Positions 1 through 64,000 of a stretch of DNA of 64,000 bases are shown here, piece after piece. The stretch is from a virus. The stretch lies in the IMG/VR virus record IMGVR_UViG_3300035180_001220, positions 1 through 64,000 of that record; one strand, written 5' to 3'. The first letter of the stretch is position 1. Every line of letters begins with the position of its first letter. The notes under the pieces are model-generated. The model ran no database searches. It saw only the letters and a list, made by a program, of their open reading frames with translations, and was not told the origin of the DNA. Both the position numbers and the translations under genes were made by a program.

Positions 1-147
1 ATGAATCACTTATCACCTTTTTGGAAATGGGATGTAGCATTGTCTCCTGAACTTTTAGAATGTTTTCTAAAAGAAATATCAGATCTTGAATTACATCAAG
101 GGGGCAATTCGAGGCAATACTATGGCAGCACTTTTTACCGGAACTAA
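1..147 (+). pseudogene. Duplicated 5' end of a 2OG-Fe(II) oxygenase gene
   Basis: The first 103 bases are identical to the reverse complement of 49792-49894, the start of the complete oxygenase gene further right. The copy begins exactly at the ATG, encodes the first 34 residues, then leaves the parental sequence at about base 104 and stops at 145-147 after 48 codons. It lacks the iron-binding HxD and distal His, so it cannot be an active oxygenase. It is either a recombination scar or a contig-end/assembly artefact. Confidence 0.6.
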
Positions 148-436
148 ATTCGTAACGAGCATATGATCCACAATTGTAGTCACAAAGATCATTGCCGGTG
201 TATTCTTTTATTAGGCGAGTAAATTTAGCACCCGATTTATGATTCTGTGCTTTTAGTTTGGTAGAACAAATAGTAGACCCACAGGTTTTGAACTTACTTT
301 TAGGTCTACGAGAATTAGATAGTGATCCGAGTTCGTAAGTTTTACAAACCGGGCTTGATGGTGTTGATAAATAACATTGCTGATGCTCCTTCAAAGCGTT
401 AGAGTGAGTGGGTATTTCCAGTACCGCGACTCGCAC
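104..436 (-). pseudogene. Homing-endonuclease N-terminal zinc-finger remnant
   Basis: On the minus strand a frame is open from a GTG at 434-436 to about 104. It contains paired cysteines and the segment LCDYNCGSYARYEF followed by SGKKCCHSIASNCP, the pattern seen near the N-terminus of phage HNH homing endonucleases. The catalytic region is missing because the frame runs into the duplicated oxygenase fragment at 1-103. Read as a truncated endonuclease; no other function is suggested. Confidence 0.45.
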
Positions 437-454
437 TATTATTTATCATATTTC

Positions 455-484
455 TTGACAACAATACAATTTTGTACTATATTA
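455..484 (+). promoter_or_regulatory. Sigma70-like promoter
   Basis: TTGACA at 455-460 and TATATT at 479-484 are 18 bases apart; TACTAT at 475-480 is an alternative -10. It lies immediately before the ORF at 489, whose transcript would be nearly leaderless. Confidence 0.45.
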
Positions 485-488
485 AAGT

Positions 489-779
489 ATGATTACATTT
501 TATCCTCGAGATATAGCAAGGTGGAGAAAAGAGTTTGACTTTACTCCAGATATTACACTTATTCCAAAAGAAAAGACCGACTACAAGGTATTTTACAATC
601 GTGACGAACTTATTGGGTTTTTGAAAGAGCGCGGTGTTAGATTAGATGACCCACATCATCCACTAAAGATAGAATCAGTAAGCGGTGAGGTATGTACCAA
701 AGGACACAGCCATCAAGGCGAACTCTTTGCTGTGATTCAATGGACAGTGCTTGGTTGGATTAGGGATAACTATGTTTAA
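489..779 (+). CDS. Hypothetical protein, 96 aa
   Basis: I do not recognise this family. The protein is soluble, mixed alpha/beta in composition, with a KxHSHQGE-like segment near residue 72. No Shine-Dalgarno is visible before the ATG, but a promoter ends just upstream. Its stop overlaps the start of the next ORF (ATG 772), so the two are probably co-expressed. That neighbour is a NAMPT remnant and a PnuC gene follows, so a link to NAD metabolism is possible but unproven. Confidence 0.6.
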   Translation: MITFYPRDIARWRKEFDFTPDITLIPKEKTDYKVFYNRDELIGFLKERGVRLDDPHHPLKIESVSGEVCTKGHSHQGELFAVIQWTVLGWIRDNYV

Positions 780-993
780 GAAGGACCCAGCAACTGATCT
801 AGGTAAGGCTTCGAAGAAGGGCCGTGTTACTCTCTGGGTATCTGGTGGTGAATATGAAACATCAGTTGAACGTCCTACCAATTGGACTGATAAGGGTGTG
901 GGCTGGGAAGAAGCGTTGGTTACATACTACGAAGATGGTGAACTTATGTTCACTCAGACTATTGAAGAAGTTCGTGCTAACACAATGGTATAA
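772..993 (+). pseudogene. nadV: C-terminal remnant of nicotinamide phosphoribosyltransferase
   Basis: The 73-aa product starts FKKDPATDLGKASKKGRV and has EEVRAN near its end. This matches the C-terminal tail of NAMPT/NadV enzymes, where a KDPxTDPxKxSKKGRL segment and a final (D/E)xIRxN occur. The catalytic and dimer-forming first ~400 residues are absent. It begins inside the previous gene (stop/start overlap) with AGGGAT upstream. It may be a decayed nadV whose body was lost; a PnuC gene 480 bases downstream supports a former NAD-salvage cassette. A short free-standing gene derived from the tail is also possible. Confidence 0.55.
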
Positions 994-996
994 ATT

Positions 997-1250
997 ATGT
1001 ATTTGATTATTACTACGAGGACTATCCACCATGAAGGTGATGAACTAAGCCGACAGTATCCTGGCTATGGGTATCCTGCTTACTCAGAAGTTGTTCAGCA
1101 TCTTGAGAAGTTTGAAAGCTATGGCCCTTCGCTCAAAAGGTGAAAGACTATCTCAAATCGCAGATGCCAATCAAGATTTATGAAGGTAAAGTATTGAAGG
1201 CTTCTCTAACTATTGATGTCGAAATAGGGGATAACACGGTAACAAGTTGA
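997..1250 (+). pseudogene. Small conserved phage protein with frameshift
   Basis: From ATG 997 the frame encodes MYLIITTRTIHHEGDELSRQ and a PGYGYPAYSE segment, a pattern common in a small phage/bacterial protein of unknown function, and stops at 1141. The +1-related frame continues in register as VKDYLKSQMPIKIYEGKVLK to 1250. One missing A in the AAAA run near 1135 would restore one ~84-residue protein. Either a sequencing indel or a true null allele. Confidence 0.5.
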
Positions 1251-1279
1251 TTACGCGGTGCCAGACAAGTCTGTTGTAA

Positions 1280-1435
1280 AGGAAAGTTGTTTGTTGTCAT
1301 TGCAGCACTAAGTTGGAATATGTTCCTATGGACATTAAATCCCGCTCATACAGAGATATTGGCGGTGGCAGCGGCACTGATTATGTTATTAAGTGCCCTC
1401 CTTGTAGAAATGAAGTAACTGTTAAAAGGTATTAA
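1280..1435 (+). pseudogene. Small zinc-ribbon protein, start lost
   Basis: The frame encodes VVCCHCSTKLEYVPMDIK, later IKCPPCRNEV: two CxxC knuckles about 35 residues apart, as in zinc-ribbon proteins. No start codon lies in frame; a stop at 1277-1279 precedes it, so the 5' end is probably shifted or lost. Function unknown; nucleic-acid binding is typical of such ribbons. Confidence 0.4.
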
Positions 1436-1475
1436 AAAGGAAATTCTATCTAAAATTGTTGAGACTTGGAATGGT

Positions 1476-2084
1476 TTGTCTACTTATGAAATGTGGGCCA
1501 ATATCATGACCATCGTCTGTATCTTCTTGGCTGGACGAAATAACGTTCACACTTGGTGGACTGGTATCGTTGCTAGCATTCTGTTCGGCTATGTGTTCTG
1601 GACTGCTAACCTCTACGCTGACACTACCCTCCAAGTGTTCTTCGTGGTTACGAGCCTCATTGGCTGGTACAACTGGATTAAGAAGGACAATCTTTATGAT
1701 GTTTCATCAGGGCAAGATGAAACAGAGCTTGAAGTAGTAACTGAAACACTGCCTGTGGATTACGCTCCTAAGGAGCAGATGATTAGCTACCTGATTTTGG
1801 CAGTACTTGTTGCTGCAGTGTATGGTTGGATTCTCCACACTTACACAAACGCTTTCGCACCACGGGTTGACTCAATAGTCCTTATGCTCAGCATCGTGGC
1901 CCAACTGTTGTTGATGTCCCGTAAGGTTCAAAACTGGCCAGTTTGGGTGTTGGTTAACATGCTGAGCACACTGCTGTACTTCACTCGTGAACTTTACCTG
2001 ACCTCTGCTCTGTATGCAGCGTTCTTTGTGAATGCTCTGGTCTCCTGGAGAACCTGGGTTAGGCTTGCTAAGGAGCAAGCTTAA
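1476..2084 (+). CDS. pnuC: PnuC-type nicotinamide riboside/NMN transporter
   Basis: A 202-aa hydrophobic protein with about seven predicted membrane segments and aromatic-rich motifs (NVHTWWTGI, LQVFFVVTSLIGWYNW, QNWPVWVLVNMLSTLLYF) characteristic of PnuC transporters of the inner membrane. These import nicotinamide riboside, which the cell converts to NAD. A charged cytoplasmic insert lies at residues ~75-100. The TTG at 1476 is the first recognised start, but the frame is open about 35 bases upstream behind AAAGGAAA, so the true N-terminus may be longer. It follows a NAMPT remnant, consistent with phage NAD salvage. Confidence 0.88.
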   Translation: MSTYEMWANIMTIVCIFLAGRNNVHTWWTGIVASILFGYVFWTANLYADTTLQVFFVVTSLIGWYNWIKKDNLYDVSSGQDETELEVVTETLPVDYAPKEQMISYLILAVLVAAVYGWILHTYTNAFAPRVDSIVLMLSIVAQLLLMSRKVQNWPVWVLVNMLSTLLYFTRELYLTSALYAAFFVNALVSWRTWVRLAKEQA

Positions 2085-2141
2085 TACTGAAAGATCGTTT
2101 GGCCCTTATGGAAAAGGATGCTGTGCCAGCAAAGAGGTATT

Positions 2142-2270
2142 GTGCGCAAGCTTTACTTCAAGATTGTGCCAGTCCAACCTGACATCAGCAATCCCATCTT
2201 ACGCTTAGCCGGATATGATGACCAGGAGATTGCTTATGAAGCTGCTAAACTTGGTTATGTGAAAAATTGA
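2142..2270 (+). CDS. Hypothetical protein, 42 aa
   Basis: GTG start with AGAGG four bases upstream; encodes MRKLYFKIVPVQPDISNP, then an acidic helix and LGYVKN at the end. No family recognised. An in-frame ATG at 2118 is an alternative start with weaker ribosome-binding context. Confidence 0.45.
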   Translation: MRKLYFKIVPVQPDISNPILRLAGYDDQEIAYEAAKLGYVKN

Positions 2271-2429
2271 AATTGTTAAACCGATGATCGCTGTTGGCCA
2301 TAAATAACAACGATTTGAAAAGGTAACTCGAGTAGAAGTCATTTGATGATAGAGTTCAGAAGGTCAGGACATACCTTCTAGACTTGCCCCTGTGCTATAA
2401 ATATATCTCTTTAAACGATCGAGCATATA

Positions 2430-2747
2430 ATGGCTGACATAATCAAAAGACCAGGACACTACGTGTTCAAACTGAAGGAATGGACTGATGATGATTTAGC
2501 TTCTGCTAAATCAACTCTTGAGACTAGCTATCCTCGCATCTTCAAGATGGTAGAAGCTGGATGGGGTAGTGGAGAGCTCCAGAAGAAATTGACAAGCATG
2601 CTGCATGTCGATAATGTAAAGCGTGAAGGATTCCCCGTTGACGTTTGCGAAGCGATCATGATCATCCAAGAATTTCATGAGCAGGAATTTGGCTTCGCAA
2701 ACACCTTCAACCACAGTACGTTCGGTCAACTGCCGGATCAGTGGTAA
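2430..2747 (+). CDS. Hypothetical protein, 105 aa
   Basis: A soluble, mainly helical protein; not recognised. It has two Trp in a WGSGELQKK context and ends FNHSTFGQLPDQW. It is followed by non-coding DNA with a strong terminator at 2918, so it closes the first transcription unit. Confidence 0.6.
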   Translation: MADIIKRPGHYVFKLKEWTDDDLASAKSTLETSYPRIFKMVEAGWGSGELQKKLTSMLHVDNVKREGFPVDVCEAIMIIQEFHEQEFGFANTFNHSTFGQLPDQW

Positions 2748-2917
2748 CATTTCTCTGGCTTCCTATAAATAAAGTCACTATTAACCCAATCGAGAATCAA
2801 GTGCAAACTTCCTCCCTAATATCAGTAACCTATCCGTTGACAGCATATGCTGCCGGCATTGCGTTACTCCCTGGGAGCCTTCACCCTTGACTAGAAAGTA
2901 GAAAAACTTTTAAGATC

Positions 2918-2947
2918 AAGGGACTTCTTAGAAGTCCCTTTTCTTTT
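2918..2947 (+). terminator. Rho-independent terminator
   Basis: AAGGGACTTC-TTA-GAAGTCCCTT forms a perfect 10-bp stem followed by TTCTTTT. Confidence 0.9.
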
Positions 2948-3017
2948 GTATAGAGATTTCTGTAAGTGGTTTGTTACAATTGTTGCAAACTATTTTCAAA
3001 AATAGCTAAAATAACTG

Positions 3018-3046
3018 TTTACATTGGTCTGATTGTAGTGTATAAT
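3018..3046 (+). promoter_or_regulatory. Sigma70-like promoter
   Basis: TTTACA at 3018 and TATAAT at 3041, spacing 17; upstream of the tRNA operon. Confidence 0.75.
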
Positions 3047-3147
3047 TACTTATCAAACAAAAACGAAGGTGAATAACTGAAGCGGCGGATGCTCTAGATT
3101 TTTGCAGTGATTAACAGCAAATTTAGAAAGAAAGTTTGAAATAGTTG

Positions 3148-3175
3148 TTTACTTCAGTTTGAAGTATGATATAAT
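3148..3175 (+). promoter_or_regulatory. Sigma70-like promoter
   Basis: TTTACT at 3148 and TATAAT at 3170, spacing 16; second promoter in tandem before the first tRNA genes. Confidence 0.7.
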
Positions 3176-3266
3176 TTAATTTTACAGCAGCCTGATAGCT
3201 TACAGGTAATAGCCAAAGAACTTCATCGTAGGTTCCTTGTGATGGTCTTTAAAAATTCAGTAGAAA

Positions 3267-3288
3267 CAATTAGCCGTACGGCTAATTG
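3267..3288. repeat. Perfect 22-base palindrome
   Basis: Two 11-base halves, CAATTAGCCGT and ACGGCTAATTG, meet without a spacer. It is not followed by a T-run, so an operator or protein-binding site fits better than a terminator. Confidence 0.6.
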
Positions 3289-3349
3289 ACTCTTGAATCC
3301 CTCGCGTAAGCTGTGGTTCTTTCTTGAGAAAATAAAACGTACGGACTTT

Positions 3350-3424
3350 GGGCACTTAACTCAGCGGTAGAGTTCTTCTTTTACACGGAAGCGGTCAGAG
3401 GTTCGATCCCTCTAGTGCCCACCA
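3350..3424 (+). tRNA. tRNA-Val(TAC)
   Basis: GGGCACT/AGTGCCC acceptor, canonical D-loop GG and T-loop TTCGATC, anticodon loop TTTACAC, encoded CCA. The CCA is also the left edge of the inverted repeat that follows. Confidence 0.92.
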
Positions 3425-3498
3425 TTTCAAAATATCGTAGGTGATGATGCCCCGTACTAAGGGAAGCTTCCCTGATCTAAACGGTATTTTGAAATGGT
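3421..3498. repeat. Inverted-repeat module 1 (18-bp arms)
   Basis: Arms 3421-3438 and 3481-3498 pair along 18 bp with one G-U. The left arm includes the discriminator and CCA of tRNA-Val. The 42-base loop contains the palindrome GGGAAGCTTCCC. Confidence 0.7.
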
Positions 3499-3558
3499 AT
3501 GTGACAATAGCCCAACGATAGCTGACTTCGGAAGCGACAATAGGAGCACGATAACAAT

Positions 3559-3640
3559 CCATTTATAAACGTACTTCTGAAGTTGGTTCAGTTAGACAGG
3601 GAGATCCAATAGCCTATGTCGTCAGTATGTTTATAAATGG
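3559..3640. repeat. Inverted-repeat module 2 (12-bp arms)
   Basis: CCATTTATAAAC (3559-3570) pairs perfectly with 3629-3640; the right arm ends in the first two bases of tRNA-Tyr. Confidence 0.7.
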
Positions 3641-3718
3641 AGACGGAAAGCTGGTGGTTCCAGCAGCGAGTCTGTAAAACTCGGCCTTCGGGGAGAGGAT
3701 CGTAACCTCACGGCTCCA
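3639..3718 (+). tRNA. tRNA-Tyr(GTA)
   Basis: Anticodon stem CGAGT/ACTCG with loop CTGTAAA gives GTA; an extended variable region is present as expected for bacterial Tyr. Acceptor has one A-G mismatch, the T-arm is weak (loop ATCGTAA) and CCA is not precisely encoded. Confidence 0.7.
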
Positions 3719-3747
3719 CCGCCAGGTTAGCAGGTAATAAATAGACA

Positions 3748-4407
3748 ATGAAACAGCATTTGATCTATAAAATTACCAACACTCTCAACGGAAGATTTTA
3801 CGTTGGTATGCATACTGGCTTTGAAGATGACAATTACTTTGGTAGTGGTCGTCGAATTAAGGCAGAGATAAAGAAATATGGTAGAGAAAATTTTAAGAAA
3901 GAAATACTTGAAGTTTGCTCTGATAGAAAATCTCTTAAACAAAGAGAAGCAGCAATAGTTAATGAAGAACTTTTGATTGATCCCTTATGTCTTAACCTAA
4001 AGAATGGTGGAGAAGGTGGTGGTAAGTTTAAATCAAAAGAGCATCAGCAAAAATGCACCATTGCTGCAATAGGAACTGGTACTGCAACTCTCAGAAAAAG
4101 ATTACAGGATTCTGCTTATGAAAAACAGTTTAAGCAGAATGTTAGCAATAGTATGAAGGCTTATTATGCTGCAAATCCTCAGATGAAAAGCATAAATCAA
4201 GCGAAGGCAACTGCTGCTTCAAAATCGGTAGCAGTGTCGGAAAAGAGAAAAGAAACATTTGCTAAGATAAAATTCCAGCAAGGGGAAAATAATTCCCAGT
4301 TTGGTGTTAAGCGAATAGGAATAATAAAAGATGGGAAGATCAAAAAAGTTCTTCTTGATCAAGTTCAACTATTTTTAGATGATGGTTGGAAAAGAGGTTT
4401 TAAATAA
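3748..4407 (+). CDS. GIY-YIG homing endonuclease
   Basis: 219 aa. The N-terminus HLIYKITNTLNGRFYVGMHT carries the GIY-YIG motif (here IYK...FYVG), and an Arg-rich helix follows, as in phage-encoded Seg/I-TevI-type endonucleases. The rest is a Lys-rich DNA-binding tail ending in a modular segment (QFGVKRIGII...DGWKRGFK). It cuts DNA to spread itself into neighbouring sites. Its stop lies one base before tRNA-Gly, as with four other endonuclease copies or remnants next to tRNAs here. Confidence 0.88.
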   Translation: MKQHLIYKITNTLNGRFYVGMHTGFEDDNYFGSGRRIKAEIKKYGRENFKKEILEVCSDRKSLKQREAAIVNEELLIDPLCLNLKNGGEGGGKFKSKEHQQKCTIAAIGTGTATLRKRLQDSAYEKQFKQNVSNSMKAYYAANPQMKSINQAKATAASKSVAVSEKRKETFAKIKFQQGENNSQFGVKRIGIIKDGKIKKVLLDQVQLFLDDGWKRGFK

Positions 4408-4408
4408 T

Positions 4409-4486
4409 GCGGGATTAGTGTTCAACGGCCAAGCACAATAGTCTTCCAAACTGAAAGTACGAGTTCGAATCTCGTATCCCGCTCCA
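4409..4486 (+). tRNA. tRNA-Gly(TCC)
   Basis: GCGGGAT/ATCCCGC acceptor, loop CTTCCAA, U73 discriminator typical of Gly, encoded CCA. Confidence 0.9.
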
Positions 4487-4501
4487 GTTAATTACGATTT
4501 T

Positions 4502-4640
4502 GTTAGTGAGAACTAAATGGGAAAGTTAGCGACAAGCTATTTGGAAAGTCTGGATTAATACAGAGCAAACTATTCAAATGGGGAGTGTATCACGATCGGT
4601 ATCGTACCGATATTAGATGGTTCGAATCCATCCACTAATA
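4502..4640 (+). ncRNA. tRNA-like RNA with ~66-nt insertion (Arg-TCG?)
   Basis: GTTAGTG pairs with CACTAAT near the 3' end; a D-arm (AACT...AGTT, loop with GGG) and a canonical T-arm (loop TTCGAAT) are present. Between the D-arm and the hairpin ATCGG-TATCGTA-CCGAT lie about 66 extra bases. If that hairpin is the anticodon arm, the anticodon is TCG but position 33 is A rather than U. CCA is not encoded (AGCA). Confidence 0.45.
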
Positions 4641-4649
4641 GCAATTTTC

Positions 4650-4726
4650 CTCAGTGTTGGTTAGCAGCTATGCCGCCCTGTTTGGGGCGGAGACTTCGTG
4701 GGACTCGAGTCCCACGACTGAGACCA
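4650..4726 (+). tRNA. tRNA-like gene, anticodon uncertain (Asn GTT or Pro TGG)
   Basis: CTCAGTG/GACTGAG acceptor (6 of 7 pairs), encoded CCA. The anticodon arm CCGCC...GGCGG encloses an 8-base loop CTGTTTGG and the T-loop also has 8 bases, so the identity cannot be fixed. Confidence 0.55.
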
Positions 4727-4759
4727 CGTAAATAGATTTTTAATCAGAGGAAATTAGAA

Positions 4760-5116
4760 ATGGATTATCGACCTATACAGCGATTTGCTGACTCAGAGTT
4801 TGCTTCACAGCTAAAATCTGAAGAGGATTCATTTCCTGATACTGATAAGATGCCGCTTGATGATTTTCCTGATACCGACTTTCAAGATAGTTTGGTTACT
4901 TCAGAAATGGAACCAGAGACAATGTCTTCTGAATTGTATGAAGAGTTTGAAGAGTCAAGAATGAACTCTAATCTGTCAAGAGAACAGAATGCTGCACCTA
5001 AAGAAAGATTTTGGCAGTTCGATTTTACTGATTCTGTTCAAGACATAAAAGATGGAACACTAGTCACGGAGATTAATGCCTCTGAGGATTTGTTCAACAA
5101 GTATTTCAATAAGTGA
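4760..5116 (+). CDS. Acidic hypothetical protein, 118 aa
   Basis: Good ribosome-binding site (AGAGGAAA). The protein is strongly acidic, with two similar FPDTD segments (DSFPDTDKMP and DDFPDTDFQD) in residues 25-45 and many Glu/Ser, suggesting partial disorder. Not recognised. It sits between tRNA genes. Confidence 0.6.
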   Translation: MDYRPIQRFADSEFASQLKSEEDSFPDTDKMPLDDFPDTDFQDSLVTSEMEPETMSSELYEEFEESRMNSNLSREQNAAPKERFWQFDFTDSVQDIKDGTLVTEINASEDLFNKYFNK

Positions 5117-5149
5117 TAGTTGTTTTAAGGCTAATGATTTGCAATTTAT

Positions 5150-5224
5150 GCGGGTGTAACTCAGTGGTAGAGTGGCAGCCTTCCAAGCTGTTCGTCGCAG
5201 GTTCAATCCCTGTCACCCGCTCCA
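5150..5224 (+). tRNA. tRNA-Gly(TCC), second copy
   Basis: GCGGGTG/CACCCGC acceptor, loop CTTCCAA, U73, encoded CCA. Confidence 0.92.
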
Positions 5225-5233
5225 AACAACAAC

Positions 5234-5269
5234 GTGTTGCATTCAAGGTATGAAAATGCTATGCAACAC
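5234..5269 (+). repeat. Hairpin GTGTTGCAT/ATGCAACAC
   Basis: 9-bp perfect stem with an 18-base loop, followed by TTTTAT; could be a weak terminator or processing structure between tRNAs. Confidence 0.5.
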
Positions 5270-5293
5270 TTTTATAACAAAAACAAGAAATAT

Positions 5294-5364
5294 TGCGGGA
5301 ATTCAGGGTATCCTCCAGTCTCATAAGCTCGGAGCAGAAGTTTCGAATACTTCCCCCGCATCCA
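5294..5364 (+). tRNA. tRNA-Met/Ile2-like (CAT)
   Basis: Loop CTCATAA gives CAT; T-arm GAAGT-TTCGAAT-ACTTC is good; TGCGGGA/CCCCGCA acceptor has one mismatch and CCA is encoded. D-arm is poor and the anticodon stem has a mismatch, so it may be degenerate. Confidence 0.55.
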
Positions 5365-5591
5365 CTATGCCCTCGTTGCCAAATAGGAAAAGGCGCTTCA
5401 CTTAGAATGAAGAATAGCTAGGAGTGTGAGGTGCCCGTGGGTACCAGAATATTGTGTAAGTACGGTTAACCTTATGTGACTATGGACCTATTCTTCATCT
5501 GGCTATAGTGTACTTGATGTCCGTATTAGTATGAAGCGATTCATATCGGCAGTTGGTTGAAGACATAGACTGCGACAATAAATAGATAATG
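5365..5591. other. Spacer with 11-bp inverted repeat (5407-5417/5488-5498)
   Basis: ATGAAGAATAG pairs with CTATTCTTCAT across a 70-base loop. No ORF of note; the layout matches the other inverted-repeat spacers between tRNAs. Confidence 0.5.
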
Positions 5592-5675
5592 CGAGCGTGA
5601 TGGAACTGGTAGACTTGGCAGTCTAAGAAGCTGCTGCCGAAAGGCGTGGGAGTTCGACTCTCCCCGCTCGCACCA
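5592..5675 (+). tRNA. tRNA-Leu(AAG)
   Basis: Type II tRNA with long variable arm, loop CTAAGAA, GCGAGCG/CGCTCGC acceptor, encoded CCA. An A34 anticodon for Leu is rare in bacteria. Confidence 0.85.
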
Positions 5676-5680
5676 AATTT

Positions 5681-5766
5681 GCCCGGGTGATGGAATGGTA
5701 GACTTGTCGCGCTTAGAACGCGATGCCATAAATGGCGTGGGGGTTCGAGTCCCTTCCTGGGCACCA
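5681..5766 (+). tRNA. tRNA-Leu(TAG)
   Basis: Type II tRNA, stem TCGCG/CGCGA, loop CTTAGAA, encoded CCA. Confidence 0.9.
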
Positions 5767-5770
5767 AAAT

Positions 5771-5863
5771 ACGCGAGTGAGACTTGGTAGTCAGAGGAAC
5801 CTTATAAGTTCTTTGCCCCAGATTAGGGCCTTTGAGAGTGTTCGAATCACTCCGCTCGTACCA
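5771..5863 (+). tRNA. Type II tRNA with anticodon TAT
   Basis: 93 nt with a long variable arm (GCCC...GGGC) and T-arm GAGTG-TTCGAAT-CACTC, CCA encoded. Anticodon stem GGAAC/GTTCT with loop CTTATAA gives TAT, formally Ile(AUA), yet the body is Leu/Ser-like. Two acceptor mismatches. Confidence 0.6.
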
Positions 5864-5876
5864 ATTAGGAGTTGGC

Positions 5877-6251
5877 GTGTTGTTAAATGAACTTTATGAT
5901 GCTGAACAAGTAATCTTAAATGCACCTATGAATGAGATGGCTAATCTCTATCCAACTTCAACTGGTTTACCAGTTGTTATTTGGTTTGGTGAAGTTAGCG
6001 GGCAGCATGGTCCTAGAGTTAAAGTCAGTAATGCTCCTGGTAGATTTGATGTTAATAACTGTTTTGTTATTAGTGTTGCAAGAGAACCGGAAGTTTTAAC
6101 ACCTAAGAGTGTTAAGATAAAAACAGCAAAAATTGAAGACGCAACTGATTGGATTAAAATCAATTATGATGCGCTAATGGAACTATGGAAGATACACGAA
6201 TCTGGTGATGGTGATTCAACAGAAGTTCTTAGCAGATTAAAGAAAATTTAA
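5877..6251 (+). CDS. Hypothetical protein, 124 aa
   Basis: GTG start chosen because AGGAG lies six bases upstream at 5866-5870 and earlier codons fall inside the preceding tRNA. The protein has a beta-rich core (LPVVIWFGEVSGQHGPRVKV) resembling small phage proteins of unknown function. It ends three bases before the next tRNA. Confidence 0.65.
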   Translation: MLLNELYDAEQVILNAPMNEMANLYPTSTGLPVVIWFGEVSGQHGPRVKVSNAPGRFDVNNCFVISVAREPEVLTPKSVKIKTAKIEDATDWIKINYDALMELWKIHESGDGDSTEVLSRLKKI

Positions 6252-6253
6252 AT

Positions 6254-6346
6254 GCGAGTATGTAGGGAATCGGTAGACCGAGCTAGCTCAGAACTAATTG
6301 ACCCACGTAACTGTGGCTGGGAGTTCGAATCTCAATGGGAATACCA
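6254..6346 (+). tRNA. tRNA-Leu(CAG)-like, acceptor not paired
   Basis: Leu-type D-arm, loop CTCAGAA, variable arm CCAC/GTGG and encoded CCA are present, but the 5' GCGAGTA does not pair with the 3' TGGGAAT and the T-stem is weak. Probably a degenerate or chimeric gene. Confidence 0.5.
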
Positions 6347-6442
6347 TTTCAAAGAGTAATGGATAGCGATGTAGTCCGAAAGGATCAAGAGATAATTTCA
6401 AAGACTCGCTTATAAACTGTATTCCATTACTCTTTGAAATGG
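6344..6442. repeat. Inverted-repeat module 3 (19-bp perfect arms)
   Basis: Arms 6344-6362 and 6424-6442 are perfect 19-bp complements. The left arm starts with the CCA of the upstream Leu-like tRNA; the right arm ends with the first GG of the next tRNA 5' half. Confidence 0.75.
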
Positions 6443-6475
6443 GGAGGTAGCTCAGTTGGTTAGAGTGCTGGAGGA
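6441..6475 (+). pseudogene. tRNA 5' half without a 3' half
   Basis: GGGGAGG, then a textbook D-arm (GCTC-AGTTGGTTA-GAGT), but no anticodon arm or T-arm follows. It is a truncated tRNA or the 5' part of a split gene; no matching 3' half was seen in this window. Confidence 0.5.
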
Positions 6476-6532
6476 ACGAAAAGTTTGAAGATAGTGGGCC
6501 CACCTTGAATCACGGCTACGAGATTTTAAAGA

Positions 6533-6560
6533 TTATTTTCTACCTTATCTATGATATAAT
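6533..6560 (+). promoter_or_regulatory. Sigma70-like promoter
   Basis: TTATTT at 6533 and TATAAT at 6555, spacing 16, 19 bases before tRNA-Leu(TAA). Confidence 0.55.
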
Positions 6561-6578
6561 AGACTAAGTAAAGATAAT

Positions 6579-6697
6579 GCGGGTATGGTGGAATTGGTAG
6601 ACACACCAGACTTCTACGGAACATCTGCTAACGCGGGTGTTCAAAAAAATTTGGCGGGGGCAACCCCATGCCGGTTCGATTCCGGCTACCCGCACCA
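6579..6697 (+). tRNA. tRNA-Leu(TAA) with a 32-nt anticodon-loop insertion
   Basis: GCGGGTA/TACCCGC acceptor, type II variable arm (GGGG/CCCC), T-arm GCCGG-TTCGATT-CCGGC and CCA are all intact. The anticodon stem CCAGA/TTTGG encloses 39 bases. Removing 6614-6645 leaves the normal Leu loop CTTAAAA, so the insertion lies between positions 34 and 35. It forms the hairpin GAACATCTGC-TAAC-GCGGGTGTTC and is closely related to the insertion in the tRNA at 15121. Confidence 0.85.
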
Positions 6698-6707
6698 TTA
6701 AGGAACA

Positions 6708-7059
6708 ATGCTGATTGTTTTAGCTACAGGATTGTTTCCAGTTTGTGATCGCAATGGTGGGAAAATTTCTGGTAGGTTGAATATCGCAAAAGCTAATATT
6801 CCAGTGCTAATTGAGCAGCGTACACAGAAAATGTTGAGAGATGGAACATATAATCACACAACACCGATTTGGCAGAATGCTTCTTTAACAGAGGAAGCGA
6901 AGAATTGCCACAATGCAATTAAGAGGCCATTCGCCGGGTGAAAAGAATAGTCAGTTTGAATCTTGTTGGGTAACTGATGGTGCAAAACCTGTCAAGATTA
7001 AGAATTTAGAGGAATATCTCATTAAAGGATATTTTAAAGGAAGAAAAAAGCCCTCGTAG
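6708..7059 (+). pseudogene. Frameshifted homing-endonuclease remnant
   Basis: The first frame (77 codons) stops at 6939. From about 6915 another frame reads MQLRGHSPGEKNSQFESCW, then VTDGAKPVKIKN and ends YFKGRKKPS, the modular C-terminus of phage HNH/GIY-YIG endonucleases. The stop lies inside tRNA-Thr. The catalytic motif is not visible. Confidence 0.6.
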
Positions 7060-7127
7060 CTCAGTTGGTAGTAGCACCGCACTTGTAATGCGGAGGTCGA
7101 CAGTTCGAATCTCGTCCGAGGGCACCA
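7050..7127 (+). tRNA. tRNA-Thr(TGT)
   Basis: GCCCTCG/CGAGGGC acceptor, stem CCGCA/TGCGG, loop CTTGTAA, CCA encoded; T-stem slightly irregular. Confidence 0.88.
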
Positions 7128-7132
7128 CTATC

Positions 7133-7369
7133 ATGAAATGCATTAACAACGATAAAGATCATATTCAAGTTCTTTATGAACTCGGCATCTTAGACGATGA
7201 CGATGATTGGGAGTTGTTCTGCAAAATGCAAGCAGAAGAACCACAAATAGATACTGAAACTTGGTTTAAGTATCGTAGTGATGGAAGAATGGTAGAGTCG
7301 CTCTCTACAAAGTTTCAGCTTAACGATTTCTCGAAAGATGAATCGGCCGAAAGGTTTGCGGGAAAGTGA
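7133..7369 (+). CDS. Acidic hypothetical protein, 78 aa
   Basis: Starts five bases after the CCA of tRNA-Thr, so no Shine-Dalgarno is possible outside the tRNA. The protein is acidic (DDDDDW near residue 20) and not recognised. Confidence 0.5.
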   Translation: MKCINNDKDHIQVLYELGILDDDDDWELFCKMQAEEPQIDTETWFKYRSDGRMVESLSTKFQLNDFSKDESAERFAGK

Positions 7370-7415
7370 AACATCGGAATGATCTACCCTAGGCATTCCA
7401 AGAATAAGGAGATGT

Positions 7416-8012
7416 ATGAAGCTTCATGAACTAAAAGAAATGGCAATTAGGGGTGGGAATCTAACATCTCAAGCTGAAGAACACGCAAAGAGAATGGAAG
7501 TTTATTTGAAAGATGCCAAGCACATTGGTGATATTGATTCATTTCAAGTAAAACAAAAAGGCAAAGAATATGGAGTGTATAAAGGCGATGAGCTGGTAGC
7601 AATAGCTAATCTCGATCCTATTCCAAATGCATATTCTATTATTGATAATCTTTGGGTTAAGGAAAGTTTTAGAGGAAAGAAAATTCTTGCTAAGCTTCTA
7701 TGGTTTTTTAAATCTAGAGAGAATCACAATAAGATTCTATTTGGAAAAGGTCATACAGACGATACAGTTGATTTGCTAAAAGCAAATGGTTTATCTCTAT
7801 TTAAGAAATATTGGTTTGACCCAATAACAGGCAAAGAAGAAAAGTTTGATCCTAATACAGTAGATGATTATTATGGGTCAGGAAAAAGTAGATGGTCTCT
7901 AATGTTAGAGCATAATGGAGATGATAGTTTTTTAAACATGCCAAAGTTTAATACTTTGGAAGCTGGGTATATTTCCCAAGCATATGATTGGCAAATTGCT
8001 AATCATGAATAG
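7416..8012 (+). CDS. Divergent GNAT-like protein with capsid-targeting-like leader
   Basis: 198 aa with AAGGAG upstream. The leader MKLHELKEMAIRGG has an LKE site like T4 prohead-protease signals. Residues ~60-110 resemble a GNAT core: a substrate strand (YSIIDNLWVKESF), then FRGKKILAKLLWFF in place of the acetyl-CoA pyrophosphate loop R/Q-x-x-G-x-G/A. The last 60 residues are variable. Likely an acetyltransferase fold; catalysis is unproven because the loop is degenerate. One of seven related proteins here. Confidence 0.6.
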   Translation: MKLHELKEMAIRGGNLTSQAEEHAKRMEVYLKDAKHIGDIDSFQVKQKGKEYGVYKGDELVAIANLDPIPNAYSIIDNLWVKESFRGKKILAKLLWFFKSRENHNKILFGKGHTDDTVDLLKANGLSLFKKYWFDPITGKEEKFDPNTVDDYYGSGKSRWSLMLEHNGDDSFLNMPKFNTLEAGYISQAYDWQIANHE

Positions 8013-8122
8013 AATTTTTACTCTAGATGAAAATAACTGAGATGACCATCTAATCGCATAGACTGCCGGCAAAGTCGTTAAATTCCTTCTCAGGATTTGC
8101 AGTCATGAAGAGTAAAATAGTT

Positions 8123-8196
8123 AGCTCCATAGCTCAAAAGTAGAGCATACGACTGATAATCGTAAGACCTAGGGGCGGTACCTAGTGGAGCTACCA
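8123..8196 (+). tRNA. tRNA-Ile(GAT) with altered D and T loops
   Basis: AGCTCCA/TGGAGCT acceptor, anticodon stem TACGA/TCGTA, loop CTGATAA, CCA encoded. All stems pair perfectly, yet the T-loop is GGCGGTA instead of TTCRANN and the D-loop is AAAAGTA without GG. Confidence 0.85.
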
Positions 8197-8205
8197 TAGT
8201 TTAAT

Positions 8206-8283
8206 GCCCACGTGGACAAATTGGTAAAGTCGGCTCTCTCAAAAGGAGTAGTTCTGTGAGTTCGAGTCTCACCGTGGGTACCA
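8206..8283 (+). tRNA. tRNA with CAA anticodon but short variable loop
   Basis: GCCCACG/CGTGGGT acceptor, T-loop TTCGAGT, CCA encoded. Stem GCTCT/GGAGT with loop CTCAAAA gives CAA (Leu), yet the variable region has only ~6 bases, unlike Leu tRNAs. Confidence 0.65.
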
Positions 8284-8284
8284 G

Positions 8285-8419
8285 GTTAGGATAGAAGATG
8301 AAAATACGAAATTTATTTCTTGTTCTGAAAGATCAGCTACCCTTAAAGCGATTGATTCGCAACTTAAGGAACGGAAACTTAAAAGGTTTGATTCACATTC
8401 GTTCTCATTTGAGAGCTGA
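8285..8419 (+). CDS. Small ORF fragment ending in TGATG overlap
   Basis: An open frame encoding IEDENTKFISCSERSATLK and DSQLKERKLKRFDSHSF ends with TGA at 8417-8419, overlapping the ATG of the next gene. No usable start codon is visible downstream of the tRNA, so the 5' end is missing or shifted. Function unknown. Confidence 0.35.
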   Translation, partial: VRIEDENTKFISCSERSATLKAIDSQLKERKLKRFDSHSFSFES

Positions 8420-8571
8420 TGGGGCAAGCTAAGATAATATACAACACCAAAGCATCTGCTATTCGTGCAGCCGAACAAATGGCTAAGAAGACAGGCAGTA
8501 AGTTTGGTAAATGGAAGTGTATGCATTGTGATGGCTACCATATTGGTAAGAATAGAGTGCAGGATACTTAA
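8419..8571 (+). CDS. Small zinc-knuckle protein, 50 aa
   Basis: Encodes a basic N-terminal helix followed by KWKCMHCDGYHIG near the C-terminus: CxxC plus a downstream His, the layout of very small phage proteins of unknown role. Translationally coupled to the preceding frame by TGATG. Confidence 0.55.
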   Translation: MGQAKIIYNTKASAIRAAEQMAKKTGSKFGKWKCMHCDGYHIGKNRVQDT

Positions 8572-8730
8572 AGAATTTGCAATTGACGTCATGGCGACCG
8601 CTGCCACAATGACAAAGCGGAACAGTTGCAGAACCAATGGTAGTGGATCTACAAGACTGACGAGATATCGTACGTAGGCTCGTTAAGTTAAAGCCGTCTA
8701 AGGATTGGACATCTAAGGCGCAGAAATTTT

Positions 8731-8861
8731 GGAGATGTAGTGTAATGGTAGCACGCGAAAAACATCGATCGCATTTTTTAGTTAGTAAAATAACCGGCCA
8801 GCTGATTGGTTATCACCCGTCACGTGCGAAGACCTCGGTTCGATTCCAGGTATCTCCACCA
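8731..8861 (+). ncRNA. tRNA-like RNA with ~60-nt insertion replacing the anticodon arm (copy A)
   Basis: Acceptor GGAGATG/TATCTCC, D-arm GTG-TAATGGTAG-CAC, T-arm with loop TTCGATT and encoded CCA are present, but the centre has ~85 instead of ~25 bases. A possible split anticodon arm is CGCAT/GTGCG with TTT...TCAC (Glu TTC after removal), which still leaves ~14 extra bases after the D-arm. Its 5' domain is shared with the element at 35683. Confidence 0.55.
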
Positions 8862-8895
8862 GATTACACTCTGTATAAATAGTGTTATAATAGAT

Positions 8896-9046
8896 TAAGT
8901 TCTTAAATTTTAGAGTAACCGTTGGTCCTTGGTTATCTAACTTTATTTGGTATAAAAACCCGAGGTGGTTCGATTCCACCGTGCTCTAAGTGGACAAGGA
9001 GAGCAATTCCCAAGCCGTTTTTGTTGCCCTAAAATTTAAGAATTAA
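8896..9046 (+). ncRNA. Inverted-repeat-closed tRNA-like RNA (candidate Y RNA)
   Basis: Terminal arms 8900-8913 and 9029-9042 pair perfectly over 14 bp; four more pairs (TTAA/TTAA) extend the helix past a single bulged G. The enclosed ~115 bases include TTAGAGT/GCTCTAA-like pairing, the T-arm GGTGG-TTCGATT-CCACC and a GTTGGTCC segment, but no anticodon arm and no CCA. A bulged terminal stem with an internal tRNA mimic is the architecture of bacterial Y RNAs, and a Ro60-family gene lies at 44055. Could also be a decayed tRNA. Confidence 0.4.
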
Positions 9047-9134
9047 GGAAGTATGGCAGAGTGGTCGATTGCACCGCACTTGAAATGCGGAGGCTCTAAC
9101 GGGTCCGTGGGTTCGAATCCTACTACTTCCGCCA
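9047..9134 (+). tRNA. tRNA-Ser(TGA)
   Basis: Type II, loop CTTGAAA, GGAAGTA/TACTTCC acceptor, CCA encoded; starts directly after the inverted repeat. Confidence 0.92.
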
Positions 9135-9150
9135 GTTAGTTGAATATTTT

Positions 9151-9225
9151 GGGCTGATAGTATAATTGGGAATACAGTAGCTTTGCAAGCTTCAGTCCGG
9201 GGTTCGAATCCCCGTCGGTCCACCA
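9151..9225 (+). tRNA. tRNA-Ala(TGC)
   Basis: GGGCTGA/TCGGTCC acceptor (with G-U), loop TTTGCAA, T-loop TTCGAAT, CCA encoded. Confidence 0.9.
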
Positions 9226-9232
9226 AAATAAC

Positions 9233-9316
9233 CGGAGCGTCGGCAAGCCAGGTATGTCACTGCGTTTGGGACGCAGCGCGAAAGCATCGCAGGTTCGAAT
9301 CCTGCCGCTCCGACCA
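9233..9316 (+). tRNA. tRNA-Pro(TGG)
   Basis: CGGAGCG/CGCTCCG acceptor, stem CTGCG/CGCAG, loop TTTGGGA, CCA encoded. The variable region is unusually long (GC-GAAA-GC hairpin) for Pro. Confidence 0.9.
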
Positions 9317-9335
9317 ATTTTTCTACTGAATTTAA

Positions 9336-9614
9336 ATGACTAATAAAAATCAACTTGTACCCGGTGATCTTGCTATTGTGATTAAGAGTCTTGACGGACA
9401 TGCTGTGGGAAAGATTGTTGAGTGTATCTCTATGGATGGAGAACATTCTCAATATGGTAAGATGTGGTTATGCAAATTTAGAACAAATGTAGTATCAGAG
9501 TATGGTGCAGTAGGAACTAAAATGCATGTACCACAGGACTGGTTACGAAAGATTCCAAGTGATCCTTTAGATGAAGAGGACCTTTACAGAGTAACAGATG
9601 AGTTAACTGTATAA
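9336..9614 (+). CDS. Hypothetical SH3-like small protein, 92 aa
   Basis: Begins LVPGDLAIVI and has a VPQDWLRKI segment near the C-terminus, a layout common to small phage beta-barrel proteins of unknown role. No Shine-Dalgarno is obvious. Located between tRNA-Pro and tRNA-Gly. Confidence 0.6.
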   Translation: MTNKNQLVPGDLAIVIKSLDGHAVGKIVECISMDGEHSQYGKMWLCKFRTNVVSEYGAVGTKMHVPQDWLRKIPSDPLDEEDLYRVTDELTV

Positions 9615-9624
9615 AATAGATAAG

Positions 9625-9699
9625 GCGGGAGTAGCTCAGTTGGTAAAATCGGACGTTGCCAATGTCTAGTCGAGGGTTCGAACCCCTTCTCCCGATCCA
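9625..9699 (+). tRNA. tRNA-Gly(GCC)
   Basis: GCGGGAG/CTCCCGA acceptor (first pair mismatched), loop TTGCCAA, U73, CCA encoded. Confidence 0.85.
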
Positions 9700-9820
9700 T
9701 TTTAATTTTGAATGGGACATGAACTCGTAATACGCGAGCTACGCTACCTAGTTAAGCTACCATGCTGGAACTTAACACGCAAAATTATACATTGCAACTT
9801 TGTATAATAGGAGTACAATC

Positions 9821-11371
9821 ATGGCCAAACAAATCGGCACCGTCTCAGAAATTCACGGATACGTTTTAGCAAAATCCCCTAATGGGAATGTACATGCTCT
9901 AAAGGTAGGCGATGCCATTTTTGAGGGTGAAACAATCGTAGCAGGAACTGAAGCATCAATTGCAATCACAGAAGATAATAGTGTTCCACTAATGATTACA
10001 TCTGGACAAACAGTTCTAATTGATGCTAACGTTTTAGGAACATCTTCAGCCCAAGATAGTTCATTACAGCCTGGAACTGCTAATACAGTTATCACAGCAT
10101 TAGATCGTGGTCAAGATTTATCCACTACATTAGATGCAACTGCAGCTGGTCTTGGAGGTGGAGATGCTGCAGGTGAAGGACACAGTTTTGTAGTACTTGG
10201 TCGTATCCTTGAAGGTGTAAGTAGTAATCAATACGCATACGGATTTAATCCTCTAGGTGTTCCAGATGTTCCTCAAGGCATAGGCGAAGTACATTCAGCA
10301 CAAGTAGCTGTGTCTGTACCTCCTGCAGAACCTGTACCTCCTGCAGAACCTGTACCTGTACCTGAGCCTGTTCCTCCAGTTGAGCCTGTACCTGAGCCTG
10401 TTCCTCCAGTTGAGCCTGTACCTACTGTACCTGTACCTGTACCACCAGTTATTCCTGTTCCACCAGTTGAACCTATTCCTGAACCTGAACCTGAACCTGA
10501 ACCTGTACCACCAGTTATACCTGTACCTCCTGTAGAACCTATTCCTGAACCTGTACCACCAGTTATACCTGTACCTCCTGTAGAACCTATTCCTGAACCT
10601 GTACCACCAGTTATACCTGTACCTCCTGTAGAACCTATTCCTGAACCTGTACCACCAGTTATTCCTGTACCTCCTGTTCCACCAGTTATTCCTGTTCCTC
10701 CTGTTCCTCCTGTACCTCCAGTTGACGATAAAGAACATAAGGATAATGGCAGGGGTAACGGAGTAGATGATGCACCAGGTAATAGCGGTAATACAAAGGG
10801 TGATGATGCTGACGGGTCTAATACACCTGGCACAATCGATACATCAGGTGATCACTCACACGTTCCGCCAGCTCAGCCTCCTGGCCGCGCCCTGCATTCT
10901 GCTGATACATCTCACCCGAATAATGATGGTGGTAACGGTGTAGACTCAGCACCAGGTAATAGCGGTAATACAAAGGGTGATGGGGCCGATGGGTCAAATA
11001 CGCCAGGCACAACTACAGATCCGCTGCCAAGTCCTATTCCACCAGTAGATGATACTATTCACAGTAATAGCGGCCACAACAATGGATGGGGTAATGGAGA
11101 TCAAGCTGCCCCTGGAGCCAGCGGACCTGTTAACAATGCAGAGAATAATACATCTGGATTAACTGATCCAAGTCATGGCAATAATGCACTAAATGTTGCT
11201 GATGTTCTTCCACCTGCAGATGATATTGTCCTGCCTGGTAACAGCAATACTGGTGGGCATGGGCATGGGCATGGGCATATTCAGCCAACTATTGATGTCT
11301 GTACGAATCCAGCTGATCAGATTATTGCAGGCCTTGTAAAGAATGCTGCAAATAATGGTCATCACAGCTAA
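9821..11371 (+). CDS. LapA-like retention-module protein with Pro and His repeats
   Basis: 516 aa; ATG 9821 chosen for AGGAG seven bases upstream. Residues 1-~135 (GTVSEIHGYVLAKSPNGNV, KVGDAIFEGETIVAG) match the N-terminal retention module of LapA-type giant adhesins. TAAG at residues 107-110 equals the site cut by the periplasmic protease LapG. Residues ~165-310 are a Pro repeat (VPPVEPVP, PEPVPPVIPV), followed by two repeated Asn/Gly blocks (APGNSGNTKGD) and a GHGHGHGH stretch. No RTX repeats or adhesin domains are present. Known: the module anchors adhesins in the outer membrane until LapG cleaves. Inference: the phage product may compete for LapG or decorate the envelope. Confidence 0.75.
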   Translation: MAKQIGTVSEIHGYVLAKSPNGNVHALKVGDAIFEGETIVAGTEASIAITEDNSVPLMITSGQTVLIDANVLGTSSAQDSSLQPGTANTVITALDRGQDLSTTLDATAAGLGGGDAAGEGHSFVVLGRILEGVSSNQYAYGFNPLGVPDVPQGIGEVHSAQVAVSVPPAEPVPPAEPVPVPEPVPPVEPVPEPVPPVEPVPTVPVPVPPVIPVPPVEPIPEPEPEPEPVPPVIPVPPVEPIPEPVPPVIPVPPVEPIPEPVPPVIPVPPVEPIPEPVPPVIPVPPVPPVIPVPPVPPVPPVDDKEHKDNGRGNGVDDAPGNSGNTKGDDADGSNTPGTIDTSGDHSHVPPAQPPGRALHSADTSHPNNDGGNGVDSAPGNSGNTKGDGADGSNTPGTTTDPLPSPIPPVDDTIHSNSGHNNGWGNGDQAAPGASGPVNNAENNTSGLTDPSHGNNALNVADVLPPADDIVLPGNSNTGGHGHGHGHIQPTIDVCTNPADQIIAGLVKNAANNGHHS

Positions 11372-11388
11372 TAAATAAGACACGAAAT

Positions 11389-11483
11389 CTCTCCATTTAC
11401 GAAACATTGTTTGTTAATGCAAACTCAAGGGAAAGTTATCTAAGATGCTGTCCTGTAGTTGCTGCAAAATTGGAAATGGAGAG
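11389..11483. repeat. Inverted-repeat module (10-bp arms)
   Basis: CTCTCCATTT (11389-11398) pairs with AAATGGAGAG (11474-11483) around a 75-base loop, 30 bases before a tRNA. Confidence 0.55.
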
Positions 11484-11513
11484 CGTCTAAAAGAAGCGCA
11501 AAAAAGAAATTAA

Positions 11514-11604
11514 GGAGTGTAGGCTGGATGGTCAGGCCCTGCAGTTTTAAACCATAGAGCCGCTAATACTGGCTCGCAGGGTTCGACTTCCCGATACTCC
11601 GCCA
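11514..11604 (+). tRNA. Type II tRNA, anticodon TTA or TAA
   Basis: GGAGTGT/ATACTCC acceptor, long variable arm GAGCC/GGCTC, T-loop TTCGACT, CCA encoded. The loop TTTTAAA would give TTA (UAA suppressor); shifting by one gives TAA (Leu). The anticodon stem has two mismatches, so identity is open. Confidence 0.6.
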
Positions 11605-11618
11605 AATAACAAGAGAAT

Positions 11619-11810
11619 ATGAAACTAAATAGATACGAAGTTAGAATGAATGCGAACACATATACGCCTGAGCTACTCATGACTATTTCTGTTCCACTTG
11701 AGCTTATTGAGAACGTAGATTCAATGTGTAAAGAAGAATCCATTCATGTCTTAGGCTCATATCTTCTAGAAATTTTTAATGAAATGCAGAAGAACGAAAG
11801 TAAGCAATGA
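11619..11810 (+). CDS. Hypothetical protein, 63 aa
   Basis: Begins 14 bases after the tRNA CCA; overlaps the next gene by ATGA. Mixed alpha/beta, acidic C-terminal half; not recognised. Confidence 0.55.
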   Translation: MKLNRYEVRMNANTYTPELLMTISVPLELIENVDSMCKEESIHVLGSYLLEIFNEMQKNESKQ

Positions 11811-12448
11811 AGCTTTCAGAAATTTATAAGGCACTGTTGGAATCACCTTATCAGCATGATGGGGGAATGGAGCGTGAACCATTTAGTTTGACATTCACAT
11901 CTAATAGCTCATTAGATCGCAATTATAAATTATTAGGGTTGATTGAGGTTGAAGATGAAATGGTCGGAATTTATTCCCTTAAAGGTGCTACTAAAGTAAT
12001 AGGTACTATTAAGCAAAATAAGCCAGCACCTAATAATGAACAATCTAATAGAGTTGTATTTTCGCTCAAATTTAAGCCAAAGCATACTTTAACAAAAATA
12101 CCTTCTAATTTGGATCAATCTAAAATTATTCAGGTTGATAAAGTTTCTACAGATAAATCATTTGAAGGTTTTGGAATTGCATCATATGCTTATGCCCAAT
12201 TAGCTAAACTTGGATTTACCATTTTATCAGATACATCTCAATTTACAGATGGTAGAAAGCTTTGGGAAAAAATGGCTAAAGAAGCACATTTGAATTCCTA
12301 TGAAATTTTTATCTTAGATGATGAATATGGATTTAAGGAAAGGGATGGAAAGCCTATTTCTTATAATGGCTCAAATATAAATGCAAATGAAATTTGGTCA
12401 AGTGGCGAAGATTATTCCAAAGAACATATTGTTCTAGTAATGAGATGA
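11807..12448 (+). CDS. Divergent GNAT-like protein with capsid-targeting-like leader
   Basis: 213 aa. The leader MKLSEIYKALLESPY has an LLE site. Residues ~105-150 carry the GNAT-like block: IIQVDKVSTDKSF, FEGFGIASYAYAQLAKLG (loop Q/R-x-x-G-x-A), then FTILSDTSQFTDGRKLWEKM, a segment shared with the other GNAT-like proteins here. The pyrophosphate loop FGIA is better preserved than in its paralogues. Translationally coupled to the genes on both sides by ATGA overlaps. Confidence 0.65.
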   Translation: MKLSEIYKALLESPYQHDGGMEREPFSLTFTSNSSLDRNYKLLGLIEVEDEMVGIYSLKGATKVIGTIKQNKPAPNNEQSNRVVFSLKFKPKHTLTKIPSNLDQSKIIQVDKVSTDKSFEGFGIASYAYAQLAKLGFTILSDTSQFTDGRKLWEKMAKEAHLNSYEIFILDDEYGFKERDGKPISYNGSNINANEIWSSGEDYSKEHIVLVMR

Positions 12449-12615
12449 TCTTGCTTTCTTGGCTGTTTTATTATCTTGGATGCTTTGCATGCCGGATATT
12501 AGAATTGAATCATGAAAGTGAATGGTGGGCAGGATTTTGGTATCCTATCTATAACTGGTTCATGATAAAGTCGGTAGATTTACAAGCTAAGAATCCGAGG
12601 GGACCTTGGCAATAA
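12445..12615 (+). CDS. Small membrane protein, 56 aa
   Basis: ATG overlaps the previous stop. One hydrophobic N-terminal segment (LLSWLFYYLGCFACRIL), aromatic centre and a KNPRGPWQ tail. This matches a widespread small phage membrane protein with a conserved GPW ending; function unknown. Confidence 0.65.
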   Translation: MILLSWLFYYLGCFACRILELNHESEWWAGFWYPIYNWFMIKSVDLQAKNPRGPWQ

Positions 12616-12670
12616 CTTCTTGATGCAGAAGTTCTTTTCGATGACAACACACAACACACTGGAGATTATT

Positions 12671-12919
12671 ATGTCAAACAAAACACCTTTTGAAATTCGC
12701 CTTGAGCTTTTGCACATCGCAAAGGACTATCTTGATAACGCTCAACAAGCCCAAATTCAACTTGCTAAGGATGCCTTCTACAAATCCGTAGAACTCGGCA
12801 ATCTTACTGTTCAGCAAATGAATGAACAAATCAGAGCTCTCATGCCTGAGCCTTACGCTGTAGACGAGATCGTAAAGAAAGCTGCCGAGATGTACACCTT
12901 CATCACCAAGAAGGACTAA
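12671..12919 (+). CDS. Hypothetical T4-type protein, 82 aa
   Basis: Start chosen for GGAG six bases upstream. The opening SNKTPFEIRLELLHIAKDYL is a pattern frequent in T4-like phages, in a mostly helical protein; function unknown. Confidence 0.65.
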   Translation: MSNKTPFEIRLELLHIAKDYLDNAQQAQIQLAKDAFYKSVELGNLTVQQMNEQIRALMPEPYAVDEIVKKAAEMYTFITKKD

Positions 12920-12921
12920 TT

Positions 12922-13104
12922 ATGCTTGAAAAGATTCTCAACTATCTAAAGAAGGCATTTGAATCCAAGCCAAAGGTTAGCGAGCTTGAAGAGTATCTTC
13001 ACCGCAATGCAGATTCAATTCGCACAAATATTGACCTTGAATACTACACCAAGTTGTTCGATGACCGTCAGAGAGTGAACTCGCGGTTCTACCGTAGTAT
13101 ATGA
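12922..13104 (+). CDS. Hypothetical protein, 60 aa (DUF3563-like?)
   Basis: Starts two bases after the previous stop. An amphipathic N-terminal helix (MLEKILNYLKKAF) precedes an acidic ELEEYL helix, a layout resembling DUF3563 proteins. Assignment tentative. Confidence 0.5.
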   Translation: MLEKILNYLKKAFESKPKVSELEEYLHRNADSIRTNIDLEYYTKLFDDRQRVNSRFYRSI

Positions 13105-13147
13105 CAGGATATCACTTTTTGCGTGAGCATTACTAAATAGATGGTAT

Positions 13148-13223
13148 TCCTCAATAGCTCAGTCGGTAGAGCGCCGGACTGTTAATCCGTAGGTCCCTGG
13201 TTCGAGCCCAGGTTGAGGAGCCA
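13148..13223 (+). tRNA. tRNA-Asn(GTT)
   Basis: TCCTCAA/TTGAGGA acceptor, loop CTGTTAA, G73, CCA encoded. Confidence 0.95.
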
Positions 13224-13244
13224 ATCTACATCATCCGCACTAAA

Positions 13245-14300
13245 ATGTCAAAAGTACTATTCATCTTAAAACGGCGCGAAGACTTCAACAGCGCAATTCA
13301 TACAGCTGAGGGTCTCAGCACTGGGCTTTACAACTCAGCTAGCTTTATGAGGGACATGCTAAATGACAACGGGGTGGAATCAAAGATGGTCGTTGTTATT
13401 GACAACAATGATATCGACCGTGAAGTTACCAAGTATAGACCAACCCACGTTATCATTGAAGCTCTGTGGGTTGTTCCTACTAAGTTCGAAGTTCTCCTGC
13501 GCCTTCACCCAACAGTAAAGTGGATAATTCGTCTCCACAGTGAAATGCCATTCATGGCAGGAGAAGGTATCGCAATGAACTGGATAGGTGATTACTGTTC
13601 CTTTAAGAATGTTATCATTGGAGTTAATGCACCTCGCATGATGAATGAGGTAAATTTCTTCCTTCAGCACAAGTTCGGATGGACGGATGCTGTATCGGCA
13701 GAGAAGGTTATCTACATGCCAAACTTCTACCCGCAACTCTACAAACCAGCTAAGACCATTAACTACGAGTCTGATGTAGTTAATATTGGCTGCTTTGGTG
13801 CTGTCAGACCACTGAAAAATCACCTGGTCCAGGCTGTTGCAGCTCTTAAGTTCGCAAAGAAACACCATAAGAAACTTCGCTTCCACATAAATGCTGGACG
13901 AATCGAAATGAAGGGTGACTCAGTTGTTCACAACCTTACAGCTCTCTTCTCTCACCTCACTGATCTTGGACACGAGCTTATAAACAATCAGTGGACCCCA
14001 AGAGAACAATTCCTTGAGCTCTGTGCAACGATGGACATCGGTATGCAGTGCAACTTCAGTGAAACATTCAACATAGTTGGATGTGATCTGATAAGCCAGG
14101 GAGTACCCCTACTAGGTAGCTCAGAAATTCCATGGTTGAGTAGCGATGCATGGTGTGATCCCACTGAATCAGATATGATTGCTAACAAGCTCAGCGCGAT
14201 CTACGACAACCCATCCGATAATGTAAATAAGAATCAAGCTCTACTAACTAAATACACTAACAATACCGTCAGTGTCTGGGTAGATTATTTCAAAGGATGA
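13245..14300 (+). CDS. GT-B fold glycosyltransferase
   Basis: 351 aa. An N-terminal Rossmann-like half (KVLFILKRRED) is followed by a donor half with VNIGCFGAVRPLKNH, the G-x-x-x-K/R strand-loop of GT4-type enzymes. Near the C-terminus FSETFNIVGCDLISQGVPLLGS matches the E-x7-E/nucleotide-sugar-binding region. Likely cytoplasmic. Phage enzymes of this kind modify DNA, phage proteins or host surface sugars; the acceptor is unknown. Confidence 0.8.
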   Translation: MSKVLFILKRREDFNSAIHTAEGLSTGLYNSASFMRDMLNDNGVESKMVVVIDNNDIDREVTKYRPTHVIIEALWVVPTKFEVLLRLHPTVKWIIRLHSEMPFMAGEGIAMNWIGDYCSFKNVIIGVNAPRMMNEVNFFLQHKFGWTDAVSAEKVIYMPNFYPQLYKPAKTINYESDVVNIGCFGAVRPLKNHLVQAVAALKFAKKHHKKLRFHINAGRIEMKGDSVVHNLTALFSHLTDLGHELINNQWTPREQFLELCATMDIGMQCNFSETFNIVGCDLISQGVPLLGSSEIPWLSSDAWCDPTESDMIANKLSAIYDNPSDNVNKNQALLTKYTNNTVSVWVDYFKG

Positions 14301-14304
14301 AATC

Positions 14305-14502
14305 ATGGCAGAAAAAGAAAAGCATAAGGTCGAAACGTTCCATTGGATTGAGAACGTAATTAAGAAAACCGTTTACTTCTTCGAGAGAGTTGAAGAAGCT
14401 TTGCACTTTGCAAAGCAGAGTCACGCTCATGACGTAAAGGTCTACAATCATGAAGGTGAACTTATTCACTGCAAGAATCATGGTGGCGAGACCTATGCAT
14501 AA
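14305..14502 (+). CDS. Hypothetical protein, 65 aa
   Basis: Starts four bases after the glycosyltransferase stop. The core KKTVYFFERVEEALHFAKQ resembles small proteins with an alternating strand-helix pattern; function unknown. Ends overlapping the next gene. Confidence 0.55.
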   Translation: MAEKEKHKVETFHWIENVIKKTVYFFERVEEALHFAKQSHAHDVKVYNHEGELIHCKNHGGETYA

Positions 14503-14764
14503 GCCTATTCGTCAAATGACAAATACTGAGCTATCTGATTACATTAGCTCAGTTACCATTCGCGCGCTTCATCTTCTTCACAATGATACTGACAGCATTC
14601 GTAAGTTAGCTCGTGAAGCAGTTGCTAAGTTAGCTTCAGCTCTTGATGGCACGGACGATGAGTTTGATCATTATGTTCCAAAGGCTCTCATGATGCTGGC
14701 GATTCTTGACCACATGACAGACCGCCGAACAGTTGGTGAAGTCTGCGATTACCTGAACTTCTAA
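14495..14764 (+). CDS. Hypothetical helical protein, 89 aa
   Basis: The ATG lies eight bases inside the previous gene. Predominantly helical with acidic stretches; not recognised. Last gene before a non-coding leader. Confidence 0.55.
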   Translation: MHKPIRQMTNTELSDYISSVTIRALHLLHNDTDSIRKLAREAVAKLASALDGTDDEFDHYVPKALMMLAILDHMTDRRTVGEVCDYLNF

Positions 14765-15120
14765 GCAGAATAGGAAAGTATCTGAGGTCGAGAGCCTATT
14801 CCTCAGCGAGACCCCAGCTTAAGCTGAACCACACCAGGCAATTGGAGCCGAAATGTCGTAGCTTTAGTTTTACAGAACACCGCAAATAGTGTATAATTAC
14901 TTATAACGAATTTTTAGTAATGTACTAGTGCATAGCGGCGGTTTAATTCACAGCCTTGCTTATCGGAGCTCCTATTCTTTCTACTTTCTAGATAAGAGTA
15001 GGGTATGATAAGAATCTCTTATAAACTGGGAGTCATAACCCAGACAAATAGAGATCAGCCATAATTTATGTGGTGGCAGTAAGACTAGCCCATTTCCATT
15101 ACTAATAAATTTTGGTTAGT
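14765..15120 (+). other. Non-coding leader before tRNA-Met
   Basis: Contains the imperfect hairpin AGAATAGG/CCTATTC(CTC) just after the last stop, the promoter at 14869 and about 220 bases of AT-rich leader with no ORF. Confidence 0.55.
14869..14897 (+). promoter_or_regulatory. Sigma70-like promoter
   Basis: TTTACA at 14869 and TATAAT at 14892, spacing 17; drives the tRNA-Met/NADAR unit. Confidence 0.75.
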
Positions 15121-15231
15121 GCAACGGTAGCTTAAGTGGTAAAAGCAGTGGACTCTCACGAAGCATCTGCCAACCGGCGGGTGCTTAAGATAATCCACCG
15201 ACATTGGGTTCAAGTCCCAAACGTTGCACCA
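15121..15231 (+). tRNA. tRNA-Met(CAT) with a 34-nt anticodon-loop insertion
   Basis: Acceptor GCAACGG/ACGTTGC (6 pairs), D-loop with GG, T-arm TTGGG-TTCAAGT-CCCAA and CCA are present. The anticodon stem GTGGA/TCCAC encloses 41 bases. Removing 15156-15189 restores CTCATAA (CAT). The insertion holds the hairpin AAGCATCTGCC-AACC-GGCGGGTGCTT, homologous to that at 6614. The mature RNA would be 77 nt. Elongator Met versus Ile2(CAT) cannot be separated. Confidence 0.8.
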
Positions 15232-15276
15232 TTAATCTCTGGGTTCAAGTCCTGGGTCGCATCAAATAGAAAGAAG

Positions 15277-15700
15277 ATGATGAAACAAATTTTAGGTTTC
15301 AAAGATGAACATAGTTGGCTATCAAACTTCACGCCATGTGAAGTAGAATTTGACGGCGATTTTTTACCCAAGCGTCGAGCATGCACACATTGCCGCAAAA
15401 ACATTTGACCCTGTTTTGCGTCAGCAAATCAAAACACTTCCAACTGGTAAGGCTAAAAGATTCGGGGCAAAGATTACATTGATCCCTGATTGGGATATAA
15501 TAAAACTAAACGTAATGGAGCATTTGCTTAAACAGAAGTTTAGGCAAGAACCATTTAGAACATTGCTTCTTGCAACAGGTGATGCTTATATCGAAGAAAC
15601 AAACTGGTGGAAGGATACTTTCTGGGGTGTTTGTACTGGTGTAGGACAGAACAATTTAGGTAAGATGATAATGGAAATACGAAAGGAAATGTGGTGTTGA
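15277..15700 (+). pseudogene. NADAR-domain (YbiA-like) N-glycosidase, frameshifted
   Basis: The 5' frame reads LGFKDEHSWLSNFTPCEVEF and the second frame continues YPSVEHAHIAAKTFD, later LLKQKFRQEP and NWWKDTFWGVC. These are the conserved NADAR motifs (SNF, EH, W-D-x-x-WG). The frames join at a run of six T at about 15361; five T would give one ~140-aa protein. NADAR enzymes remove ADP-ribose from nucleic acids or hydrolyse related N-glycosidic bonds. If the shift is a sequencing error the gene is functional. Its end overlaps the next gene. Confidence 0.7.
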
Positions 15701-16119
15701 TTAGTCAAATTAAAGCAGCTCAATTGGCTGCTCGTAAGCTTCGAAATCAAGTAGCAGCTTCTGCTCTTACTACTCTTATTGGTGAAGCTGAAATGGTTGG
15801 TAAGAATGCTGGGCGTGAAGTCACTGATGCAGAAGTTGTAGCAGTGGTTGGTAAGTTCATCAAGAACATCAACGAAACATTGAAGGCATTGCCAGTTAAT
15901 GATGCGCGCTCGTCTGCTTACCTGGAAGAACTTCGTATCTTTGAAGCATTTATGCCCCAACAATTGGATGCGATGCAGCTTGAAATGACTATCGCCGGGA
16001 TCACGGCAGCTGTTGGTAAGAATACGGGAGCCATTATGAAAGAGTTGAAGGCTGGGTTCAGCGGACAATATGATGGCAGGCAAGCATCTGAAATTGTTAA
16101 GCGGCTTGTGGCAGGTTAA
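15691..16119 (+). CDS. YqeY/GatB-like domain protein
   Basis: 142 aa. ISQIKAAQLAARKLRNQVAA, then EELRIFEAFMPQQL and GAIMKELKAGFSGQYDGRQA are the hallmark blocks of YqeY proteins, which share the C-terminal helical domain of the tRNA amidotransferase subunit GatB. GTG start (15691 or 15694) behind AAGGAA, overlapping the NADAR stop. YqeY is thought to act in tRNA handling, which fits a tRNA-rich phage. Confidence 0.85.
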   Translation: MVLISQIKAAQLAARKLRNQVAASALTTLIGEAEMVGKNAGREVTDAEVVAVVGKFIKNINETLKALPVNDARSSAYLEELRIFEAFMPQQLDAMQLEMTIAGITAAVGKNTGAIMKELKAGFSGQYDGRQASEIVKRLVAG

Positions 16120-16132
16120 ACGACCTTGTATA

Positions 16133-16166
16133 GTAAAATGTCAGAGAAAATTTTCTGACATTTTAC
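16133..16166. terminator. Long hairpin, likely terminator
   Basis: GTAAAATGTCAGA/TCTGACATTTTAC, 13 bp, with an AT-rich loop; the stem's own T-rich 3' arm could serve as the U-run. Confidence 0.65.
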
Positions 16167-16199
16167 TTCATGTTTTCTTTCATAGTTTAGAGTTTGATT

Positions 16200-16504
16200 A
16201 TGAAAACTGTGCCGGCATTTCCTGCCGCTCCATTCTGGTTCTATAGCTCGTATAAAAGTATGTCAGCCAAACCTTTTTCACAAATAAATTAGGTCAAGTC
16301 ATTCAGCCAGGTGATGCAGTAGTTATGATTACTTCTGGTCGCAATGGTCATACGAATATTCGTAAAGGTATCTATCTTGAAGACAACGGTAATGGTCCAG
16401 TATGCATGTGGGTCAACAGTAACTATTGGAAGCGAACAACACTTCCTTCAGGTCGTATTTTTCTGCTAAATACCCCCGTTAGCTGCAATCACATAACATT
16501 ATAG
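16200..16504 (+). pseudogene. Small hypothetical protein with one frameshift
   Basis: From ATG 16200 the frame encodes KTVPAFPAAPFWFYSSYKS and breaks at a run of five T near 16277. The next frame continues FFTNKLGQVIQPGDAVVMI, then SGRNGHTNIRKGIYLEDN and a TLPSGRIFLL block, to 16504. One extra T restores a ~101-aa beta-rich protein. Function unknown. Confidence 0.55.
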
Positions 16505-16512
16505 GACATCAC

Positions 16513-16785
16513 ATGAAATACAGAATTATAAAGAGAGAGCATTTCTCAGGTAAAGATACCATCTGTCGTTATCTTGTCGCCCAGTACAAGACCAATTTTC
16601 TTTCGCAGTGGAAGAATATTGAGTACTTTTATAAGTCTGATTTTGAAGATATTCCTGGAGTCTGGACCCATGTGTGCAGTGACTTAGTTCAAGCACGCAT
16701 GGCTCTTAATCAACACAAGAAAGGTATCGCTATCTTCGATACCTTGATGGTCAAGGTATCAGATACCTTGATCTTCGAAGAATAA
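16513..16785 (+). CDS. Hypothetical protein, 90 aa
   Basis: Soluble, aromatic and basic; not recognised. The last 40 bases contain overlapping hairpins (GATACCTTGA/TCAAGGTATC, 10 bp, loop TGG). Confidence 0.55.
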   Translation: MKYRIIKREHFSGKDTICRYLVAQYKTNFLSQWKNIEYFYKSDFEDIPGVWTHVCSDLVQARMALNQHKKGIAIFDTLMVKVSDTLIFEE

Positions 16786-16938
16786 ATGTCTAACCTTTGG
16801 TTAAATATCCGTTGGAAGTCTTACCACTTCCAATGGCAAAGGGGCGACTGGTCCCCACACATCCATCAGAACTCTTTCTGGCAACCTTCTTGGAAGACGT
16901 TCGCTATCTATCAAATAGGCAATTGGCACTCGGCTTGA
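16786..16938 (+). CDS. Trp-rich small protein, 50 aa
   Basis: Begins immediately after the previous stop (TAAATG). The 50 residues include seven Trp and many His in a repeating WxxH/W rhythm (WKSYHFQWQRGDWSPH). Similar Trp-rich micro-proteins occur in other phages; function unknown. Confidence 0.6.
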   Translation: MSNLWLNIRWKSYHFQWQRGDWSPHIHQNSFWQPSWKTFAIYQIGNWHSA

Positions 16939-17300
16939 ACCAGTTATCGTAACTACTAAAGGCGAAAAATCTTTTGTGGTGGGAACAAAAAGTTTAAAAA
17001 GGCCCATCACTTGATCAAATTTACCAGGTGTGGAAAGATTTTGATGGTAAGAAGAACACATCTACTAAATCAAAATCCGGTCTCCCACTGAAGGTTGAAT
17101 AGCAAACCAAATGGTATTGTTATTACATTCACAGATGCGGCAAGCGCTAAAGAAGCCATCGAAGCTTCTATTGCATTGGCTGCTGCTAAAGTTAGCAAGG
17201 ATGTAAAATCAAAAGCTGCTTGGAAAGCAGGTGCTAATGATTGATGATTGATGAGCTTGCTAAGAAGGGCAAGCTAGGAAAATACGCTGAAGCAAAATAA
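16939..17300 (+). pseudogene. Decayed or multiply frameshifted gene
   Basis: Three frames carry consecutive protein-like pieces: TTKGEKSFVVGTKSLK, then DQIYQVWKDFDGKKNTSTK, then TFTDAASAKEAIEASIALA with a second break at repeated TGATTGATGATTGATG before IDELAKKGKLGKYAEAK. Together they would give ~120 residues of unknown function. Confidence 0.45.
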
Positions 17301-17301
17301 G

Positions 17302-17330
17302 TTTACTTGATAGCTCCTTTAGGGTATAAT
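17302..17330 (+). promoter_or_regulatory. Sigma70-like promoter inside an inverted repeat
   Basis: TTTACT at 17302 and TATAAT at 17325, spacing 17. AGCTCCTTTAG upstream of the -10 pairs with CTAAAGGAGCT downstream, so the Shine-Dalgarno (AAAGGAG) lies in the right arm. Confidence 0.75.
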
Positions 17331-17352
17331 AGAACTTCTAAAGGAGCTTATC

Positions 17353-17598
17353 GTGGATATTAAAGAACTTCGGTCTAAACTACACGAGGGTAAAGTTACT
17401 GTCACTTTCACAAAAGTGAATGGTGATGTTCGTGTAATGGATTGCACACTCAATATGGAATTAGTTCCACCATCGGGCTGGCCTCAAGGAAAGATTGAAC
17501 TTTCTGAAGATACTTCAAATCGAACCATTCGAGTTTATGATTTGAAAGCACAGGGCTGGCGTTCATTTGTATTTGATAATGTAACCAATATTGTATGA
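17353..17598 (+). CDS. DUF2693/WYL-like small protein
   Basis: 81 aa; GTG start with AAAGGAG. LHEGKVTVTFTKVNGDVRVM and a closing IRVYDLKAQGWRSFVFDNV match the small beta-barrel DUF2693 family of T4-like phages. Function unknown. Overlaps the next gene by ATGA. Confidence 0.75.
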   Translation: MDIKELRSKLHEGKVTVTFTKVNGDVRVMDCTLNMELVPPSGWPQGKIELSEDTSNRTIRVYDLKAQGWRSFVFDNVTNIV

Positions 17599-17810
17599 GT
17601 ACATCTGTAAATAACATCACTGGGGATTTGATGCGCACCAAGGGTGCAACCAATGCTTATCGCGCCGGGCATGAGCGAATTTTTGGCGAACGAAAATTCG
17701 TTGAAAAAGAAATGTTCCGTATTAAAGAATGGGTCAAACAATTTGGAGACCCTACTAAAGAAGAATTCGACGAATACATTGCTACTGGAAAGATTAAAGA
17801 CAGATGCTAA
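17595..17810 (+). CDS. Hypothetical protein, 71 aa
   Basis: ATGA overlap with the previous gene and a 7-base overlap with the phosphatase. Basic helix-rich protein; not recognised. Confidence 0.6.
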   Translation: MSTSVNNITGDLMRTKGATNAYRAGHERIFGERKFVEKEMFRIKEWVKQFGDPTKEEFDEYIATGKIKDRC

Positions 17811-18688
17811 TCAAGACTCTCCCCGTTAACTTGCTAGGTCGCGATTACGTTTGCGGGGATATTCACGGGTCCTATACTCGTGTGATGCAGTTTTTGGCGC
17901 ATGTAGATTTCGATAAGACTAAGGATAGACTTATCTGTGCTGGTGATTTGATCGATCGCGGTCCAGAGAATGAGCAGTGCTTGCATTTGCTCTATGAGCC
18001 ATGGTTTGAATGCGCTATGGGCAATCACGAGTGGATGATGGTCGATAGCTTTAAGCATGGCGGGCTTGATTATGGCATGGCATGGCTAAATCATGGTGGC
18101 ATGTGGGCTAGAGATTATATCTCTGAACCTTCTAATGTGGGAGCATTTGTTCGCGGGGCTGTAGAAGATAAGATGCAGCATCTGCCTTTTTTGCTAACTG
18201 TTCCTATGGCAAATGGAAAGAAGTTCCACGTTCTGCATGCAGAAATTTATTATGACGAGCATCTCACTGATGCAAATATGACTGACGAATATTTGATGAA
18301 ACAAATAATGACACGTCAGACATATGATGGTGATGTAGTTTTATGGGGTCGTAAATACTTTATCCGTTTTTACGATACGACCCTAGATGATAGAGTGATA
18401 GATAAGTTTAGAAAGAGTTTGACCCTGGACAATAAAACTCTGGGCTCATTGTTTAACTCTGGATTATCTCACATCTATTCTGGCCATACTATTGTAAGAG
18501 AGCCTATCCAGTTTATGGGACAGACGAATCTTGATACAATGGCTTATGGCAGTTATCCTAGTGATAGCCGATATGGAGCAGTTGAACCACCAGCATGGTG
18601 CGGGTTAACTGTTACTGAACCTAAAACAGACACATTCTGGCATGTTAGCCAGAATGGTGTTAAAGAAATTAAACCTGTAGTAATTTGA
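17804..18688 (+). CDS. Calcineurin-like serine/threonine phosphatase
   Basis: 294 aa with the metal-binding signature of PPP-family metallophosphoesterases: YVCGDIHGSY (residue ~18), LICAGDLIDRGPE (~47) and CAMGNHEWM (~74), with later His residues (VLHAE, YSGHT). This resembles lambda NinI/PrpA-type phosphatases, which dephosphorylate proteins or nucleotides. Two-metal active site intact. Coupled to the preceding small genes. Confidence 0.88.
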   Translation: MLIKTLPVNLLGRDYVCGDIHGSYTRVMQFLAHVDFDKTKDRLICAGDLIDRGPENEQCLHLLYEPWFECAMGNHEWMMVDSFKHGGLDYGMAWLNHGGMWARDYISEPSNVGAFVRGAVEDKMQHLPFLLTVPMANGKKFHVLHAEIYYDEHLTDANMTDEYLMKQIMTRQTYDGDVVLWGRKYFIRFYDTTLDDRVIDKFRKSLTLDNKTLGSLFNSGLSHIYSGHTIVREPIQFMGQTNLDTMAYGSYPSDSRYGAVEPPAWCGLTVTEPKTDTFWHVSQNGVKEIKPVVI

Positions 18689-18702
18689 AAAGGAAACTCA
18701 CA

Positions 18703-18924
18703 ATGTCACGTAACTCCAAGAACTCCAAGCGCATCGCAGCAGCACGCGAAATGTCCAAGATACGCGTCGCAGGTGGGCATGGACCTTCGAAGACAGAACC
18801 AAAGCACGGAAAGAAAAATGCTTGGTGGCAGAAATTCCGCAGTTATGCGGAGTATGTGTCGGGTCCGAAGAAGAGTGGAAGGAAAAATGCAGCAGGTGAA
18901 GACGGACTTGAACTAACAGTCTGA
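18703..18924 (+). CDS. Small basic conserved phage protein
   Basis: 73 aa; ATG 18703 behind AAAAGGAAA. SRNSKNSKRIAAAREMSK, then GPSKTEPKHGKKNAWW is a basic pattern common among small phage proteins of unknown function. Confidence 0.65.
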   Translation: MSRNSKNSKRIAAAREMSKIRVAGGHGPSKTEPKHGKKNAWWQKFRSYAEYVSGPKKSGRKNAAGEDGLELTV

Positions 18925-18926
18925 AA

Positions 18927-19085
18927 ATGAAAGAGAGATTAGCATCCCTTAAGATTGGGGCGTCCTGGTTATTCGGGGTACCCCTTATCATTATTGCGGC
19001 GATCTTCTTTATCAGTGTTACGGTTAGCCTATTTCTTATAGAGGTCTCATTTAATAAGAACAGATCTAAACAAAGTCTTCCATAA
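18927..19085 (+). CDS. Small single-span membrane protein, 52 aa
   Basis: A hydrophobic centre (WLFGVPLIIIAAIFFISVTV) flanked by charged ends predicts one membrane helix. No family recognised. Starts two bases after the previous stop. Confidence 0.5.
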   Translation: MKERLASLKIGASWLFGVPLIIIAAIFFISVTVSLFLIEVSFNKNRSKQSLP

Positions 19086-19411
19086 ACGACACAAGTCAGT
19101 TACTGACTATTTCAAACCATATCGTCACTTGAAGAAATTCAGCACCGCTGTTAAAGGAGAAGACGTCGGTGTCCGCTGAGGGAATCGAATGGCTGAGATG
19201 GAGAGCATTCTACTCTTTTATTTGTAGCAGTTGATGGAGCAATCTGCGCAGCTGTCAGTAAGTCATGGGGCAAGTTCTACAGTGAAACTGAGCAGAACCG
19301 CTAAAGGCACCGGTGAAATTTTTCCCAAAAGTATGGAAATCCTACTAAATACCATGCTACTAAAACAAAAACTGCATCAAAGAAGATGCTTAGAAAGGCA
19401 GGGATACTCAA
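19086..19411 (+). pseudogene. Degenerate coding remnant
   Basis: Protein-like fragments with in-frame stops: KSWGKFYSETEQNR, then NFSQKYGNPTKYHATKTK and KKMLRKAGILK ending at 19414. It looks like a decayed short gene upstream of the PAAR protein. Confidence 0.4.
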
Positions 19412-19708
19412 ATGAGCAGAGCAATTGCCAGAGTTGGTGACAAAGTATCTGAGGTTCGGAACACTGATGGTGATCAGACGGACTACGTGATAGCTACTGG
19501 CTCGCCCAGCGTGTTTATCAATGGCAAAGCAGTTGCCAGGCTTGGAGATAAAGATTCGGATAACGATCCCATTACATCGGCATCACCTTCTGTCTTTGTA
19601 AATGGGATTCCTGCTGCAAGAATTGGTGATGATGTAGCAGATGATGATGATCCAGGGGGCGACCCCAAGAAAATAGTTGAAGGTTCAAAAAATGTTGGTG
19701 GTGTATGA
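19412..19708 (+). CDS. PAAR-like spike-tip protein
   Basis: 98 aa with two PAAR-type units: ATGSPSVFINGKAVARLGD and SASPSVFVNGIPAARIGD. Such trimers cap the central spike of contractile injection systems and phage tails, sharpening the membrane-piercing tip. The acidic linker VADDDDPGGDP is unusual. The stop overlaps the next start. Confidence 0.85.
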   Translation: MSRAIARVGDKVSEVRNTDGDQTDYVIATGSPSVFINGKAVARLGDKDSDNDPITSASPSVFVNGIPAARIGDDVADDDDPGGDPKKIVEGSKNVGGV

Positions 19709-20331
19709 TGCAAACTTATCCTAACCTTTGGGTGATTAACGATATGGCTAATTCGGAGAAGCCAGATATTATTGCGCACTTACAGCGACTTGACGCTAAT
19801 GATCGCTACCTTCGGTTCTTTACTGTTCTGAATGATGAAGCTATTGCTCGTTATGTCAATGAGATGATAGACTTCAAGACGCAAATTGGCTACGGCATCT
19901 ACGATACAGACAAGAAGACATTGATTGCGTTCGCCCACATCACTGAAGATAAAAATGGGACCGCTGAAGTTGGCATCTCTGTAGATAAAGCATTACGTGG
20001 TGTTGGGCTTGCAAAGAATCTAATGGAAAGAATTTTAGTGCATTGCAAGGCAACGGGAATAAATACACTGTTCATGTCATGCTTGCGAGAGAATAAGATT
20101 ATGCAGTCTATGGCTCGTAAGGCAGGACTTCATGTTGTTTTAGACCATGATGAAGCAATAGCACACCTAGAGTTAGACGTAAATCCATTTCAGAAAGTAG
20201 TTTATCAAACAAAAGAAATAGCACATCAACACGTAACGATTTTTGACAAATGCTACCGTCAAAATGCGTTGTTGCTTCAATCTATGTTTGACACTACATA
20301 TGCTCTCTACAATCGAAGAAATAGTGGATGA
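19705..20331 (+). CDS. GNAT acetyltransferase
   Basis: 208 aa. Acceptor strand (TAEVGISVDKAL) followed by the acetyl-CoA loop RGVGLAKNLMERIL, motif A of GNAT N-acetyltransferases, then a helix-strand unit (NTLFMSCLRENKIMQ). Well preserved compared with the divergent GNAT-like proteins in this window and lacking their leader. The last ~50 residues are an extra helical tail. Substrate unknown. Confidence 0.85.
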   Translation: MMQTYPNLWVINDMANSEKPDIIAHLQRLDANDRYLRFFTVLNDEAIARYVNEMIDFKTQIGYGIYDTDKKTLIAFAHITEDKNGTAEVGISVDKALRGVGLAKNLMERILVHCKATGINTLFMSCLRENKIMQSMARKAGLHVVLDHDEAIAHLELDVNPFQKVVYQTKEIAHQHVTIFDKCYRQNALLLQSMFDTTYALYNRRNSG

Positions 20332-20647
20332 TCTTTATAAGAATCTCCTCCCCAACAAAAAATTATTGCTGAAGAAAACTCCTTTCGAAGGGTTAATAGA
20401 ACTCAACTGTTCATTTGGTAAAGTAATCCGCATTCGATATCATCTGACATCTGATAACCCAATTGTCAGGACGTGGTTTGATAACCCAGCCAATCGTGTT
20501 ATAATAGGTCATCTGGATGCAAGTGAAGATCACCCTTATAACGTTAGCCTAAAGATTATACAAGAAGTCTGGAAAAAAGTAAATGCTGAAAATACTATGA
20601 AAGTTGCTGGGCTGTATGACCACATTGGGTCATCATTAAAGAAGTAA
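20300..20647 (+). CDS. Hypothetical protein, 115 aa
   Basis: The ATG lies within the end of the GNAT gene. Alpha/beta composition with a beta-rich centre; not recognised. Confidence 0.55.
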   Translation: MLSTIEEIVDDLYKNLLPNKKLLLKKTPFEGLIELNCSFGKVIRIRYHLTSDNPIVRTWFDNPANRVIIGHLDASEDHPYNVSLKIIQEVWKKVNAENTMKVAGLYDHIGSSLKK

Positions 20648-20734
20648 CGATGTATAGTGAATTGAGAGAAACACTGCCAATTGGGATAAGTATATCCTTC
20701 AGTGCGGGCACATAAGCAGTAAGAAGACCTACTA

Positions 20735-21265
20735 ATGAACGTTATATTCCTTGACGTCGATGGCGTCCTAAATTCAGAGCGCTCGTTCCTAGCAGGCGAT
20801 AGTCGCAGCATGCAATATGAGATAGATAATCCAGACGATCCGTATTGGCAAAAAATTACGATATGCACTATTGATCCTGTTGCAGTCGATTTGGTGAATC
20901 GTGTCTGCCACAAATGTGATGCTAAGATTGTAGTTTCATCTACTCATCGAAAGCATTTCCCAGATTCAGATGACAAGTTGGTTCTAATGAAGAACTATTT
21001 TGAAGCTCTTGGAATTAACAAAGAATACATTATTGGATGGACAGAATCCTTGAATGCAATTAGAGGGGTTGAAATCAAGGATTACTTAGATCGACATCCA
21101 GAAGTGACTGATTATGTTATCCTCGACGATTCATCGGATATGATGCCAGAACAGATGCCTTTCTTTGTTCGGTGTGACGGTTTGGTTGGGGTTTCATCGG
21201 AAAACTACTTTCAGATGATGAAATTATTCAAGAGTTCCGAGCCACCGATTCTAACATTAGACTGA
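20735..21265 (+). CDS. HAD-superfamily phosphatase-like protein
   Basis: 176 aa. VIFLDVDGVLNSE is the HAD nucleophile motif DxDGVLN; KIVVSSTHR gives motif II (Ser/Thr) and DYVILDDSSDM the acidic motif IV. Similar to short HAD proteins annotated as hydrolases or nucleotidases; substrate unknown. Confidence 0.8.
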   Translation: MNVIFLDVDGVLNSERSFLAGDSRSMQYEIDNPDDPYWQKITICTIDPVAVDLVNRVCHKCDAKIVVSSTHRKHFPDSDDKLVLMKNYFEALGINKEYIIGWTESLNAIRGVEIKDYLDRHPEVTDYVILDDSSDMMPEQMPFFVRCDGLVGVSSENYFQMMKLFKSSEPPILTLD

Positions 21266-21293
21266 TTACTTTCTGCAGGGTATAGTGTATAAT
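21265..21293 (+). promoter_or_regulatory. Sigma70-like promoter
   Basis: ATTACT at 21265 and TATAAT at 21288, spacing 17. Confidence 0.65.
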
Positions 21294-21321
21294 TACTTAT
21301 CTTCAAAAAAGAAAGTTTATC

Positions 21322-21423
21322 GTGGATTTTGAAACTGTTGTTTTGCATTATGCTGTTGAAATTATTGGCAACCACATCAAGCTAAATTCACTAATGACAC
21401 TCTTTTTGTGAGCGATATGAAAT
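21322..21423 (+). pseudogene. Small frameshifted ORF
   Basis: GTG start; DFETVVLHYAVEIIGNHIK in one frame, TNDTLFVSDMK in the next. A single-base change would give a ~34-residue protein. Function unknown. Confidence 0.4.
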
Positions 21424-21469
21424 GATGTCTGTTCCGATAAAGTGTTCAAATGTGTTTGCTGAGGAATAA

Positions 21470-21733
21470 ATGATGACAAAGTTCAAGACAGAAGATACTG
21501 GTTTCTTCACAATGGAAGATGCCACTGCTGTTCTCAAATTGAATACTGAGCTTTCTAAGTTGTATGCGCTAACAAAGATTGACGACTTTGTGAAAGCACA
21601 CCCGCAAACACAGCAAAAGAACATTGACAAAGCTCGCAAGATGGTTTTCAAAGCCCGTAATTCAACCGAGCTTTCATTCAGTATCTCTAACTTTGTGCTT
21701 GCACACACCTCCGAAAATCTCGCTGTAATCTAA
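21470..21733 (+). CDS. Hypothetical protein, 87 aa
   Basis: GAGGAA upstream. Helical, Lys/Thr rich; not recognised. Followed at 13 bases by a lipoprotein gene. Confidence 0.6.
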   Translation: MMTKFKTEDTGFFTMEDATAVLKLNTELSKLYALTKIDDFVKAHPQTQQKNIDKARKMVFKARNSTELSFSISNFVLAHTSENLAVI

Positions 21734-21746
21734 GGGGAAAAACAAA

Positions 21747-21932
21747 ATGAAATTCATTGCTATTGCTCTTATTGCTCTTTCACTTGCTGGCTGCGGCAAG
21801 TTTGATCAACTTGAAGCTCATTACACTGGTTGGTCTGAAATCTGTGTGAAGGGTGTTCAGTACATCCAGTTCACGTCAGGTTCCAGTGTTGAATATGATC
21901 AGGCTGGACAAGTTGTAAAGTGCGGTAAATAA
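21747..21932 (+). CDS. Small lipoprotein, 61 aa
   Basis: Signal sequence KFIAIALIALSLAGCGK ends in the lipobox LAGC, so Cys is expected to be lipidated and the protein exported. The mature ~45 residues end CGK. Small phage lipoproteins can act in superinfection exclusion or lysis control; role not shown here. Confidence 0.8.
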   Translation: MKFIAIALIALSLAGCGKFDQLEAHYTGWSEICVKGVQYIQFTSGSSVEYDQAGQVVKCGK

Positions 21933-21941
21933 AGAATACTT

Positions 21942-22019
21942 CTGACCATAGCTCAGCCGGATTAGAGCAATTGCCTTCTAAGCAATAGGTCGGGGGTTCG
22001 AACCCCTCTGGTCAGGCCA
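21942..22019 (+). tRNA. tRNA-Arg(TCT)
   Basis: CTGACCA/TGGTCAG acceptor, stem TTGC/GCAA, loop CTTCTAA, CCA encoded. Confidence 0.93.
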
Positions 22020-22024
22020 TTAAT

Positions 22025-22666
22025 GTGAAACTTAAAGATATAAAAGCTGCAGCTAAAAATAATTTCTGCGATACACGTAAAGAGTTCGTTGATACTTTTT
22101 TGGGCGAGATGCCAGGTATGGCAGGCGATTTAGATCTTTACCCATCGTTGCTGAATATAATAAATGATCTTCAGTCAAACGGTGTTAATAGCAATAAAAT
22201 TTCTGAAAATCTGTTTAAGATAGTATCACATGATGTTGCTTATTATTGGGCTGAGCAACTTAAGGTTCCAGTTCTCATTATAGAAATACGAATTAAGCCT
22301 GATGCATATTATGTAAGCATGACAGGTAAAAAGTCAGAGGCATTTGGAAAACCGCCATATGCTTCTGATTTATATGAAGCTATTTTGAAAGACAGTAAGC
22401 ATTCATTATTGTTTAGTGATGAGTATTTATCTGACAAAAGTTTTGATATATGGGCCAGATTACTAAAGGATGGTAAGAAGATTTCAGTTTATGATACTAA
22501 GGAGATGAAACCTATTCGTATTTCATCTCCTGAAGATCTAAAGCAATTTTATCATTCAACCGGAAAAAGATTTAGATTTACTTTATCAGAGAACCATTTA
22601 ATGGATGGTGCTATAATGGCTAAATTTAATCTTTATAGAACAAGGAAAGAGAATAATATTCTTTAA
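22025..22666 (+). CDS. Divergent GNAT-like protein
   Basis: 213 aa, GTG start five bases after the tRNA CCA. The leader MKLKDIKAAAKNN resembles the shared leader but lacks an LxE site. Residues ~110-165 (KPPYASDLYEAIL, SDKSFDIWARLLKDG, KISVYD) align with the SDxxxTDGxxLW block of the GNAT-like paralogues, but the acetyl-CoA loop is lost. Perhaps a non-catalytic paralogue. Confidence 0.5.
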   Translation: MKLKDIKAAAKNNFCDTRKEFVDTFLGEMPGMAGDLDLYPSLLNIINDLQSNGVNSNKISENLFKIVSHDVAYYWAEQLKVPVLIIEIRIKPDAYYVSMTGKKSEAFGKPPYASDLYEAILKDSKHSLLFSDEYLSDKSFDIWARLLKDGKKISVYDTKEMKPIRISSPEDLKQFYHSTGKRFRFTLSENHLMDGAIMAKFNLYRTRKENNIL

Positions 22667-22672
22667 CATAAC

Positions 22673-22750
22673 GCACTATTAGCTCATTGGTAGAGCGAGG
22701 ACTTCTAAACTCCGGGCTGGGGGCAGGTTCGATCCTAACATAGCGCACCA
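22673..22750 (+). tRNA. tRNA-Arg(TCT), second copy, imperfect
   Basis: GCACTAT/ATAGCGC acceptor with one mismatch, canonical D-arm, loop CTTCTAA, T-loop TTCGATC, CCA encoded; anticodon and T stems contain mismatches. Confidence 0.7.
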
Positions 22751-22760
22751 TTTTTATATT

Positions 22761-22973
22761 ATGAAAACGTACCATATTGCACTTGTCGTTGCTGTTCTCT
22801 ACGGTTTGTTCTTATCAATAGGATACATCCATACAGAAGGGTATGGTGGTATGTTCAATGAGATGCTTGTCCTTTCTGGTATGTGGTGGATGGGTGGATG
22901 GTTTCAAGCAGCATTGGAAAATGCAAGACAAGAGGAAGAGGAAGAGGAAGATGTTGGACCCGCATCCATGTAA
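22761..22973 (+). CDS. Small membrane protein with acidic tail, 70 aa
   Basis: A hydrophobic N-terminal segment (IALVVAVLYGLFLSIGYI), a second aromatic segment (MLVLSGMWWMGGWFQAAL) and a Glu-rich cytoplasmic tail. Starts close to the tRNA CCA. Function unknown. Confidence 0.6.
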   Translation: MKTYHIALVVAVLYGLFLSIGYIHTEGYGGMFNEMLVLSGMWWMGGWFQAALENARQEEEEEEDVGPASM

Positions 22974-23602
22974 TCAATCTTGGTCTCCACTAAGTGTGGC
23001 ATAGTGCTATCGGCTGGTATAATTTCGGTCACGCTTTGAAACCCTATCACAATATTCAGCACACATTTAAAGTTGATGCTGTTATGTTTCTTGAAAAGTT
23101 CCTAACCTGTCGCGAATACATTCTAATCAGCGCGATCGACCATCTGACCATCTGACCATTATCCCTCGTATATTCATTTAACAACTAAAGACAAAGTTGG
23201 CTTAGCTGTGCTCAAGGTAAAAACTTGCTACGGCTGGCATCGCTGTGTCTTGCTTTTATGAACAGCCCGTGAAAATGGCACTTACTGAAGAAGTGCGATT
23301 TCAAATGAGTACGGAAAAGCTTCTCATACACAATATCACGAGCTACTAAGTGAGCTAAACCACGCGTCGCTAAACCACGAAGTCCGAACTCCGTTCGGAC
23401 TCACAGGAATTTGCAAAGAATTATCACACCATTAGTTATCTTGCACGTCCTATTGACAGCCCCGAATTCAAGGCATTCTTTTCAATACGGGACAAGCTTT
23501 CTAAAGCTGAAAACATAAGAGCATTTGCTAAGAAGACTGCTTGAGAACTGCAGGAAGCAAAGGTAGAAGCTGAACATCAATGGCACTTAGCTCGGAAGAT
23601 CT
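22974..23602 (+). pseudogene. Degenerate coding region
   Basis: About 630 bases of decayed coding sequence. The clearest piece, near 23410-23600, reads YHTISYLARPIDSPEFKAFF, RDKLSKAENIRAFAKKTA, an in-frame TGA, then ELQEAKVEAEHQWHLARKI. Other short pieces lie in other frames. No intact gene. Confidence 0.5.
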
Positions 23603-23605
23603 AAG

Positions 23606-23634
23606 TTTACTTTATGCGGGAACTGTAGTATAAT
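23606..23634 (+). promoter_or_regulatory. Sigma70-like promoter inside a small inverted repeat
   Basis: TTTACT at 23606 and TATAAT at 23629, spacing 17; GGAACT and AGTTCC flank the -10. Confidence 0.75.
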
Positions 23635-23672
23635 TATAGTTCCTGCTAAATATCTTTTTACTTGGAGGTTAT

Positions 23673-23837
23673 ATGAAGATCGTAATAAAGGTGGCTTCGC
23701 CACGCAACCAAGTGCTCAATCGGATTCTTCGCTCGAAGAAGAATGTGAAGCATTCAGATGAACGTTTTCCAACTCGCGCTCAGCGCAAGCAAGCAGCTTT
23801 TCGCTCTGAAAAACCTTTTGCCCTTGGACTGATCTAA
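23673..23837 (+). CDS. Basic small protein, 54 aa
   Basis: TTGGAGG six bases before the ATG. Very basic (SKKNVKHSDERFPTRAQRKQ), hinting at nucleic-acid binding; not recognised. A terminator overlaps its last codons. Confidence 0.65.
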   Translation: MKIVIKVASPRNQVLNRILRSKKNVKHSDERFPTRAQRKQAAFRSEKPFALGLI

Positions 23838-23852
23838 AGGCAAAAGGTTTTA
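23811..23852 (+). terminator. Terminator overlapping gene end
   Basis: AAACCTTTTGCC pairs with GGCAAAAGGTTTT across a 16-base loop that includes the stop codon. Confidence 0.7.
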
Positions 23853-23964
23853 ATCTATGTTATAATAGACTATGATGATTTTGTAAAGGGCTCTAATTAC
23901 AAATGACGAAATTCTGAGAGATCAGAATAAATAAAGTTGAAGATACCACTCTTTGGAGCATAAG

Positions 23965-24252
23965 ATGAAAGTTTTTGAGATTTTGCGTAAGGATGTTGCA
24001 GAGGTTACAGAGCAACAAGTTATTGACCGTATTAAAAACTTTGATTGGAAATATGAATTTTCCGATGATGTGTCAAGCATTACCTGGGGCACGCGAGAGT
24101 TGGAACTAATTGAGAATATGGTTTATCAGGTTTACAAAAAGAAGCCTGAGGCCGCAATAAATATCTGGAATGAATACAGTCCAGAAGGTACTAGCGACAA
24201 ATCAATCGTACCTTCTTTTATCCTAAGACTTGAGTCACAGGATAAATCGTAA
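23965..24252 (+). CDS. Hypothetical protein with capsid-targeting-like leader, 95 aa
   Basis: ATG 23965 chosen for GGAG upstream and because it gives the shared leader MKVFEILRKDVAEVTEQ. The remainder is a compact alpha/beta domain (FDWKYEFSDDVSS). Function unknown; listed with the leader family. Confidence 0.6.
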   Translation: MKVFEILRKDVAEVTEQQVIDRIKNFDWKYEFSDDVSSITWGTRELELIENMVYQVYKKKPEAAINIWNEYSPEGTSDKSIVPSFILRLESQDKS

Positions 24253-24341
24253 GAGCTTTTGATCACGAATAATCGGGGTCATTAGAGGAGAGATGCCGAA
24301 AGGGTCTCATTATTAATGTTCGCTTATTAAAGGAGCACACT

Positions 24342-24773
24342 ATGTCAAATGATATTTTCATTAACGATTTTCTTAAACACGCCTTCGGATTGCACGACAC
24401 TGTTAACCAAGTAGCTCGTCTCCGCACTCACAACCAATCTTTCCCTCCATATAATATTATTGTGAATGATGCAAGTCATCCCACAGAATATAAGCTTGAG
24501 CTTGCAGTTGCTGGTTTCTCCAAAGACCAAATTGCTGTTAAGATCCGTAAAGACAATGGAGTAAGTATGTTGGTTATCACTGGCACCAAAGACGAAGATG
24601 CGAAAGAACAGCACTATCAAGTACGTGGTCTTTCTAACCGTTCTTTCACTCGTGAATTTACTATGTCTGATGCTGTTAAGGTTGATGCAATCAAACTTGA
24701 AGATGGTATTCTAACAGTAACACTTGTTACTCAAGAAGTTCTTCAGAAAGAAACTATTCTTCAAATAAGTTAA
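24342..24773 (+). CDS. Small heat-shock protein (Hsp20 family)
   Basis: 143 aa with the alpha-crystallin domain: YKLELAVAGFSKDQIAVKI, LVITGTK, SNRSFTREFTMSD, and the C-terminal LEDGILTVTL. ATP-independent holdase that keeps unfolding proteins soluble. AAAGGAG upstream. Phage sHsps are known in T4-like and cyanophages and probably protect virion proteins during assembly. Confidence 0.92.
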   Translation: MSNDIFINDFLKHAFGLHDTVNQVARLRTHNQSFPPYNIIVNDASHPTEYKLELAVAGFSKDQIAVKIRKDNGVSMLVITGTKDEDAKEQHYQVRGLSNRSFTREFTMSDAVKVDAIKLEDGILTVTLVTQEVLQKETILQIS

Positions 24774-24804
24774 GGAATTGGGGAGTGTCACTCCCCCCCT
24801 CTAC

Positions 24805-25374
24805 ATGTTTTTAAATCGCAGAGGGATTGAAGAATCCCACCTACATAATTATTCAGAATATCTGTATAAAGTTTGGTCATGCGGAGAATCTCTTTTAGTT
24901 GCATATCTTAAAAATAAGATCCAAGTTCATAAAGTCTTCGTTAAGAAAGATAGAGCTTGGATCTATTTCGCTGTTGATACTACAAAACAAATAACAACTT
25001 CACTTGGGTATATTTGTCTTCGCACCATTCCTAAATGGAAGGCTCTTGAGACTTTTAATCTTTATGTTCTGCCAGAGTATCGTGGCATGGGTATTGCTCT
25101 TTCACTTTATGATGCAGTATTTAAGGATGGAAAAATTGTTGTATCAGGGTGGAGCCACACTAAGAAATCTCACGGCTTATGGATGAAGTTGGTTCAGAAT
25201 CCAAGGTATGTTGCTTGGGCACATGACATGCTGAATCTAGCTCGATTAGCCCCAATACTAATAGAAAATGATGAGTATGTTTGCGAGTTAAAGCTTTATG
25301 ATAACATGAAGAATGTCAGAAAAAAGAAATTAGAAGACATACGAATAGTAATTTACAACCCAAAATACATATGA
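24805..25374 (+). CDS. Divergent GNAT-like protein
   Basis: ATG 24805 preferred to the TTG at 24778; a hairpin GGGGAG/CTCCCC precedes it. FNLYVLPEYRGMGIALSLYDAV contains a good acetyl-CoA loop (YRGMGIA), followed by IVVSGWSHTKKSHGLWMKL, the block shared by the other GNAT-like proteins. No MKxxELFE leader. Coupled to the HD gene by an ATGA overlap. Confidence 0.7.
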   Translation: MFLNRRGIEESHLHNYSEYLYKVWSCGESLLVAYLKNKIQVHKVFVKKDRAWIYFAVDTTKQITTSLGYICLRTIPKWKALETFNLYVLPEYRGMGIALSLYDAVFKDGKIVVSGWSHTKKSHGLWMKLVQNPRYVAWAHDMLNLARLAPILIENDEYVCELKLYDNMKNVRKKKLEDIRIVIYNPKYI

Positions 25375-26081
25375 TAAACACTGAACTTAATACCAATTTG
25401 GGTTATCCTAAAGAAAATCCATTTGCCCCTAAAAAGAAGCCACTTACTATCAGTTCAAATGATGATGTGAGTTTGATGATTGAGACTGTTTCTGGTCGTC
25501 GAATTAATCCTACTAATCCAGATGCTCTTCAGATTGATATTCAAGATATTGCCTGGTCTCTATCTCGAATCCCCAGATATGTCGGACACACCATCACCGC
25601 CACTCCATATAACGTAGCCCAGCACTCTGTCTATGTAGCCCAGCTCGTTGAAAAGATGATTACTCGTGAGATAGTAACTCCAATCCCAGAAGATGACCTT
25701 GACGCTGCCTATGCAGAAGGTAGCTTGGGTCTTCATGCCCTCTTCCATGATGCGCATGAAGCTTACACTGGTGATATCCCATCACCTATTAAGCGCATAC
25801 CAGAGCTGCGGGGTCCTCTTAAGGCAATCGAGCAAAGACTTGATTCAAGTATTCGTGAAGCCTTTGGTCTGGAAGATCCATCTGAATCTATACGGAATAT
25901 CGTCAAGTACGCTGACAACCTGGCACAAGCAGTTGAAAGCTACCAGTTCATGTCATCTCGTGGGCTCAGCTGGAATTTGCCGAAAGCATCACTTGCTCTA
26001 CTCCATGACTTCCAGGGACCTAAATCTCCACTTGAATCGTATCAAATCTTCTTGGAAGAGTACAGTTCGTTGAATGGGTGA
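25371..26081 (+). CDS. HD-domain phosphohydrolase (YfbR-like)
   Basis: 236 aa. RYVGHT, PYNVAQHSVYVAQL and LHALFHDAHEAYTGDIPSPI supply the H...HD...D metal site of HD hydrolases; NIVKYADNLAQAVE supplies the distal Asp. The family includes 5'-deoxynucleotidases that act on dNMPs. Fits the DHFR/thymidylate-synthase-family/dNMP kinase set in this window. Confidence 0.85.
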   Translation: MINTELNTNLGYPKENPFAPKKKPLTISSNDDVSLMIETVSGRRINPTNPDALQIDIQDIAWSLSRIPRYVGHTITATPYNVAQHSVYVAQLVEKMITREIVTPIPEDDLDAAYAEGSLGLHALFHDAHEAYTGDIPSPIKRIPELRGPLKAIEQRLDSSIREAFGLEDPSESIRNIVKYADNLAQAVESYQFMSSRGLSWNLPKASLALLHDFQGPKSPLESYQIFLEEYSSLNG

Positions 26082-26118
26082 TAAATAAAGCAACATATTT
26101 CTACCTATAGGAGCACCC

Positions 26119-26595
26119 ATGAAACTAATAAAAGAACTGCTTGAATCCAATGGAATTTCCGTTGTAGCTAATAAAAATTCAAAGAACAAGGAAATGTTCA
26201 CCGTCAAGCTCAAGGGTGAGCCAATTGGTTCTGTTTGGCAGGACGATGATTCATGGTCTGCAGAGTACGACGCTACTGGAGCATCCTGGGATAGCTTAGA
26301 TTCTAAGCAAGACGCGGTTGATAAGGTTACAGATCAGCTGAACGAGTCATCCAATGAATACGCTACTACAGAAAATGAACAAGCTCGTATGAGGAACATG
26401 CTCGACGTACTTGAACAGAACATCGACCGTCTTGGAACACAGCTCTCTGCCCAATCTCAGCTCGCAAAGCTGATTGCTAAGGTTGGTGGTGATGAACGCC
26501 ATTTCAAGAGCATTGTAAAAGACTTTGATTCCCTGCACGAAAACGTTCATGATTTGGTCAAATACACAATAATACATATGAGTGATGAGGACTAA
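26119..26595 (+). CDS. Hypothetical protein with capsid-targeting-like leader, 158 aa
   Basis: Leader MKLIKELLESNG with an LLE site. Then a beta-rich module (KEMFTVKLKGEPIGSVWQDD) and a helical C-terminal half rich in Gln/Asn, probably coiled-coil. TAGGAG lies upstream. Not recognised. Confidence 0.6.
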   Translation: MKLIKELLESNGISVVANKNSKNKEMFTVKLKGEPIGSVWQDDDSWSAEYDATGASWDSLDSKQDAVDKVTDQLNESSNEYATTENEQARMRNMLDVLEQNIDRLGTQLSAQSQLAKLIAKVGGDERHFKSIVKDFDSLHENVHDLVKYTIIHMSDED

Positions 26596-26600
26596 AATAA

Positions 26601-27728
26601 ATGTCGAAAATAATCAAAGCTTACGCTGAAGAAGTGAAGAAGCCGTCCATGTCCCTCATAAAGTCAATCGAGAATGGTCTCGTTGCTGAGGGACCATTCA
26701 ACGCGCTTAAGAGCTTAGTTACTGGTTCAAAGTCAGCTAAAGATGCCACTACCCCCGACCGTGCCACATCTGATTCAATGTCAGAAACCCTTTCAACTAA
26801 TCTCAATAAGATCGTTGATGAGTTACTTCACACTACAGACGATCGCTACGTTATTTTCTGCACACTTGGATTCGTTAGCAAGTTCTATCTCAAGGCTGGC
26901 GGTGGTCAAGGTGTTATTGAGCAAGTAAAGAATGATGACGTTCTTAAGAGCATCTCAGCTTTCCAAGCTAGAGACGCTGGCTTCAGCCTTGTCAAGCTTG
27001 ATCCAAAATTTCAATTTACTGACCTTATTAACAGTGCTGGCTCATCTTACAACGCGGCTGTCATCCTTGACATCCCAAAGCAGTTAAGCGATGAACTTGA
27101 AAAGGCAAAGAGCAGTGGCGACACCAACAAGATTCGTGAAACTCTAATCAAGATGATGAGCCACAAGTACTACGTAATGACGCTTAACGTTCCACAAGCC
27201 AAGAAAATTTCAGCTGATATGGACAAGCATCGTTCAGCGTTTGACGAGCAAGTCACGATCTTCAATCCAGCAGTAATCGCAAACTACCCAGTTAAAAACA
27301 TCCTTGATTCTGCTAAGCTTGAATGGCAAGATGAGCACTCTTACAAATATGCTGAAATAAAATCAAAACCTCATGCAGAGGATGCTGAATCACCTGAGGG
27401 TGGCACTGACAAGGAAGGTAAGCCAAGCGTATCAAAGACACCTTCAGGCGGTCTTGATTTGAATAAGTCAATCATGGACGCGGTTATATCTGGTAAGGGT
27501 GATGCTGACAAGATAGCACAGCGCCTATTCTTCACTCTCAACAAACACTTTGATCTTCACACGGTTGAAAATGCAATCATTGAGTTGGGAGCAGCATTTG
27601 GTGGGGGTATCCTGAACAAGCTTAACGCTATCCTCACCCAAAATTACGCCAATGAGTGGGAAAGAAAGCAGCCAGCAGGAGACAAGTCAAAGTCAGCAGC
27701 GGAACAGCACCAGGATAATGAAGAATAA
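26601..27728 (+). CDS. Hypothetical protein, 375 aa
   Basis: A large soluble protein without recognised motifs. Starts SKIIKAYAEEVKKPSMSLIK; residues ~255-285 form a polar linker (AESPEGGTDKEGKPSVSKTP) between two folded parts; ends in a charged tail. Starts six bases after the previous gene, so co-expressed. Size and linker would suit a virion or internal head protein, but nothing proves it. Confidence 0.55.
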   Translation: MSKIIKAYAEEVKKPSMSLIKSIENGLVAEGPFNALKSLVTGSKSAKDATTPDRATSDSMSETLSTNLNKIVDELLHTTDDRYVIFCTLGFVSKFYLKAGGGQGVIEQVKNDDVLKSISAFQARDAGFSLVKLDPKFQFTDLINSAGSSYNAAVILDIPKQLSDELEKAKSSGDTNKIRETLIKMMSHKYYVMTLNVPQAKKISADMDKHRSAFDEQVTIFNPAVIANYPVKNILDSAKLEWQDEHSYKYAEIKSKPHAEDAESPEGGTDKEGKPSVSKTPSGGLDLNKSIMDAVISGKGDADKIAQRLFFTLNKHFDLHTVENAIIELGAAFGGGILNKLNAILTQNYANEWERKQPAGDKSKSAAEQHQDNEE

Positions 27729-27841
27729 CTAAAAAGTTGCTGTGAAAACAGTTAGATGAATTTACGACATAAGGTGTAACTAAACAGAGTTTAAAAATTG
27801 GGTCCTTACTCTGTTGGCCGTTACAATTAGGAGTCATCATT

Positions 27842-28192
27842 AATGCACAAAATAACCTAGTCTTCTGGGTGAAGACAGCTGGTAAAGTTTTACGCGAGAA
27901 GGATGGTATAGTTTATGTGCCATTTGGATCGGAATATTCCCTCTATCTGAAAAACTTGACTTACCGTCGATGCCAAGTAAAAATTGGCATCGACGGTAAG
28001 TCAATTTCCGGAAATGACAAATTCATTATTGCAGCAAAAGGAACAATCGAAATAGAACGTTTCATCAACAATGGAAACACGTGCATGGGAAATTGATTCA
28101 AGTTCATTGAAAGAACTTCAAGTGTTGAGAAACACCGTGGTATCCAAGTCGAAGATGGTTTGATTACGGTTGAGTATGAATTTGAAGCATAG
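27842..28192 (+). pseudogene. Conserved phage protein, frameshift plus in-frame TGA
   Basis: AGGAG precedes ATG 27842. One extra A in the following AAAA run gives NNLVFWVKTAGKVL, VPFGSEYSLYLKNL, KGTIEIERFINNG, a pattern known from small phage proteins. The same frame meets TGA at about 28094 and continues FKFIERTSSVEKHRGIQVED to TAG 28190. Both lesions could be base errors. Confidence 0.5.
27958..28002. repeat. Perfect 19-bp inverted repeat inside a gene
   Basis: GACTTACCGTCGATGCCAA (27958-27976), seven-base loop, and its exact complement at 27984-28002. It lies in coding sequence. Confidence 0.8.
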
Positions 28193-28641
28193 CCCAGCAA
28201 TAGTACCAAGACGGCGGCGTCTTCCGGATTCCTCCATTAAATCTATCACAGCGGTCAAGCTCTACTCCTTACTATCTGCTGGGTGTAAGAGGACTATCTA
28301 GTTTTAACTTTGACAGCCAAATCTGCAAATATGATGGAGATACTGATAGTGCTAAGTACAACGTGCCAAGAAGCAAATCAGTTGCTGTGGCAAATCAGAA
28401 CTACGCAGGTATTATAGTTCAAGGTTCGCTATCAACACAGAAGTTCCGGCAGGCAGAAGGGATTATCTCTGACTGCGTGAAGCACGTGTTAACAATCCAG
28501 CTTCTTGGGGAACTTGAGTCTGTGCCGGTGGTTAAACCAGTTCTTGTAACGCACAAACCACGGGGCAGAACTTGCGGTAAAATCAACAAGGCAATTTCGA
28601 AATTCTGCACTGAGTGTGGTACCTCACTTTCAACCATTTAA
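28176..28641 (+). pseudogene. Zinc-ribbon phage protein, frameshifted
   Basis: From ATG 28176: LKHSPAIVPRRRRLPDSS, SITAVKLYSLLSAGCKR, then a shift near 28300 into FDSQICKYDGDTDSAKYN, RSKSVAVANQNYAGIIVQGS and a C-terminal knuckle CGKINKAISKFCTECG. The joined ~155-residue protein looks like a conserved phage protein with one terminal zinc ribbon; function unknown. Confidence 0.5.
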
Positions 28642-28696
28642 CAAATGAGCTAAGTCATTCTATCTCCATATAAATAATCAAAATGCGGGAGATAGA

Positions 28697-30556
28697 ATGC
28701 ACCTTCAGGATAATATAACGTTTGCGGTTGTAGTAAAGGATTTAGCGTGGCGGACTGAACTTACAGTCCGCTTTTGTGAGTACTTCAGCCAAAAATTCAA
28801 CATTGACTTCCTGGGAAAAATCATCTTCCCTGCAAGCATCGACGATGCTTTGGAAAAATGTGAGACCGATTACTTGATAGTTCAGTCGAGCGGTCACATT
28901 ATCTTTGACAGGTCATTCTTCACATTTATCGAAAAGATTGCCTTAGCGAATGAGGACATCGCTGTTGGCTACATTGAGCTTGCAGAAGATTACGCTATCC
29001 TCCGCCAAGACTGCATCTTCTTCAACATGAAGCTTTGGGAAGAGAGCGGAAAACCAGCATACGTAAGCATGCTAAGAGAGGGAGATAGATTTTCTATTGG
29101 AGACTTCAAGCTCGACAACAAGAAACCGTTCTTCATTACTTCAACAGAAACAGACAGGATTTATATCTCGCACGAAGCTTCTAACCAAGGAGCTGAGATT
29201 ATAGCAAAACAGCTTGCACAGTTTAAGGTTGCAAAATCCTTCTCTCAACTCCAGAATAAAGAAGCGCATCTTCTGGATACTGATACAGCGTACTCAGAAA
29301 TTCACAGTGAAACAATCTTCGAGAAGCTATACCTACGAGAAGCTTTCAAGCGCATTCACCTTACAGATAAAACTGAAGACATAGTTCATCTTGATGCTCA
29401 GCACATTTCAATGGTTGTCGCTCCGGCGAATGGAATTAAGACTCTTGCTATTGTAAATCATTTTAGAGCAGAGAATGTCATTGTCTATGACATCAATCCA
29501 ATATCACTTGATTTCCAGAAACTAGTGTTTGCTATCAGCAAGCCCACGCTAGTTGGAGAGCTAATAGATCAATTCAAGGCAACTCGGCCGTATGCAGTTT
29601 TTGCAGATGAGGACCTTGTTGATAGGGATGTTGTTCTTAAGCCATTGACAAGAAGCACGCGCATTCGCTATGAGGTAGTAGATGCATTTAGCTTTGAGAT
29701 GGAGAACCTTATAAAGTCATTCGATGATTCTCTTCCAACAGTATTTGACATAGCTGATATCTTTACTTATCCGTACAACTTCTACCGTAGACCTATGTTC
29801 CAGGTAGAAGGACTGTTCATTGAATTATTCTCCCTTATTAAGTCGCGTCGTGGTGCCTCGTTCATTATTGGTGTTGCACCAGGATATCAGAGCCTCAATG
29901 ATATTGAGATCAATACTTCGCGCGCACAGTATGAAGTCGATCCTACAATAGACCCATATGCTGTTGATGAATCTATTCCTGAAGAGGATAGAGTTCCCAT
30001 TGAGGTTGAGCCAATAATGTATTCCCCAAAAGCGACTGCACCTAGAGCTGAAGAAGAACCTAGTTCTGGTTGGGTGTCTGCCCTACGCAAGTCGCTTAAA
30101 ATGCCTAAGCGACAGATAGTTGAAATCGTAAAGGAAGTTATTGTTGAGAAGGTGGTTGAGAAGGAAGTTATTGTTGAGAAGGTGGTTGAAAAACCAGTCT
30201 ACATTGATCGTCCAACAAACGCGAGACCTTCACTACCAACCGTAAAAACAGCTATCCCAGTAACAGCCGAAGCATCTTCTATTCCAATCGATTTGGCTGT
30301 ATCAGATGGATTCGCCAAGCAGAAGAACAGTGAACAGACTATCATCCTCACTAAGAACGTAAAGTATGATGAACTCGACGCTATCTTTGAGTATCACATT
30401 AACCTCGAGACAAAGGCCTGGAGCTTCAAGGTAGGTAAGGTTGGAGTTGATAAGAGAATAGAATTTTCAAATGGTCTGTCAGATGATGGACTGCTTAAGC
30501 ACCTTCAGCAGCAAGTTAAGATCAACCCCAAAACAGCAGCTAGGTATTTTCAATAA
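28697..30556 (+). CDS. Large multidomain protein of unknown function, 619 aa
   Basis: Residues ~1-180 and ~230-420 are globular; the second includes ISMVVAPANGIKTLAIVNHF followed by ENVIVYDINPISLDFQK, reminiscent of an SAM-binding Rossmann strand-loop-Asp. Residues ~475-505 hold the repeat KEVIVEKVVEKEVIVEKVVE, a heptad-like spacer. The last ~75 residues (FEYHINLETKAWSFKVG...TAARYFQ) are homologous to most of the next small protein. A modified methyltransferase or a structural protein with a detachable C-terminal domain are both possible. Confidence 0.5.
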   Translation: MHLQDNITFAVVVKDLAWRTELTVRFCEYFSQKFNIDFLGKIIFPASIDDALEKCETDYLIVQSSGHIIFDRSFFTFIEKIALANEDIAVGYIELAEDYAILRQDCIFFNMKLWEESGKPAYVSMLREGDRFSIGDFKLDNKKPFFITSTETDRIYISHEASNQGAEIIAKQLAQFKVAKSFSQLQNKEAHLLDTDTAYSEIHSETIFEKLYLREAFKRIHLTDKTEDIVHLDAQHISMVVAPANGIKTLAIVNHFRAENVIVYDINPISLDFQKLVFAISKPTLVGELIDQFKATRPYAVFADEDLVDRDVVLKPLTRSTRIRYEVVDAFSFEMENLIKSFDDSLPTVFDIADIFTYPYNFYRRPMFQVEGLFIELFSLIKSRRGASFIIGVAPGYQSLNDIEINTSRAQYEVDPTIDPYAVDESIPEEDRVPIEVEPIMYSPKATAPRAEEEPSSGWVSALRKSLKMPKRQIVEIVKEVIVEKVVEKEVIVEKVVEKPVYIDRPTNARPSLPTVKTAIPVTAEASSIPIDLAVSDGFAKQKNSEQTIILTKNVKYDELDAIFEYHINLETKAWSFKVGKVGVDKRIEFSNGLSDDGLLKHLQQQVKINPKTAARYFQ

Positions 30557-30576
30557 ATAGCTTGAAAGGAATATCT

Positions 30577-30915
30577 ATGAAAGTCTATGAACTATTTGAG
30601 AACTTTGACGCCGAAGATGTGTATGACTACGCAGTGAAGCAGGGATACAGGAAACAGACTGGCACGAAGACTGTTGATGGAAAGAAGTTTCCGGTCATTG
30701 TATTGAAGAAGAATGCGGACTTTGAAGAGTTCGTACTTCAGTTTAAGTACATCATCAATCCAGAGACACAAGCTTGGACTTTCGTGGTTAGCAGGGGAGA
30801 TGAAGATGGAATTGAAATGGCCTCTGGAGAAGATGCTGAGACGCTCATCACTCACTTGAAGAAAAAGAAGAAGGTCTCAGCCCACAACCTTCAAAAATAT
30901 TTCACGCAAGACTAA
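30577..30915 (+). CDS. Small protein duplicating the preceding C-terminal domain
   Basis: ATG 30577 with GAAAGGA. Leader MKVYELFENFD with an LFE site, then FKYIINPETQAWTFVVSRGD and NLQKYFTQD, parallel to the last 75 residues of the 619-aa protein just upstream (FEYHINLETKAWSFKVG, TAARYFQ). It looks like a tandem domain duplication given its own leader. Function unknown. Confidence 0.65.
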   Translation: MKVYELFENFDAEDVYDYAVKQGYRKQTGTKTVDGKKFPVIVLKKNADFEEFVLQFKYIINPETQAWTFVVSRGDEDGIEMASGEDAETLITHLKKKKKVSAHNLQKYFTQD

Positions 30916-30923
30916 AAGAAGTG

Positions 30924-30951
30924 TGTACATTCCTCCAGACCGTGGTATAAT
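30924..30951 (+). promoter_or_regulatory. Sigma70-like promoter
   Basis: TGTACA at 30924 and TATAAT at 30946, spacing 16; a hairpin ATCAGCA/TGCTG(T)TGAT follows the start site. Confidence 0.65.
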
Positions 30952-31016
30952 TACTCTATCAGCAGATTAAATGCTGTTGATAATCTAAAAGATTTGGAAA
31001 ATATTTCAGCAGACTG

Positions 31017-31045
31017 TTTACTTTGTCTGAGACTTAGGTTATAAT
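31017..31045 (+). promoter_or_regulatory. Sigma70-like promoter
   Basis: TTTACT at 31017 and TATAAT at 31040, spacing 17. Confidence 0.75.
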
Positions 31046-31048
31046 TGC

Positions 31049-31076
31049 TTTTCAACAAAAATTCTTTTGTTGAAAA
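31049..31076 (+). repeat. 5' leader hairpin
   Basis: TTTTCAACAAAA-ATTC-TTTTGTTGAAAA, 12-bp perfect stem at the expected 5' end of the transcript; could stabilise the mRNA or attenuate it. Confidence 0.65.
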
Positions 31077-31166
31077 CAATTTTGCAGGATGTCAGAAATT
31101 TTTTGGCATCCTATAAATAAATTCATGCAGCAATGTTGCTGCGACAGTAAAGGAAAAGAGATTATT

Positions 31167-31295
31167 ATGTTTAGCACTTCTTTTAATATGACGAACATGT
31201 TTTGGCAGCAATGTCAAGATGCAGTCGTGCGTATTGAACGCAGTGAGCATGATAAAAGACTTTCAGCCCTTAGTGATGGAGCCGGATTAGCCTAA
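31167..31295 (+). CDS. Hypothetical protein, 42 aa
   Basis: AAAGGAAAAG precedes the ATG. Short Met/Gln-rich N-terminus and charged C-terminus; not recognised. Followed by a terminator. Confidence 0.45.
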   Translation: MFSTSFNMTNMFWQQCQDAVVRIERSEHDKRLSALSDGAGLA

Positions 31296-31318
31296 AGGTC
31301 AATCCTACTTAACACACT

Positions 31319-31346
31319 AAGGGTACTGGAAAGGTACCCTTTTTTA
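31319..31346 (+). terminator. Rho-independent terminator
   Basis: AAGGGTAC/GTACCCTT, 8-bp stem, 7-base loop, then a T-run. Confidence 0.88.
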
Positions 31347-31480
31347 TTACTCCGGAAACTGTGAAGTTTTCGATCCTTGGTTTAGGAACTACCAAGTTAA
31401 AAAAGTCTGGACCGCTAAGAATCAGTCGAGTATCCTTCAGACTGCCGAGTGCGACAAAGGAAAATAAATTTGGTGAATGA
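31346..31480 (+). CDS. Small protein fragment without a start codon
   Basis: The frame reads ITPETVKFSILGLGTTKLKK and GPLRISRVSFRLPSATKE up to TGA 31478, a pattern recalling small conserved phage proteins. It begins in the T-run of the terminator and has no ATG/GTG/TTG, so it is a remnant or its start is shifted. Confidence 0.4.
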   Translation: MTPETVKFSILGLGTTKLKKSGPLRISRVSFRLPSATKENKFGE

Positions 31481-31574
31481 AGTCTTCTTTTGAAGACTTC
31501 ATTCTTAAGGATTTCGTTCAAGTGGCGCTTGATTAAATTAGGTTGTGGAACCTAAGCGGAAATCCTTAAGAATG
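31475..31574. repeat. Two overlapping inverted repeats
   Basis: GAATGAAGTCTTC-TTTT-GAAGACTTCATTC (31475-31504, 13 bp) overlaps a second pair CATTCTTAAGGATTTC (31500-31515) with 31559-31574 (16 bp perfect). The two share CATTC, so the folds compete at that point. Confidence 0.7.
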
Positions 31575-31622
31575 AACGAATTTAAACACCATAAATAACT
31601 CCACTAAGATGGAGTTATTAGA

Positions 31623-32249
31623 ATGGAATTATTCGAGCTGTTTAAGAGATTACCAGAAGATTATGCACATAGAACTGTAGCTGGACCTGATGATAGACCA
31701 CACAATAAACCCAAATTTGATCCTAGATATTCAAAAATTGTTGGAACATTTGACAATAAAGATGTCTGGGGGTCAAAGGAAATAAAGGGTTATGATATAT
31801 TTGGTTTTAGAGATGGTGAAAAAACGATTGCATATGTTATCTTAGATGAAAGGGAAGTTAAACCAAATACACAGGAATTTAAGGAACTCTGGACTGATTC
31901 CAATTATAGAAGAAAAGGTTTAGCATCAGGATTAATTTTATTTTTAACAACTAAATGTAAGACTAATTTGCTGCTAAGTCCAGTTGAACTAGTTAGCGAT
32001 GATGCTAGAGATATTTTTAAAGTATTGGGTAAATCTGGTAAGATAAAGATAGAAGATCAGGATGGCAAATTAGATACATTTGATGAAATTTTATCAGCTA
32101 AAATGAAAACTGATTATTCTTTGTTGATACGAGAAGATGTTATTCAGAAGAAGGTATTTGGCTCAAAGATGTTTTTAGAAAATAACCAATCAACACTGGC
32201 TGAACCCTATTCAATAGGGGTTATGCAAGATTGGTCTGAGTTTGAGTGA
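31623..32249 (+). CDS. Divergent GNAT-like protein with capsid-targeting-like leader
   Basis: 208 aa. Leader MELFELFKRLPED with several LxE options. Then FKELWTDSNYRRKGLASGLILFL, a recognisable acetyl-CoA loop (YRRKGLA), followed by LLLSPVELVSDDARDIFKVL in place of the SDxxxTDGxxLW block. Ends five bases before tRNA-Trp. Confidence 0.65.
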   Translation: MELFELFKRLPEDYAHRTVAGPDDRPHNKPKFDPRYSKIVGTFDNKDVWGSKEIKGYDIFGFRDGEKTIAYVILDEREVKPNTQEFKELWTDSNYRRKGLASGLILFLTTKCKTNLLLSPVELVSDDARDIFKVLGKSGKIKIEDQDGKLDTFDEILSAKMKTDYSLLIREDVIQKKVFGSKMFLENNQSTLAEPYSIGVMQDWSEFE

Positions 32250-32254
32250 ATTAT

Positions 32255-32330
32255 ATAGGTGTAGTTCCAATTGGTAGAACGGTGAACTCCAAATCCACAT
32301 GTTGCAGGTTCGAATCCTGCCACCTATGCA
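32255..32330 (+). tRNA. tRNA-Trp(CCA)
   Basis: ATAGGTG/CACCTAT acceptor, G73, loop CTCCAAA; CCA not fully encoded (GCA). One mismatch in the anticodon stem. Confidence 0.85.
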
Positions 32331-32335
32331 TTCGA

Positions 32336-32440
32336 CATTTTGGCACATGCTGGGTAACCGATGGGGTTAAACCTACCAAAATAAAGAAAAGAAATTTAGG
32401 TGAGTATCTGACTAAAGGATATTCACTTGGCAGAAAATGA
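32336..32440 (+). pseudogene. Homing-endonuclease C-terminal fragment
   Basis: HFGTCWVTDGVKPTKIKKRN and GEYLTKGYSLGRK, the modular C-terminus of phage homing endonucleases, closely like the remnant at 6915-7059. The catalytic part is absent. It sits between two tRNAs and stops 9 bases before tRNA-His. Confidence 0.65.
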
Positions 32441-32449
32441 GAGTTTAGA

Positions 32450-32526
32450 GGGGTGACCTTAGTGTAGCGGTAGCACAAGAGATTGTGATTCTCTTAGTAT
32501 GGGTTCAACTCTCCATAGGTCACCCC
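32450..32526 (+). tRNA. tRNA-His(GTG)
   Basis: Extended GGGGTGACC/GGTCACCCC acceptor with G-1:C73 typical of His; loop TTGTGAT. T-arm carries an extra base; CCA not encoded. Confidence 0.82.
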
Positions 32527-32539
32527 TGTAAACTCTTAT

Positions 32540-32615
32540 GTCCCATTCGTCTAGTGGCCAAGGACGCTGCCCCCTCAAGGCGGAGACTGCAGTTCGAATC
32601 TGCAACGGGACTCCA
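32540..32615 (+). tRNA. tRNA-Glu(CTC) with C33
   Basis: Strong resemblance to bacterial tRNA-Glu (GTCCC...TTCGTCTAG). Loop CCCTCAA gives CTC with C instead of the universal U at 33. CCA encoded. Confidence 0.82.
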
Positions 32616-32622
32616 AGTTATT

Positions 32623-32698
32623 GCTCGCGAAGTATTAGTTGGTGGTATGCAACCTTCGTAACATTGAGGATTCGGTTCGAGGCCGGACGCGAGCTCCA
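32623..32698 (+). tRNA. tRNA-Thr(CGT)
   Basis: GCTCGCG/CGCGAGC acceptor, loop TTCGTAA gives CGT; two mismatches in the anticodon stem; T-loop TTCGAGG; CCA encoded. Confidence 0.7.
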
Positions 32699-32704
32699 TT
32701 TTAT

Positions 32705-32777
32705 ATCCTGTAAGACTAGAAGCTGGTCGTTTGGCTTTCACCCAAGAGGAACGGGGCAGTACCCGTACAGGATACCA
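32705..32777 (+). tRNA. tRNA-Glu(TTC) with altered D and T loops
   Basis: ATCCTGT/ACAGGAT acceptor, stem TTTGG/CCAAG, loop CTTTCAC, CCA encoded. T-arm ACGGG-GCAGTA-CCCGT has a six-base non-TTC loop; the D-loop TAGAAGCTG lacks GG. Confidence 0.82.
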
Positions 32778-32783
32778 ATTTAT

Positions 32784-32859
32784 GTGCGTGTGATCTGAAA
32801 GGCTAGGAACGAGATTGCAACCCTCGATTATGCAGGTTCGACTCCTGTCACGCACTCCA
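32784..32859 (+). tRNA. tRNA-Cys(GCA)
   Basis: GTGCGTG/CACGCAC acceptor, U73 typical of Cys, loop TTGCAAC, T-loop TTCGACT, CCA encoded. Confidence 0.85.
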
Positions 32860-32934
32860 AAGTTAATGACAACCGGTTTTACATAGGGTTATCCTTTTAA
32901 GATTTTCCCCCTTAGTATATTTTTCGTTGTCTTT

Positions 32935-33010
32935 GCCGATGTGGGACAGGGGTTGTCCAGCTGATTGTCTATCAGCCTTTATGACGGTTCGAGTCCGTTC
33001 GCCGGCGCCA
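32935..33010 (+). tRNA. tRNA-Asp(GTC)
   Basis: Stem GCTGA/TCAGC, loop TTGTCTA, G73, T-loop TTCGAGT, CCA encoded; acceptor has one mismatch and one G-U. Confidence 0.82.
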
Positions 33011-33016
33011 ATTCAT

Positions 33017-33092
33017 GGTTCATTAGCTCAATTGGGAGAGCGCGACACTGTCACTGTCGAGGTAACCGGATCGAAACCGGTATGGGCCGCCA
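33017..33092 (+). tRNA. tRNA-Asp(GTC), second copy
   Basis: GGTTCAT/ATGGGCC acceptor, stem CGACA/TGTCG, loop CTGTCAC, G73, T-loop ATCGAAA, CCA encoded. Confidence 0.88.
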
Positions 33093-33097
33093 AATTT

Positions 33098-33172
33098 GTT
33101 CCGTGACGCAGCTAGTGTGGCGACTTGGCCTTCACCCAAGTGAGATGGGAGCAAAACCCATACGGAACTCCA
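33098..33172 (+). tRNA. tRNA-Glu(TTC) with C33 and altered T loop
   Basis: GTTCCGT/ACGGAAC acceptor, stem CTTGG/CCAAG, loop CCTTCAC (C33, anticodon TTC), CCA encoded. T-loop is AGCAAAA and the D-loop AGCTAGTGTG. Confidence 0.8.
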
Positions 33173-33190
33173 TAGGACATCAGGCTTAGT

Positions 33191-33331
33191 TTTACTAAGA
33201 GAGGTTGGACTAAGGAAGCATCAGAAATTTTAAATGTAGGTCCAGCAGTAGTTAGAAGATGGATGCGAAGAGAAATACCTGAATTTTATGAAAGGTATTG
33301 TTCATTCGGTTCAAAAAGAATATGGGTCTGA
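33191..33331 (+). pseudogene. HNH endonuclease C-terminal fragment
   Basis: FTKRGWTKEASEILNVGPAV and RRWMRREIPEFYE parallel the C-terminal helix-turn-helix of the intact HNH endonuclease at 38310 (FNKRGWVGQVADILQ). The stop codon lies inside tRNA-Lys, as the intact gene's stop lies inside tRNA-Trp. Confidence 0.6.
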
Positions 33332-33398
33332 AACTTTGATGGTGAAGCTTTGCCTCTTAAGCAACTGGAATCCAGTTCGAATCTGGACAGACCCACCA
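33324..33398 (+). tRNA. tRNA-Lys(CTT)
   Basis: GGGTCTG/CAGACCC acceptor, loop CTCTTAA, T-arm TCCAG-TTCGAAT-CTGGA, CCA encoded. Confidence 0.9.
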
Positions 33399-33404
33399 AA
33401 TTAT

Positions 33405-33480
33405 TGGCCAGTAGCTCAGTTGGTAGAGCGCAACGCTGTTAACGTTGATGTCATAGGTTCGATGCCTGTCTGGTCAGCCA
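33405..33480 (+). tRNA. tRNA-Asn(GTT)
   Basis: Stem CAACG/CGTTG, loop CTGTTAA, G73, CCA encoded; acceptor TGGCCAG/CTGGTCA. Confidence 0.93.
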
Positions 33481-33490
33481 AATTATCCTT

Positions 33491-33567
33491 GTGTTAAGTG
33501 GAGCCGCTCAGGTCCTCAGCCAATACGAAGCAATGTACTCTGCGATAAAGTACCTCAAGGGCCAAAT
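33491..33567 (+). other. Possible degenerate tRNA
   Basis: CCTTGTG pairs with CTCAAGG (6 of 7), followed by GCCA; a T-arm-like GTACT/AGTAC hairpin contains TGCGATA. No convincing anticodon arm. Confidence 0.35.
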
Positions 33568-33569
33568 AT

Positions 33570-33645
33570 TCCATTTTAGTATTCTCGGCGAGTACCCTCG
33601 GCTGTTAACCGAAAGAGGCTAGTTCGAATCCAGCAAATGGAGCCA
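33570..33645 (+). tRNA. tRNA-Asn(GTT), third copy
   Basis: TCCATTT/AAATGGA acceptor, loop CTGTTAA, G73, T-loop TTCGAAT, CCA encoded; one T-stem mismatch. Confidence 0.88.
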
Positions 33646-33653
33646 AATTAAAT

Positions 33654-33728
33654 CCCTAGGGAGCATACTGGCCATGTAATCGGCTGATAACCGATAGACA
33701 GTGAGTTCGATTCTCACACTAGGGACCA
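33654..33728 (+). tRNA. tRNA-Ile(GAT), second copy
   Basis: Stem ATCGG/CCGAT, loop CTGATAA, canonical D-loop (GG) and T-loop TTCGATT, CCA encoded. Confidence 0.9.
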
Positions 33729-33730
33729 AT

Positions 33731-33805
33731 CGTGATGTAGCATTGAGGTAATGCACCGGTCTCATACGCCGTCCCAAGTGAGTTCGATTCTCACCATCAC
33801 AACCA
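33731..33805 (+). tRNA. tRNA-Met/Ile2(CAT)
   Basis: Loop CTCATAC, D-stem GCAT/ATGC, T-arm GTGAG-TTCGATT-CTCAC, CCA encoded; the first acceptor pair is C-A, as in initiator tRNAs. Confidence 0.82.
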
Positions 33806-33812
33806 AAATATT

Positions 33813-33888
33813 GCTGCTTAAGCTAATCAAGTGAAAGCGTGACCCTGAAAAGGTTGAGAGACTGGCGCGATACCAGTAGGCAGCACCA
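33813..33888 (+). tRNA. tRNA-Phe(GAA) with altered D and T loops
   Basis: GCTGCTT/AGGCAGC acceptor, stem TGACC/GGTTG, loop CTGAAAA, CCA encoded. T-loop CGCGATA; D-loop AATCAAGTGAA without GG. Confidence 0.85.
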
Positions 33889-33898
33889 AAGATTATAT

Positions 33899-33972
33899 GC
33901 GGGATGAATCATAAAGTACGATACCTGGCTTTGAACCAGAGTAACAAGGGGCAGTACCTTGATCCCGTTCCA
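33899..33972 (+). tRNA. tRNA-Gln(TTG) with altered D and T loops
   Basis: GCGGGAT/ATCCCGT acceptor, stem CCTGG/CCAGA, loop CTTTGAA, CCA encoded. T-loop GGCAGTA within a perfect stem; D-loop ATAAAGTAC. Confidence 0.87.
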
Positions 33973-33980
33973 ATTTATAT

Positions 33981-34055
33981 ACCGGATTGGAGTAATTGGA
34001 AACTCAACAGACTCTGACTCTGTAGTTCAAGGTTCGAGTCCTTGGTCCGGTGCCA
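33981..34055 (+). tRNA. tRNA-Gln(CTG)
   Basis: Stem ACAGA/TCTGT, loop CTCTGAC, canonical D and T loops, G73, CCA encoded. Confidence 0.92.
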
Positions 34056-34145
34056 AATTTTTCTGAACCGGCAGCCAAATAGGTTATCCAAACTTCTAAT
34101 TTGACATCACCCTATTAGCATTCATTTGTTCAGAATAAAAAATAC

Positions 34146-34214
34146 TTCTCCATGTTGACATGGAAATCATACTAGCCTGCGAAGCTGGAGGTTCAATTCC
34201 TGATGGAGAAACCA
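34146..34214 (+). tRNA. tRNA-Arg(GCG), lacking a variable loop
   Basis: TTCTCCA/TGGAGAA acceptor, stem CTAGC/GCTGG, loop CTGCGAA, CCA encoded. Only three bases separate the anticodon stem from the T-loop, so the variable loop and part of the T-stem are missing (69 nt). Confidence 0.65.
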
Positions 34215-34222
34215 AAAAATTT

Positions 34223-34299
34223 CTGGCATTAGCATAACTGGAGAATGTACGTGTCTTCTAAATACGTTAATGTAGGTTCGACTCCTACATGTCGGGCCA
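34223..34299 (+). tRNA. tRNA-Arg(TCT), third copy
   Basis: Stem CGTGT/ATACG, loop CTTCTAA, T-arm GTAGG-TTCGACT-CCTAC, G73, CCA encoded. Confidence 0.9.
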
Positions 34300-34306
34300 A
34301 ATATAT

Positions 34307-34379
34307 GCGTCCTTAGTTCAATGGTAGAGCACTGCTTTGACTCGGCGGCAATGTAGATTCGATTTCTACAGGACGTACC
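34307..34379 (+). tRNA. tRNA-Val(GAC)
   Basis: GCGTCCT/AGGACGT acceptor, stem CTGCT/GGCGG, loop TTGACTC, T-arm GTAGA-TTCGATT-TCTAC; CC of CCA encoded. Confidence 0.85.
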
Positions 34380-34385
34380 GAATGT

Positions 34386-34472
34386 GGATAATGGTGCTGC
34401 TGGGCACGAGTTGGTTTGCTAAACCGACCTACTTCGAAAGAGGTAACGGTTCGAGTCCGTCTTCATCCTCCA
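34386..34472 (+). tRNA. tRNA-Ser(GCT)
   Basis: Type II with long variable arm, loop TTGCTAA, D-stem GTGC/GCAC, CCA encoded; acceptor has two mismatches. Confidence 0.85.
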
Positions 34473-34518
34473 GTTTTCAAATTGGGTACATCGGATATAA
34501 TCAAATAAAAGGAATATT

Positions 34519-35127
34519 ATGTCTGACTATCCAATGCTGCAAGAAATGCCCCAAGATATCGAATCGATTGACTGGCACAAGCTAAATGACTCTTCGGAAA
34601 ATGAAGAGCTGTATAGAAAACTGAATACAAGCAAATATAAAAAGCACATATTAACTGCCTTCGATAAAGCTGAAATTTTCCAGCAAGGCTCTCAATATTT
34701 TTGCTTAGACGCTAGAATGAAACAGATTACTTATTATATGAAGTATGAAGTGAAGAATAATGGAAAATTAGGAAGTTATGTCTGGCAATCATTAGTGTGG
34801 ACATACCCAGCAGCATCTTATATTTCTGGGGTTCCACAGAAAATGTTTTTTGAATATTTGCTTCCTAAATTTGGAACTATAATTGCTGATAGCCAGCAAA
34901 CATGGGATGGAAAAAGATTCTGGAGGCTGAGATTAGCAGAAGCATTTCAAAAAAAATTAAATGTTTATTTTTACGATTTTAGTAATCATGCTATTGAAAA
35001 GATAGATGACTATAAGCATTTTGAAGAATGCGATAAAAGAAGAGGAATCTGGGGTCCGTCAGATCTAAATCAGATGAAACGTATGGTGATCTCCAACAAA
35101 GATTTGTCACTTACAAAGGGTAGTTAA
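34519..35127 (+). CDS. GNAT-like fold protein, divergent
   Basis: 202 aa; no MKxxEL leader (starts SDYPMLQEMPQDIESID). The second half GTIIADSQQTWDGKRFWRLRL followed by NVYFYDFSNHAIEKI aligns with the SDxxxTDGxxLWxxL...vyd block of the GNAT-like paralogues here, but the acetyl-CoA loop is replaced by SYISGVPQKMFFEYLL. Its stop lies inside tRNA-Ser(CGA). Confidence 0.5.
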   Translation: MSDYPMLQEMPQDIESIDWHKLNDSSENEELYRKLNTSKYKKHILTAFDKAEIFQQGSQYFCLDARMKQITYYMKYEVKNNGKLGSYVWQSLVWTYPAASYISGVPQKMFFEYLLPKFGTIIADSQQTWDGKRFWRLRLAEAFQKKLNVYFYDFSNHAIEKIDDYKHFEECDKRRGIWGPSDLNQMKRMVISNKDLSLTKGS

Positions 35128-35206
35128 GCTGCACTGGGTGCGCAACTGTTTCGAAAGCAGATTGACTTAGCAATAGGTTGGGGTCCGATTCCTCAGCTAC
35201 CCGCCA
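35118..35206 (+). tRNA. tRNA-Ser(CGA)
   Basis: GGGTAGT/GCTACCC acceptor, loop TTCGAAA, variable arm ATTG/CAAT, T-loop TCCGATT, CCA encoded; overlaps the end of the preceding gene. Confidence 0.8.
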
Positions 35207-35213
35207 ATTTTAT

Positions 35214-35288
35214 GCCTTGATAGTTTACTAGTTAGAACATCCTCTGTACAAGTGGAAGAAAGTGGAGCGTAACCGCGGCGAGGTGGCA
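35214..35288 (+). tRNA. tRNA-Val(TAC)-like with G33 and altered T loop
   Basis: GCCTTGA/GCGAGGT acceptor (with wobble), D-arm GTT/AAC, stem TCCTC/GTGGA, loop TGTACAA (TAC with G at 33). T-loop AGCGTAA; no CCA. May be degenerate. Confidence 0.5.
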
Positions 35289-35305
35289 GCTACTCGAAAT
35301 CTGCA

Positions 35306-35345
35306 GCATCAAAGGCGAGCCTTTAAATTTAGGATGCTGCTCTAA
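35306..35345. repeat. Hairpin between tRNAs
   Basis: GCAGCATC pairs with GATGCTGC; inside, AAAGGC/GCCTTT forms a second small hairpin. Confidence 0.5.
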
Positions 35346-35352
35346 GAAATTT

Positions 35353-35426
35353 GCTCTCATAGTCTAATGGTAGAATGCAACTTTGGTAAGGTTGAGATGG
35401 AAGTTCAATCCTCGCAGAGAGCACCA
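35353..35426 (+). tRNA. tRNA-Thr(GGT)
   Basis: GCTCTCA/AGAGAGC acceptor (one mismatch), stem CAACT/GGTTG, loop TTGGTAA, CCA encoded; T-stem weak. Confidence 0.75.
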
Positions 35427-35599
35427 ACAATTTTAGAAGCAGCTGGTAGAACAGCAACTGGTAGTCAGGACGTACATCGGTGTATAGGCAAATATCGGAC
35501 GGACGACGTGGGCCGAATATTACCGAATGACCCTTTGACGGTCTTACAAGTTAGTGCAGCGTATCGAACCTGTAAATCTAACCTTCTAATCACATTTAT
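35427..35599 (+). other. Spacer bounded by TTAGAAG/CTTCTAA
   Basis: About 170 bases with a D-arm-like AGCAGCTGGTAGAACAGC at the left and an ATCGAAC segment at the right. It may be another tRNA-like RNA with a large insertion; no firm fold. Confidence 0.3.
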
Positions 35600-35674
35600 G
35601 GAGTCGTCGCCTAGAGGCTTGGCACGTGGCTTTTAACCACGCATACGTGGGTTCGAATCCCACCGGCTCTACCA
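35600..35674 (+). tRNA. tRNA-Lys(TTT)
   Basis: Stem CGTGG/CCACG, loop CTTTTAA, T-arm GTGGG-TTCGAAT-CCCAC, CCA encoded. Confidence 0.94.
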
Positions 35675-35682
35675 AATCTTAT

Positions 35683-35810
35683 GCCGATGTAGTGTAATGG
35701 TAGCACACGCAAAACATCGTTTTTACCCTTTGTTCAGAAATGAACCGTTCAAAAATGGTTATCATCATTATCAGATCGGGGAGTTGGTTCGAATCCAACC
35801 AATCGGCACC
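35683..35810 (+). ncRNA. tRNA-like RNA with ~55-nt insertion (copy B)
   Basis: Acceptor GCCGATG with AATCGGC, D-arm GTG-TAATGGTAG-CAC and T-arm GTTGG-TTCGAAT-CCAAC. Shares GATGTAGTGTAATGGTAGCA, AAAACATCG and AACC...GGTTATCA with the element at 8731. The centre holds a hairpin GTTCA-GAAA-TGAAC but no normal anticodon arm. Confidence 0.5.
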
Positions 35811-35820
35811 GCAAATTTAT

Positions 35821-35895
35821 GCCTCCTTTGTTCAACGGACAGAATAAAAGTCTTCGAAGCTTTAGATGCGGGTTTGATTCCTGCAGTGGGCGCCA
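35821..35895 (+). tRNA. tRNA-Arg(TCG)
   Basis: GCCTCCT/AGTGGGC acceptor (one mismatch), stem AAAGT/GCTTT, loop CTTCGAA, T-loop TTTGATT, G73, CCA encoded. Confidence 0.8.
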
Positions 35896-35925
35896 AGTAT
35901 AAATAGATCTTTACAAGGATCTGAA

Positions 35926-36390
35926 ATGAAGTTGTTTGAAATTGCAAAACAGAAACCGATGTTCACCATGGTTATTGGTGGTGCAGGTTCTGGCAAGAAC
36001 TACTTCATAGAGAACAATCCAAAACTTAAGCGCACTAAGTGCATCGATGTAGACGAGATTAAGAAACATGTCTCATTAGATACAGCAATTAAGCAAGTAA
36101 AGATTGATCTAGAAGCTGCCTTCAAGAAAGGCGAAGACGTTGTTCACCCTACTACTGGCTCTAATCTAAAAGGTCAGCAGAACAAAATTGCATTAGCTAA
36201 AGAATATGGCTATGCTATCACACTTATCCTCAAAGACACTCCCCTAGAACAAGCTCTCAAGAATGTAAAGAAGAGAGCTGAAGGTGGTGGGCATGATGTG
36301 TTAGAGAAGGATATCGTTGCATCTAATGAGAAAGCTCGCGCTAACTACAAAGAGCTTTCACCATTGGCTGACACATCAAAGATTCTCTAA
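35926..36390 (+). CDS. P-loop kinase with capsid-targeting-like leader
   Basis: 154 aa. Leader MKLFEIAKQKP. FTMVIGGAGSGKNYFIENN is a Walker A motif (GxxGxGK), CIDVDEIK provides the acidic partner, and NVKKRAEGGGHDV resembles the lid/Arg region of zeta-toxin-like and polynucleotide-kinase-like ATPases. It probably phosphorylates a nucleotide, nucleic-acid end or sugar nucleotide. Placed directly after the tRNA cluster; RNA-end kinase activity is possible but speculative. Confidence 0.75.
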   Translation: MKLFEIAKQKPMFTMVIGGAGSGKNYFIENNPKLKRTKCIDVDEIKKHVSLDTAIKQVKIDLEAAFKKGEDVVHPTTGSNLKGQQNKIALAKEYGYAITLILKDTPLEQALKNVKKRAEGGGHDVLEKDIVASNEKARANYKELSPLADTSKIL

Positions 36391-36673
36391 ATAATTTAGA
36401 CACCTACCAATGGAAGGATGTCGTGACTGCAGCGGGGGTCACCCAGTCTTTAATAGGTGCCCCACTTATTGTTTGCTATGAAGCTGCAAGAAATGTGAGT
36501 ATGACGGAGATGTTTAAGTTCTACTAAGAAGCTTCATCAGCATAAAAGATCTTATGCAGGAGTTAATCTCTAAGAAAGCAGGGGCTGCAATATTCGATCT
36601 AATCTATAAAGTAACAGTGCATTAAGTTACAAAATAAACATGCCTCCATAAAATAGAATCTAATTTTTATGGA
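36391..36673 (+). other. Non-coding or decayed region
   Basis: Short protein-like fragments (MTEMFKFY, AGAAIFDLIYKVTVH) in shifting frames suggest a lost small gene. CACCTA...TAGGTG and GTGAC...GTCAC repeats near 36400 do not fold as a tRNA. Confidence 0.45.
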
Positions 36674-37057
36674 TTGGCTAGTACATTGCAAAACACATAT
36701 AGAATTTTAGATGATGACCACAAAGAAATCGTAAGGATGATTCTCAGTCTAATAGATACGGCAGACTTGCATGCTGTTACTCAAAAATTAGAACCGCTCA
36801 AGGCTAAATTTACAGAGCATTTTGAAGCAGAAGAAGCAATAATGTCTGCTATCGCGTATCCATATCTTGAGTACCACAATCACAGTCATTTTCACTTATC
36901 AGATTACTTGAATCTAATTCAGATTAGTTCTAGTTTTACGAGTATTAAATTCATGTTAAAAGAACTGCTAACACAATTCGCAAGGCATGCAGATTTATCT
37001 CTTCATCGAGAAGAAACATGTAAAGCATTAACCAGTTTTCATAAATTAAAACTCTAA
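36674..37057 (+). CDS. Hemerythrin-like protein 1
   Basis: 127 aa, TTG start (no in-frame ATG). LDDDHKEIVRMI, EHFEAEEAIMSAIAYPYLEY-HNHSHFHL and FARHADLSLHREE give the H...HxxxE...HxxxH...HxxxxD pattern that binds a di-iron centre in bacterial hemerythrins. The final D is retained as the D of HADLS. These proteins bind O2 or sense it. The first of two tandem copies. Confidence 0.8.
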   Translation: MASTLQNTYRILDDDHKEIVRMILSLIDTADLHAVTQKLEPLKAKFTEHFEAEEAIMSAIAYPYLEYHNHSHFHLSDYLNLIQISSSFTSIKFMLKELLTQFARHADLSLHREETCKALTSFHKLKL

Positions 37058-37092
37058 GTATAATATAACCCTATAGATGATAGGGGTATGTT

Positions 37093-37476
37093 ATGTCTCC
37101 AGAGCAATTTAAGCACTACATGATGGGTGACCCTAAATATGATGCTGAGCATTATATGCTGTTTCAAACTATAAATGCATATAGAGCTTTAGACAATCCT
37201 ACGCATGAACAAGCTGATACAGCATTACGGGAAATTTTCGAAGCATTTACAAATCACGTGGCAGAAGAAGAAGCGTATATGGAAGCTACAGATTTCCCAT
37301 ATTTAGCATATCATCGAGAGATGCACACGTCGTTGCTGAAACAGTTGCAGCATTATATATTACATCAGCATTTTCATGCAGCGCTAGTTAAGTCTGAGCT
37401 CTATGATTTCAGTATTGCATTTGCGCATCATATTGATGAAGCTGATAGGCAATTTTACGATCTTCATAAACAATAA
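37093..37476 (+). CDS. Hemerythrin-like protein 2
   Basis: 127 aa. YDAEHYMLFQTIN, FTNHVAEEEAYMEATDFPYL, AYHREMHTSLL and FAHHIDEADRQF repeat the di-iron ligand spacing of copy 1. AGGGGTATGTT precedes the ATG. Followed immediately by a terminator-like inverted repeat, so the two hemerythrins form one unit. Confidence 0.85.
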   Translation: MSPEQFKHYMMGDPKYDAEHYMLFQTINAYRALDNPTHEQADTALREIFEAFTNHVAEEEAYMEATDFPYLAYHREMHTSLLKQLQHYILHQHFHAALVKSELYDFSIAFAHHIDEADRQFYDLHKQ

Positions 37477-37483
37477 TCCCTTC

Positions 37484-37531
37484 AACGCCTCATAAATATC
37501 TTCTAGTGGAGAATATTTATGAGGCGTTTTT
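37484..37531 (+). terminator. 16-bp inverted repeat that also contains a start codon
   Basis: AACGCCTCATAAATAT (37484-37499) pairs perfectly with ATATTTATGAGGCGTT (37513-37528), followed by T's. The right arm holds the ATG of the next gene (37519) and the loop holds its Shine-Dalgarno (GTGGAG). Confidence 0.75.
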
Positions 37532-38211
37532 GTGGGCTGGTATTTTTAACTTCAGCTCTTGGCTTAGCTTATGCCGAGACAAATGTGGTGCGCTCCATAA
37601 ACAGCAGATCTGCTACATCTATAGGAATAGAGCTGAAGAACTCTTTAACAGAATCACCAAAGAACTTTACAATCTCACCTTCGAATAAGATTGTTATTGA
37701 TCTTGAAGATACTATTTCGGAAGTACCACGAACAACTAAACTCCAATCATCTTCTGTTATAGTTGTCACTTCACAAGAGCGAACTCGTATCATTATCACC
37801 TTGGGCCGTGAAGTTAAATATGCACTTAAAACTAAAGATATATCTTTAGTGATTGAACTAGATGATGCACAACCATCTATAACATCTACAACAACCCCAG
37901 AAGCACTAATCACTATCATACGTGACATTTTAAAGAGCGAAATAAATCTCAAAGATTCAATCGAGCATATCAATTCGCTGTTGCTAATGCCACCAAATGA
38001 GTTCACAGAAGAAGCACAGGAATCAGCAGGTGTTGTGTATGAACGTTTGAACCAACCTGAAAAAGCAAAGGCTGAATATAAAGCATTCATTTCAATGTAC
38101 CCTGATAGCACGAGGTTAGCTCGAGTTCGGCAACACCTCATAGCACTGACCTTTACTTCAAGTGCGCACAAGCATATGATAACACGGTTAACTATGCTTC
38201 GCTATTTTTGA
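37519..38211 (+). CDS. Exported AMIN-like/TPR-like protein
   Basis: 230 aa. Signal peptide MRRFCGLVFLTSALGLAYA-E. Residues ~25-115 (VRSINSRSATSIGIELKNSL, KIVIDLEDT, IIITLGREVKYALKT) resemble an AMIN domain, a periplasmic peptidoglycan/envelope-targeting module found in PilQ and AmiC. Residues ~150-215 (ESAGVVYERLNQPEKAKAEY, ARVRQHLIAL) look like a TPR hairpin. It likely acts in the periplasm; a host-derived moron is plausible. Confidence 0.6.
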   Translation: MRRFCGLVFLTSALGLAYAETNVVRSINSRSATSIGIELKNSLTESPKNFTISPSNKIVIDLEDTISEVPRTTKLQSSSVIVVTSQERTRIIITLGREVKYALKTKDISLVIELDDAQPSITSTTTPEALITIIRDILKSEINLKDSIEHINSLLLMPPNEFTEEAQESAGVVYERLNQPEKAKAEYKAFISMYPDSTRLARVRQHLIALTFTSSAHKHMITRLTMLRYF

Positions 38212-38266
38212 AGAAGGTTGCTGGTTTCTTTGCTGTTTCCCTTGATTCAGTATTTGCATAAATAAA

Positions 38267-38309
38267 TTCGAACCCCTATAAATACTCCTATAATTTATAG
38301 GGGTTCGAA
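38267..38309. repeat. 17-bp inverted repeat before HNH start
   Basis: TTCGAACCCCTATAAAT (38267-38283) pairs perfectly with 38293-38309; loop ACTCCTATA. The ATG of the HNH gene follows directly. Confidence 0.75.
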
Positions 38310-38801
38310 ATGAGAAAAAGAATACCGCTTGATGATATTCTAACAGTGAATAGCACCTTTGCCAGACATGCACTAAAGTTTAGATTAATTGATGAAAAGA
38401 GATTAGAATATATCTGCGATGAATGTCAAAATAGAGGCGAGTGGAATGGTAAAAAATTATCGCTGCATCTAGACCATACTAATAGTGTGTTCAATGATAA
38501 TAGAATAGAGAACCTTAGATTTCTTTGCCCCAACTGTCATGCGCAAACAGATTCTTATGCTGGGAAAAACATCATAGGCAAGAAGAATAAAGGAACTGCT
38601 AAGACTGATTATCGTTATCTAAAAAGAGAAGCGGATAAAAAGAAGTGGGATGATATTAGAAACAACTCAGGAATTGATTTCAACAAACGTGGTTGGGTTG
38701 GACAGGTTGCTGATATTTTACAAATCTCACCACAAAAGATAAATAAATGGTTACAACGAGTTGATGCTGAATTTCATTCAGCAAAATATACAGGGGTGTA
38801 G
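38310..38801 (+). CDS. HNH homing endonuclease
   Basis: 163 aa. YICDECQNRGEWNGKKLSLH, LDHTNSVFNDNRIENL, FLCPNCHAQT form a zinc-stabilised HNH nuclease (CxxC...DH...N...CxxC-H). The C-terminal FNKRGWVGQVADILQISPQK is a helix-turn-helix DNA-recognition module. Its stop lies ten bases inside tRNA-Trp. A perfect 17-bp inverted repeat abuts its start. Confidence 0.9.
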   Translation: MRKRIPLDDILTVNSTFARHALKFRLIDEKRLEYICDECQNRGEWNGKKLSLHLDHTNSVFNDNRIENLRFLCPNCHAQTDSYAGKNIIGKKNKGTAKTDYRYLKREADKKKWDDIRNNSGIDFNKRGWVGQVADILQISPQKINKWLQRVDAEFHSAKYTGV

Positions 38802-38868
38802 TTCCAATTGGCAGAACGGCGGCCTCCAAATCCGTATGTTGGGAGTTCGAATCTCTCCACCCCTGCCA
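38792..38868 (+). tRNA. tRNA-Trp(CCA), second copy
   Basis: AGGGGTG/CACCCCT acceptor, G73, loop CTCCAAA, CCA encoded; overlaps the HNH stop. Confidence 0.9.
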
Positions 38869-38973
38869 AATCCCTTGCGCCCGTCATCTAAACTGAACAT
38901 AATGTACTAAAACTATCACATTTTAGAACATTATTCAGTGTTAATCTGACTAGAATCAGTTGCATAATAAACT

Positions 38974-39216
38974 ATGCGCAAAGAAATCAAAGTCATTTAT
39001 CTTCACGGGTATGGGTCTAGCTCAGCGTCTGGCAAGGTTGCGGGACTCAGAGAATACTTCTGGGATGTTTATGCTCCAGATATCCCAAATTGCCTCCTGG
39101 TCATGAGCTTAGAGACCCCACAACTAAAGCACTACCTTCATCGCCCCAGGATTAATGGAGAATATCAGGCCAAACTGGTAGTAGGCCAACCTAGTAAGCA
39201 CATAGAACAAACTTAG
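38974..39216 (+). pseudogene. Truncated alpha/beta-hydrolase
   Basis: KVIYLHGYGSSSASGKVAGL and WDVYAPDIPN match the N-terminus of UPF0227/YqiA-type esterases, but the nucleophile elbow and catalytic triad are missing and the rest is not hydrolase-like. Ends at a terminator. Confidence 0.55.
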
Positions 39217-39238
39217 CCCGTTCATTCGGGCTTTTTTG
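39215..39238 (+). terminator. Rho-independent terminator
   Basis: AGCCCG-TTCATT-CGGGCT followed by six T. Confidence 0.9.
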
Positions 39239-39291
39239 TGCCCAGTTATTGGGTTGCTCATAAATATTCTACCATCAGAATATTATTCCAC

Positions 39292-39552
39292 ATGCATAAT
39301 AGACACTTAGTAGTAATTTCAAACCCTAGGGTAGCCAATGGTGAAATGATGGTGTCATTAAGTATTGCAGACTGGAACAAAGATTTATGTTTCTATTATC
39401 CAGTAGAGCACATAGACAATAAGTCCCTCTACCTGCATGTACTCTGGAAATTATCTGGTGATGACAAATACGTGATTTTCGCAACTGCAGAAGCCGACAC
39501 TGAGCAGAAAGAATATTCTAGGCTCAAGTTGCAAAATTGGGATTTTGCATAG
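39292..39552 (+). CDS. Hypothetical protein, 86 aa
   Basis: ATG 39292 preferred. The hairpin AATATTCT-ACCATC-AGAATATT precedes the start. Beta-rich protein (NRHLVVISNPRVANGEMMVS); not recognised. Confidence 0.55.
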   Translation: MHNRHLVVISNPRVANGEMMVSLSIADWNKDLCFYYPVEHIDNKSLYLHVLWKLSGDDKYVIFATAEADTEQKEYSRLKLQNWDFA

Positions 39553-39595
39553 TTTATACTGATGATTTTCCAGTGTAAAATGAAACAAGTTAATA

Positions 39596-39669
39596 GCTCT
39601 CATAGTATAATGGCATTACGTATCCTTGGTAAGGATATAACACAAGTTCGACTCTTGTTGGGAGCACCA
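39596..39669 (+). tRNA. tRNA-Thr(GGT), second copy
   Basis: GCTCTCA/TGGGAGC acceptor, D-stem GTA/TAC, stem TATCC/GGATA, loop TTGGTAA, CCA encoded. Confidence 0.92.
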
Positions 39670-39694
39670 GTTTATCAACTCGTTAAGAAAGCCT

Positions 39695-39865
39695 ATGCAG
39701 ACCCAATCTGAACCAAAGACTTCACTTGCGCAATTCCTTCTGGACCATCAAGCCCAGAATGAATACTTGCGTGATAAGCTGTTTGAACGTCCAAACAAGA
39801 TTTGTTGGTTACTGCAGCCCCAAAAGAAAGATAAAGAAAAAGATGATTCACTGAAAAGAAACTAA
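39695..39865 (+). CDS. Hypothetical protein, 56 aa
   Basis: Charged, mostly helical (SLAQFLLDHQAQNEYLRDKL); a Lys-rich tail. Not recognised. Confidence 0.5.
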   Translation: MQTQSEPKTSLAQFLLDHQAQNEYLRDKLFERPNKICWLLQPQKKDKEKDDSLKRN

Positions 39866-39869
39866 TACG

Positions 39870-40360
39870 ATCTATGTTGGTATGGATGGAGTTGTTGCTG
39901 ACTTCGATCAGTTCGTATTAGAGAATCTAGGCAGACCATTTGACCATAAGGTCGGTCCTAAAGGTGATGATGAGAGGTGGAATTTCTTAAAGGGTGTTCC
40001 ACGGCTGTATCGCATCTTAAAGCCTATATCATATGCTAGAGAGATCATGGAGGCAGTAAAGGCAACAGGTTCAAATGTTGAAATGCTGACAGCTATTCCT
40101 CATCGCGCTGCATTACCTGGTGCTGAGCAAGATAAACGTGAATGGATGGATGAGCATTTTCCAGGGTAAAGGTAATCATTGGTCCGTATTCTGCAGATAA
40201 GTGGAAGTGGGCTAAGCCAGGTCACATCATCATTGATGATCGAACAGACAACATCCAAGATTGGGTTGAGAAAGGTAAAGGCATCCTTCATCTCTATGAT
40301 AACCATCTAAACACACTAAACTGGATTAGCACACTCACTACCCGGCAATATTTTATATAA
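39870..40360 (+). pseudogene. 5'(3')-deoxyribonucleotidase-like HAD protein, broken
   Basis: IYVGMDGVVADFDQFVLENL is the N-terminus of HAD nucleotidases, but the first Asp of DxDGVxAD is Gly (GGT for GAT). After PFDHKVGPKG and EMLTAIPHRA the frame stops at 40168; another frame continues KVIIGPYSADKWKWAKPGHI, IIDDRTDNIQDWVEKGKG. Loss of the nucleophile, no start before the motif and a frameshift together indicate an inactive gene. Normally the enzyme dephosphorylates dNMPs. Confidence 0.65.
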
Positions 40361-40395
40361 ATAAAGCCAGTAATATCTATTCTGGAGTAACTAAC

Positions 40396-40974
40396 ATGAA
40401 AGTTTCTGAACTATTTGAAGCAGTCCAAGGATCACCTGGTCAAGGTGGTACATTGCAGGGTGGTGCTTATTACAAGCCAAAGTTTACACCATCTAAGAGT
40501 GTTGCCGGCCTTGGTGACATCCGTGGTTCTGTAAAGGACTGGATGGATGCTATCGGTGCTTCTCCTCAGGATATCGAGAAAGCAGTTTCACGTGTAAAGG
40601 GTTCCACTCTTTTCAGAAATGAATTCCCTAAAGCAGGTCTTGAGTATGATGCTCGGCCAGCAGGTGAAAAGAATGGTACATTATCATTTAAGGTAAATCG
40701 CAAATGGACATATGGAGGGCAAACTCGTACTGCTCGTACTGGCTATAACGTTTATGCTAATGGACAAATCCGTTGCACATCTGAAAATATGTGGGGTAAA
40801 GAAATGATGGCTCCACTTAAGTCACCTAAGCCACGTGTGAAAGCTGGTGATCCAGTAGGTTCAATTGTTATGATTATGACTGCAGCAATGGAAGAACTTC
40901 TTGCTAAGTGGAATAAAGCTTCTGAAAGAATGGAACGTGAAGCTACTAAGGCGGCAAAGCAGGAAGTTAAGTAG
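40396..40974 (+). CDS. Hypothetical protein with capsid-targeting-like leader, 192 aa
   Basis: Leader MKVSELFEAVQGS is nearly identical to that at 57685 (MKVKELFEAVKRK), with an LFE site. The body (LSFKVNRKWTYGGQTRTART, GYNVYANGQIRCTSENMWG) is beta-rich and the C-terminal 35 residues are a charged helix. Not recognised; predicted to be packaged if the leader works as in T4. Confidence 0.65.
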   Translation: MKVSELFEAVQGSPGQGGTLQGGAYYKPKFTPSKSVAGLGDIRGSVKDWMDAIGASPQDIEKAVSRVKGSTLFRNEFPKAGLEYDARPAGEKNGTLSFKVNRKWTYGGQTRTARTGYNVYANGQIRCTSENMWGKEMMAPLKSPKPRVKAGDPVGSIVMIMTAAMEELLAKWNKASERMEREATKAAKQEVK

Positions 40975-40987
40975 GTCAAATGGTTAA

Positions 40988-41110
40988 GTGGTTAAGTTTT
41001 CTTTACTTATCGCTGTGGTCTTTCTTAGTGCTATCGGTGTATGGGGTGTATCATGCTCTAAAGAAACGCAGCGCGTTAATGTAATCGATCTTGAACAAGA
41101 GAGCCACTAA
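40988..41110 (+). CDS. Small lipoprotein, 40 aa
   Basis: GTG start; KFSLLIAVVFLSAIGVWGVSC provides a signal sequence and a lipobox-like GVSC, followed by a short polar tail. Function unknown. Confidence 0.5.
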   Translation: MVKFSLLIAVVFLSAIGVWGVSCSKETQRVNVIDLEQESH

Positions 41111-41128
41111 GATTCAAAGCTGAATTGT

Positions 41129-41154
41129 AAAAGGGCTCCAATTGGAGCCCTTTT
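41129..41154. terminator. Bidirectional terminator
   Basis: AAAAGGGCTCC-AATT-GGAGCCCTTTT between convergent genes; it overlaps the stop of the minus-strand nuclease. Confidence 0.9.
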
Positions 41155-41881
41155 ATTTGAGGGATAACTTGTCAGAGTAAGTAATCTTCTTAGGGATTAC
41201 GGCCCCTAAGTTACTCTGAGCTATAAAGTTCTGCTTTGTAGTCAAGTACTTATCAAGTTGGGCAGTGATGAGACCCGCAGAGTTCGGCATAATCACAGTA
41301 AAGGATTCCTGGGTTGCCGGAATGAAGATGAGCTTAGCGATGCTGGATGGAATTGGAGTGCCATCCTTGAGAGTGCTAATCGTGCCCTTGAAGATTGGAC
41401 TTGTGATAACATAGATTTCACCTTTAGCTGTTTGCTTGCGGGTGCGCATCTCTAAAGATCGCCAAATTCCTCTGTTCATCTTGTTGACTTGAGGTACCAT
41501 GTTGGTCATAAAGAAGCTTTCATCTGCTGCAACTGCATCGTCAGCAAAGTCTTCAAATGGTGCCATGTGACCCTTGTCAAATTGAGTACCGATAAAAGCT
41601 TTGACAGTGGCTTGATGATTTAGAGGAATAGCTGAATCTGGACGGAAGTTATCTTTGCGAGGTTGATCAGCATTAGCAACATTAGCCGCAGTCATTTTTT
41701 CAGCAACCCAAACTGGTGTTCCTTTTGCTGGATTAAACCCAATTGCATAGCGCTTCTTGCAGAGAACGATTGTATTTGGAACGTTAGGTACTACACCATC
41801 AGCAAAGAACTGAGGGCAAGATACCTGAGCGAATGACAAAGTAGTAAATAGAACTAGAGTAGCAACGATGAGTTTTTTCAT
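41153..41881 (-). CDS. Secreted DNA/RNA non-specific endonuclease
   Basis: 242 aa. Signal peptide KKLIVATLVLFTTLSFAQ. FDKGHMAPFEDF is the catalytic D(R/K)GH motif of the NUC/EndA family, and FFMTNMVPQVNKMNRGIW holds the metal-binding Asn. The enzyme cuts DNA and RNA with Mg2+, here in the periplasm or outside. It stands alone on the minus strand with its own promoter region, typical of a moron. Confidence 0.9.
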   Translation of the reverse strand: MKKLIVATLVLFTTLSFAQVSCPQFFADGVVPNVPNTIVLCKKRYAIGFNPAKGTPVWVAEKMTAANVANADQPRKDNFRPDSAIPLNHQATVKAFIGTQFDKGHMAPFEDFADDAVAADESFFMTNMVPQVNKMNRGIWRSLEMRTRKQTAKGEIYVITSPIFKGTISTLKDGTPIPSSIAKLIFIPATQESFTVIMPNSAGLITAQLDKYLTTKQNFIAQSNLGAVIPKKITYSDKLSLK

Positions 41882-41933
41882 GGTAACCTTTGCGGAAATT
41901 GATAGCTTATTTATGTTAATCTGATCAACCCAG

Positions 41934-41962
41934 TTTATTTTGACAGGTTGAAATGTTATAAT
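41934..41962 (+). promoter_or_regulatory. Sigma70-like promoter
   Basis: TTTATT at 41934 and TATAAT at 41957, spacing 17; the leader hairpin TCAGAT-AATAA-ATCTGA follows. Confidence 0.7.
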
Positions 41963-41994
41963 TTACTCAGATAATAAATCTGACTGGAGCCTGA

Positions 41995-42126
41995 ATGGAT
42001 TTTGCAGTAGATTTTATCAACGGAATTAGTCTTGGAGCAGAGTATGTTCCAGCTGAGAGTGATGATGAAGTTAATACTTTCATCATCGATATTGTGTTAT
42101 TAAGATTGTTGTTTCAGTGGGAGTGA
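41995..42126 (+). CDS. Conserved small phage protein, 43 aa
   Basis: TGGAG six bases upstream. MDFAVDFINGISLGAEYVPA then IIDIVLLRLLFQW matches a tiny protein found in several T4-like phages; function unknown. Confidence 0.65.
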   Translation: MDFAVDFINGISLGAEYVPAESDDEVNTFIIDIVLLRLLFQWE

Positions 42127-42164
42127 AACAGTTGTGGCAGGTAACTGAAATAGGAGAAATGAAA

Positions 42165-42734
42165 ATGGCAAAGATTCTGCAACTCGACATCAACGGTCAG
42201 CCTAACGAATGGATTTCGTGGCAAGATGCTGCTGTGTACCATGCTAAGGGACTTGTCTCTTGGTCATTGGGCGAGTATGAAACAGTAATCCGTGGTGGTA
42301 ATAACCGCATTACTGGAGAACAATCCATTATCAAGACTTCTTCCATCATTGCTGTTAAGGGTGCTATTGGTAAGAGACGTCATCGTATCCCTGCTTTGAA
42401 CAACACTGAGCTGTTCCGTAGAGACCGTTGCACGTGTGCTTACTGTGGTCAGGTGTTCTCTGAACACAAGCTTACCCGTGACCACATCATCCCACGTTAC
42501 TTGAAGGGTCAAGATGTTTGGATGAATGTTGTAACTTGCTGCTCGAAGTGTAACCAGAAGAAGGACTGCAAGACTCTTGAAGAAGCTGGCATGACGTTGC
42601 TTTACGCTCCATACGTTCCATCTAAGGCAGAACATTTGATCCTCGCAAATAGAAATGTACTAGCAGATCAAATGGAGTTCCTTATGGCATTCGTTCCTGC
42701 AAACTCAAGACTTAGAACAGAACTTATACATTAA
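42165..42734 (+). CDS. HNH endonuclease
   Basis: 189 aa from ATG 42165 (AGGAG eight bases upstream). CTCAYCGQVFSEHKLTRDHI, IPRYLKG and NVVTCCSKCNQKKD form the two-CxxC HNH fold (C...DH...N...C), like free-standing bacterial and phage HNH nucleases. Unlike the one at 38310 it is not next to a tRNA. Confidence 0.85.
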   Translation: MAKILQLDINGQPNEWISWQDAAVYHAKGLVSWSLGEYETVIRGGNNRITGEQSIIKTSSIIAVKGAIGKRRHRIPALNNTELFRRDRCTCAYCGQVFSEHKLTRDHIIPRYLKGQDVWMNVVTCCSKCNQKKDCKTLEEAGMTLLYAPYVPSKAEHLILANRNVLADQMEFLMAFVPANSRLRTELIH

Positions 42735-42854
42735 AATTTTAAAACTGTACAGCGTGTGAACTCGGTGATCACTTAGAAATAAGAAAATTTGAACCTTTGG
42801 TGCAAATTGAACAGATGGCTTAGGGTGCAGTTTGAACTTTATATTAAGCAGTTG

Positions 42855-42906
42855 ATACCTTCAGCAGAAGAACCTCTAGCAATAGGAGTTCTTCTGCTGA
42901 AGGTAT
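42855..42906. repeat. Perfect 19-bp inverted repeat
   Basis: ATACCTTCAGCAGAAGAAC (42855-42873) and its exact complement at 42888-42906, loop 14 bases. No T-run follows, so it is not a standard terminator. Confidence 0.75.
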
Positions 42907-42963
42907 TGAATAAAGTATTGTTTATTGGACATAATGGAATTTTTGAATTAAACTGGAGATAGA

Positions 42964-43485
42964 ATGAAAGAAATTGATCCTCGTATGGAGCGTGTTTTGA
43001 CTGGACAGCTCAAAGCCACATTTATCAATTCTATCTTAGCACTTATCATTTCATTTGGGTCAGTATTTTACTTTTGGGATTTTGGAATTGAGAACTTTAT
43101 TGCAGGCGCAATTGCTGCATTTGCGCTGAATAAGCTTCTCAATCTAATTACTCTAACATACTTCCAATATAAGAACTATGCTGGAAAATTTAATGAAATG
43201 ATTGAAGATGCTGCACGTGCATCTGAATTAATTTCAAGCTATGACCCATCTAAAGAAGATAAAGGTCCTCAGCTTCAGCAGTTGTCTGTGACTATCATGG
43301 GCACACCAGAGAAAACTATCGGTAGATACATGGATACAGAGTTCTATGAATGGCTTTCTATTAAGGGGGCCGATGATAAGTTGATTAAAGTTGTTTTCAC
43401 TGGAACAATCTCTCTTGAGAATGGAGATATCCCTCCACCAAACAGCATCGTTATTCCACCTGGGTTGATTTATCAGGTTGAGTAG
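42964..43485 (+). CDS. Membrane protein, 173 aa
   Basis: Two hydrophobic segments near the N-terminus (FINSILALIISFGSVFYFW and FIAGAIAAFALNKLLNLI), then a soluble C-terminal domain with QLSVTIMG and IVIPPGLIYQVE. TGGAGAT upstream. Inner-membrane anchored; function unknown. Confidence 0.6.
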   Translation: MKEIDPRMERVLTGQLKATFINSILALIISFGSVFYFWDFGIENFIAGAIAAFALNKLLNLITLTYFQYKNYAGKFNEMIEDAARASELISSYDPSKEDKGPQLQQLSVTIMGTPEKTIGRYMDTEFYEWLSIKGADDKLIKVVFTGTISLENGDIPPPNSIVIPPGLIYQVE

Positions 43486-43513
43486 TTATAAATAAAATTA
43501 CTATTTCATCAGT

Positions 43514-43542
43514 TTACACCCTCTTAGTTGCAGGGTATAATA
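43514..43542 (+). promoter_or_regulatory. Sigma70-like promoter
   Basis: TTTACA at 43514 and TATAAT at 43537, spacing 17. Confidence 0.75.
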
Positions 43543-44015
43543 AATGAAATTAAACGAATTAGACAAAACCGGCCGTTGATAGTTTATCTTTAAATATAAA
43601 CCACTATTGACAATTCATTAGTTTTTCTATTCTCTGATTCGTTCAATAAACCCTTTGCATTAACGCTATTTTAGCCCTCCTAACCGGAGGCTGTTGGTTA
43701 ACACTACTATGTAATCTACTATGTAGAGCTTATCGGTACGCCAGTTGAAAGACAAGCCATCTTTAAGATATGTGCTCATGCAGACTACATGAGAGAGGGA
43801 TTCCTTACCCTGGACCAATACGGGAATATTTCTGGTAGAAACCAGATATTTGTAAGATTGAATAACTTAGATAGGAAATCCAACCGATAAATTGGATGTA
43901 GGTCCATTATAGTTTAGCTGGTTCTGAAGGGAATTTCATGTTAAGCATTTTTGGTACTGAAATACCCAACTCCAAACATTTGTTGAAGGGTTAAAATAAC
44001 GTTAATGCGAAACTT

Positions 44016-44024
44016 TGCTATAAT
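44016..44024 (+). promoter_or_regulatory. Extended -10 promoter for the TROVE gene
   Basis: TTGCTATAAT with a TGn extension 30 bases before the ATG; the -35 is weak. Confidence 0.6.
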
Positions 44025-44054
44025 ACTGTAGCCGCTCTTATAAAGGAAATTAAA

Positions 44055-45668
44055 ATGTTTTTCTACGCAAACACGATGTCTACCACGCCAGCTAAGGTTG
44101 TTACCCCACAGACCGAGGCTATCCCTGGCCGCGAGGCCGATATGGCACAGAATAATGCTGGCGGTGTCGTCTTTAAGATGGACGAGTGGGCCTATCTTGA
44201 CCGCTTTTTAATTTTGGGAAGTGCGACTCCATCTTACTACGCTTCTGCCCAGAAGTTGACGAAGGATGCTGCAAAGAATGTATTGGCTTGCATCGCTGCA
44301 AACGGCGTACAAACAGTAGAGAAGATTGTTGAAATCTCCCAGGCTGGGCGTGCTCCAAAGAACGACCCCGCGGTGTTTGCTCTTGCACTTTGTGCAATTA
44401 GCAAGGATGCTGAAACCGTTTCTGCTGCTTATGCCGCTCTGCCAAAGGTCGCCCGTACGGGCACCCACCTTTTCCAATTCGTTGCTGCTTTGGATGAGCT
44501 TGGTAAGTGGAATGCTGCTGCAAAGCGTGGTATTGCCGCGTGGTACACTAAGCGCAACGAAGACCGTTTGGCAATGCAGTTGATGAAGTATCAGTCCCGC
44601 AATGGATGGTCTCACCGTGACGTCTTGCGTCTTGCTCACGTTAAGCCAGGAAATGAACTTCAGAGTAACATGTTCCGATATGTTGTAAAGGGTGCAGATG
44701 CAATTGAACAAGGTCAGGCAATGCCACAGACCATGATCGATTACGAAATGCTGAAGCGTAACCCAGATCAGAAGACTGCTCTGCGCATCATCGCAGACAA
44801 CAAGGACTTCACGTGGGAAATGATGCCTACTGAATTGCATAAGAACAAGGCAGTAATGTCTGCTCTTATCCCTAACATGGGTATGACCGCGCTTATTCGT
44901 AAGCTTGGTGCTTTGACTGCGGCTGGAGTTATCGCTCCTTTGTCTTCGGACTTGAAGGCTGTTGTTGCTAAGCTGAAGGATGCTGATACCATCAAGGCAG
45001 CTCGTGTACACCCAATCACGATCTTGTCTGCTCTTCGCCAGTACTCTTTGGGTCATGGTGATAAGGGTAGCTTGACTTGGACTGCTAACCAAGCTGTTGT
45101 AGATGCTTTGAACGATGCATTTTACGATGCATTCGAGTTCATCCCAACTACTGGACAGGGTTACTTGTTTGGTATGGATATTTCTGGTTCCATGTTCAGT
45201 TCTCAAGTATCTGGTACGCCGGGAATGACTGCTGCAGAAGTATCTGCTTGTATGGCACTTGCTGTCGCTAAGCGCGAAAGCAACTACGAAATGTTCGGCT
45301 TCGACACACGTCCAAAGCCATTGAAGATTTCTCCAAGCATGCGTTTGGACGGTGTTATCAAGGCTATGCGAGACCTACGCTGGTCTGGGGGCGGTACTGA
45401 TTGTTCTTTGCCAATGACCTACGCTATTGATAACAAGATTAGCGGAGTAGATAAGTTCTGCATCTACACCGACAGCGAGACCTATGCAGGTCATATGCAG
45501 CCTGTGCAAGCCTTGGCGCAGTACCGTGCTAAGTTCAGCAAGAACGCGAAGTTGATTGTTTGCGGAACCTCCGTAACCAACTTTACCATTGCTGACCCTA
45601 AGGATCCAGGAATGTTGGACGTAGTTGGATTTGATTCTTCTGTACCACAGTTGATTCAGTCCTTCTGA
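44055..45668 (+). CDS. rsr: TROVE/VWA protein (Ro60-like, Rsr)
   Basis: 537 aa, AAAGGAAA upstream. Residues ~35-350 are the helical TROVE repeat ring (FALALCAISKDAETVSAAYA, FQFVAALDELGKW, KRGIAAWY, LMKYQSRNGWSHRDVLRLAH). Residues ~365-535 are a von Willebrand A domain with the MIDAS motif DISGSM (~375) and the later TDSE. Ro60 proteins bind misfolded RNAs in the ring and Y RNAs outside, and in bacteria work with 3' exonucleases in RNA quality control. In a phage with ~50 tRNA genes this suggests RNA surveillance or tRNA maturation. Confidence 0.92.
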   Translation: MFFYANTMSTTPAKVVTPQTEAIPGREADMAQNNAGGVVFKMDEWAYLDRFLILGSATPSYYASAQKLTKDAAKNVLACIAANGVQTVEKIVEISQAGRAPKNDPAVFALALCAISKDAETVSAAYAALPKVARTGTHLFQFVAALDELGKWNAAAKRGIAAWYTKRNEDRLAMQLMKYQSRNGWSHRDVLRLAHVKPGNELQSNMFRYVVKGADAIEQGQAMPQTMIDYEMLKRNPDQKTALRIIADNKDFTWEMMPTELHKNKAVMSALIPNMGMTALIRKLGALTAAGVIAPLSSDLKAVVAKLKDADTIKAARVHPITILSALRQYSLGHGDKGSLTWTANQAVVDALNDAFYDAFEFIPTTGQGYLFGMDISGSMFSSQVSGTPGMTAAEVSACMALAVAKRESNYEMFGFDTRPKPLKISPSMRLDGVIKAMRDLRWSGGGTDCSLPMTYAIDNKISGVDKFCIYTDSETYAGHMQPVQALAQYRAKFSKNAKLIVCGTSVTNFTIADPKDPGMLDVVGFDSSVPQLIQSF

Positions 45669-45679
45669 GTAAACGCAAG

Positions 45680-45726
45680 TTTACTCCCCCTAAAGGGATA
45701 GAGTATAATGAACTCTATCCCCTTTT
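45680..45726 (+). promoter_or_regulatory. Promoter embedded in a terminator hairpin
   Basis: TTTACT at 45680 and TATAAT at 45704 (spacing 18). GGGATAGAG and CTCTATCCC flank the -10, followed by CTTTT: the same DNA can end the TROVE transcript and start the next. Confidence 0.7.
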
Positions 45727-45735
45727 GTGGTTTGT

Positions 45736-45999
45736 ATGAAATTCCGAATCGACTTTAAAGACCCCGACGCTCTTAACATTCATCAAATTGCAAATGATTG
45801 TCTCTTTGCTGATAAAGATGAGGCGTGGGAAGAAGGTTTCGCTAATCTAAGTTCTGTTCAGCGAAAAGAAATTCTTGATGAGGTGAAGGAATCAATCAAG
45901 GAATTTCTCGATCAATGGATGCGGTACAGTGAATACATCACTGTTGAATTTAACATGGACACGAAGACAGCTATGGTTGTCCCGCTGATAAGCCAATGA
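45736..45999 (+). CDS. Hypothetical protein, 87 aa
   Basis: Acidic helical protein (FRIDFKDPDALNIHQIAN); its stop overlaps the DHFR start (ATGA). Not recognised. Confidence 0.6.
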   Translation: MKFRIDFKDPDALNIHQIANDCLFADKDEAWEEGFANLSSVQRKEILDEVKESIKEFLDQWMRYSEYITVEFNMDTKTAMVVPLISQ

Positions 46000-46520
46000 A
46001 AATCTTTAGCATGATTTGTGCCGTCTCTTTAGACGGTATTATCGGTGATACAGAAATAAATGCTATCCCGTGGTATCTTCCATCTGACTTGAAGCATTTC
46101 AAGGAAGTAACATTAGGCAAGACTGTTGTAATGGGTTCAAGAACCTATCGAAGCATTGGTAAGGCTCTACCCAATCGGCACAATGTTGTTATCAGTAGAA
46201 CTCCTTTCGTTGAGGAGGGTGTTAATGTTATCTACCGTGGCTTCAATGAAGTCTATCGATATGAGCCAGAAGGTTTCTTTGTTATAGGTGGAGAACATAT
46301 CTACGCTGAAGCCCTGAAGCATTCGCCCATGACATTGTACATCACTATTGTTAAGATGACTCCTGACGGTGATGTTCGCTTCCCTATAGCAGGAAGAAGA
46401 TTCATGCAGGATGAAGTTACAACTTCGACTGGCTTGAAGTATAATTGCATAAGCCGTTCTGAATGGCAAAAGGAAAATGAAATTGAATTCCAGCATACCG
46501 TCTTTAGGCTAGCATCTTAG
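45996..46520 (+). CDS. folA: Dihydrofolate reductase
   Basis: 174 aa. MICAVSLDGIIGD, PWYLPSDLKHFKEVTLGKTVV, MGSRTYRSIGKALPNR and FFVIGGEHIYAEAL are the classic DHFR motifs, with the proton-relay Asp in LPSDL. Reduces dihydrofolate to tetrahydrofolate with NADPH, regenerating the cofactor used by thymidylate synthase; a thymidylate-synthase-family gene lies at 58753. Confidence 0.95.
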   Translation: MKIFSMICAVSLDGIIGDTEINAIPWYLPSDLKHFKEVTLGKTVVMGSRTYRSIGKALPNRHNVVISRTPFVEEGVNVIYRGFNEVYRYEPEGFFVIGGEHIYAEALKHSPMTLYITIVKMTPDGDVRFPIAGRRFMQDEVTTSTGLKYNCISRSEWQKENEIEFQHTVFRLAS

Positions 46521-46661
46521 TGACTCGAATACCAAGATAAAAATCTTTGAAATTTTTACTCCTCTATTATAAAATGTGGCATATTTAAATTTATTTTCTG
46601 TGCACCATGTAGATAATGATCTTACTATTATCGTGGGCTCTCCAGATTGGAATTCTATTTG
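46521..46661 (+). other. Short non-coding stretch
   Basis: AT-rich; contains ATTATCGTGGGCTCTCC, possibly the decayed downstream part of the GIY-YIG remnant on the other strand. Confidence 0.35.
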
Positions 46662-46757
46662 TCAGTCGCATGCCCGCACTTTATTTTTACATCGATACCC
46701 AATGTAAAAATGATTAGTTATTTTATGGGTAAGCTTATAGACGTAGGGATAGTTCAT
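46662..46757 (-). pseudogene. GIY-YIG endonuclease N-terminal remnant
   Basis: On the minus strand MNYPYVYKLTHKITNHFYIG begins with the GIY-YIG core (VYK...FYIG), then stops after 31 residues. The catalytic Arg and Glu regions are missing. Confidence 0.6.
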
Positions 46758-46758
46758 T

Positions 46759-47337
46759 ATGAATTTAGGTAAAACGATAAGAGTATTCATAGATTGTGAG
46801 TTCACTGACTTCATGAACTCGGATCTTATCTCTATTGGCCTCGCTGCTGACAATGGGGATGAATTCTATGGTGAGAATTCCGAGTTCATCAGACCGTGGG
46901 CCACTGACTTTGTAAAGAAAACAGTTTACCCGCTACTTACTCCTGAAAAATGCGCCTACCGGCGCATCGAGCTTTCAGCTCGTGTCTGGAGTTGGATAGA
47001 GGAACTTCCAGCAGAATTTGTAATTATCACTGCTGACTACAAGACTGATCTTGAACTGCTGGTAAAGCTCTTTGACGAGGATGTTCACCCAAAGATTCTT
47101 GAAATGCAGAACATCTTCAACAACATCTACTATGCGTGTGATGCACATACGACAGCGATGGGTGGTTCTAGTGATGATTACGATATGCTTAAGACGAGAG
47201 TAAAATCAAAATATGAGCTCTATCACATGGACTACTTCTTTCGCACGAAGGAACTCCCGCACCATGCTCTGTCAGATGCAAGGGCAAACAGAGAAGCCTA
47301 CACGAAAATCATTAACGAGTTTGGACTGCCACGATGA
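46759..47337 (+). CDS. DnaQ-like 3'-5' exonuclease
   Basis: 192 aa. RVFIDCEFTDFMNSDLISIG carries ExoI (D-x-E), VIITADYKTDLELL the ExoII region, and HHALSDARANREAYTK ExoIII (H...D). This DEDDh domain resembles short phage and bacterial RNase T/DnaQ relatives; substrate could be DNA or RNA 3' ends, including tRNA 3' trimming. Coupled to the bactofilin gene by ATGA. Confidence 0.82.
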   Translation: MNLGKTIRVFIDCEFTDFMNSDLISIGLAADNGDEFYGENSEFIRPWATDFVKKTVYPLLTPEKCAYRRIELSARVWSWIEELPAEFVIITADYKTDLELLVKLFDEDVHPKILEMQNIFNNIYYACDAHTTAMGGSSDDYDMLKTRVKSKYELYHMDYFFRTKELPHHALSDARANREAYTKIINEFGLPR

Positions 47338-47741
47338 ATTTTTTTAACCGCAAATTGAGCAGTGACGCTTTCACCAGCCTGATTGATGCTAGCACTACAG
47401 TGGAAGGAAATGTTTCCTTCTCAGGAATATTAAAGATTCAGGGTGTCTTTAATGGTGATATAATTAGAAAAACATCTGAAGACAAAGAGTGCTTGATAAT
47501 CACGAATGAAGGTAGAGTATCAAGCAACAAGGTAAATGTTTTCGACGCTGTTATTTCGGGTAATCTCACTGCAGAATGTCTTTGGGTTGAATCTACTCTT
47601 AGGATTACGGCTAACGCAGTAATCAATGCAAAGCAAATCTACTACCGGATTTTAGAGATAGAGCCCGGTGCCAAGATTACTGGTCAAATGCTTCACCTGG
47701 ACATGAGCAGCGTCGGTGAAGCGATTGACTCAGTGATGTAA
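47334..47741 (+). CDS. Bactofilin
   Basis: 135 aa of short beta repeats typical of bactofilins: TTVEGNVSFSGILKIQGVFN, GDI, VSSNKVNVFDAVISGNLTAE, IEPGAKITGQM. Bactofilins form nucleotide-free polymers that organise the bacterial envelope. A phage copy may remodel the host cytoskeleton or act as scaffold. Confidence 0.82.
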   Translation: MNFFNRKLSSDAFTSLIDASTTVEGNVSFSGILKIQGVFNGDIIRKTSEDKECLIITNEGRVSSNKVNVFDAVISGNLTAECLWVESTLRITANAVINAKQIYYRILEIEPGAKITGQMLHLDMSSVGEAIDSVM

Positions 47742-48001
47742 ATAATGCATTAGCAGCAACAAGTCCTGGGTCGCTGTATCTACGTTTCATCCGCTGAGAA
47801 GACTCTTCAGTGCGTGAAGTTCCTTTGGGTGGGGCTATGATGTTCAACTGATGCAGGTGGATGAGAATGGTTATCAGACCCTGATATGCAAGGTGTAACG
47901 GTGTTTCACAAAGTAACCCCAATTTTGTTACTTTGTTACCAAAATAACTGTTTACTTTTGTCAGGTCATGGTGTATAATCTTAATATCTAAAGACAAAAG
48001 G
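47742..48001 (+). other. Spacer with remnant and promoter
   Basis: A frame LGRCIYVSSAEKTLQCVKFL without start near 47768-47841 looks like a lost small gene; the promoter at 47951 serves the next gene. Confidence 0.45.
47951..47979 (+). promoter_or_regulatory. Sigma70-like promoter
   Basis: TTTACT at 47951 and TATAAT at 47974, spacing 17; CTTTTGTC/GACAAAAG flank the -10. Confidence 0.8.
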
Positions 48002-48601
48002 ATGATGAAAATGAACAAGCTCTCAGCTATCGTGTTGGCAATCGCTGCATTTTCAGCGAACGCTCAGACAGTAAACTCAAATGGCACTTACAACTACGTG
48101 CCAAACGCTGCTGAACGAGTTCCTGATGGCGCTTCTGGTCCAGGAATTGTTTACACCCAGCGAACAACCGGCACCATCATTTCTGTTGGTGCTCCTGTCT
48201 ACAAGAATGTTACAGTCGGGCAGATTTGTAATCAACCTCAACCTCAATATCACCAGCAGCAGAACGGTTCTGCCTTGAATATGGGCACCGTTATCGGTGG
48301 TATTGCTGGCGCAATCGTTGGTAATCAAGTTGGTGGACGTGGCGATGGAAAGACTGCTGCTACTGCATTGGGAGCTGTCACTGGAGCTTTTGTTGGAAAT
48401 AACATGAACCAACAGTCAAATGTTCAGCCACAATACCAGCAAGGAACTGGTTGCCAACTTCAATTCGAACCGCAATTGGTTGGATATTACTACACAGTCC
48501 AATATCAGCATCTTCAAATGCAGGGATTCATGGCTCGACTACCACAAGTTGGTGAAACTGCTGAAGTTATTATTCGCAGTACCTTCTACGCAGCACAGTA
48601 A
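48002..48601 (+). CDS. Glycine-zipper outer-membrane protein (SlyB-like)
   Basis: 199 aa. A signal peptide (KLSAIVLAIAAFSANAQ) is followed by a glycine-zipper hairpin GTVIGGIAGAIVGNQVGGRG and TALGAVTGAFVGNN, the 17-kDa antigen/SlyB type 2TM domain. Gln-rich stretches flank it. Exported, probably outer-membrane associated; may alter envelope integrity or exclude other phages. Confidence 0.8.
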   Translation: MMKMNKLSAIVLAIAAFSANAQTVNSNGTYNYVPNAAERVPDGASGPGIVYTQRTTGTIISVGAPVYKNVTVGQICNQPQPQYHQQQNGSALNMGTVIGGIAGAIVGNQVGGRGDGKTAATALGAVTGAFVGNNMNQQSNVQPQYQQGTGCQLQFEPQLVGYYYTVQYQHLQMQGFMARLPQVGETAEVIIRSTFYAAQ

Positions 48602-48639
48602 TAGTTCTCTAAACCAAACACAGGGCACTTTTGTTTCGC

Positions 48640-48999
48640 TTAAAGCGGTTGCGCTAACCCTGCTTCTAAAGGATTTTGAATACCTCTAGGAATCATCGAA
48701 GGGTCTAGAATATCTTCTTCACGTTCACCAGTTCGGAGAGCGTGCAAACAAGCTGCAATGGTGTCATCTTCAAGAGCTTCAATAAAGTGTGACTTACCTT
48801 TTGCTATAAAGATAAGATGTGGTGCAGCAAATTCTGTAACCTCACCGTCAACATGAACTTTTACGCTGCCTCGAGAAAGCATTGTTATATGATCAAAGTT
48901 GTGAACGTGACCTTCATTCATATCACCAGCCTTATGAAAGTGCATTTGGCGAATCCATAGATTGGAAACGCAGACCATAGTTGTTTCTGGATAACTCAT
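48640..48999 (-). CDS. Cupin-domain protein
   Basis: 119 aa. GHVHNFDHITMLSRGSVKVH, then IFIAKGKSHFIEALED, gives the two cupin motifs with metal-binding HxH...E/H. Overlaps the next minus-strand gene by ATGA. Lies at the end of the tail-fibre block; perhaps a sugar-modifying or sensing protein. Confidence 0.75.
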   Translation of the reverse strand: MSYPETTMVCVSNLWIRQMHFHKAGDMNEGHVHNFDHITMLSRGSVKVHVDGEVTEFAAPHLIFIAKGKSHFIEALEDDTIAACLHALRTGEREEDILDPSMIPRGIQNPLEAGLAQPL

Positions 49000-49385
49000 A
49001 ATGTTGTAACTGGGATAGCTGTTGGATTATTAATGATGACGCCAAATTTGACAAGGACTGCAGCAATCTTCTTTTCAAATTCAACCTGCGCCCACATTTG
49101 CTGATTAGCTAGTTCTGTCGGATCAATCGCAGGTACATTTACTGGTGCATTCTTATCGAACGTTAATGTACCAGAATGTCCAACATTCACCGTCTGAAAT
49201 GTTGCTATTGAATTTTCCCACATTGATGATGGCGCATACTGCTGGATCATCTGTGTCAAATCTTGCCCAACAAGCGGAATAGGCATCCCTACATCCACTG
49301 GCTCAAAACCGTCTGCTGTATAGCGTACCTCCATAACCTTACGGTCGGTATCTGTTCGTGTAACTTCAAATGTGTAATTAATCAT
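48996..49385 (-). CDS. Hypothetical protein, 129 aa
   Basis: Starts MINYTFEVTRTDTDRKVMEV; the C-terminal half is helical. Size and place beside tail fibres resemble small tail-associated or fibre-assembly proteins, but no motif is decisive. Confidence 0.55.
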   Translation of the reverse strand: MINYTFEVTRTDTDRKVMEVRYTADGFEPVDVGMPIPLVGQDLTQMIQQYAPSSMWENSIATFQTVNVGHSGTLTFDKNAPVNVPAIDPTELANQQMWAQVEFEKKIAAVLVKFGVIINNPTAIPVTTL

Positions 49386-49395
49386 TTATTTCTCC

Positions 49396-49894
49396 TTACC
49401 AAGTTGTTGGACCATTTACCCAACATGTTGCTGTTAATCTTCTTCCTCTAGTAACTGGCGTTACTCTGTGTCTCAAAAATAGATGGGAATACCACAATTG
49501 ACCCCTTACTTAACTGCACTGGTTCAGGTGCATTCTCAAGTTCGAGCTGACCACCATCAAAATCTTCAGTACTGTTAAGCAGACAAATGGCTGTTAGTTT
49601 TCTAGTAATAGGATTATCTGACAATAGGTACGTGTCAGTATGCCAATTATAAAACTGTCCTTCAGTATATGAAGCAATCTGCACATACTGGGGTGAGGTA
49701 ACTTTTCTATTCCACCCTGCCATCCAATGCCATCCACTAATAATTCCAACATTAGAGTTTCTTACATTTTCAATTTGGCCTGAAAATGTTGCCCCTTGAT
49801 GTAATTCAAGATCTGATATTTCTTTTAGAAAACATTCTAAAAGTTCAGGAGACAATGCTACATCCCATTTCCAAAAAGGTGATAAGTGATTCAT
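49396..49894 (-). CDS. 2OG-Fe(II) oxygenase (prolyl 4-hydroxylase-like), apparent frameshift
   Basis: ASYTEGQFYNWHTDTYLL supplies the HxD iron ligands, and AICLLNSTEDFDGGQLELEN the strand before the distal His. The annotated frame stops at 49448, but another frame continues RHRVTPVTRGRRLTATCWVN to 49396. One fewer T in the run at 49474-49478 would give FPSILRHRVTPV, restoring the distal His and the 2OG-binding Arg. Phage P4H proteins next to fibres may hydroxylate collagen-like or Gly-rich fibre proteins. Its first 103 bases are duplicated at 1-103. Confidence 0.8.
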
Positions 49895-49912
49895 GATGAT
49901 ATACGTTATTAG

Positions 49913-51733
49913 TTAGGCTAGAGCGCCATATCTGGCGCCAACTGCTGCCCACGTTATATTTACATTACCACTAGTGCATGCTCCACCTGCTCCACCTGCT
50001 GAAGCAGAAGTAACATTTCCCCAAGAGGTAATACCTGGCTGAACTGAACCTGCTGCACCACTTTGACCTGCTGCTCCCAAGCTACCACCTGCTCCGCCAT
50101 TACCGCCTGCGACAATATAAGCATTATCGTAATAGGTATATGCAATACCACCAAGTCCATAAATTGGTCCTACCGCTCCACCTGCAGTTAATGAACCTGA
50201 TGTACCTGGATATGGGTTGTCATTACCAGAAGCTCTACTACCAGAGTAACCAACTGAACCGCTGTTACTTCCATTAACACCACCACCAGCTCCAGCATTC
50301 GCGCCTGCGCCGCCTCCGCCGCCTCCGCCGCCTGCATAAACGGTTTTTATGCCGCCCTTGCCAAAATTAGTCTGGCCGTAAATGTACTGACCCATACCTC
50401 CCGCTCCGCCGCCACCACCGATAATGTTGTTATTTGTTACTGTGATTGCCTGCTGTGCTAACATTGCTGGCCCACCAGCACTGCCATTAGCATTACCGCC
50501 CGCTCCAACAATGTAACCGTTGTTAGTTAGGTTAATTATATCTGACCCACTCCATCCAGTGCCAGTATCAAAAGCGAAGTTAGCAATAGATGATGCGCCT
50601 ACGACAACGCCTGGATTAACGTTTACATTTATAGTTGTTCCTGGAGCATATGTTCCATTAATTGTCACTGCTGAACCGTACTGGCTATTAATCCTATTGT
50701 CAAATAAAACAAAATTCTGAACGTTACCAGTAATCGTAATGTACATTGCTGGTGGCGGAGGAACATATGATGCATCTAGTGTTGTGGTAGTAGATATAGA
50801 TGGCACTATAAGTGCCAAACTAGAAGCTTTTAAGATAGTCACATTTACTGTTGTTCCAGGACTAACATTGTCAACAGTGTTAGTATATTCGTCAGTGAAT
50901 GTAACTCTAAAATTAAGTGTAAGCCCATTACCACCATTTACGCCAGCTACATTTGACGTGGATGCTTCAATATAATAGTCATTGGCGCTATAAGCACCAC
51001 CACCAGAATTTACTCCATTATAAATGGTTTGCCAAGTTCCATTTAGCTGATAGTATCCTATGCCAGTAGCATTCCCAGTAGCTCCAGATATTTTATATGA
51101 ATTGTTCCCTCTGAAAGCAGCCACTACTCCATTCAATGCATTTGCCCATGCTGCATCTTGAGGTGTAACACCACTAGGATGGCTTAGTGCAAAGCGAACT
51201 TCTCCACCAGTATTGAAGAAAAAACGAACCTGATCTTCATTTATGAAGGTCATGCTATATTCAGCAGATATGGAAATGTTGTTAGATGCATTACCCCAAG
51301 CATATGACCTAACAGTTGTCGTGCCTGCTACTACAGACATATTTCCTATTAAGTAATTAAATCTGTTAGCATCCAGAGCACTAAGCATAGTTACTAAGTC
51401 GTAAGAAGGATTGCCAGCAGGATATGCTTTGATGTTATTTCCGGCATTAAAATCAGTACTAGGTGGTACTGTTACAGTACTAGTTCCCTGCCAAGCAGCA
51501 AGATTAGATATAACTGTTCTTAAATCCTGCCATTCTTGGCCAATTACACTACCTATGGTCTTAACTCCCAAATTAGGAGTAGTTTGCCCATATCCTCTAT
51601 CTCCATAGCCAACACCCCACAAATAACCTGCTTTAGCAACAGCAGCTGCTGCATTTGGTGCAGCAGCTGCTGTTAGGCCTGCAAGAGCTGTATAGTCAGT
51701 GGTAGCTATATTACTGTTTTGCGAATATGTCAT
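49913..51733 (-). CDS. Receptor-binding tail adhesin with poly-glycine C-terminus
   Basis: 606 aa. The N-terminal ~250 residues are globular; residues ~400-570 are Gly-rich (GGGGGAGGMGQYIYGQ, GGGGGGGGAGANAGAGGG, GGNGGAGGSLGAAGQSG), like the polyglycine-II sandwich of T4-type gp38 adhesins. It ends NITWAAVGARYGALA, a common tail-adhesin terminus. It probably sits at the fibre tip and contacts the receptor. Adjacent to the oxygenase. Confidence 0.75.
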   Translation of the reverse strand: MTYSQNSNIATTDYTALAGLTAAAAPNAAAAVAKAGYLWGVGYGDRGYGQTTPNLGVKTIGSVIGQEWQDLRTVISNLAAWQGTSTVTVPPSTDFNAGNNIKAYPAGNPSYDLVTMLSALDANRFNYLIGNMSVVAGTTTVRSYAWGNASNNISISAEYSMTFINEDQVRFFFNTGGEVRFALSHPSGVTPQDAAWANALNGVVAAFRGNNSYKISGATGNATGIGYYQLNGTWQTIYNGVNSGGGAYSANDYYIEASTSNVAGVNGGNGLTLNFRVTFTDEYTNTVDNVSPGTTVNVTILKASSLALIVPSISTTTTLDASYVPPPPAMYITITGNVQNFVLFDNRINSQYGSAVTINGTYAPGTTINVNVNPGVVVGASSIANFAFDTGTGWSGSDIINLTNNGYIVGAGGNANGSAGGPAMLAQQAITVTNNNIIGGGGGAGGMGQYIYGQTNFGKGGIKTVYAGGGGGGGGAGANAGAGGGVNGSNSGSVGYSGSRASGNDNPYPGTSGSLTAGGAVGPIYGLGGIAYTYYDNAYIVAGGNGGAGGSLGAAGQSGAAGSVQPGITSWGNVTSASAGGAGGACTSGNVNITWAAVGARYGALA

Positions 51734-51804
51734 TTTGTAAAAGAAGTCCTTAACTGGTATTATTTAGTAGTGAAGTCTATCAGATCATTTCGCTGCCAGG
51801 GCTG

Positions 51805-52629
51805 CTAGCGAATTTTCGCAAGCAGCCCTGTGATAGCTTCAATCAGCAAAGGAGCAAGACGTTCATATTGGACTGTCTTGTAATTCTCTCCGCTAATAGA
51901 TTGACTAGTAGTTCCTTCATCTCTAGAGATATCGAATGGTGCTGCTTGAACTGCTTCAGGAACAACAGCTTCAACTTCCTGAGCTGATACACCTACTTGA
52001 ACACGTTCATCGGTGAAGCCATATGATTTACCAAGTGCATTTACTGTGTAGTAGAATCCGGATAGCTTATTTACCTTATCCAATGCTCCAACTATTTCGC
52101 CAGTCCTGTCTTTAAGACGCACGTCAGAATAGAATGCTGCAACATCGCCTGCTGCATATAACGTGCCATTGACTTGGAATGAAGAGTTATTATAGGTTTG
52201 AACTAAGCTTGCACTAGTAGAGAAAATACCAGTTGTGTATGTTTCATTGTACCAGCCAGCATTGCCAGCAGTTCTCCACCATCCATCAGTTCCATTTGTA
52301 TGAGCATATGCATTTGACAAGGTATTTGCACTACCAGAAATGCTGATGTTATAAGTAGCAGCATTATCGATTACAACTTTGTTCCAAGCTGAAGCGCCAT
52401 TACCATTTGTGGAACGATAGTATAAGTTGTTTGTGTAGAAATCTGCAGATAACTGCATCGCATAATAGTTAGTGCTGTTGCTGTGGGTGGTGCTAAGTAG
52501 GTGATAATATCCGCTGGAGGTTACTGACCAACCAGTTGCTGCAGTTGCCGATATTGCTGCAGTTGAAGAAATGCCAGCCATCGCGTTATAGTGTGGTGCT
52601 TGGATTATCCCAGCTTGTTGATATGACAT
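51805..52629 (-). CDS. Tail fibre protein with Peptidase_S74 chaperone, 274 aa
   Basis: The C-terminal ~115 residues (SDVRLKDRTGEIVGALDKV, VGVSAQEVEAVVPEAV, YKTVQYERLAPLLIEAI) are the intramolecular chaperone of the S74 family, which trimerises fibres and then cleaves itself off before the conserved Ser-Asp. The N-terminal part is a short fibre segment. Paralogous in its end to the next gene. Confidence 0.88.
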   Translation of the reverse strand: MSYQQAGIIQAPHYNAMAGISSTAAISATAATGWSVTSSGYYHLLSTTHSNSTNYYAMQLSADFYTNNLYYRSTNGNGASAWNKVVIDNAATYNISISGSANTLSNAYAHTNGTDGWWRTAGNAGWYNETYTTGIFSTSASLVQTYNNSSFQVNGTLYAAGDVAAFYSDVRLKDRTGEIVGALDKVNKLSGFYYTVNALGKSYGFTDERVQVGVSAQEVEAVVPEAVQAAPFDISRDEGTTSQSISGENYKTVQYERLAPLLIEAITGLLAKIR

Positions 52630-52630
52630 T

Positions 52631-55600
52631 TTACTTCTTGCTCAATTCATTTTCAAGGAGTGCAACTCTAGCATCCAGTGCCTTTATAGCTTCAATAAGA
52701 ACAGGGACTATTTTAGAGTAGTCAACTGTCTTGTAAACATCGCCATCAATTTGAACAGAGTCAGTTACTATTTCTGGCATTACAGCTTCGACTTGGTCTG
52801 CAAGAATACCATAGTCATGTTTACCAGCCTTGAATGAAGTGTGGGCAATTCCCGACTTCCAGTCAAATGTACCACCGTCAAGCTGTTTAAGAATACTAAT
52901 TGGGTTAGCAATAACTTTGAAGTTTTCCTTAAGGCGTGGGTCAGAGTAAGCAGTTACATTACCGCCAGCCACCATATTACCAGATGGATCTGAGTACCAA
53001 GACCATGCTGCGCGATTCCACCCGCCTAGACCAAAATAGCCATCAGCTCTAATACCCATCTTAACAGCGTAAGCATCATTCCAGAAAGTCATACCAGCAA
53101 GATTTGAATCACCTGTACCACTAGCCCTGACAATCACTGAACCTCTAGTAGCACCACCATCTTGAGACATTGCCATGCTAGTTGTTACACCAAACATAGG
53201 ATTTGTCTGTTGTGTTGCTGAGAAGTAGGTAGCATTTCCTACCGTCAAGTTATTAGCAGTACCAGTTGCGTTGGTAAGAACAACAGCTGAAGGCGTGCCA
53301 AGGTTTGGGGTTACAAGCGTTGGAGATGTAGATAGAACAACAGCTCCGGTACCAGTTGAAGAACCAAATCCTGCAGACCATGTACCACTCGTAATTGTTC
53401 CTAGCGTTGTAATTTGGGATTGATTTGCAAGAACGCTAATAGTGTTACCAGAGATACCAACACCGGTTCCAGCTGAAAGAACAGCAGCGCTGAACTGTGC
53501 CCACGTAACAGGAGATGTATCTACCGTAGTTACTGTTGATGTAACTATCCAGCCTGTATTTGACTGAGATGTTCCGCTTGTTACAAGAACAGCAGCACCA
53601 TTGAACTCATTAATTGGTGTTGATGCATCCATATCAGCTGCCCGAGACCAAGCTGAAGTGCTTACAACGTAGATACCATTTTCAGAAGATGTAGTTTGGT
53701 TCTTTACGAGAACTCTTGTGCCAACTGTAACCGCGATGCCATCAATAGTTTGCGTTCCACTACGTGTGATGTTAGTGGTAGTAGCAACTAAGACCGTGTT
53801 CTTCCAGGTCAATCCTGCGGCTACAGCGTCAACGTAGTTCTTATTAGCTACTTGTGTTCCCAATGTAGGAGTGTCGGCTACTGTAATGCTTTGACCGGTA
53901 GGAATGGTAATTGAACCAGTCATTACCCCGCCACTCAGCGACAGCTTAGACGTGTCACTAGGGTGAACGTGATCAGCGCGAGCAACTTCAAAATCATAAC
54001 CAACAGCAGCAGTTCCATCCATTAGTGGGACAGTGCTTGAAAGTCCTGTAATCGAGTTGAATGAAACACCCGTAGCAATGCCAATGCTTGGCGCTACAAG
54101 AAGAGGACCATTGTTGAATACAAGTTGACCAGTTCCAGTCTCATCAGAGATAACACCGGCGAGTTGCGCTGAAGTTGTAGATGCAAACTGCGCTAGAGGA
54201 CCACTTGTTACTGCGGTGGCTGGATCGCTGGGGTGAACGTGATCTTGTCTAGCGACAAGAGTGGATGTTCCAACAGTAGCTGCACCAGGGACCAGCGGTG
54301 TTGCAACTGCAAGGCCAGTAATAGAGTTGAATGAGGTACCAGTAGCAACGCCGATATTAGGAGTTACAAGGATTGCTCCAGCTATTGTTGGTGAAGTGTC
54401 CATTACAAACTTGGAACCAGTACCAGTTTGAGATGCTACAGACGTAGCGTTTCCAACAGAGGTAATTGGACCGGTTAGGTTTGCATTAGTCGTGACTGTA
54501 GAAGCATTACCAGTTAAGTTACCGGTGAATGTAGTCGCGTAAACATTCTGCCAAACAGCAGAAGGCGTACCAATCGTGTAGCTGTTGGTAGCAGATGGAA
54601 CCATTGATCCACCAATGCTACCACCGCTTGAGCTAGCTGGTGTATATCCAAGCGCTGTGATAATATCGGCTGAAGAAATAGTAGTTCCGATAGTAATACG
54701 GCCCTTTGCATCAACAGTAACTTTCGTATATGTTCCTGCCGTAACACCAGTGTTACCGAGAGTTGCAGTAAGAATAACGTCAGACGTACCATCAATGTTT
54801 GGAGTTGATCCAAGAAGATCACCAGAAAGATTTATCTTTCTAGCATTCTTCCAGCTGGTGGCGGTGCTTGCATTACCGATAAGATCAGCAGTAACAATAC
54901 CAGCAGCGAAACTTCCAGCTGCATCTCTAGCAACCAATGTTGATCCCACGTTCGCAGCTGTCGCATTAGAGGTAATGGTTGGATTGCCAGAAACACCATC
55001 AGGGTTAGTAATTGAAATACCAAGACCGCTTACGGCTAGACTTATCGTGTTAAAGCTGTTAGTGCCAATATTAGCAAGTAAACCAGTAGAGCTTACACTT
55101 GAAATACTTGTTAGATTTCCATTTAACGGTTGAGCATCGGTGATTCCGTAACCATTAAGAGTTGTTGGCTTACCATCTATAGATGTCCACGCAAGAGTTG
55201 AAGTACCTGCAGTGACGCGACCGTATGTATCAACCGTAATGCCTGCATAATTTCCAGCAGCAACTCCAGTAGTTGCAAGGTCAATGTTGTCAGCATTAAC
55301 TACGATGCGGGAGGTTGAAGCTGTGCCAATGTCAAACGTGTGACCAGTAAGAGTAAGACCAGCTCCTGCAGTGAAGTCACCTGGACGGCTAAAGACCGTG
55401 AAAATAAGTGCGGTAACATCAACGGTGATAGTGCCAGTGGTTGTTAAAACCCATGAGCTGTTACCAGAAGATGTACCAACAGCAACGTAGATAAGCGCGC
55501 CAGTTTTAATCTCAACTACTGGCTGATTGTTAGAATCAAGGTTGTCAAAGTCAGTGGCTCTAGCCCAAGCGTCACTTGCTGCAGTGTAAATACCATTTGC

Positions 55601-56689
55601 AGCTGCATTAGATTGGTCCTTTACAAGAACTCTATCACCTGCAGTCAAGACGATGTCATCTATAGTTTGAAGACCGCTTAGGACGATAGGTCCAGTTGTT
55701 GCAACTCTAACGGATTTCTGAAGTGAAAGACCAGCAGCAACGTTATCAACGTAAAGCTTAGTAGCAAGGTGAGATGCGATTGTTGGAGGAGAACCAGTGA
55801 CTGGATTGTTAAATGTCCAATTGCCTGTGATCGTTTCATTACCCGCGACACGAGCTAAAACAGTGCCGTCAAGAATTTGATTTTCAGATATAGCGAGAGA
55901 TGCTTGGTACTGAGTAACAGAATCAACTGAAATTCTAGCACTAGAAACAGAACCGCTTATCATTTGAGAAGCATCTATTCCAATAGGAACATTTACTGCA
56001 TGAGTAACTCTACCCTTCACATCTATGTCGAGCTGTGGAACCGAAGAAGCTATTCCATAGGATGCGGCAGTAACACCAGAGTTAGCTAGTGTCAAGGCGA
56101 TAGAAGTGGTTCCAAAACCAGTTGCATCGCCAGAAACGGCTATCTGTTGGTTCTGGGTAATATAAGTAGTGGTATCCAGCGCCCACGAATTTACTCCTAT
56201 CTTCTTCAAAAAGCCAGCTGTATCGCTAATAGCAGCAATAGCCGTAAGATCAGCATCAAGTGGCTGTGCATCAGTTATGTTGTAGCCACCAAGGGTAGTT
56301 GGAGTAGAACCACCTATAACTCTGCCAAGTGAATCGACCTTTACTTTCGTGTAGAATGTACCTTGCACCGGATCAATTGCTGGCGTAAATGCAGCAAGTC
56401 CGGACACTGGGTCAATAGGTGATACTGGAGGAAGGATGTTGCGAATTTCTTCAGGCGTAATGCTGTTCTGGTTAAGCTGTAATGTCCAGTTAGTTGGATT
56501 ATAGATGTTTCCGGTGTCTGCTCCATTATAGGAGTAGACACCATTAAGTGCAGGGTTTGGGTTGCCGATAAGGTTGAAGAGCTCACCCTTAACTGGAACG
56601 TGCGGGGCAGATGGAAAAGCACTGCCACTCGCTACAATCAGAGTGGAAATCTCTGAACCTTCTACCAAATTGATGCCGGAAAATTGCAT
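52631..56689 (-). CDS. Long tail fibre protein with Peptidase_S74 chaperone, 1352 aa
   Basis: Repetitive beta-rich fibre. Two long internal repeats: (1) LQTIDDIVLTAGDRVLVKDQ...NGIYTAASDAWARATDFD and (2) TQTIDGIAVTVGTRVLVKNQ...NGIYVVSTSAWSRAADMD, plus many GNASTVT-like units and repeated HVHPSD. The C-terminus (SDPRLKENFKVIANPISIL, YGILADQVEAVMPEIV, YKTVDYSKIVPVLIEAI) is the self-cleaving S74 chaperone. Main host-recognition fibre. Confidence 0.9.
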   Translation of the reverse strand: MQFSGINLVEGSEISTLIVASGSAFPSAPHVPVKGELFNLIGNPNPALNGVYSYNGADTGNIYNPTNWTLQLNQNSITPEEIRNILPPVSPIDPVSGLAAFTPAIDPVQGTFYTKVKVDSLGRVIGGSTPTTLGGYNITDAQPLDADLTAIAAISDTAGFLKKIGVNSWALDTTTYITQNQQIAVSGDATGFGTTSIALTLANSGVTAASYGIASSVPQLDIDVKGRVTHAVNVPIGIDASQMISGSVSSARISVDSVTQYQASLAISENQILDGTVLARVAGNETITGNWTFNNPVTGSPPTIASHLATKLYVDNVAAGLSLQKSVRVATTGPIVLSGLQTIDDIVLTAGDRVLVKDQSNAAANGIYTAASDAWARATDFDNLDSNNQPVVEIKTGALIYVAVGTSSGNSSWVLTTTGTITVDVTALIFTVFSRPGDFTAGAGLTLTGHTFDIGTASTSRIVVNADNIDLATTGVAAGNYAGITVDTYGRVTAGTSTLAWTSIDGKPTTLNGYGITDAQPLNGNLTSISSVSSTGLLANIGTNSFNTISLAVSGLGISITNPDGVSGNPTITSNATAANVGSTLVARDAAGSFAAGIVTADLIGNASTATSWKNARKINLSGDLLGSTPNIDGTSDVILTATLGNTGVTAGTYTKVTVDAKGRITIGTTISSADIITALGYTPASSSGGSIGGSMVPSATNSYTIGTPSAVWQNVYATTFTGNLTGNASTVTTNANLTGPITSVGNATSVASQTGTGSKFVMDTSPTIAGAILVTPNIGVATGTSFNSITGLAVATPLVPGAATVGTSTLVARQDHVHPSDPATAVTSGPLAQFASTTSAQLAGVISDETGTGQLVFNNGPLLVAPSIGIATGVSFNSITGLSSTVPLMDGTAAVGYDFEVARADHVHPSDTSKLSLSGGVMTGSITIPTGQSITVADTPTLGTQVANKNYVDAVAAGLTWKNTVLVATTTNITRSGTQTIDGIAVTVGTRVLVKNQTTSSENGIYVVSTSAWSRAADMDASTPINEFNGAAVLVTSGTSQSNTGWIVTSTVTTVDTSPVTWAQFSAAVLSAGTGVGISGNTISVLANQSQITTLGTITSGTWSAGFGSSTGTGAVVLSTSPTLVTPNLGTPSAVVLTNATGTANNLTVGNATYFSATQQTNPMFGVTTSMAMSQDGGATRGSVIVRASGTGDSNLAGMTFWNDAYAVKMGIRADGYFGLGGWNRAAWSWYSDPSGNMVAGGNVTAYSDPRLKENFKVIANPISILKQLDGGTFDWKSGIAHTSFKAGKHDYGILADQVEAVMPEIVTDSVQIDGDVYKTVDYSKIVPVLIEAIKALDARVALLENELSKK

Positions 56690-56789
56690 GTCATTAATCT
56701 CCTAAGTCATTATATTTATGAAAACGTGCTACGATTGACATATCTTACTCATCCCCAATAAATATTGGAATTATTCAAAGGATTTTCTC

Positions 56790-57671
56790 GTGATCTCTTT
56801 CAAACAGTTTCTAATGGAGGGCGGCAAAGCAACTGCTAAGTTTGATGTGCAGCGAGCAGAGCAAGCTGATGTAAAGGCAGCTTTAGAATTTGTATCTAAA
56901 GTGCTTGGAATTCCATTTGACACGCTCAAAAATGATCTTCTAGGTTCAACAGAGCTTACTCTTCTAGGTAAAAAGAAAGACAGCGGAGATGTAGACATCG
57001 CTATGTCACTTAAGGATTCTGACGTCAACAAAATAAATGACGAGATGCTTAAGGCAACTGGTGGAGAGGGTGACTACAATGCTGGAACAAAGGTGGGTTC
57101 CTACGCAGTTCCAGTTAACGGAAAGAAGATTCAGGTCGACCTTATGTACGTGAACAATAAGGACTGGGCTAAGTTTGCGTATCACTCTGCAATTGGAAGA
57201 GGTTCAGTCTATCCAGGTTCCGTTCGCAATATCATCATGCTTACGGCTCTTGCACATACACAAGAGCCTGGTAAAGATTTTGTTATGCGTGATGAAGATG
57301 GTAAAGCAATCATCAGAGCATCTAAGTCTGTCAAGCTAGACTCTGGAATGGAACGTCTATTCAAGATGGCTAAAGTCAATGCTAAGACGGGAAAATACAA
57401 CAAGACCATTGAAACTGTAGCTCCTGAAGAAATAGAAGCTCACCTTAAGTCACTTGGTAAGGATGTAAAGTTCTCCAAGGATAAGGATCACACTGATGTT
57501 CCAGATGAAGTGGCAGCATTTATCTTTGGCAAGAGTGTCAAAGCTGCTGATGTTATGACAGCAGAGAATGTTATCAAGCATATCAAGAAGCTTAAGAATT
57601 CTACTGAAATTATAGAAGCTGCACGTAAAGAGCTTGAACGTCTGAAGCTACCTATCCCGAAAGAACTATGA
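56790..57671 (+). CDS. Nucleotidyltransferase-fold protein with capsid-targeting-like leader
   Basis: 293 aa, GTG start. Leader MISFKQFLMEGGK has an LME site; its form closely resembles T4 internal-protein leaders (MKTYQEFIAE). GSTELTLLGKKKDSGDVDIA shows GS...DxD, the active-site signature of the nucleotidyltransferase superfamily, and KKIQVDLMYV the third Asp. The C-terminal third is helical. It may transfer a nucleotide to RNA or protein after injection. Confidence 0.75.
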   Translation: MISFKQFLMEGGKATAKFDVQRAEQADVKAALEFVSKVLGIPFDTLKNDLLGSTELTLLGKKKDSGDVDIAMSLKDSDVNKINDEMLKATGGEGDYNAGTKVGSYAVPVNGKKIQVDLMYVNNKDWAKFAYHSAIGRGSVYPGSVRNIIMLTALAHTQEPGKDFVMRDEDGKAIIRASKSVKLDSGMERLFKMAKVNAKTGKYNKTIETVAPEEIEAHLKSLGKDVKFSKDKDHTDVPDEVAAFIFGKSVKAADVMTAENVIKHIKKLKNSTEIIEAARKELERLKLPIPKEL

Positions 57672-57701
57672 AAGTCAAAGAACTATGAAAGTCAAAGAAC
57701 T
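57668..57701 (+). repeat. 17-bp tandem duplication creating a mini-ORF
   Basis: GAACTATGAAAGTCAAA occurs twice in tandem from 57663. The first copy has ATG 57668 overlapping the upstream stop and would encode only MKVKEL before TGA; the second provides the true start at 57685. Confidence 0.8.
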
Positions 57702-58695
57702 ATTTGAAGCAGTGAAGCGAAAGCCAGGTGATACGTATTCTGATGATGAGCTGAAGGCCCAACAGGATGAAAGACTTAAAAGGAAAACCGCGGCCCAAAG
57801 CCAACTTATAAATTTGCTAAAAACAAAATGTAAAAAGAACTTTACTGCCTTGGTAAATGGTACGTCATCAATTCTGTATAGATCAACTAACATGCCAAAT
57901 TATGTGAAGCTTGGTGATTATGTGTTTGCAGATATTACAGGAAGAACTGAACCACGCCGTTCAAAGACTGGTAGTAATCTATTCATGAACTATGCATCAC
58001 AATCTCACGATTGGGCTGGATATCCTAAAAGAGAAATTTCAAATTCAGCTACTCCAGATTATTCTGCTGCTAAACAGTTTGGCGGGGTGTGTTGGCTGAT
58101 TATTCCTTACGATGACGTAGGACCATTTGCCAGATGTAAGGGCGATTTCAATTACATAGATTTAGGTGATGGAACAGAAGGTATGATAGACCGGCTTAGC
58201 ATAATTGATAATGTGATCCTCACAGCCCAAAATGTGCTAAAATCTAAGTCGAAAGAGCTAAGAGCATTAGGGCCTAAAATTTTTAGTCTTGTAGATTCTC
58301 GTATTCTTAAATTTGTTCCAGAACGCCACCGATACTCAATTGAAGAAATAGAGCAGTTATCAGATACCATTGAAAAACTGATATATGAATTTGACGAAAT
58401 AGGTTCACAGACTTATAAAGATGTTCGTAACATTGTTAGCTTGAAAGAAGCGCTAGATTATTTCGAAGATGAATTTAACACACGTTCATTGGACGAGTGG
58501 CTATCAGAACATATTGCCCCTAAAGCGTTAGGAATAAAATTATTCGATTCATATCCTGGGATGAAAATTCCTAAAAATTCTGAAGTCTGGTTTGAAGGTA
58601 GCTATGTTGCAATTGCAGCAGACCCTGGCGGATATGAGGAGACTGATAAACTTGTATCCTCTGAATGGTTTAAGGGGATAGCAAAACAGGTCTAA
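57685..58695 (+). CDS. ADP-ribosyltransferase-like protein with capsid-targeting-like leader
   Basis: 336 aa. Leader MKVKELFEAVKRK with an LFE site. NGTSSILYRSTN carries the candidate NAD-binding Arg (R66), then HDWAGYPKREISNSATPDY (S/T-rich strand) and FGGVCWLIIPYDDVGPFA. This order resembles R-S-E ADP-ribosyltransferases such as T4 Alt/ModA; the catalytic Glu cannot be fixed by eye. T4 Alt is packaged and injected, matching the leader. Confidence 0.6.
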   Translation: MKVKELFEAVKRKPGDTYSDDELKAQQDERLKRKTAAQSQLINLLKTKCKKNFTALVNGTSSILYRSTNMPNYVKLGDYVFADITGRTEPRRSKTGSNLFMNYASQSHDWAGYPKREISNSATPDYSAAKQFGGVCWLIIPYDDVGPFARCKGDFNYIDLGDGTEGMIDRLSIIDNVILTAQNVLKSKSKELRALGPKIFSLVDSRILKFVPERHRYSIEEIEQLSDTIEKLIYEFDEIGSQTYKDVRNIVSLKEALDYFEDEFNTRSLDEWLSEHIAPKALGIKLFDSYPGMKIPKNSEVWFEGSYVAIAADPGGYEETDKLVSSEWFKGIAKQV

Positions 58696-58752
58696 GATTT
58701 CTTGTTATTGAAGCCGTGATAAAATATACATTACAGCTTACAAGGAGCCTAC

Positions 58753-59502
58753 ATGACATTAACAACATCAGACATTCGCGACCTGTTTAAGGCTCGCTTA
58801 GCAGCAAAGCAATTCACGTCAATCAACCGTGAAGCTTCAATGACCAACCTGGTTGGCAACACAACCATTGAAATTGTGGGCGCATCTTTTATTGCTGATG
58901 AAGATGCTATCTTCGGCGAAGTCAATTGGGATTACGTTGAACGCGAAGAAGCTTGGTATAACTCTTTATCCTGTAATGTAAATGATTTTCCTGGCGGTGC
59001 CCCCGCCATCTGGAAAGCGGTTGCAGATAAGGACGGCTTTATTAACAGCAATTATGGTGCTATTCTTTTTTCTGATTGGAACGGTAATCAATATGAAAAC
59101 TGTGTAGCAGAACTAAAGTCTAATCCTGGCTCGCGAAGAGCTACGGCGATTTACAATCGACCGTCAATGTGGAAAGATTACAATCTAAATGGGCGTAGTG
59201 ATTTTCTATGCACTAATGCCGTCGGCTATCTTATTAGACAAGATGAGCTTCACGCAGTTGTTCAAATGCGCAGTAATGATGCCTGGGCCGGGTATCGAAA
59301 TGATAGAGCATGGCAGCAGCATATTTTAGAAAAGATGGCCGCAGAACTCTCTGTTGAGCCTGGTAATCTTTATTGGAATGTAACCTCACTCCATGTTTAT
59401 GCACGGAATTATTATCTTGTAGATCACTATTCTAAAACTGGTAAATACCATATTTCTAAAGAAAAATACAAAGAACTTTATCCAGAGTCTGAATATATCT
59501 AA
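58753..59502 (+). CDS. Thymidylate synthase/dNMP hydroxymethylase family
   Basis: 249 aa; AAGGAG upstream. NDFPGGAPAIWKAVADKDGF, GSRRATAIYNRPSMWKDYN, DFLCTNAVGYLIRQDELHAV and QMRSNDAWAGYRNDRAW match the ThyA fold: RR for phosphate, Cys nucleophile, RSND. NVTSLHVYARNYYL is the closing helix. Sequence is well away from ThyA and closer to phage pyrimidine hydroxymethylases, so it may build a modified base. With DHFR it completes a folate cycle. Confidence 0.85.
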   Translation: MTLTTSDIRDLFKARLAAKQFTSINREASMTNLVGNTTIEIVGASFIADEDAIFGEVNWDYVEREEAWYNSLSCNVNDFPGGAPAIWKAVADKDGFINSNYGAILFSDWNGNQYENCVAELKSNPGSRRATAIYNRPSMWKDYNLNGRSDFLCTNAVGYLIRQDELHAVVQMRSNDAWAGYRNDRAWQQHILEKMAAELSVEPGNLYWNVTSLHVYARNYYLVDHYSKTGKYHISKEKYKELYPESEYI

Positions 59503-59711
59503 TCACGTTTTCGCAGGTACTCGAGAAGAGTAGATTGAGACGAGTATTACCGTCTCAATCTACTGATGAAGACTGCGTAGTTTATTGGATACATGATAGC
59601 ACGTGTGTTCGTTCAATAACTGATGAGTATGTTGTCGTAACTACGGTAAAGCGTTATTGAGCACATAAGCTAGAACATCTTAGGTCTGGTAGATTTCCAA
59701 AAGAGGCAGTC
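59503..59711 (+). other. Spacer with 14-bp inverted repeat
   Basis: AGTAGATTGAGACG (59529-59542) pairs perfectly with 59551-59564, loop 8 bases; no T-run. No gene seen in the remaining ~150 bases. Confidence 0.6.
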
Positions 59712-60014
59712 ATGGATATTATTCGTGACGGTAATATTGCAAGATGTTACCTTTATAGGGATCATCGTGATTGTTTAGCATCCGTTGGCATATTTAAACC
59801 TAAAAAAGAGAAAATAATGGAACAAGTCTTCCTATCCCGTCGCAACCTTCTTTTGCTTCTTGATAAGCTTGACAAGAAGAAGCCCGGCGATCCTATTATT
59901 GCTGCATCTATTATCAAACATGACGGGCAAGGTGAGGATTTCAATCAAACAATTCCAATCATCTGCGTAACAGCAGTCGAAGATGAAATTTATTATGGAG
60001 CAAATCATGTCTGA
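59712..60014 (+). CDS. Hypothetical protein, paralogue of next gene
   Basis: AGAGG precedes ATG 59712 (100 aa); an internal ATG at 59817 gives 65 aa starting EQVFLSRRNLLLLLDKLDKK, which aligns over its length with the following protein. The first 35 residues may be from an older gene. Function unknown. Confidence 0.6.
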   Translation: MDIIRDGNIARCYLYRDHRDCLASVGIFKPKKEKIMEQVFLSRRNLLLLLDKLDKKKPGDPIIAASIIKHDGQGEDFNQTIPIICVTAVEDEIYYGANHV

Positions 60015-60243
60015 TGTTGAACATGTCTTCCTATCTCGCCGTAATCTGTTGACCCTGCTTAACAAGCTAGACCGCAAAGCTACAGGTGATAATTCTACGC
60101 TTTGCACTATCATTAAGAATGATGATGCCCACACCAAGTATCCCCAATCTTGCCCAACAATAGTGGTTACTGCTATTGATGATGACGAGTATTACGACAC
60201 TCGCGAAGCAGGCAAAGTTCACCCCCTGGATACACCAAAATGA
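60007..60243 (+). CDS. Hypothetical protein, tandem paralogue
   Basis: 78 aa, GGAG upstream. VEHVFLSRRNLLTLLNKLDR, later PTIVVTAIDDDEYY, matches the preceding gene (FLSRRNLLLLLDKL, PIICVTAVEDEIYY): a tandem duplication. Function unknown; ends in an ATGA-type overlap with the next gene. Confidence 0.65.
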   Translation: MSDVEHVFLSRRNLLTLLNKLDRKATGDNSTLCTIIKNDDAHTKYPQSCPTIVVTAIDDDEYYDTREAGKVHPLDTPK

Positions 60244-60839
60244 GATTAAAAGAACTCCGTGAAATGGCAGTCAGGAATCCTATGGAAATGAATTTGACGG
60301 ATTCTCAGCTTGATGAATTTTCTAAACTGTTATCAACTTCAACGGATGTAAAACAAATAAATGAAAATAAGACAGTGAAGATCAAGCACAGTGATGGTAA
60401 AATTTACTATTCTCTTTGGCTTAGTGAGATACTTGTTTCCTTTAGCGTATGTTCTTTCATAACTATTGCTGCTAAGAAATATCTTAGTATTTTATTTTCT
60501 CATACACTAAAGGAATTTCAGCGAAAAGGTTATTCCCAAGAACTTATTTGGGAATTACATCTAATCATTGAAGAACCAATTTACATCGGCGGATCATTTA
60601 CAACTGCAGGTGAAGGTTCTACAGTCAAACTAGCAAATTATCTTGAAAAGATTAGAAGTATAAAACTAAAGATGATCGATAATAAATCGGGCGAAATTTT
60701 GGATTATGATAATGGCCTATTAATGAAAAAACCAAAAATTGGGCTATTAATAGAAAGTGCTGGAATGTTTGAAGCATTTACTGATGCTGGCCTTGTAAAA
60801 TTTTGGTTGAATGACAATATAGATTTTAGTGAGACATAG
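60240..60839 (+). CDS. Divergent GNAT-like protein with capsid-targeting-like leader
   Basis: 199 aa. Leader MRLKELREMAVRNP closely matches that at 7416 (MKLHELKEMAIRGG), with an LRE site. LFSHTLKEFQRKGYSQELIW contains a degraded acetyl-CoA loop (FQRKGYS). IYIGGSFTTAGEGSTVKLAN replaces the SDxxxTDGxxLW block. Confidence 0.6.
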   Translation: MRLKELREMAVRNPMEMNLTDSQLDEFSKLLSTSTDVKQINENKTVKIKHSDGKIYYSLWLSEILVSFSVCSFITIAAKKYLSILFSHTLKEFQRKGYSQELIWELHLIIEEPIYIGGSFTTAGEGSTVKLANYLEKIRSIKLKMIDNKSGEILDYDNGLLMKKPKIGLLIESAGMFEAFTDAGLVKFWLNDNIDFSET

Positions 60840-60840
60840 A

Positions 60841-61002
60841 ATGCAAGTTAAAGATCCGCGTAAAGCGCACTTACACATCTCTCTCGTAAAGAGTGTCTTT
60901 CGTGTTTTAGCAGGTGCTGTTATAATGAGCCAGATGTTTTATACTGGTGGTTTGCTTATCATCATTGCTGAAGTTCTTGGCGTCTTGGAAGAGATTGTGT
61001 GA
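60841..61002 (+). CDS. Small membrane protein, 53 aa
   Basis: Begins one base after the previous stop. Two weak hydrophobic segments (VFRVLAGAVIMSQMF and GGLLIIIAEVLGVL). Not recognised. Confidence 0.5.
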   Translation: MQVKDPRKAHLHISLVKSVFRVLAGAVIMSQMFYTGGLLIIIAEVLGVLEEIV

Positions 61003-61005
61003 CCT

Positions 61006-61161
61006 GTGAATGTCAAGTCTGTAAAGATATTGCCCCGCAGGAAACGTATTATAATTAATGGAAATGAGGAACAACGCCTCCAAGTTTTCAGCGAGCCGTT
61101 TGACCGCATTGAAGATGCTGAGACAGATGTAACATACTATAAAGCTATTTTGCATGGCTAA
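61006..61161 (+). CDS. Hypothetical protein, 51 aa
   Basis: GTG start four bases after the preceding stop; basic strand KILPRRKRIIING then an acidic region and VTYYKAILHG at the end. A stretch of ~145 bases without a gene follows (61162-61306). Confidence 0.45.
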   Translation: MNVKSVKILPRRKRIIINGNEEQRLQVFSEPFDRIEDAETDVTYYKAILHG

Positions 61162-61306
61162 ATGGTAAAGCAATCTTAGAACACTGGCTGAAGCTGTTGA
61201 TCTGCACAAACACATCCAAAGTAAAAATTGCTCGGGATAGTGACAGAAAATGCAAGTGGTAGCCAAAGTCTGATGACTTTCAAATTTACAAAGTGGTACT
61301 TATTAA

Positions 61307-63049
61307 ATGAAATACGAAAAACAAGTTGCTAATGCCTTTGAGCGGTTAGGATTCGTTCCCCGTGCAGGGCAGATGGATGCCGTTAACCAGGTCTTGGTTG
61401 CATTTGTGGATGAGAACATGCAGAATGTTGTCTTGAATGCTTCTACTGGAACCGGTAAGTCTATCATCGGCGCTGCTGTTGCTGAGGCATTGATTGAGAT
61501 TCGTGGTGGGTTGGATTCTGCTACTAAGGCTAGTATCTCATTGACGGCCACAAACGTCCTCGCAAAACAGTATTCCACTACCTTTGAAAAGCTGGGTGGT
61601 AATGGCAAGTACATACAGATTAAGGGAGCAGGCAATTACGGTTGTTCTGCTTTATCTACTGGTGATGAAGAAGAAAATGCAGAAGCTTGCGCATGGTATA
61701 CGATGGTACAATCTGGTTCTGAGTTTGAAGAAGTAATTAACCAGCATTGCAATAAGTGTGAGTACCTGAAAGTTAAGAAGCTAAAGAACACTACTCGACA
61801 TCTTACAACCAACTACTCCTATTTCTTTATTGATCGGATGTACACTGGTAAGTTTGAAGACCGCGATCTACTTATCTGGGATGAAGCTCACCTTGTTAAT
61901 GATCTCTTCTCTGAACATAATGCAATTCACTTCTCACAGAAGCGAGTACAACAAATGGCTCAGGAAATTGCTGATACAGTTCGCCTAACTGATTTGGAAA
62001 TCTCTAAAATTCTGACTTCAGTGGCTGCAGACTGTAGCAAGAAGGATAAGATTAACCAAAGCAACTATGAAGCTTACCTTCGTGCCATGCATAAAGTTTA
62101 TTCTTATGCTAAGGAACAGGGAACCATTGCTGCTGAAAAAGCATTACGCTCAAATCAAAATGGGCAGTACTCCAAGCTGACACGCTTCACGAAGAAGTAT
62201 GAAGGACTTGCTTGTAAGATTGATGACCTCTTCAACTATAACTACGAGCATGTGTTCGAGTATAAGGAAGAAGATAACTCAGTTACGGTGAAGCCTGTAT
62301 TTGTTGGTTCAATGACAGAAGCTTTGCAGTGCAGTCCGCATAATCTCTTTATGTCAGCTACTGTAACCGATCAGTTCATGATTAAGACTTTGCACTTGGA
62401 TGTTGCGAAGACAAAGTTCATTAAGCTTGAGCCTACATTCCCTAAAGAGAATAAGGAAGTTGTGTTCTTTGATCCGCTATCTTTGAGTTACACCTCTCTT
62501 CAGAATCCCGACACAGTGAAAGCACTTCGAAAGAATGTAGCACGGGTAGTTAGAAAGCACATCGACGATAATGAACGTGGTATCATTCTTACGCCATCAT
62601 TTAAGCTACAAGCCGAATTGGTTGCAGAAATTACTCCTCTTGCTAGAGCAGGCAGGATGAAATTGTTCGAGCATGTACAGGGCACTAAGCTTGAAGCTAC
62701 TCTAACAGCATTCAAAGAATATAAGGGAGAACTCCCTGCTATTCTTGTATCACCTTCTATGTTTGAAGGTATTGACTTACCTGGAGACCTATCACGGTTT
62801 CAGATTTTAGTTAAGGCTCCATTCCCATCTCTGGGTGATAAGAGAATGAAGTTCATTCTAGACCACCACAAAGACATTTACGAGATAATTACGATCATGA
62901 AATGCGTGCAAGGCGCTGGCCGAAGTGTAAGATCGATAGATGATCACGCAGTTACATATATCCTAGATTTAAATGGGCAAAGAATTTGGGGATCACCAGC
63001 AAACATATGGAAAAACGAATTCAATACCCGATATACTAAATTCTTATGA
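61307..63049 (+). CDS. DinG/XPD-like Fe-S DNA helicase
   Basis: 580 aa. Walker A LNASTGTGKSIIGAA (~residue 47), DEAH box LLIWDEAHLV (~195), four Cys at ~112-150 (YGCS, EACAW, QHCNKCE) for a [4Fe-4S] cluster, and motif VI CVQGAGRSVRS near the C-terminus. Superfamily 2, 5'-3' helicase; in phages probably acts in replication or repair. Overlaps the next gene by ATGA. Confidence 0.88.
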   Translation: MKYEKQVANAFERLGFVPRAGQMDAVNQVLVAFVDENMQNVVLNASTGTGKSIIGAAVAEALIEIRGGLDSATKASISLTATNVLAKQYSTTFEKLGGNGKYIQIKGAGNYGCSALSTGDEEENAEACAWYTMVQSGSEFEEVINQHCNKCEYLKVKKLKNTTRHLTTNYSYFFIDRMYTGKFEDRDLLIWDEAHLVNDLFSEHNAIHFSQKRVQQMAQEIADTVRLTDLEISKILTSVAADCSKKDKINQSNYEAYLRAMHKVYSYAKEQGTIAAEKALRSNQNGQYSKLTRFTKKYEGLACKIDDLFNYNYEHVFEYKEEDNSVTVKPVFVGSMTEALQCSPHNLFMSATVTDQFMIKTLHLDVAKTKFIKLEPTFPKENKEVVFFDPLSLSYTSLQNPDTVKALRKNVARVVRKHIDDNERGIILTPSFKLQAELVAEITPLARAGRMKLFEHVQGTKLEATLTAFKEYKGELPAILVSPSMFEGIDLPGDLSRFQILVKAPFPSLGDKRMKFILDHHKDIYEIITIMKCVQGAGRSVRSIDDHAVTYILDLNGQRIWGSPANIWKNEFNTRYTKFL

Positions 63050-63282
63050 ACATCGAACAACTAAAAGAATATTTTGCAGAACAAATCAGCCGTGGTATCA
63101 CTAATCTATTCTTCATGACACAGGAAGTTCATCCTGCTAATAAAGATGAATGGTGCGTGAGGGTTATCCCAGCGGCTGAGCTCGCAGAACTGGTTCCACA
63201 TCTGCAGGATTATACATACTACCGTAATACGAATCACTGCCCACATTTTTACAAGTGTCAAGTCAGGTTGAGCTTTACATAG
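63046..63282 (+). CDS. Hypothetical protein, 78 aa
   Basis: ATGA overlap with the helicase gene. Contains C/H residues near the end (NHCPHFYKCQ). Not recognised. Confidence 0.55.
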   Translation: MNIEQLKEYFAEQISRGITNLFFMTQEVHPANKDEWCVRVIPAAELAELVPHLQDYTYYRNTNHCPHFYKCQVRLSFT

Positions 63283-63302
63283 GCAAGTTGCGTGTTATAA
63301 TA
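63275..63302 (+). promoter_or_regulatory. Sigma70-like promoter
   Basis: TTTACA at 63275 and TATAAT at 63297, spacing 16. Confidence 0.7.
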
Positions 63303-63330
63303 AATTTTATCTTATTTTAAAGGAGACGTA

Positions 63331-63645
63331 ATGTCCAAAAAGTTGAAGTATAAAGAAGACAAGTGTATCTATCGTTTGAACCTCACTCATACTGAAGTTG
63401 AACTAATTGCGGCCTTAGTGCAGCAGGTTCGTCTTGGCAGTGGTGACATCTATAAAGAAGTTGCATTTAATCTGTGCGAGTTATTTGGTAGCACAGAAGA
63501 CTTTAATTGTTCTGTTTTGGATTCACACATCACTGTTGGATCTTCCATTGATAAGGGAGGGTATACGACTATTGAAGTCGAGGAAGCTGCATTCCAAGGT
63601 ATGGGATGCCAAGGTTGCTGCTCAGGATGCAGTTGTGGCGATTGA
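63331..63645 (+). CDS. Hypothetical protein with Cys-rich tail, 104 aa
   Basis: AAAGGAG upstream. A soluble domain followed by a C-terminal GMGCQGCCSGCSCGD, five Cys in 15 residues, which may bind metal. Not recognised. Confidence 0.6.
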   Translation: MSKKLKYKEDKCIYRLNLTHTEVELIAALVQQVRLGSGDIYKEVAFNLCELFGSTEDFNCSVLDSHITVGSSIDKGGYTTIEVEEAAFQGMGCQGCCSGCSCGD

Positions 63646-63699
63646 TAGTTATCATAACCTTCTATAAATTGACCCATCTAAAATAGATAGAGTAAAAGT

Positions 63700-64000
63700 A
63701 TGACAATAAATGCTATCCTCGTGGAGGGTTTGGACAGATTGGGCAAGAGTACATTAGTAGAAAGTATTCAACAAGAGCTCGGATATTTCCAAGTCATTCA
63801 TTTTGGGAAGCCACAACACTTGAAGTTCTATGAGCAAAAAGACAACAATGGATTTGTTTCGACTGGGGAGAGCGCGTATCTTTACCAGCACGCCTCATTC
63901 GACAACATGTTCAGAATCCTTAATTCAACAGCAAGAGTTATCTTTGATCGAGCACATCTCGGAGAATGCGTCTACTCACCAATTTATCGCAACTATTCTG
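63700..64000 (+). CDS. Deoxynucleoside monophosphate (thymidylate) kinase-like, partial
   Basis: The gene runs off the right edge after 100 codons. AILVEGLDRLGKSTLVESIQ is a P-loop of the thymidylate-kinase type, and RVIFDRAHLGECVYSPIYR resembles the DRxxxGExVYS segment of phage and eukaryotic dTMP kinase relatives. Likely phosphorylates dNMPs to dNDPs, completing the nucleotide set. Confidence 0.82.
   Translation, partial: MTINAILVEGLDRLGKSTLVESIQQELGYFQVIHFGKPQHLKFYEQKDNNGFVSTGESAYLYQHASFDNMFRILNSTARVIFDRAHLGECVYSPIYRNYS

Follow-up and report, generated by a model that had tools for sequence, protein, structure and literature searches.

Short hairpin inserts between anticodon positions 34 and 35 form a rare, conserved family of putative introns in giant-phage tRNA genes

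Two tRNA genes in the viral DNA studied here are interrupted within the anticodon loop, each by a short insert that splits the anticodon itself. We asked what these inserts are, whether they share an origin, and how the interrupted genes might still give rise to working tRNAs. The window, by which we mean the whole stretch of DNA analyzed, comprises bases 1 to 64,000 of a 112,303-bp IMG/VR record. Bases 50,443 to 112,303 of that record match the start of a 239-kb contig (G004) at 99.998% identity across 61,861 bp. Because the record and G004 overlap in this way, at least ~290 kb of this virus is represented, and the window is a piece of a giant phage.

Results

ARAGORN detected 35 tRNA genes in the window, compared to 36 for Rfam. 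Two of the Rfam predictions were over-long (15121 to 15228 and 6579 to 6694), an anticodon-loop insert accounting for the extra length in both cases. Elsewhere in the array, a plus-strand tRNA gene at 11514 to 11604 combines an ochre suppressor-like UUA anticodon with a long variable arm, and another at 8123 to 8193 (plus strand), whose T loop is aberrant (GGGGCGGTA), was found by Rfam but missed by ARAGORN. Gene decay within the array is suggested by three tRNA-like fragments: a Leu-like gene (6253 to 6345), a D-arm-like start (6442 to 6520), and an isolated T arm (15234 to 15262).

The first interrupted gene lies at 15121 to 15231 on the plus strand and is supported by its sequence, Rfam, and ARAGORN. 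Its anticodon stem, formed by GTGGA (15148 to 15152) and TCCAC (15194 to 15198), encloses 41 nt that read CTC/TCACG-AAGCATCTGCC-AACC-GGCGGGTGCTT-AAG/ATAA, where slashes mark the ends of the insert. The insert itself is 34 nt long (15156 to 15189), sits between anticodon positions 34 and 35, and consists of TCACG, an 11-bp hairpin (15161 to 15186) with the loop AACC and the core CATCTGC/GCGGGTG, and AAG. As the preliminary description had stated, its deletion restores the seven-base loop CTCATAA with the anticodon CAU, and after joining, ARAGORN recognizes the molecule as tRNA-Met(cat). The gene can be called Met by its anticodon only and may instead encode Ile2 (lysidine-34). The second gene, identified by the same three lines of evidence, is a tRNA-Leu at 6579 to 6697 (plus strand), in which a 32-nt insert (6614 to 6645) lies between the same two positions. 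Here the loop, within an anticodon arm at 6606 to 6654, reads CTT/CTACG-GAACATCTGC-TAAC-GCGGGTGTTC-AAA/AAAA, with a 10-bp hairpin at 6619 to 6642 (loop TAAC) between CTACG and AAA. Deletion of the insert yields CTTAAAA and the anticodon UAA, which matches a leucine body with a long variable arm. Despite their inserts, both loci are recognized by the Rfam tRNA model, at 46 bits each.

When introns were allowed, ARAGORN found both genes, placed the insert near 37/38, and called them Glu(ctc) and Arg(tct). We discarded that register on two grounds: neither body is of the type called, and only 34/35 is consistent over all copies of the element described below.

A hairpin of at least 10 bp is by itself unremarkable, occurring in 0.7% of random 41-mers; what is remarkable is the combination of shared sequence and shared site. 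The inserts of the CAU and Leu genes are identical at 21 of 28 non-loop positions, a value reached by 1 of 200,000 random window pairs. We also scanned the window with R2, a covariance model whose five source copies all lie in other viruses and which includes no window sequence. R2 scored 73.2 bits at the Leu site (E = 1e-20) and 48.6 bits at the CAU site (E = 1e-12); the third-best match scored 13.7 bits, and nothing else in the window was convincing. These results uphold the earlier proposal that the two tRNA genes carry homologous inserts.

A search of 2.9 million viral contigs with the pattern CATCTGC(2-8)GCGGGTG.TY.AA returned 14 stretches, six of which are tRNA genes. Altogether, the element is present in six viral contigs besides the window, which represent about five more viruses and all have large tRNA arrays; two of them, G015 and G018, are near-identical over about 1 kb. 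The possibility that it would occur in no other tRNA, raised in the preliminary description, was thus not borne out. Including those in the window, there are eight distinct interrupted genes: five Leu(UAA) genes (window, G013, G014, G015/G018, and G017), two CAU genes (window and G016), and one divergent Tyr(GUA)-like gene. The last was detected in G015/G018 by another model, R1 (E = 4e-4 over 1 Mb), and reads AGGGA-CTG/ACAA-GAGTGTCTGC-TAAA-GCGGGTATTC-TAC/TAAA-TCCCT; joining at 34/35 would give CTGTAAA and the anticodon GUA. In a register scan, 34/35 alone yielded anticodons that fit all bodies (UAA in five, CAU in two, and GUA in one), which bears out the insert location first proposed. Removal of the insert, as expected of tRNA introns in general, leaves a canonical tRNA with the expected anticodon in seven of the eight genes, each called as such by ARAGORN. 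The exception is the Tyr-like copy, in which the loop is restored and the D arm is poor, and ARAGORN rejects the joined form.

Further scans suggest that the element is rare and patchy among phages. In a model scan of 52 records, nearly all from the same phage clade sharing an HNH gene, it was missing from 51, the exception being the window's own. A loose core pattern gave 120 stretches in IMG/VR, none in a tRNA and all attributable to chance; scans for altered cores and for other isotypes gave no new members; and neither plasmids nor a set of 50,697 phage records contained a credible match to the insert. Among bacterial genome contigs, a pattern limited to ACGGAG, which is too narrow, produced three matches, all by chance. 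Because the core served as bait for most copies, part of its invariance reflects how they were found. To counter this bias, we note that the model-found Tyr copy still has UCUGC/GCGGG and that a flank-only pattern with a free middle, which gave 38 stretches, fitted only tRNAs already known to have this core, which argues for real constraint on the core. All carriers are fragments from metagenomes.

Across the eight copies, 99.2% of the pair cells in the anticodon stem and hairpin are standard, and seven pairs changed on both sides. The covariation score was 0.440, compared to 0.185 for shuffled alignments (0 of 500 reached the observed value) and 0.036 to 0.107 for slid ones. On any of the measures used, between 0 and 6 of 500 shuffles reached the observed value, and slid controls were 32 to 48% paired. 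Four of the five anticodon-stem pairs covary, among the leucine copies too, indicating that the stem is maintained around the insert. Within the hairpin, compensatory changes occur at the basal pairs, while the five apical pairs (UCUGC/GCGGG, which includes a C-G between two U.G pairs) never vary; the ACG (5') and AAR (3') flanks are replaced by ACAA and TAC in the Tyr copy. In all eight genes the split anticodon fits the body in a single register, with U33 and A37-A38 kept, and the acceptor stem, T arm, and CCA are likewise preserved. Overall, we conclude from these comparisons that the element constitutes a real, rare, and conserved family, probably of tRNA introns.

The arm TCAGACTTAAAATCTGA, present in Leu(UAA) genes of related phages that have no insert, is identical to the joined arm predicted for G013 and provides an independent check on the junction. 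These tRNAs are ~75 to 85% identical to the interrupted ones and are not close orthologues. Neither the window's virus (the 112-kb record and the overlapping 239-kb contig G004) nor G014 yielded a second Leu(UAA) gene. Because intact Leu(UAA) or CAU tRNAs coexist with the interrupted copies in G016 and G017, the latter could be dispensable.

The preliminary description had supposed a shared element, mobile or inherited. Common descent of the inserts is supported; mobility is the weaker reading. Leu copies in different viruses (91 to 100% identical) are closer to each other than the window's own two copies, Leu and CAU, are (66%). Inheritance together with the tRNA would fit this pattern at least as well as mobility. 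Neither a target duplication nor an associated mobile gene was found at the inserts, and the HNH gene common to all carriers is frequent in related phages without the element as well. The same description had ranked a 34-nt intron with a conserved core among the smallest known. The conserved core stands and the size claim does not, given that archaeal tRNA introns span 11 to 129 nt with medians mostly of 12 to 25 (PMC4090602); 34 nt would be tiny only by the standards of ribozyme introns.

We searched the carriers for enzymes that might remove the insert. Rnl1 domains are present in three of them (G004, which is the window's own virus, G014, and G016), and kinase-like P-loop proteins are present in G004 and G014. 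We regard the link between Rnl1 and the element as circumstantial because G002 has Rnl1 without the element and because T4-type RNA ligases are common among jumbo phages (review PMC7824862). Each of the three carriers with Rnl1 has it as a split gene (G004, 70529 to 73139; G014, 148899 to 150613; and G016, in the 27.8 kb region), whereas it is intact in G002 and G007. An opposite-strand open reading frame separates the halves in each carrier and is homing-endonuclease-like in G004 and G014. In G004 the break falls at the active site (KRDG/C.../S) and resembles a split intein.

No tRNA_int_endo/SEN endonuclease (PF01974) was detected in nine phage records, which are fragments, with archaeal controls positive, and RtcB (PF01139) was not found in the phage records, also fragments. 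An HNH endonuclease-like protein in the window (42117 to 42734, plus strand) was dropped as a dedicated nuclease, being widespread in related phages without the element; at least 55 viral contigs carry it, many from giant phages and often inside the tRNA array. Screening of other proteins common to four carrier groups and not in G002 gave no plausible nuclease.

Discussion

We think it probable, with moderate confidence, that the insert belongs to a conserved family of short introns and is removed by an endonuclease, after which the halves of the tRNA are joined by phage RNA repair enzymes. The observations behind this reading are the element and its homology, site, and pairing, the intron-less sites, and Rnl1 in three carriers; from them we infer transcription, cleavage, ligation, and the enzymes involved as follows. 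The insert would be transcribed within the pre-tRNA, in which the anticodon stem forms and the intron folds as its own hairpin of 10 to 11 bp with the invariant apical core UCUGC/GCGGG (U.G, C-G, and U.G consecutively). A phage or host endonuclease might then recognize the combined shape of hairpin and anticodon arm and cut after nucleotide 34 and before nucleotide 35. A kinase would heal the ends and a T4-type Rnl1 ligase would seal the halves, giving a normal seven-base anticodon loop. Removal dependent on proteins, namely an endonuclease and a T4-type RNA ligase, is the mode we favor on present sequence evidence.

The insert might instead remain in the RNA, whose enlarged anticodon arm would make it a decoy, a regulator, or a Y-like RNA bound by Ro60 and not an adaptor. 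Bacterial RNA partners of Ro60 are tRNA-like, and the window's virus encodes a Ro60/TROVE protein with a vWA domain (44055 to 45668, plus strand; Pfam TROVE and vWA_Ro60), relatives of which, 67 to 71% identical, occur in three other viral contigs. There is also a weak match between the Deinococcus Y RNA and part of the Leu locus (23.6 bits, below the cut-off of 80), which the tRNA-like portion of the locus could explain. A decoy, however, would not require preserved split anticodon bases, whereas all eight genes keep a fitting anticodon along with U33, A37-A38, the acceptor stem, the T arm, and CCA, and the interrupted gene is the only Leu(UAA) found in the window's record and G004 and in G014. 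We consider an unspliced RNA unlikely. Self-splicing or self-cleavage, in which the hairpin and the unpaired ACG and AAR flanks would be a very small ribozyme that cuts at both of its termini and may or may not need a protein ligase, would account for an apical stem and flanks conserved beyond the needs of a neutral insert. It is nevertheless improbable given the altered flanks of the Tyr copy and a length of 31 to 34 nt, far below that of any splicing ribozyme we know of. Rfam searches at E <= 10 returned only tRNA and sub-threshold families, with no match to ribozyme or intron families, and the element belongs to no Rfam family.

Alternatively, a palindromic DNA element could be inserting into anticodon regions, with dead and decaying tRNA genes as the result. 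This would suit the sporadic distribution of the insert within its clade and the second intact isoacceptor in some viruses. We find this the most doubtful of the alternatives, very improbable overall, given that covariation in the anticodon stem spans the insert, also within the set of five Leu copies, that the insert is conserved between viruses while the tRNA bodies differ, and that the site is always identical, with neither a target duplication nor a mobile gene.

The protein-spliced intron that we prefer can be compared with several known systems. Archaeal and eukaryotic bulge-helix-bulge introns are also short, lie in the anticodon loop, and are presumably removed by proteins, but have their own site at 37/38 in place of 34/35. 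Their motif is a 4-bp helix with two flanking 3-nt bulges that hold the splice sites cut by the SEN endonuclease. By alignment inspection, the best register of this motif has three to four of four pairs in seven copies and about one of four in Tyr, and the inferred cuts fall inside the helix and outside the bulges; we rejected it. The group I intron of cyanobacterial and plastid tRNA-Leu(UAA) likewise interrupts the anticodon loop, and in plastids it also follows U34. A group I intron is a ribozyme, a few hundred nucleotides in length, with a catalytic core, whereas the phage element, at 31 to 34 nt, is too short to hold the P3-P9 core, for which Rfam gave no match at E <= 10. The 5' exon of a group I intron, moreover, should end in U paired with an intron guide G; here it ends in C34 in both CAU copies and in G34 in Tyr. 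According to a 2014 review, group I introns were not known from any phage tRNA gene (PMC3984707).

Repair by T4 Pnkp and Rnl1 of damage from the anticodon nucleases PrrC and RloC resembles the proposed process in that phage enzymes act on tRNA cut and rejoined in the anticodon loop near the wobble base, and Rnl1 is present in three carriers. It differs in restoring a nicked tRNA, whereas the phage element would require the removal of 31 to 34 genome-encoded nucleotides.

Because tRNA introns have been reported in Lak megaphages, where they were called enigmatic and are typically identical where genomes share them (Devoto et al. 2019, PMC6784885), the present element is not the first intron in phage tRNAs. 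Both lie in tRNA genes of giant phages; the present element differs in being one intron found in three tRNA species at a fixed site with a defined hairpin. The element model had no match in Lak-A1 and Lak-B1, and the long Lak tRNAs examined carry other, AT-rich inserts. Among the over-long tRNAs of these two genomes (L370 to L373), L371 and L373 have ACACCCAAATCCCAGGGATAAGAGAT in common at the anticodon arm.

Other unusual tRNAs came to light in these phages. A second over-long type ('Trp', 51 to 53 extra nt; L159:5627-5750 and L228:8694-8817, minus strand) is 71% conserved between two giant phages and unrelated to the element. A tRNA-like pair, 77% identical (L232:14732-14845 and L228:10811-10925, both minus strand), has normal acceptor, D, and T arms and no clear anticodon stem, and is a candidate Y-like RNA or other tRNA mimic. 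Other hairpin inserts occur in L161 (G002, 149101 to 149200, 143286 to 143376, and 143552 to 143648) and L162, comprising a tRNA with the anticodon CCU and a hairpin after the anticodon and two with D-loop hairpins.

We found no description of this hairpin family in the open-licence literature searched, and on its sequence features we file the element as a well-defined new variant among phage tRNA introns. Since the insert must go for the tRNA to work, the family points to an undescribed kind of phage tRNA splicing. More specifically, and more tentatively, at a little under even chances, there may be an undescribed system in which a portable intron of 31 to 34 nt at 34/35 is recognized through its invariant U.G/C-G/U.G stem by a non-SEN nuclease and a phage RNA-repair ligase seals the tRNAs of several amino acids. 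Besides self-splicing group I introns, we know of no bacterial tRNA intron whose removal is understood. The family offers a minimal, sequence-defined substrate with a predicted junction, which makes direct testing possible. If removal by repair enzymes proves true, this would be a new splicing system, and it would link phage defense against anticodon nucleases to the origin of tRNA splicing.
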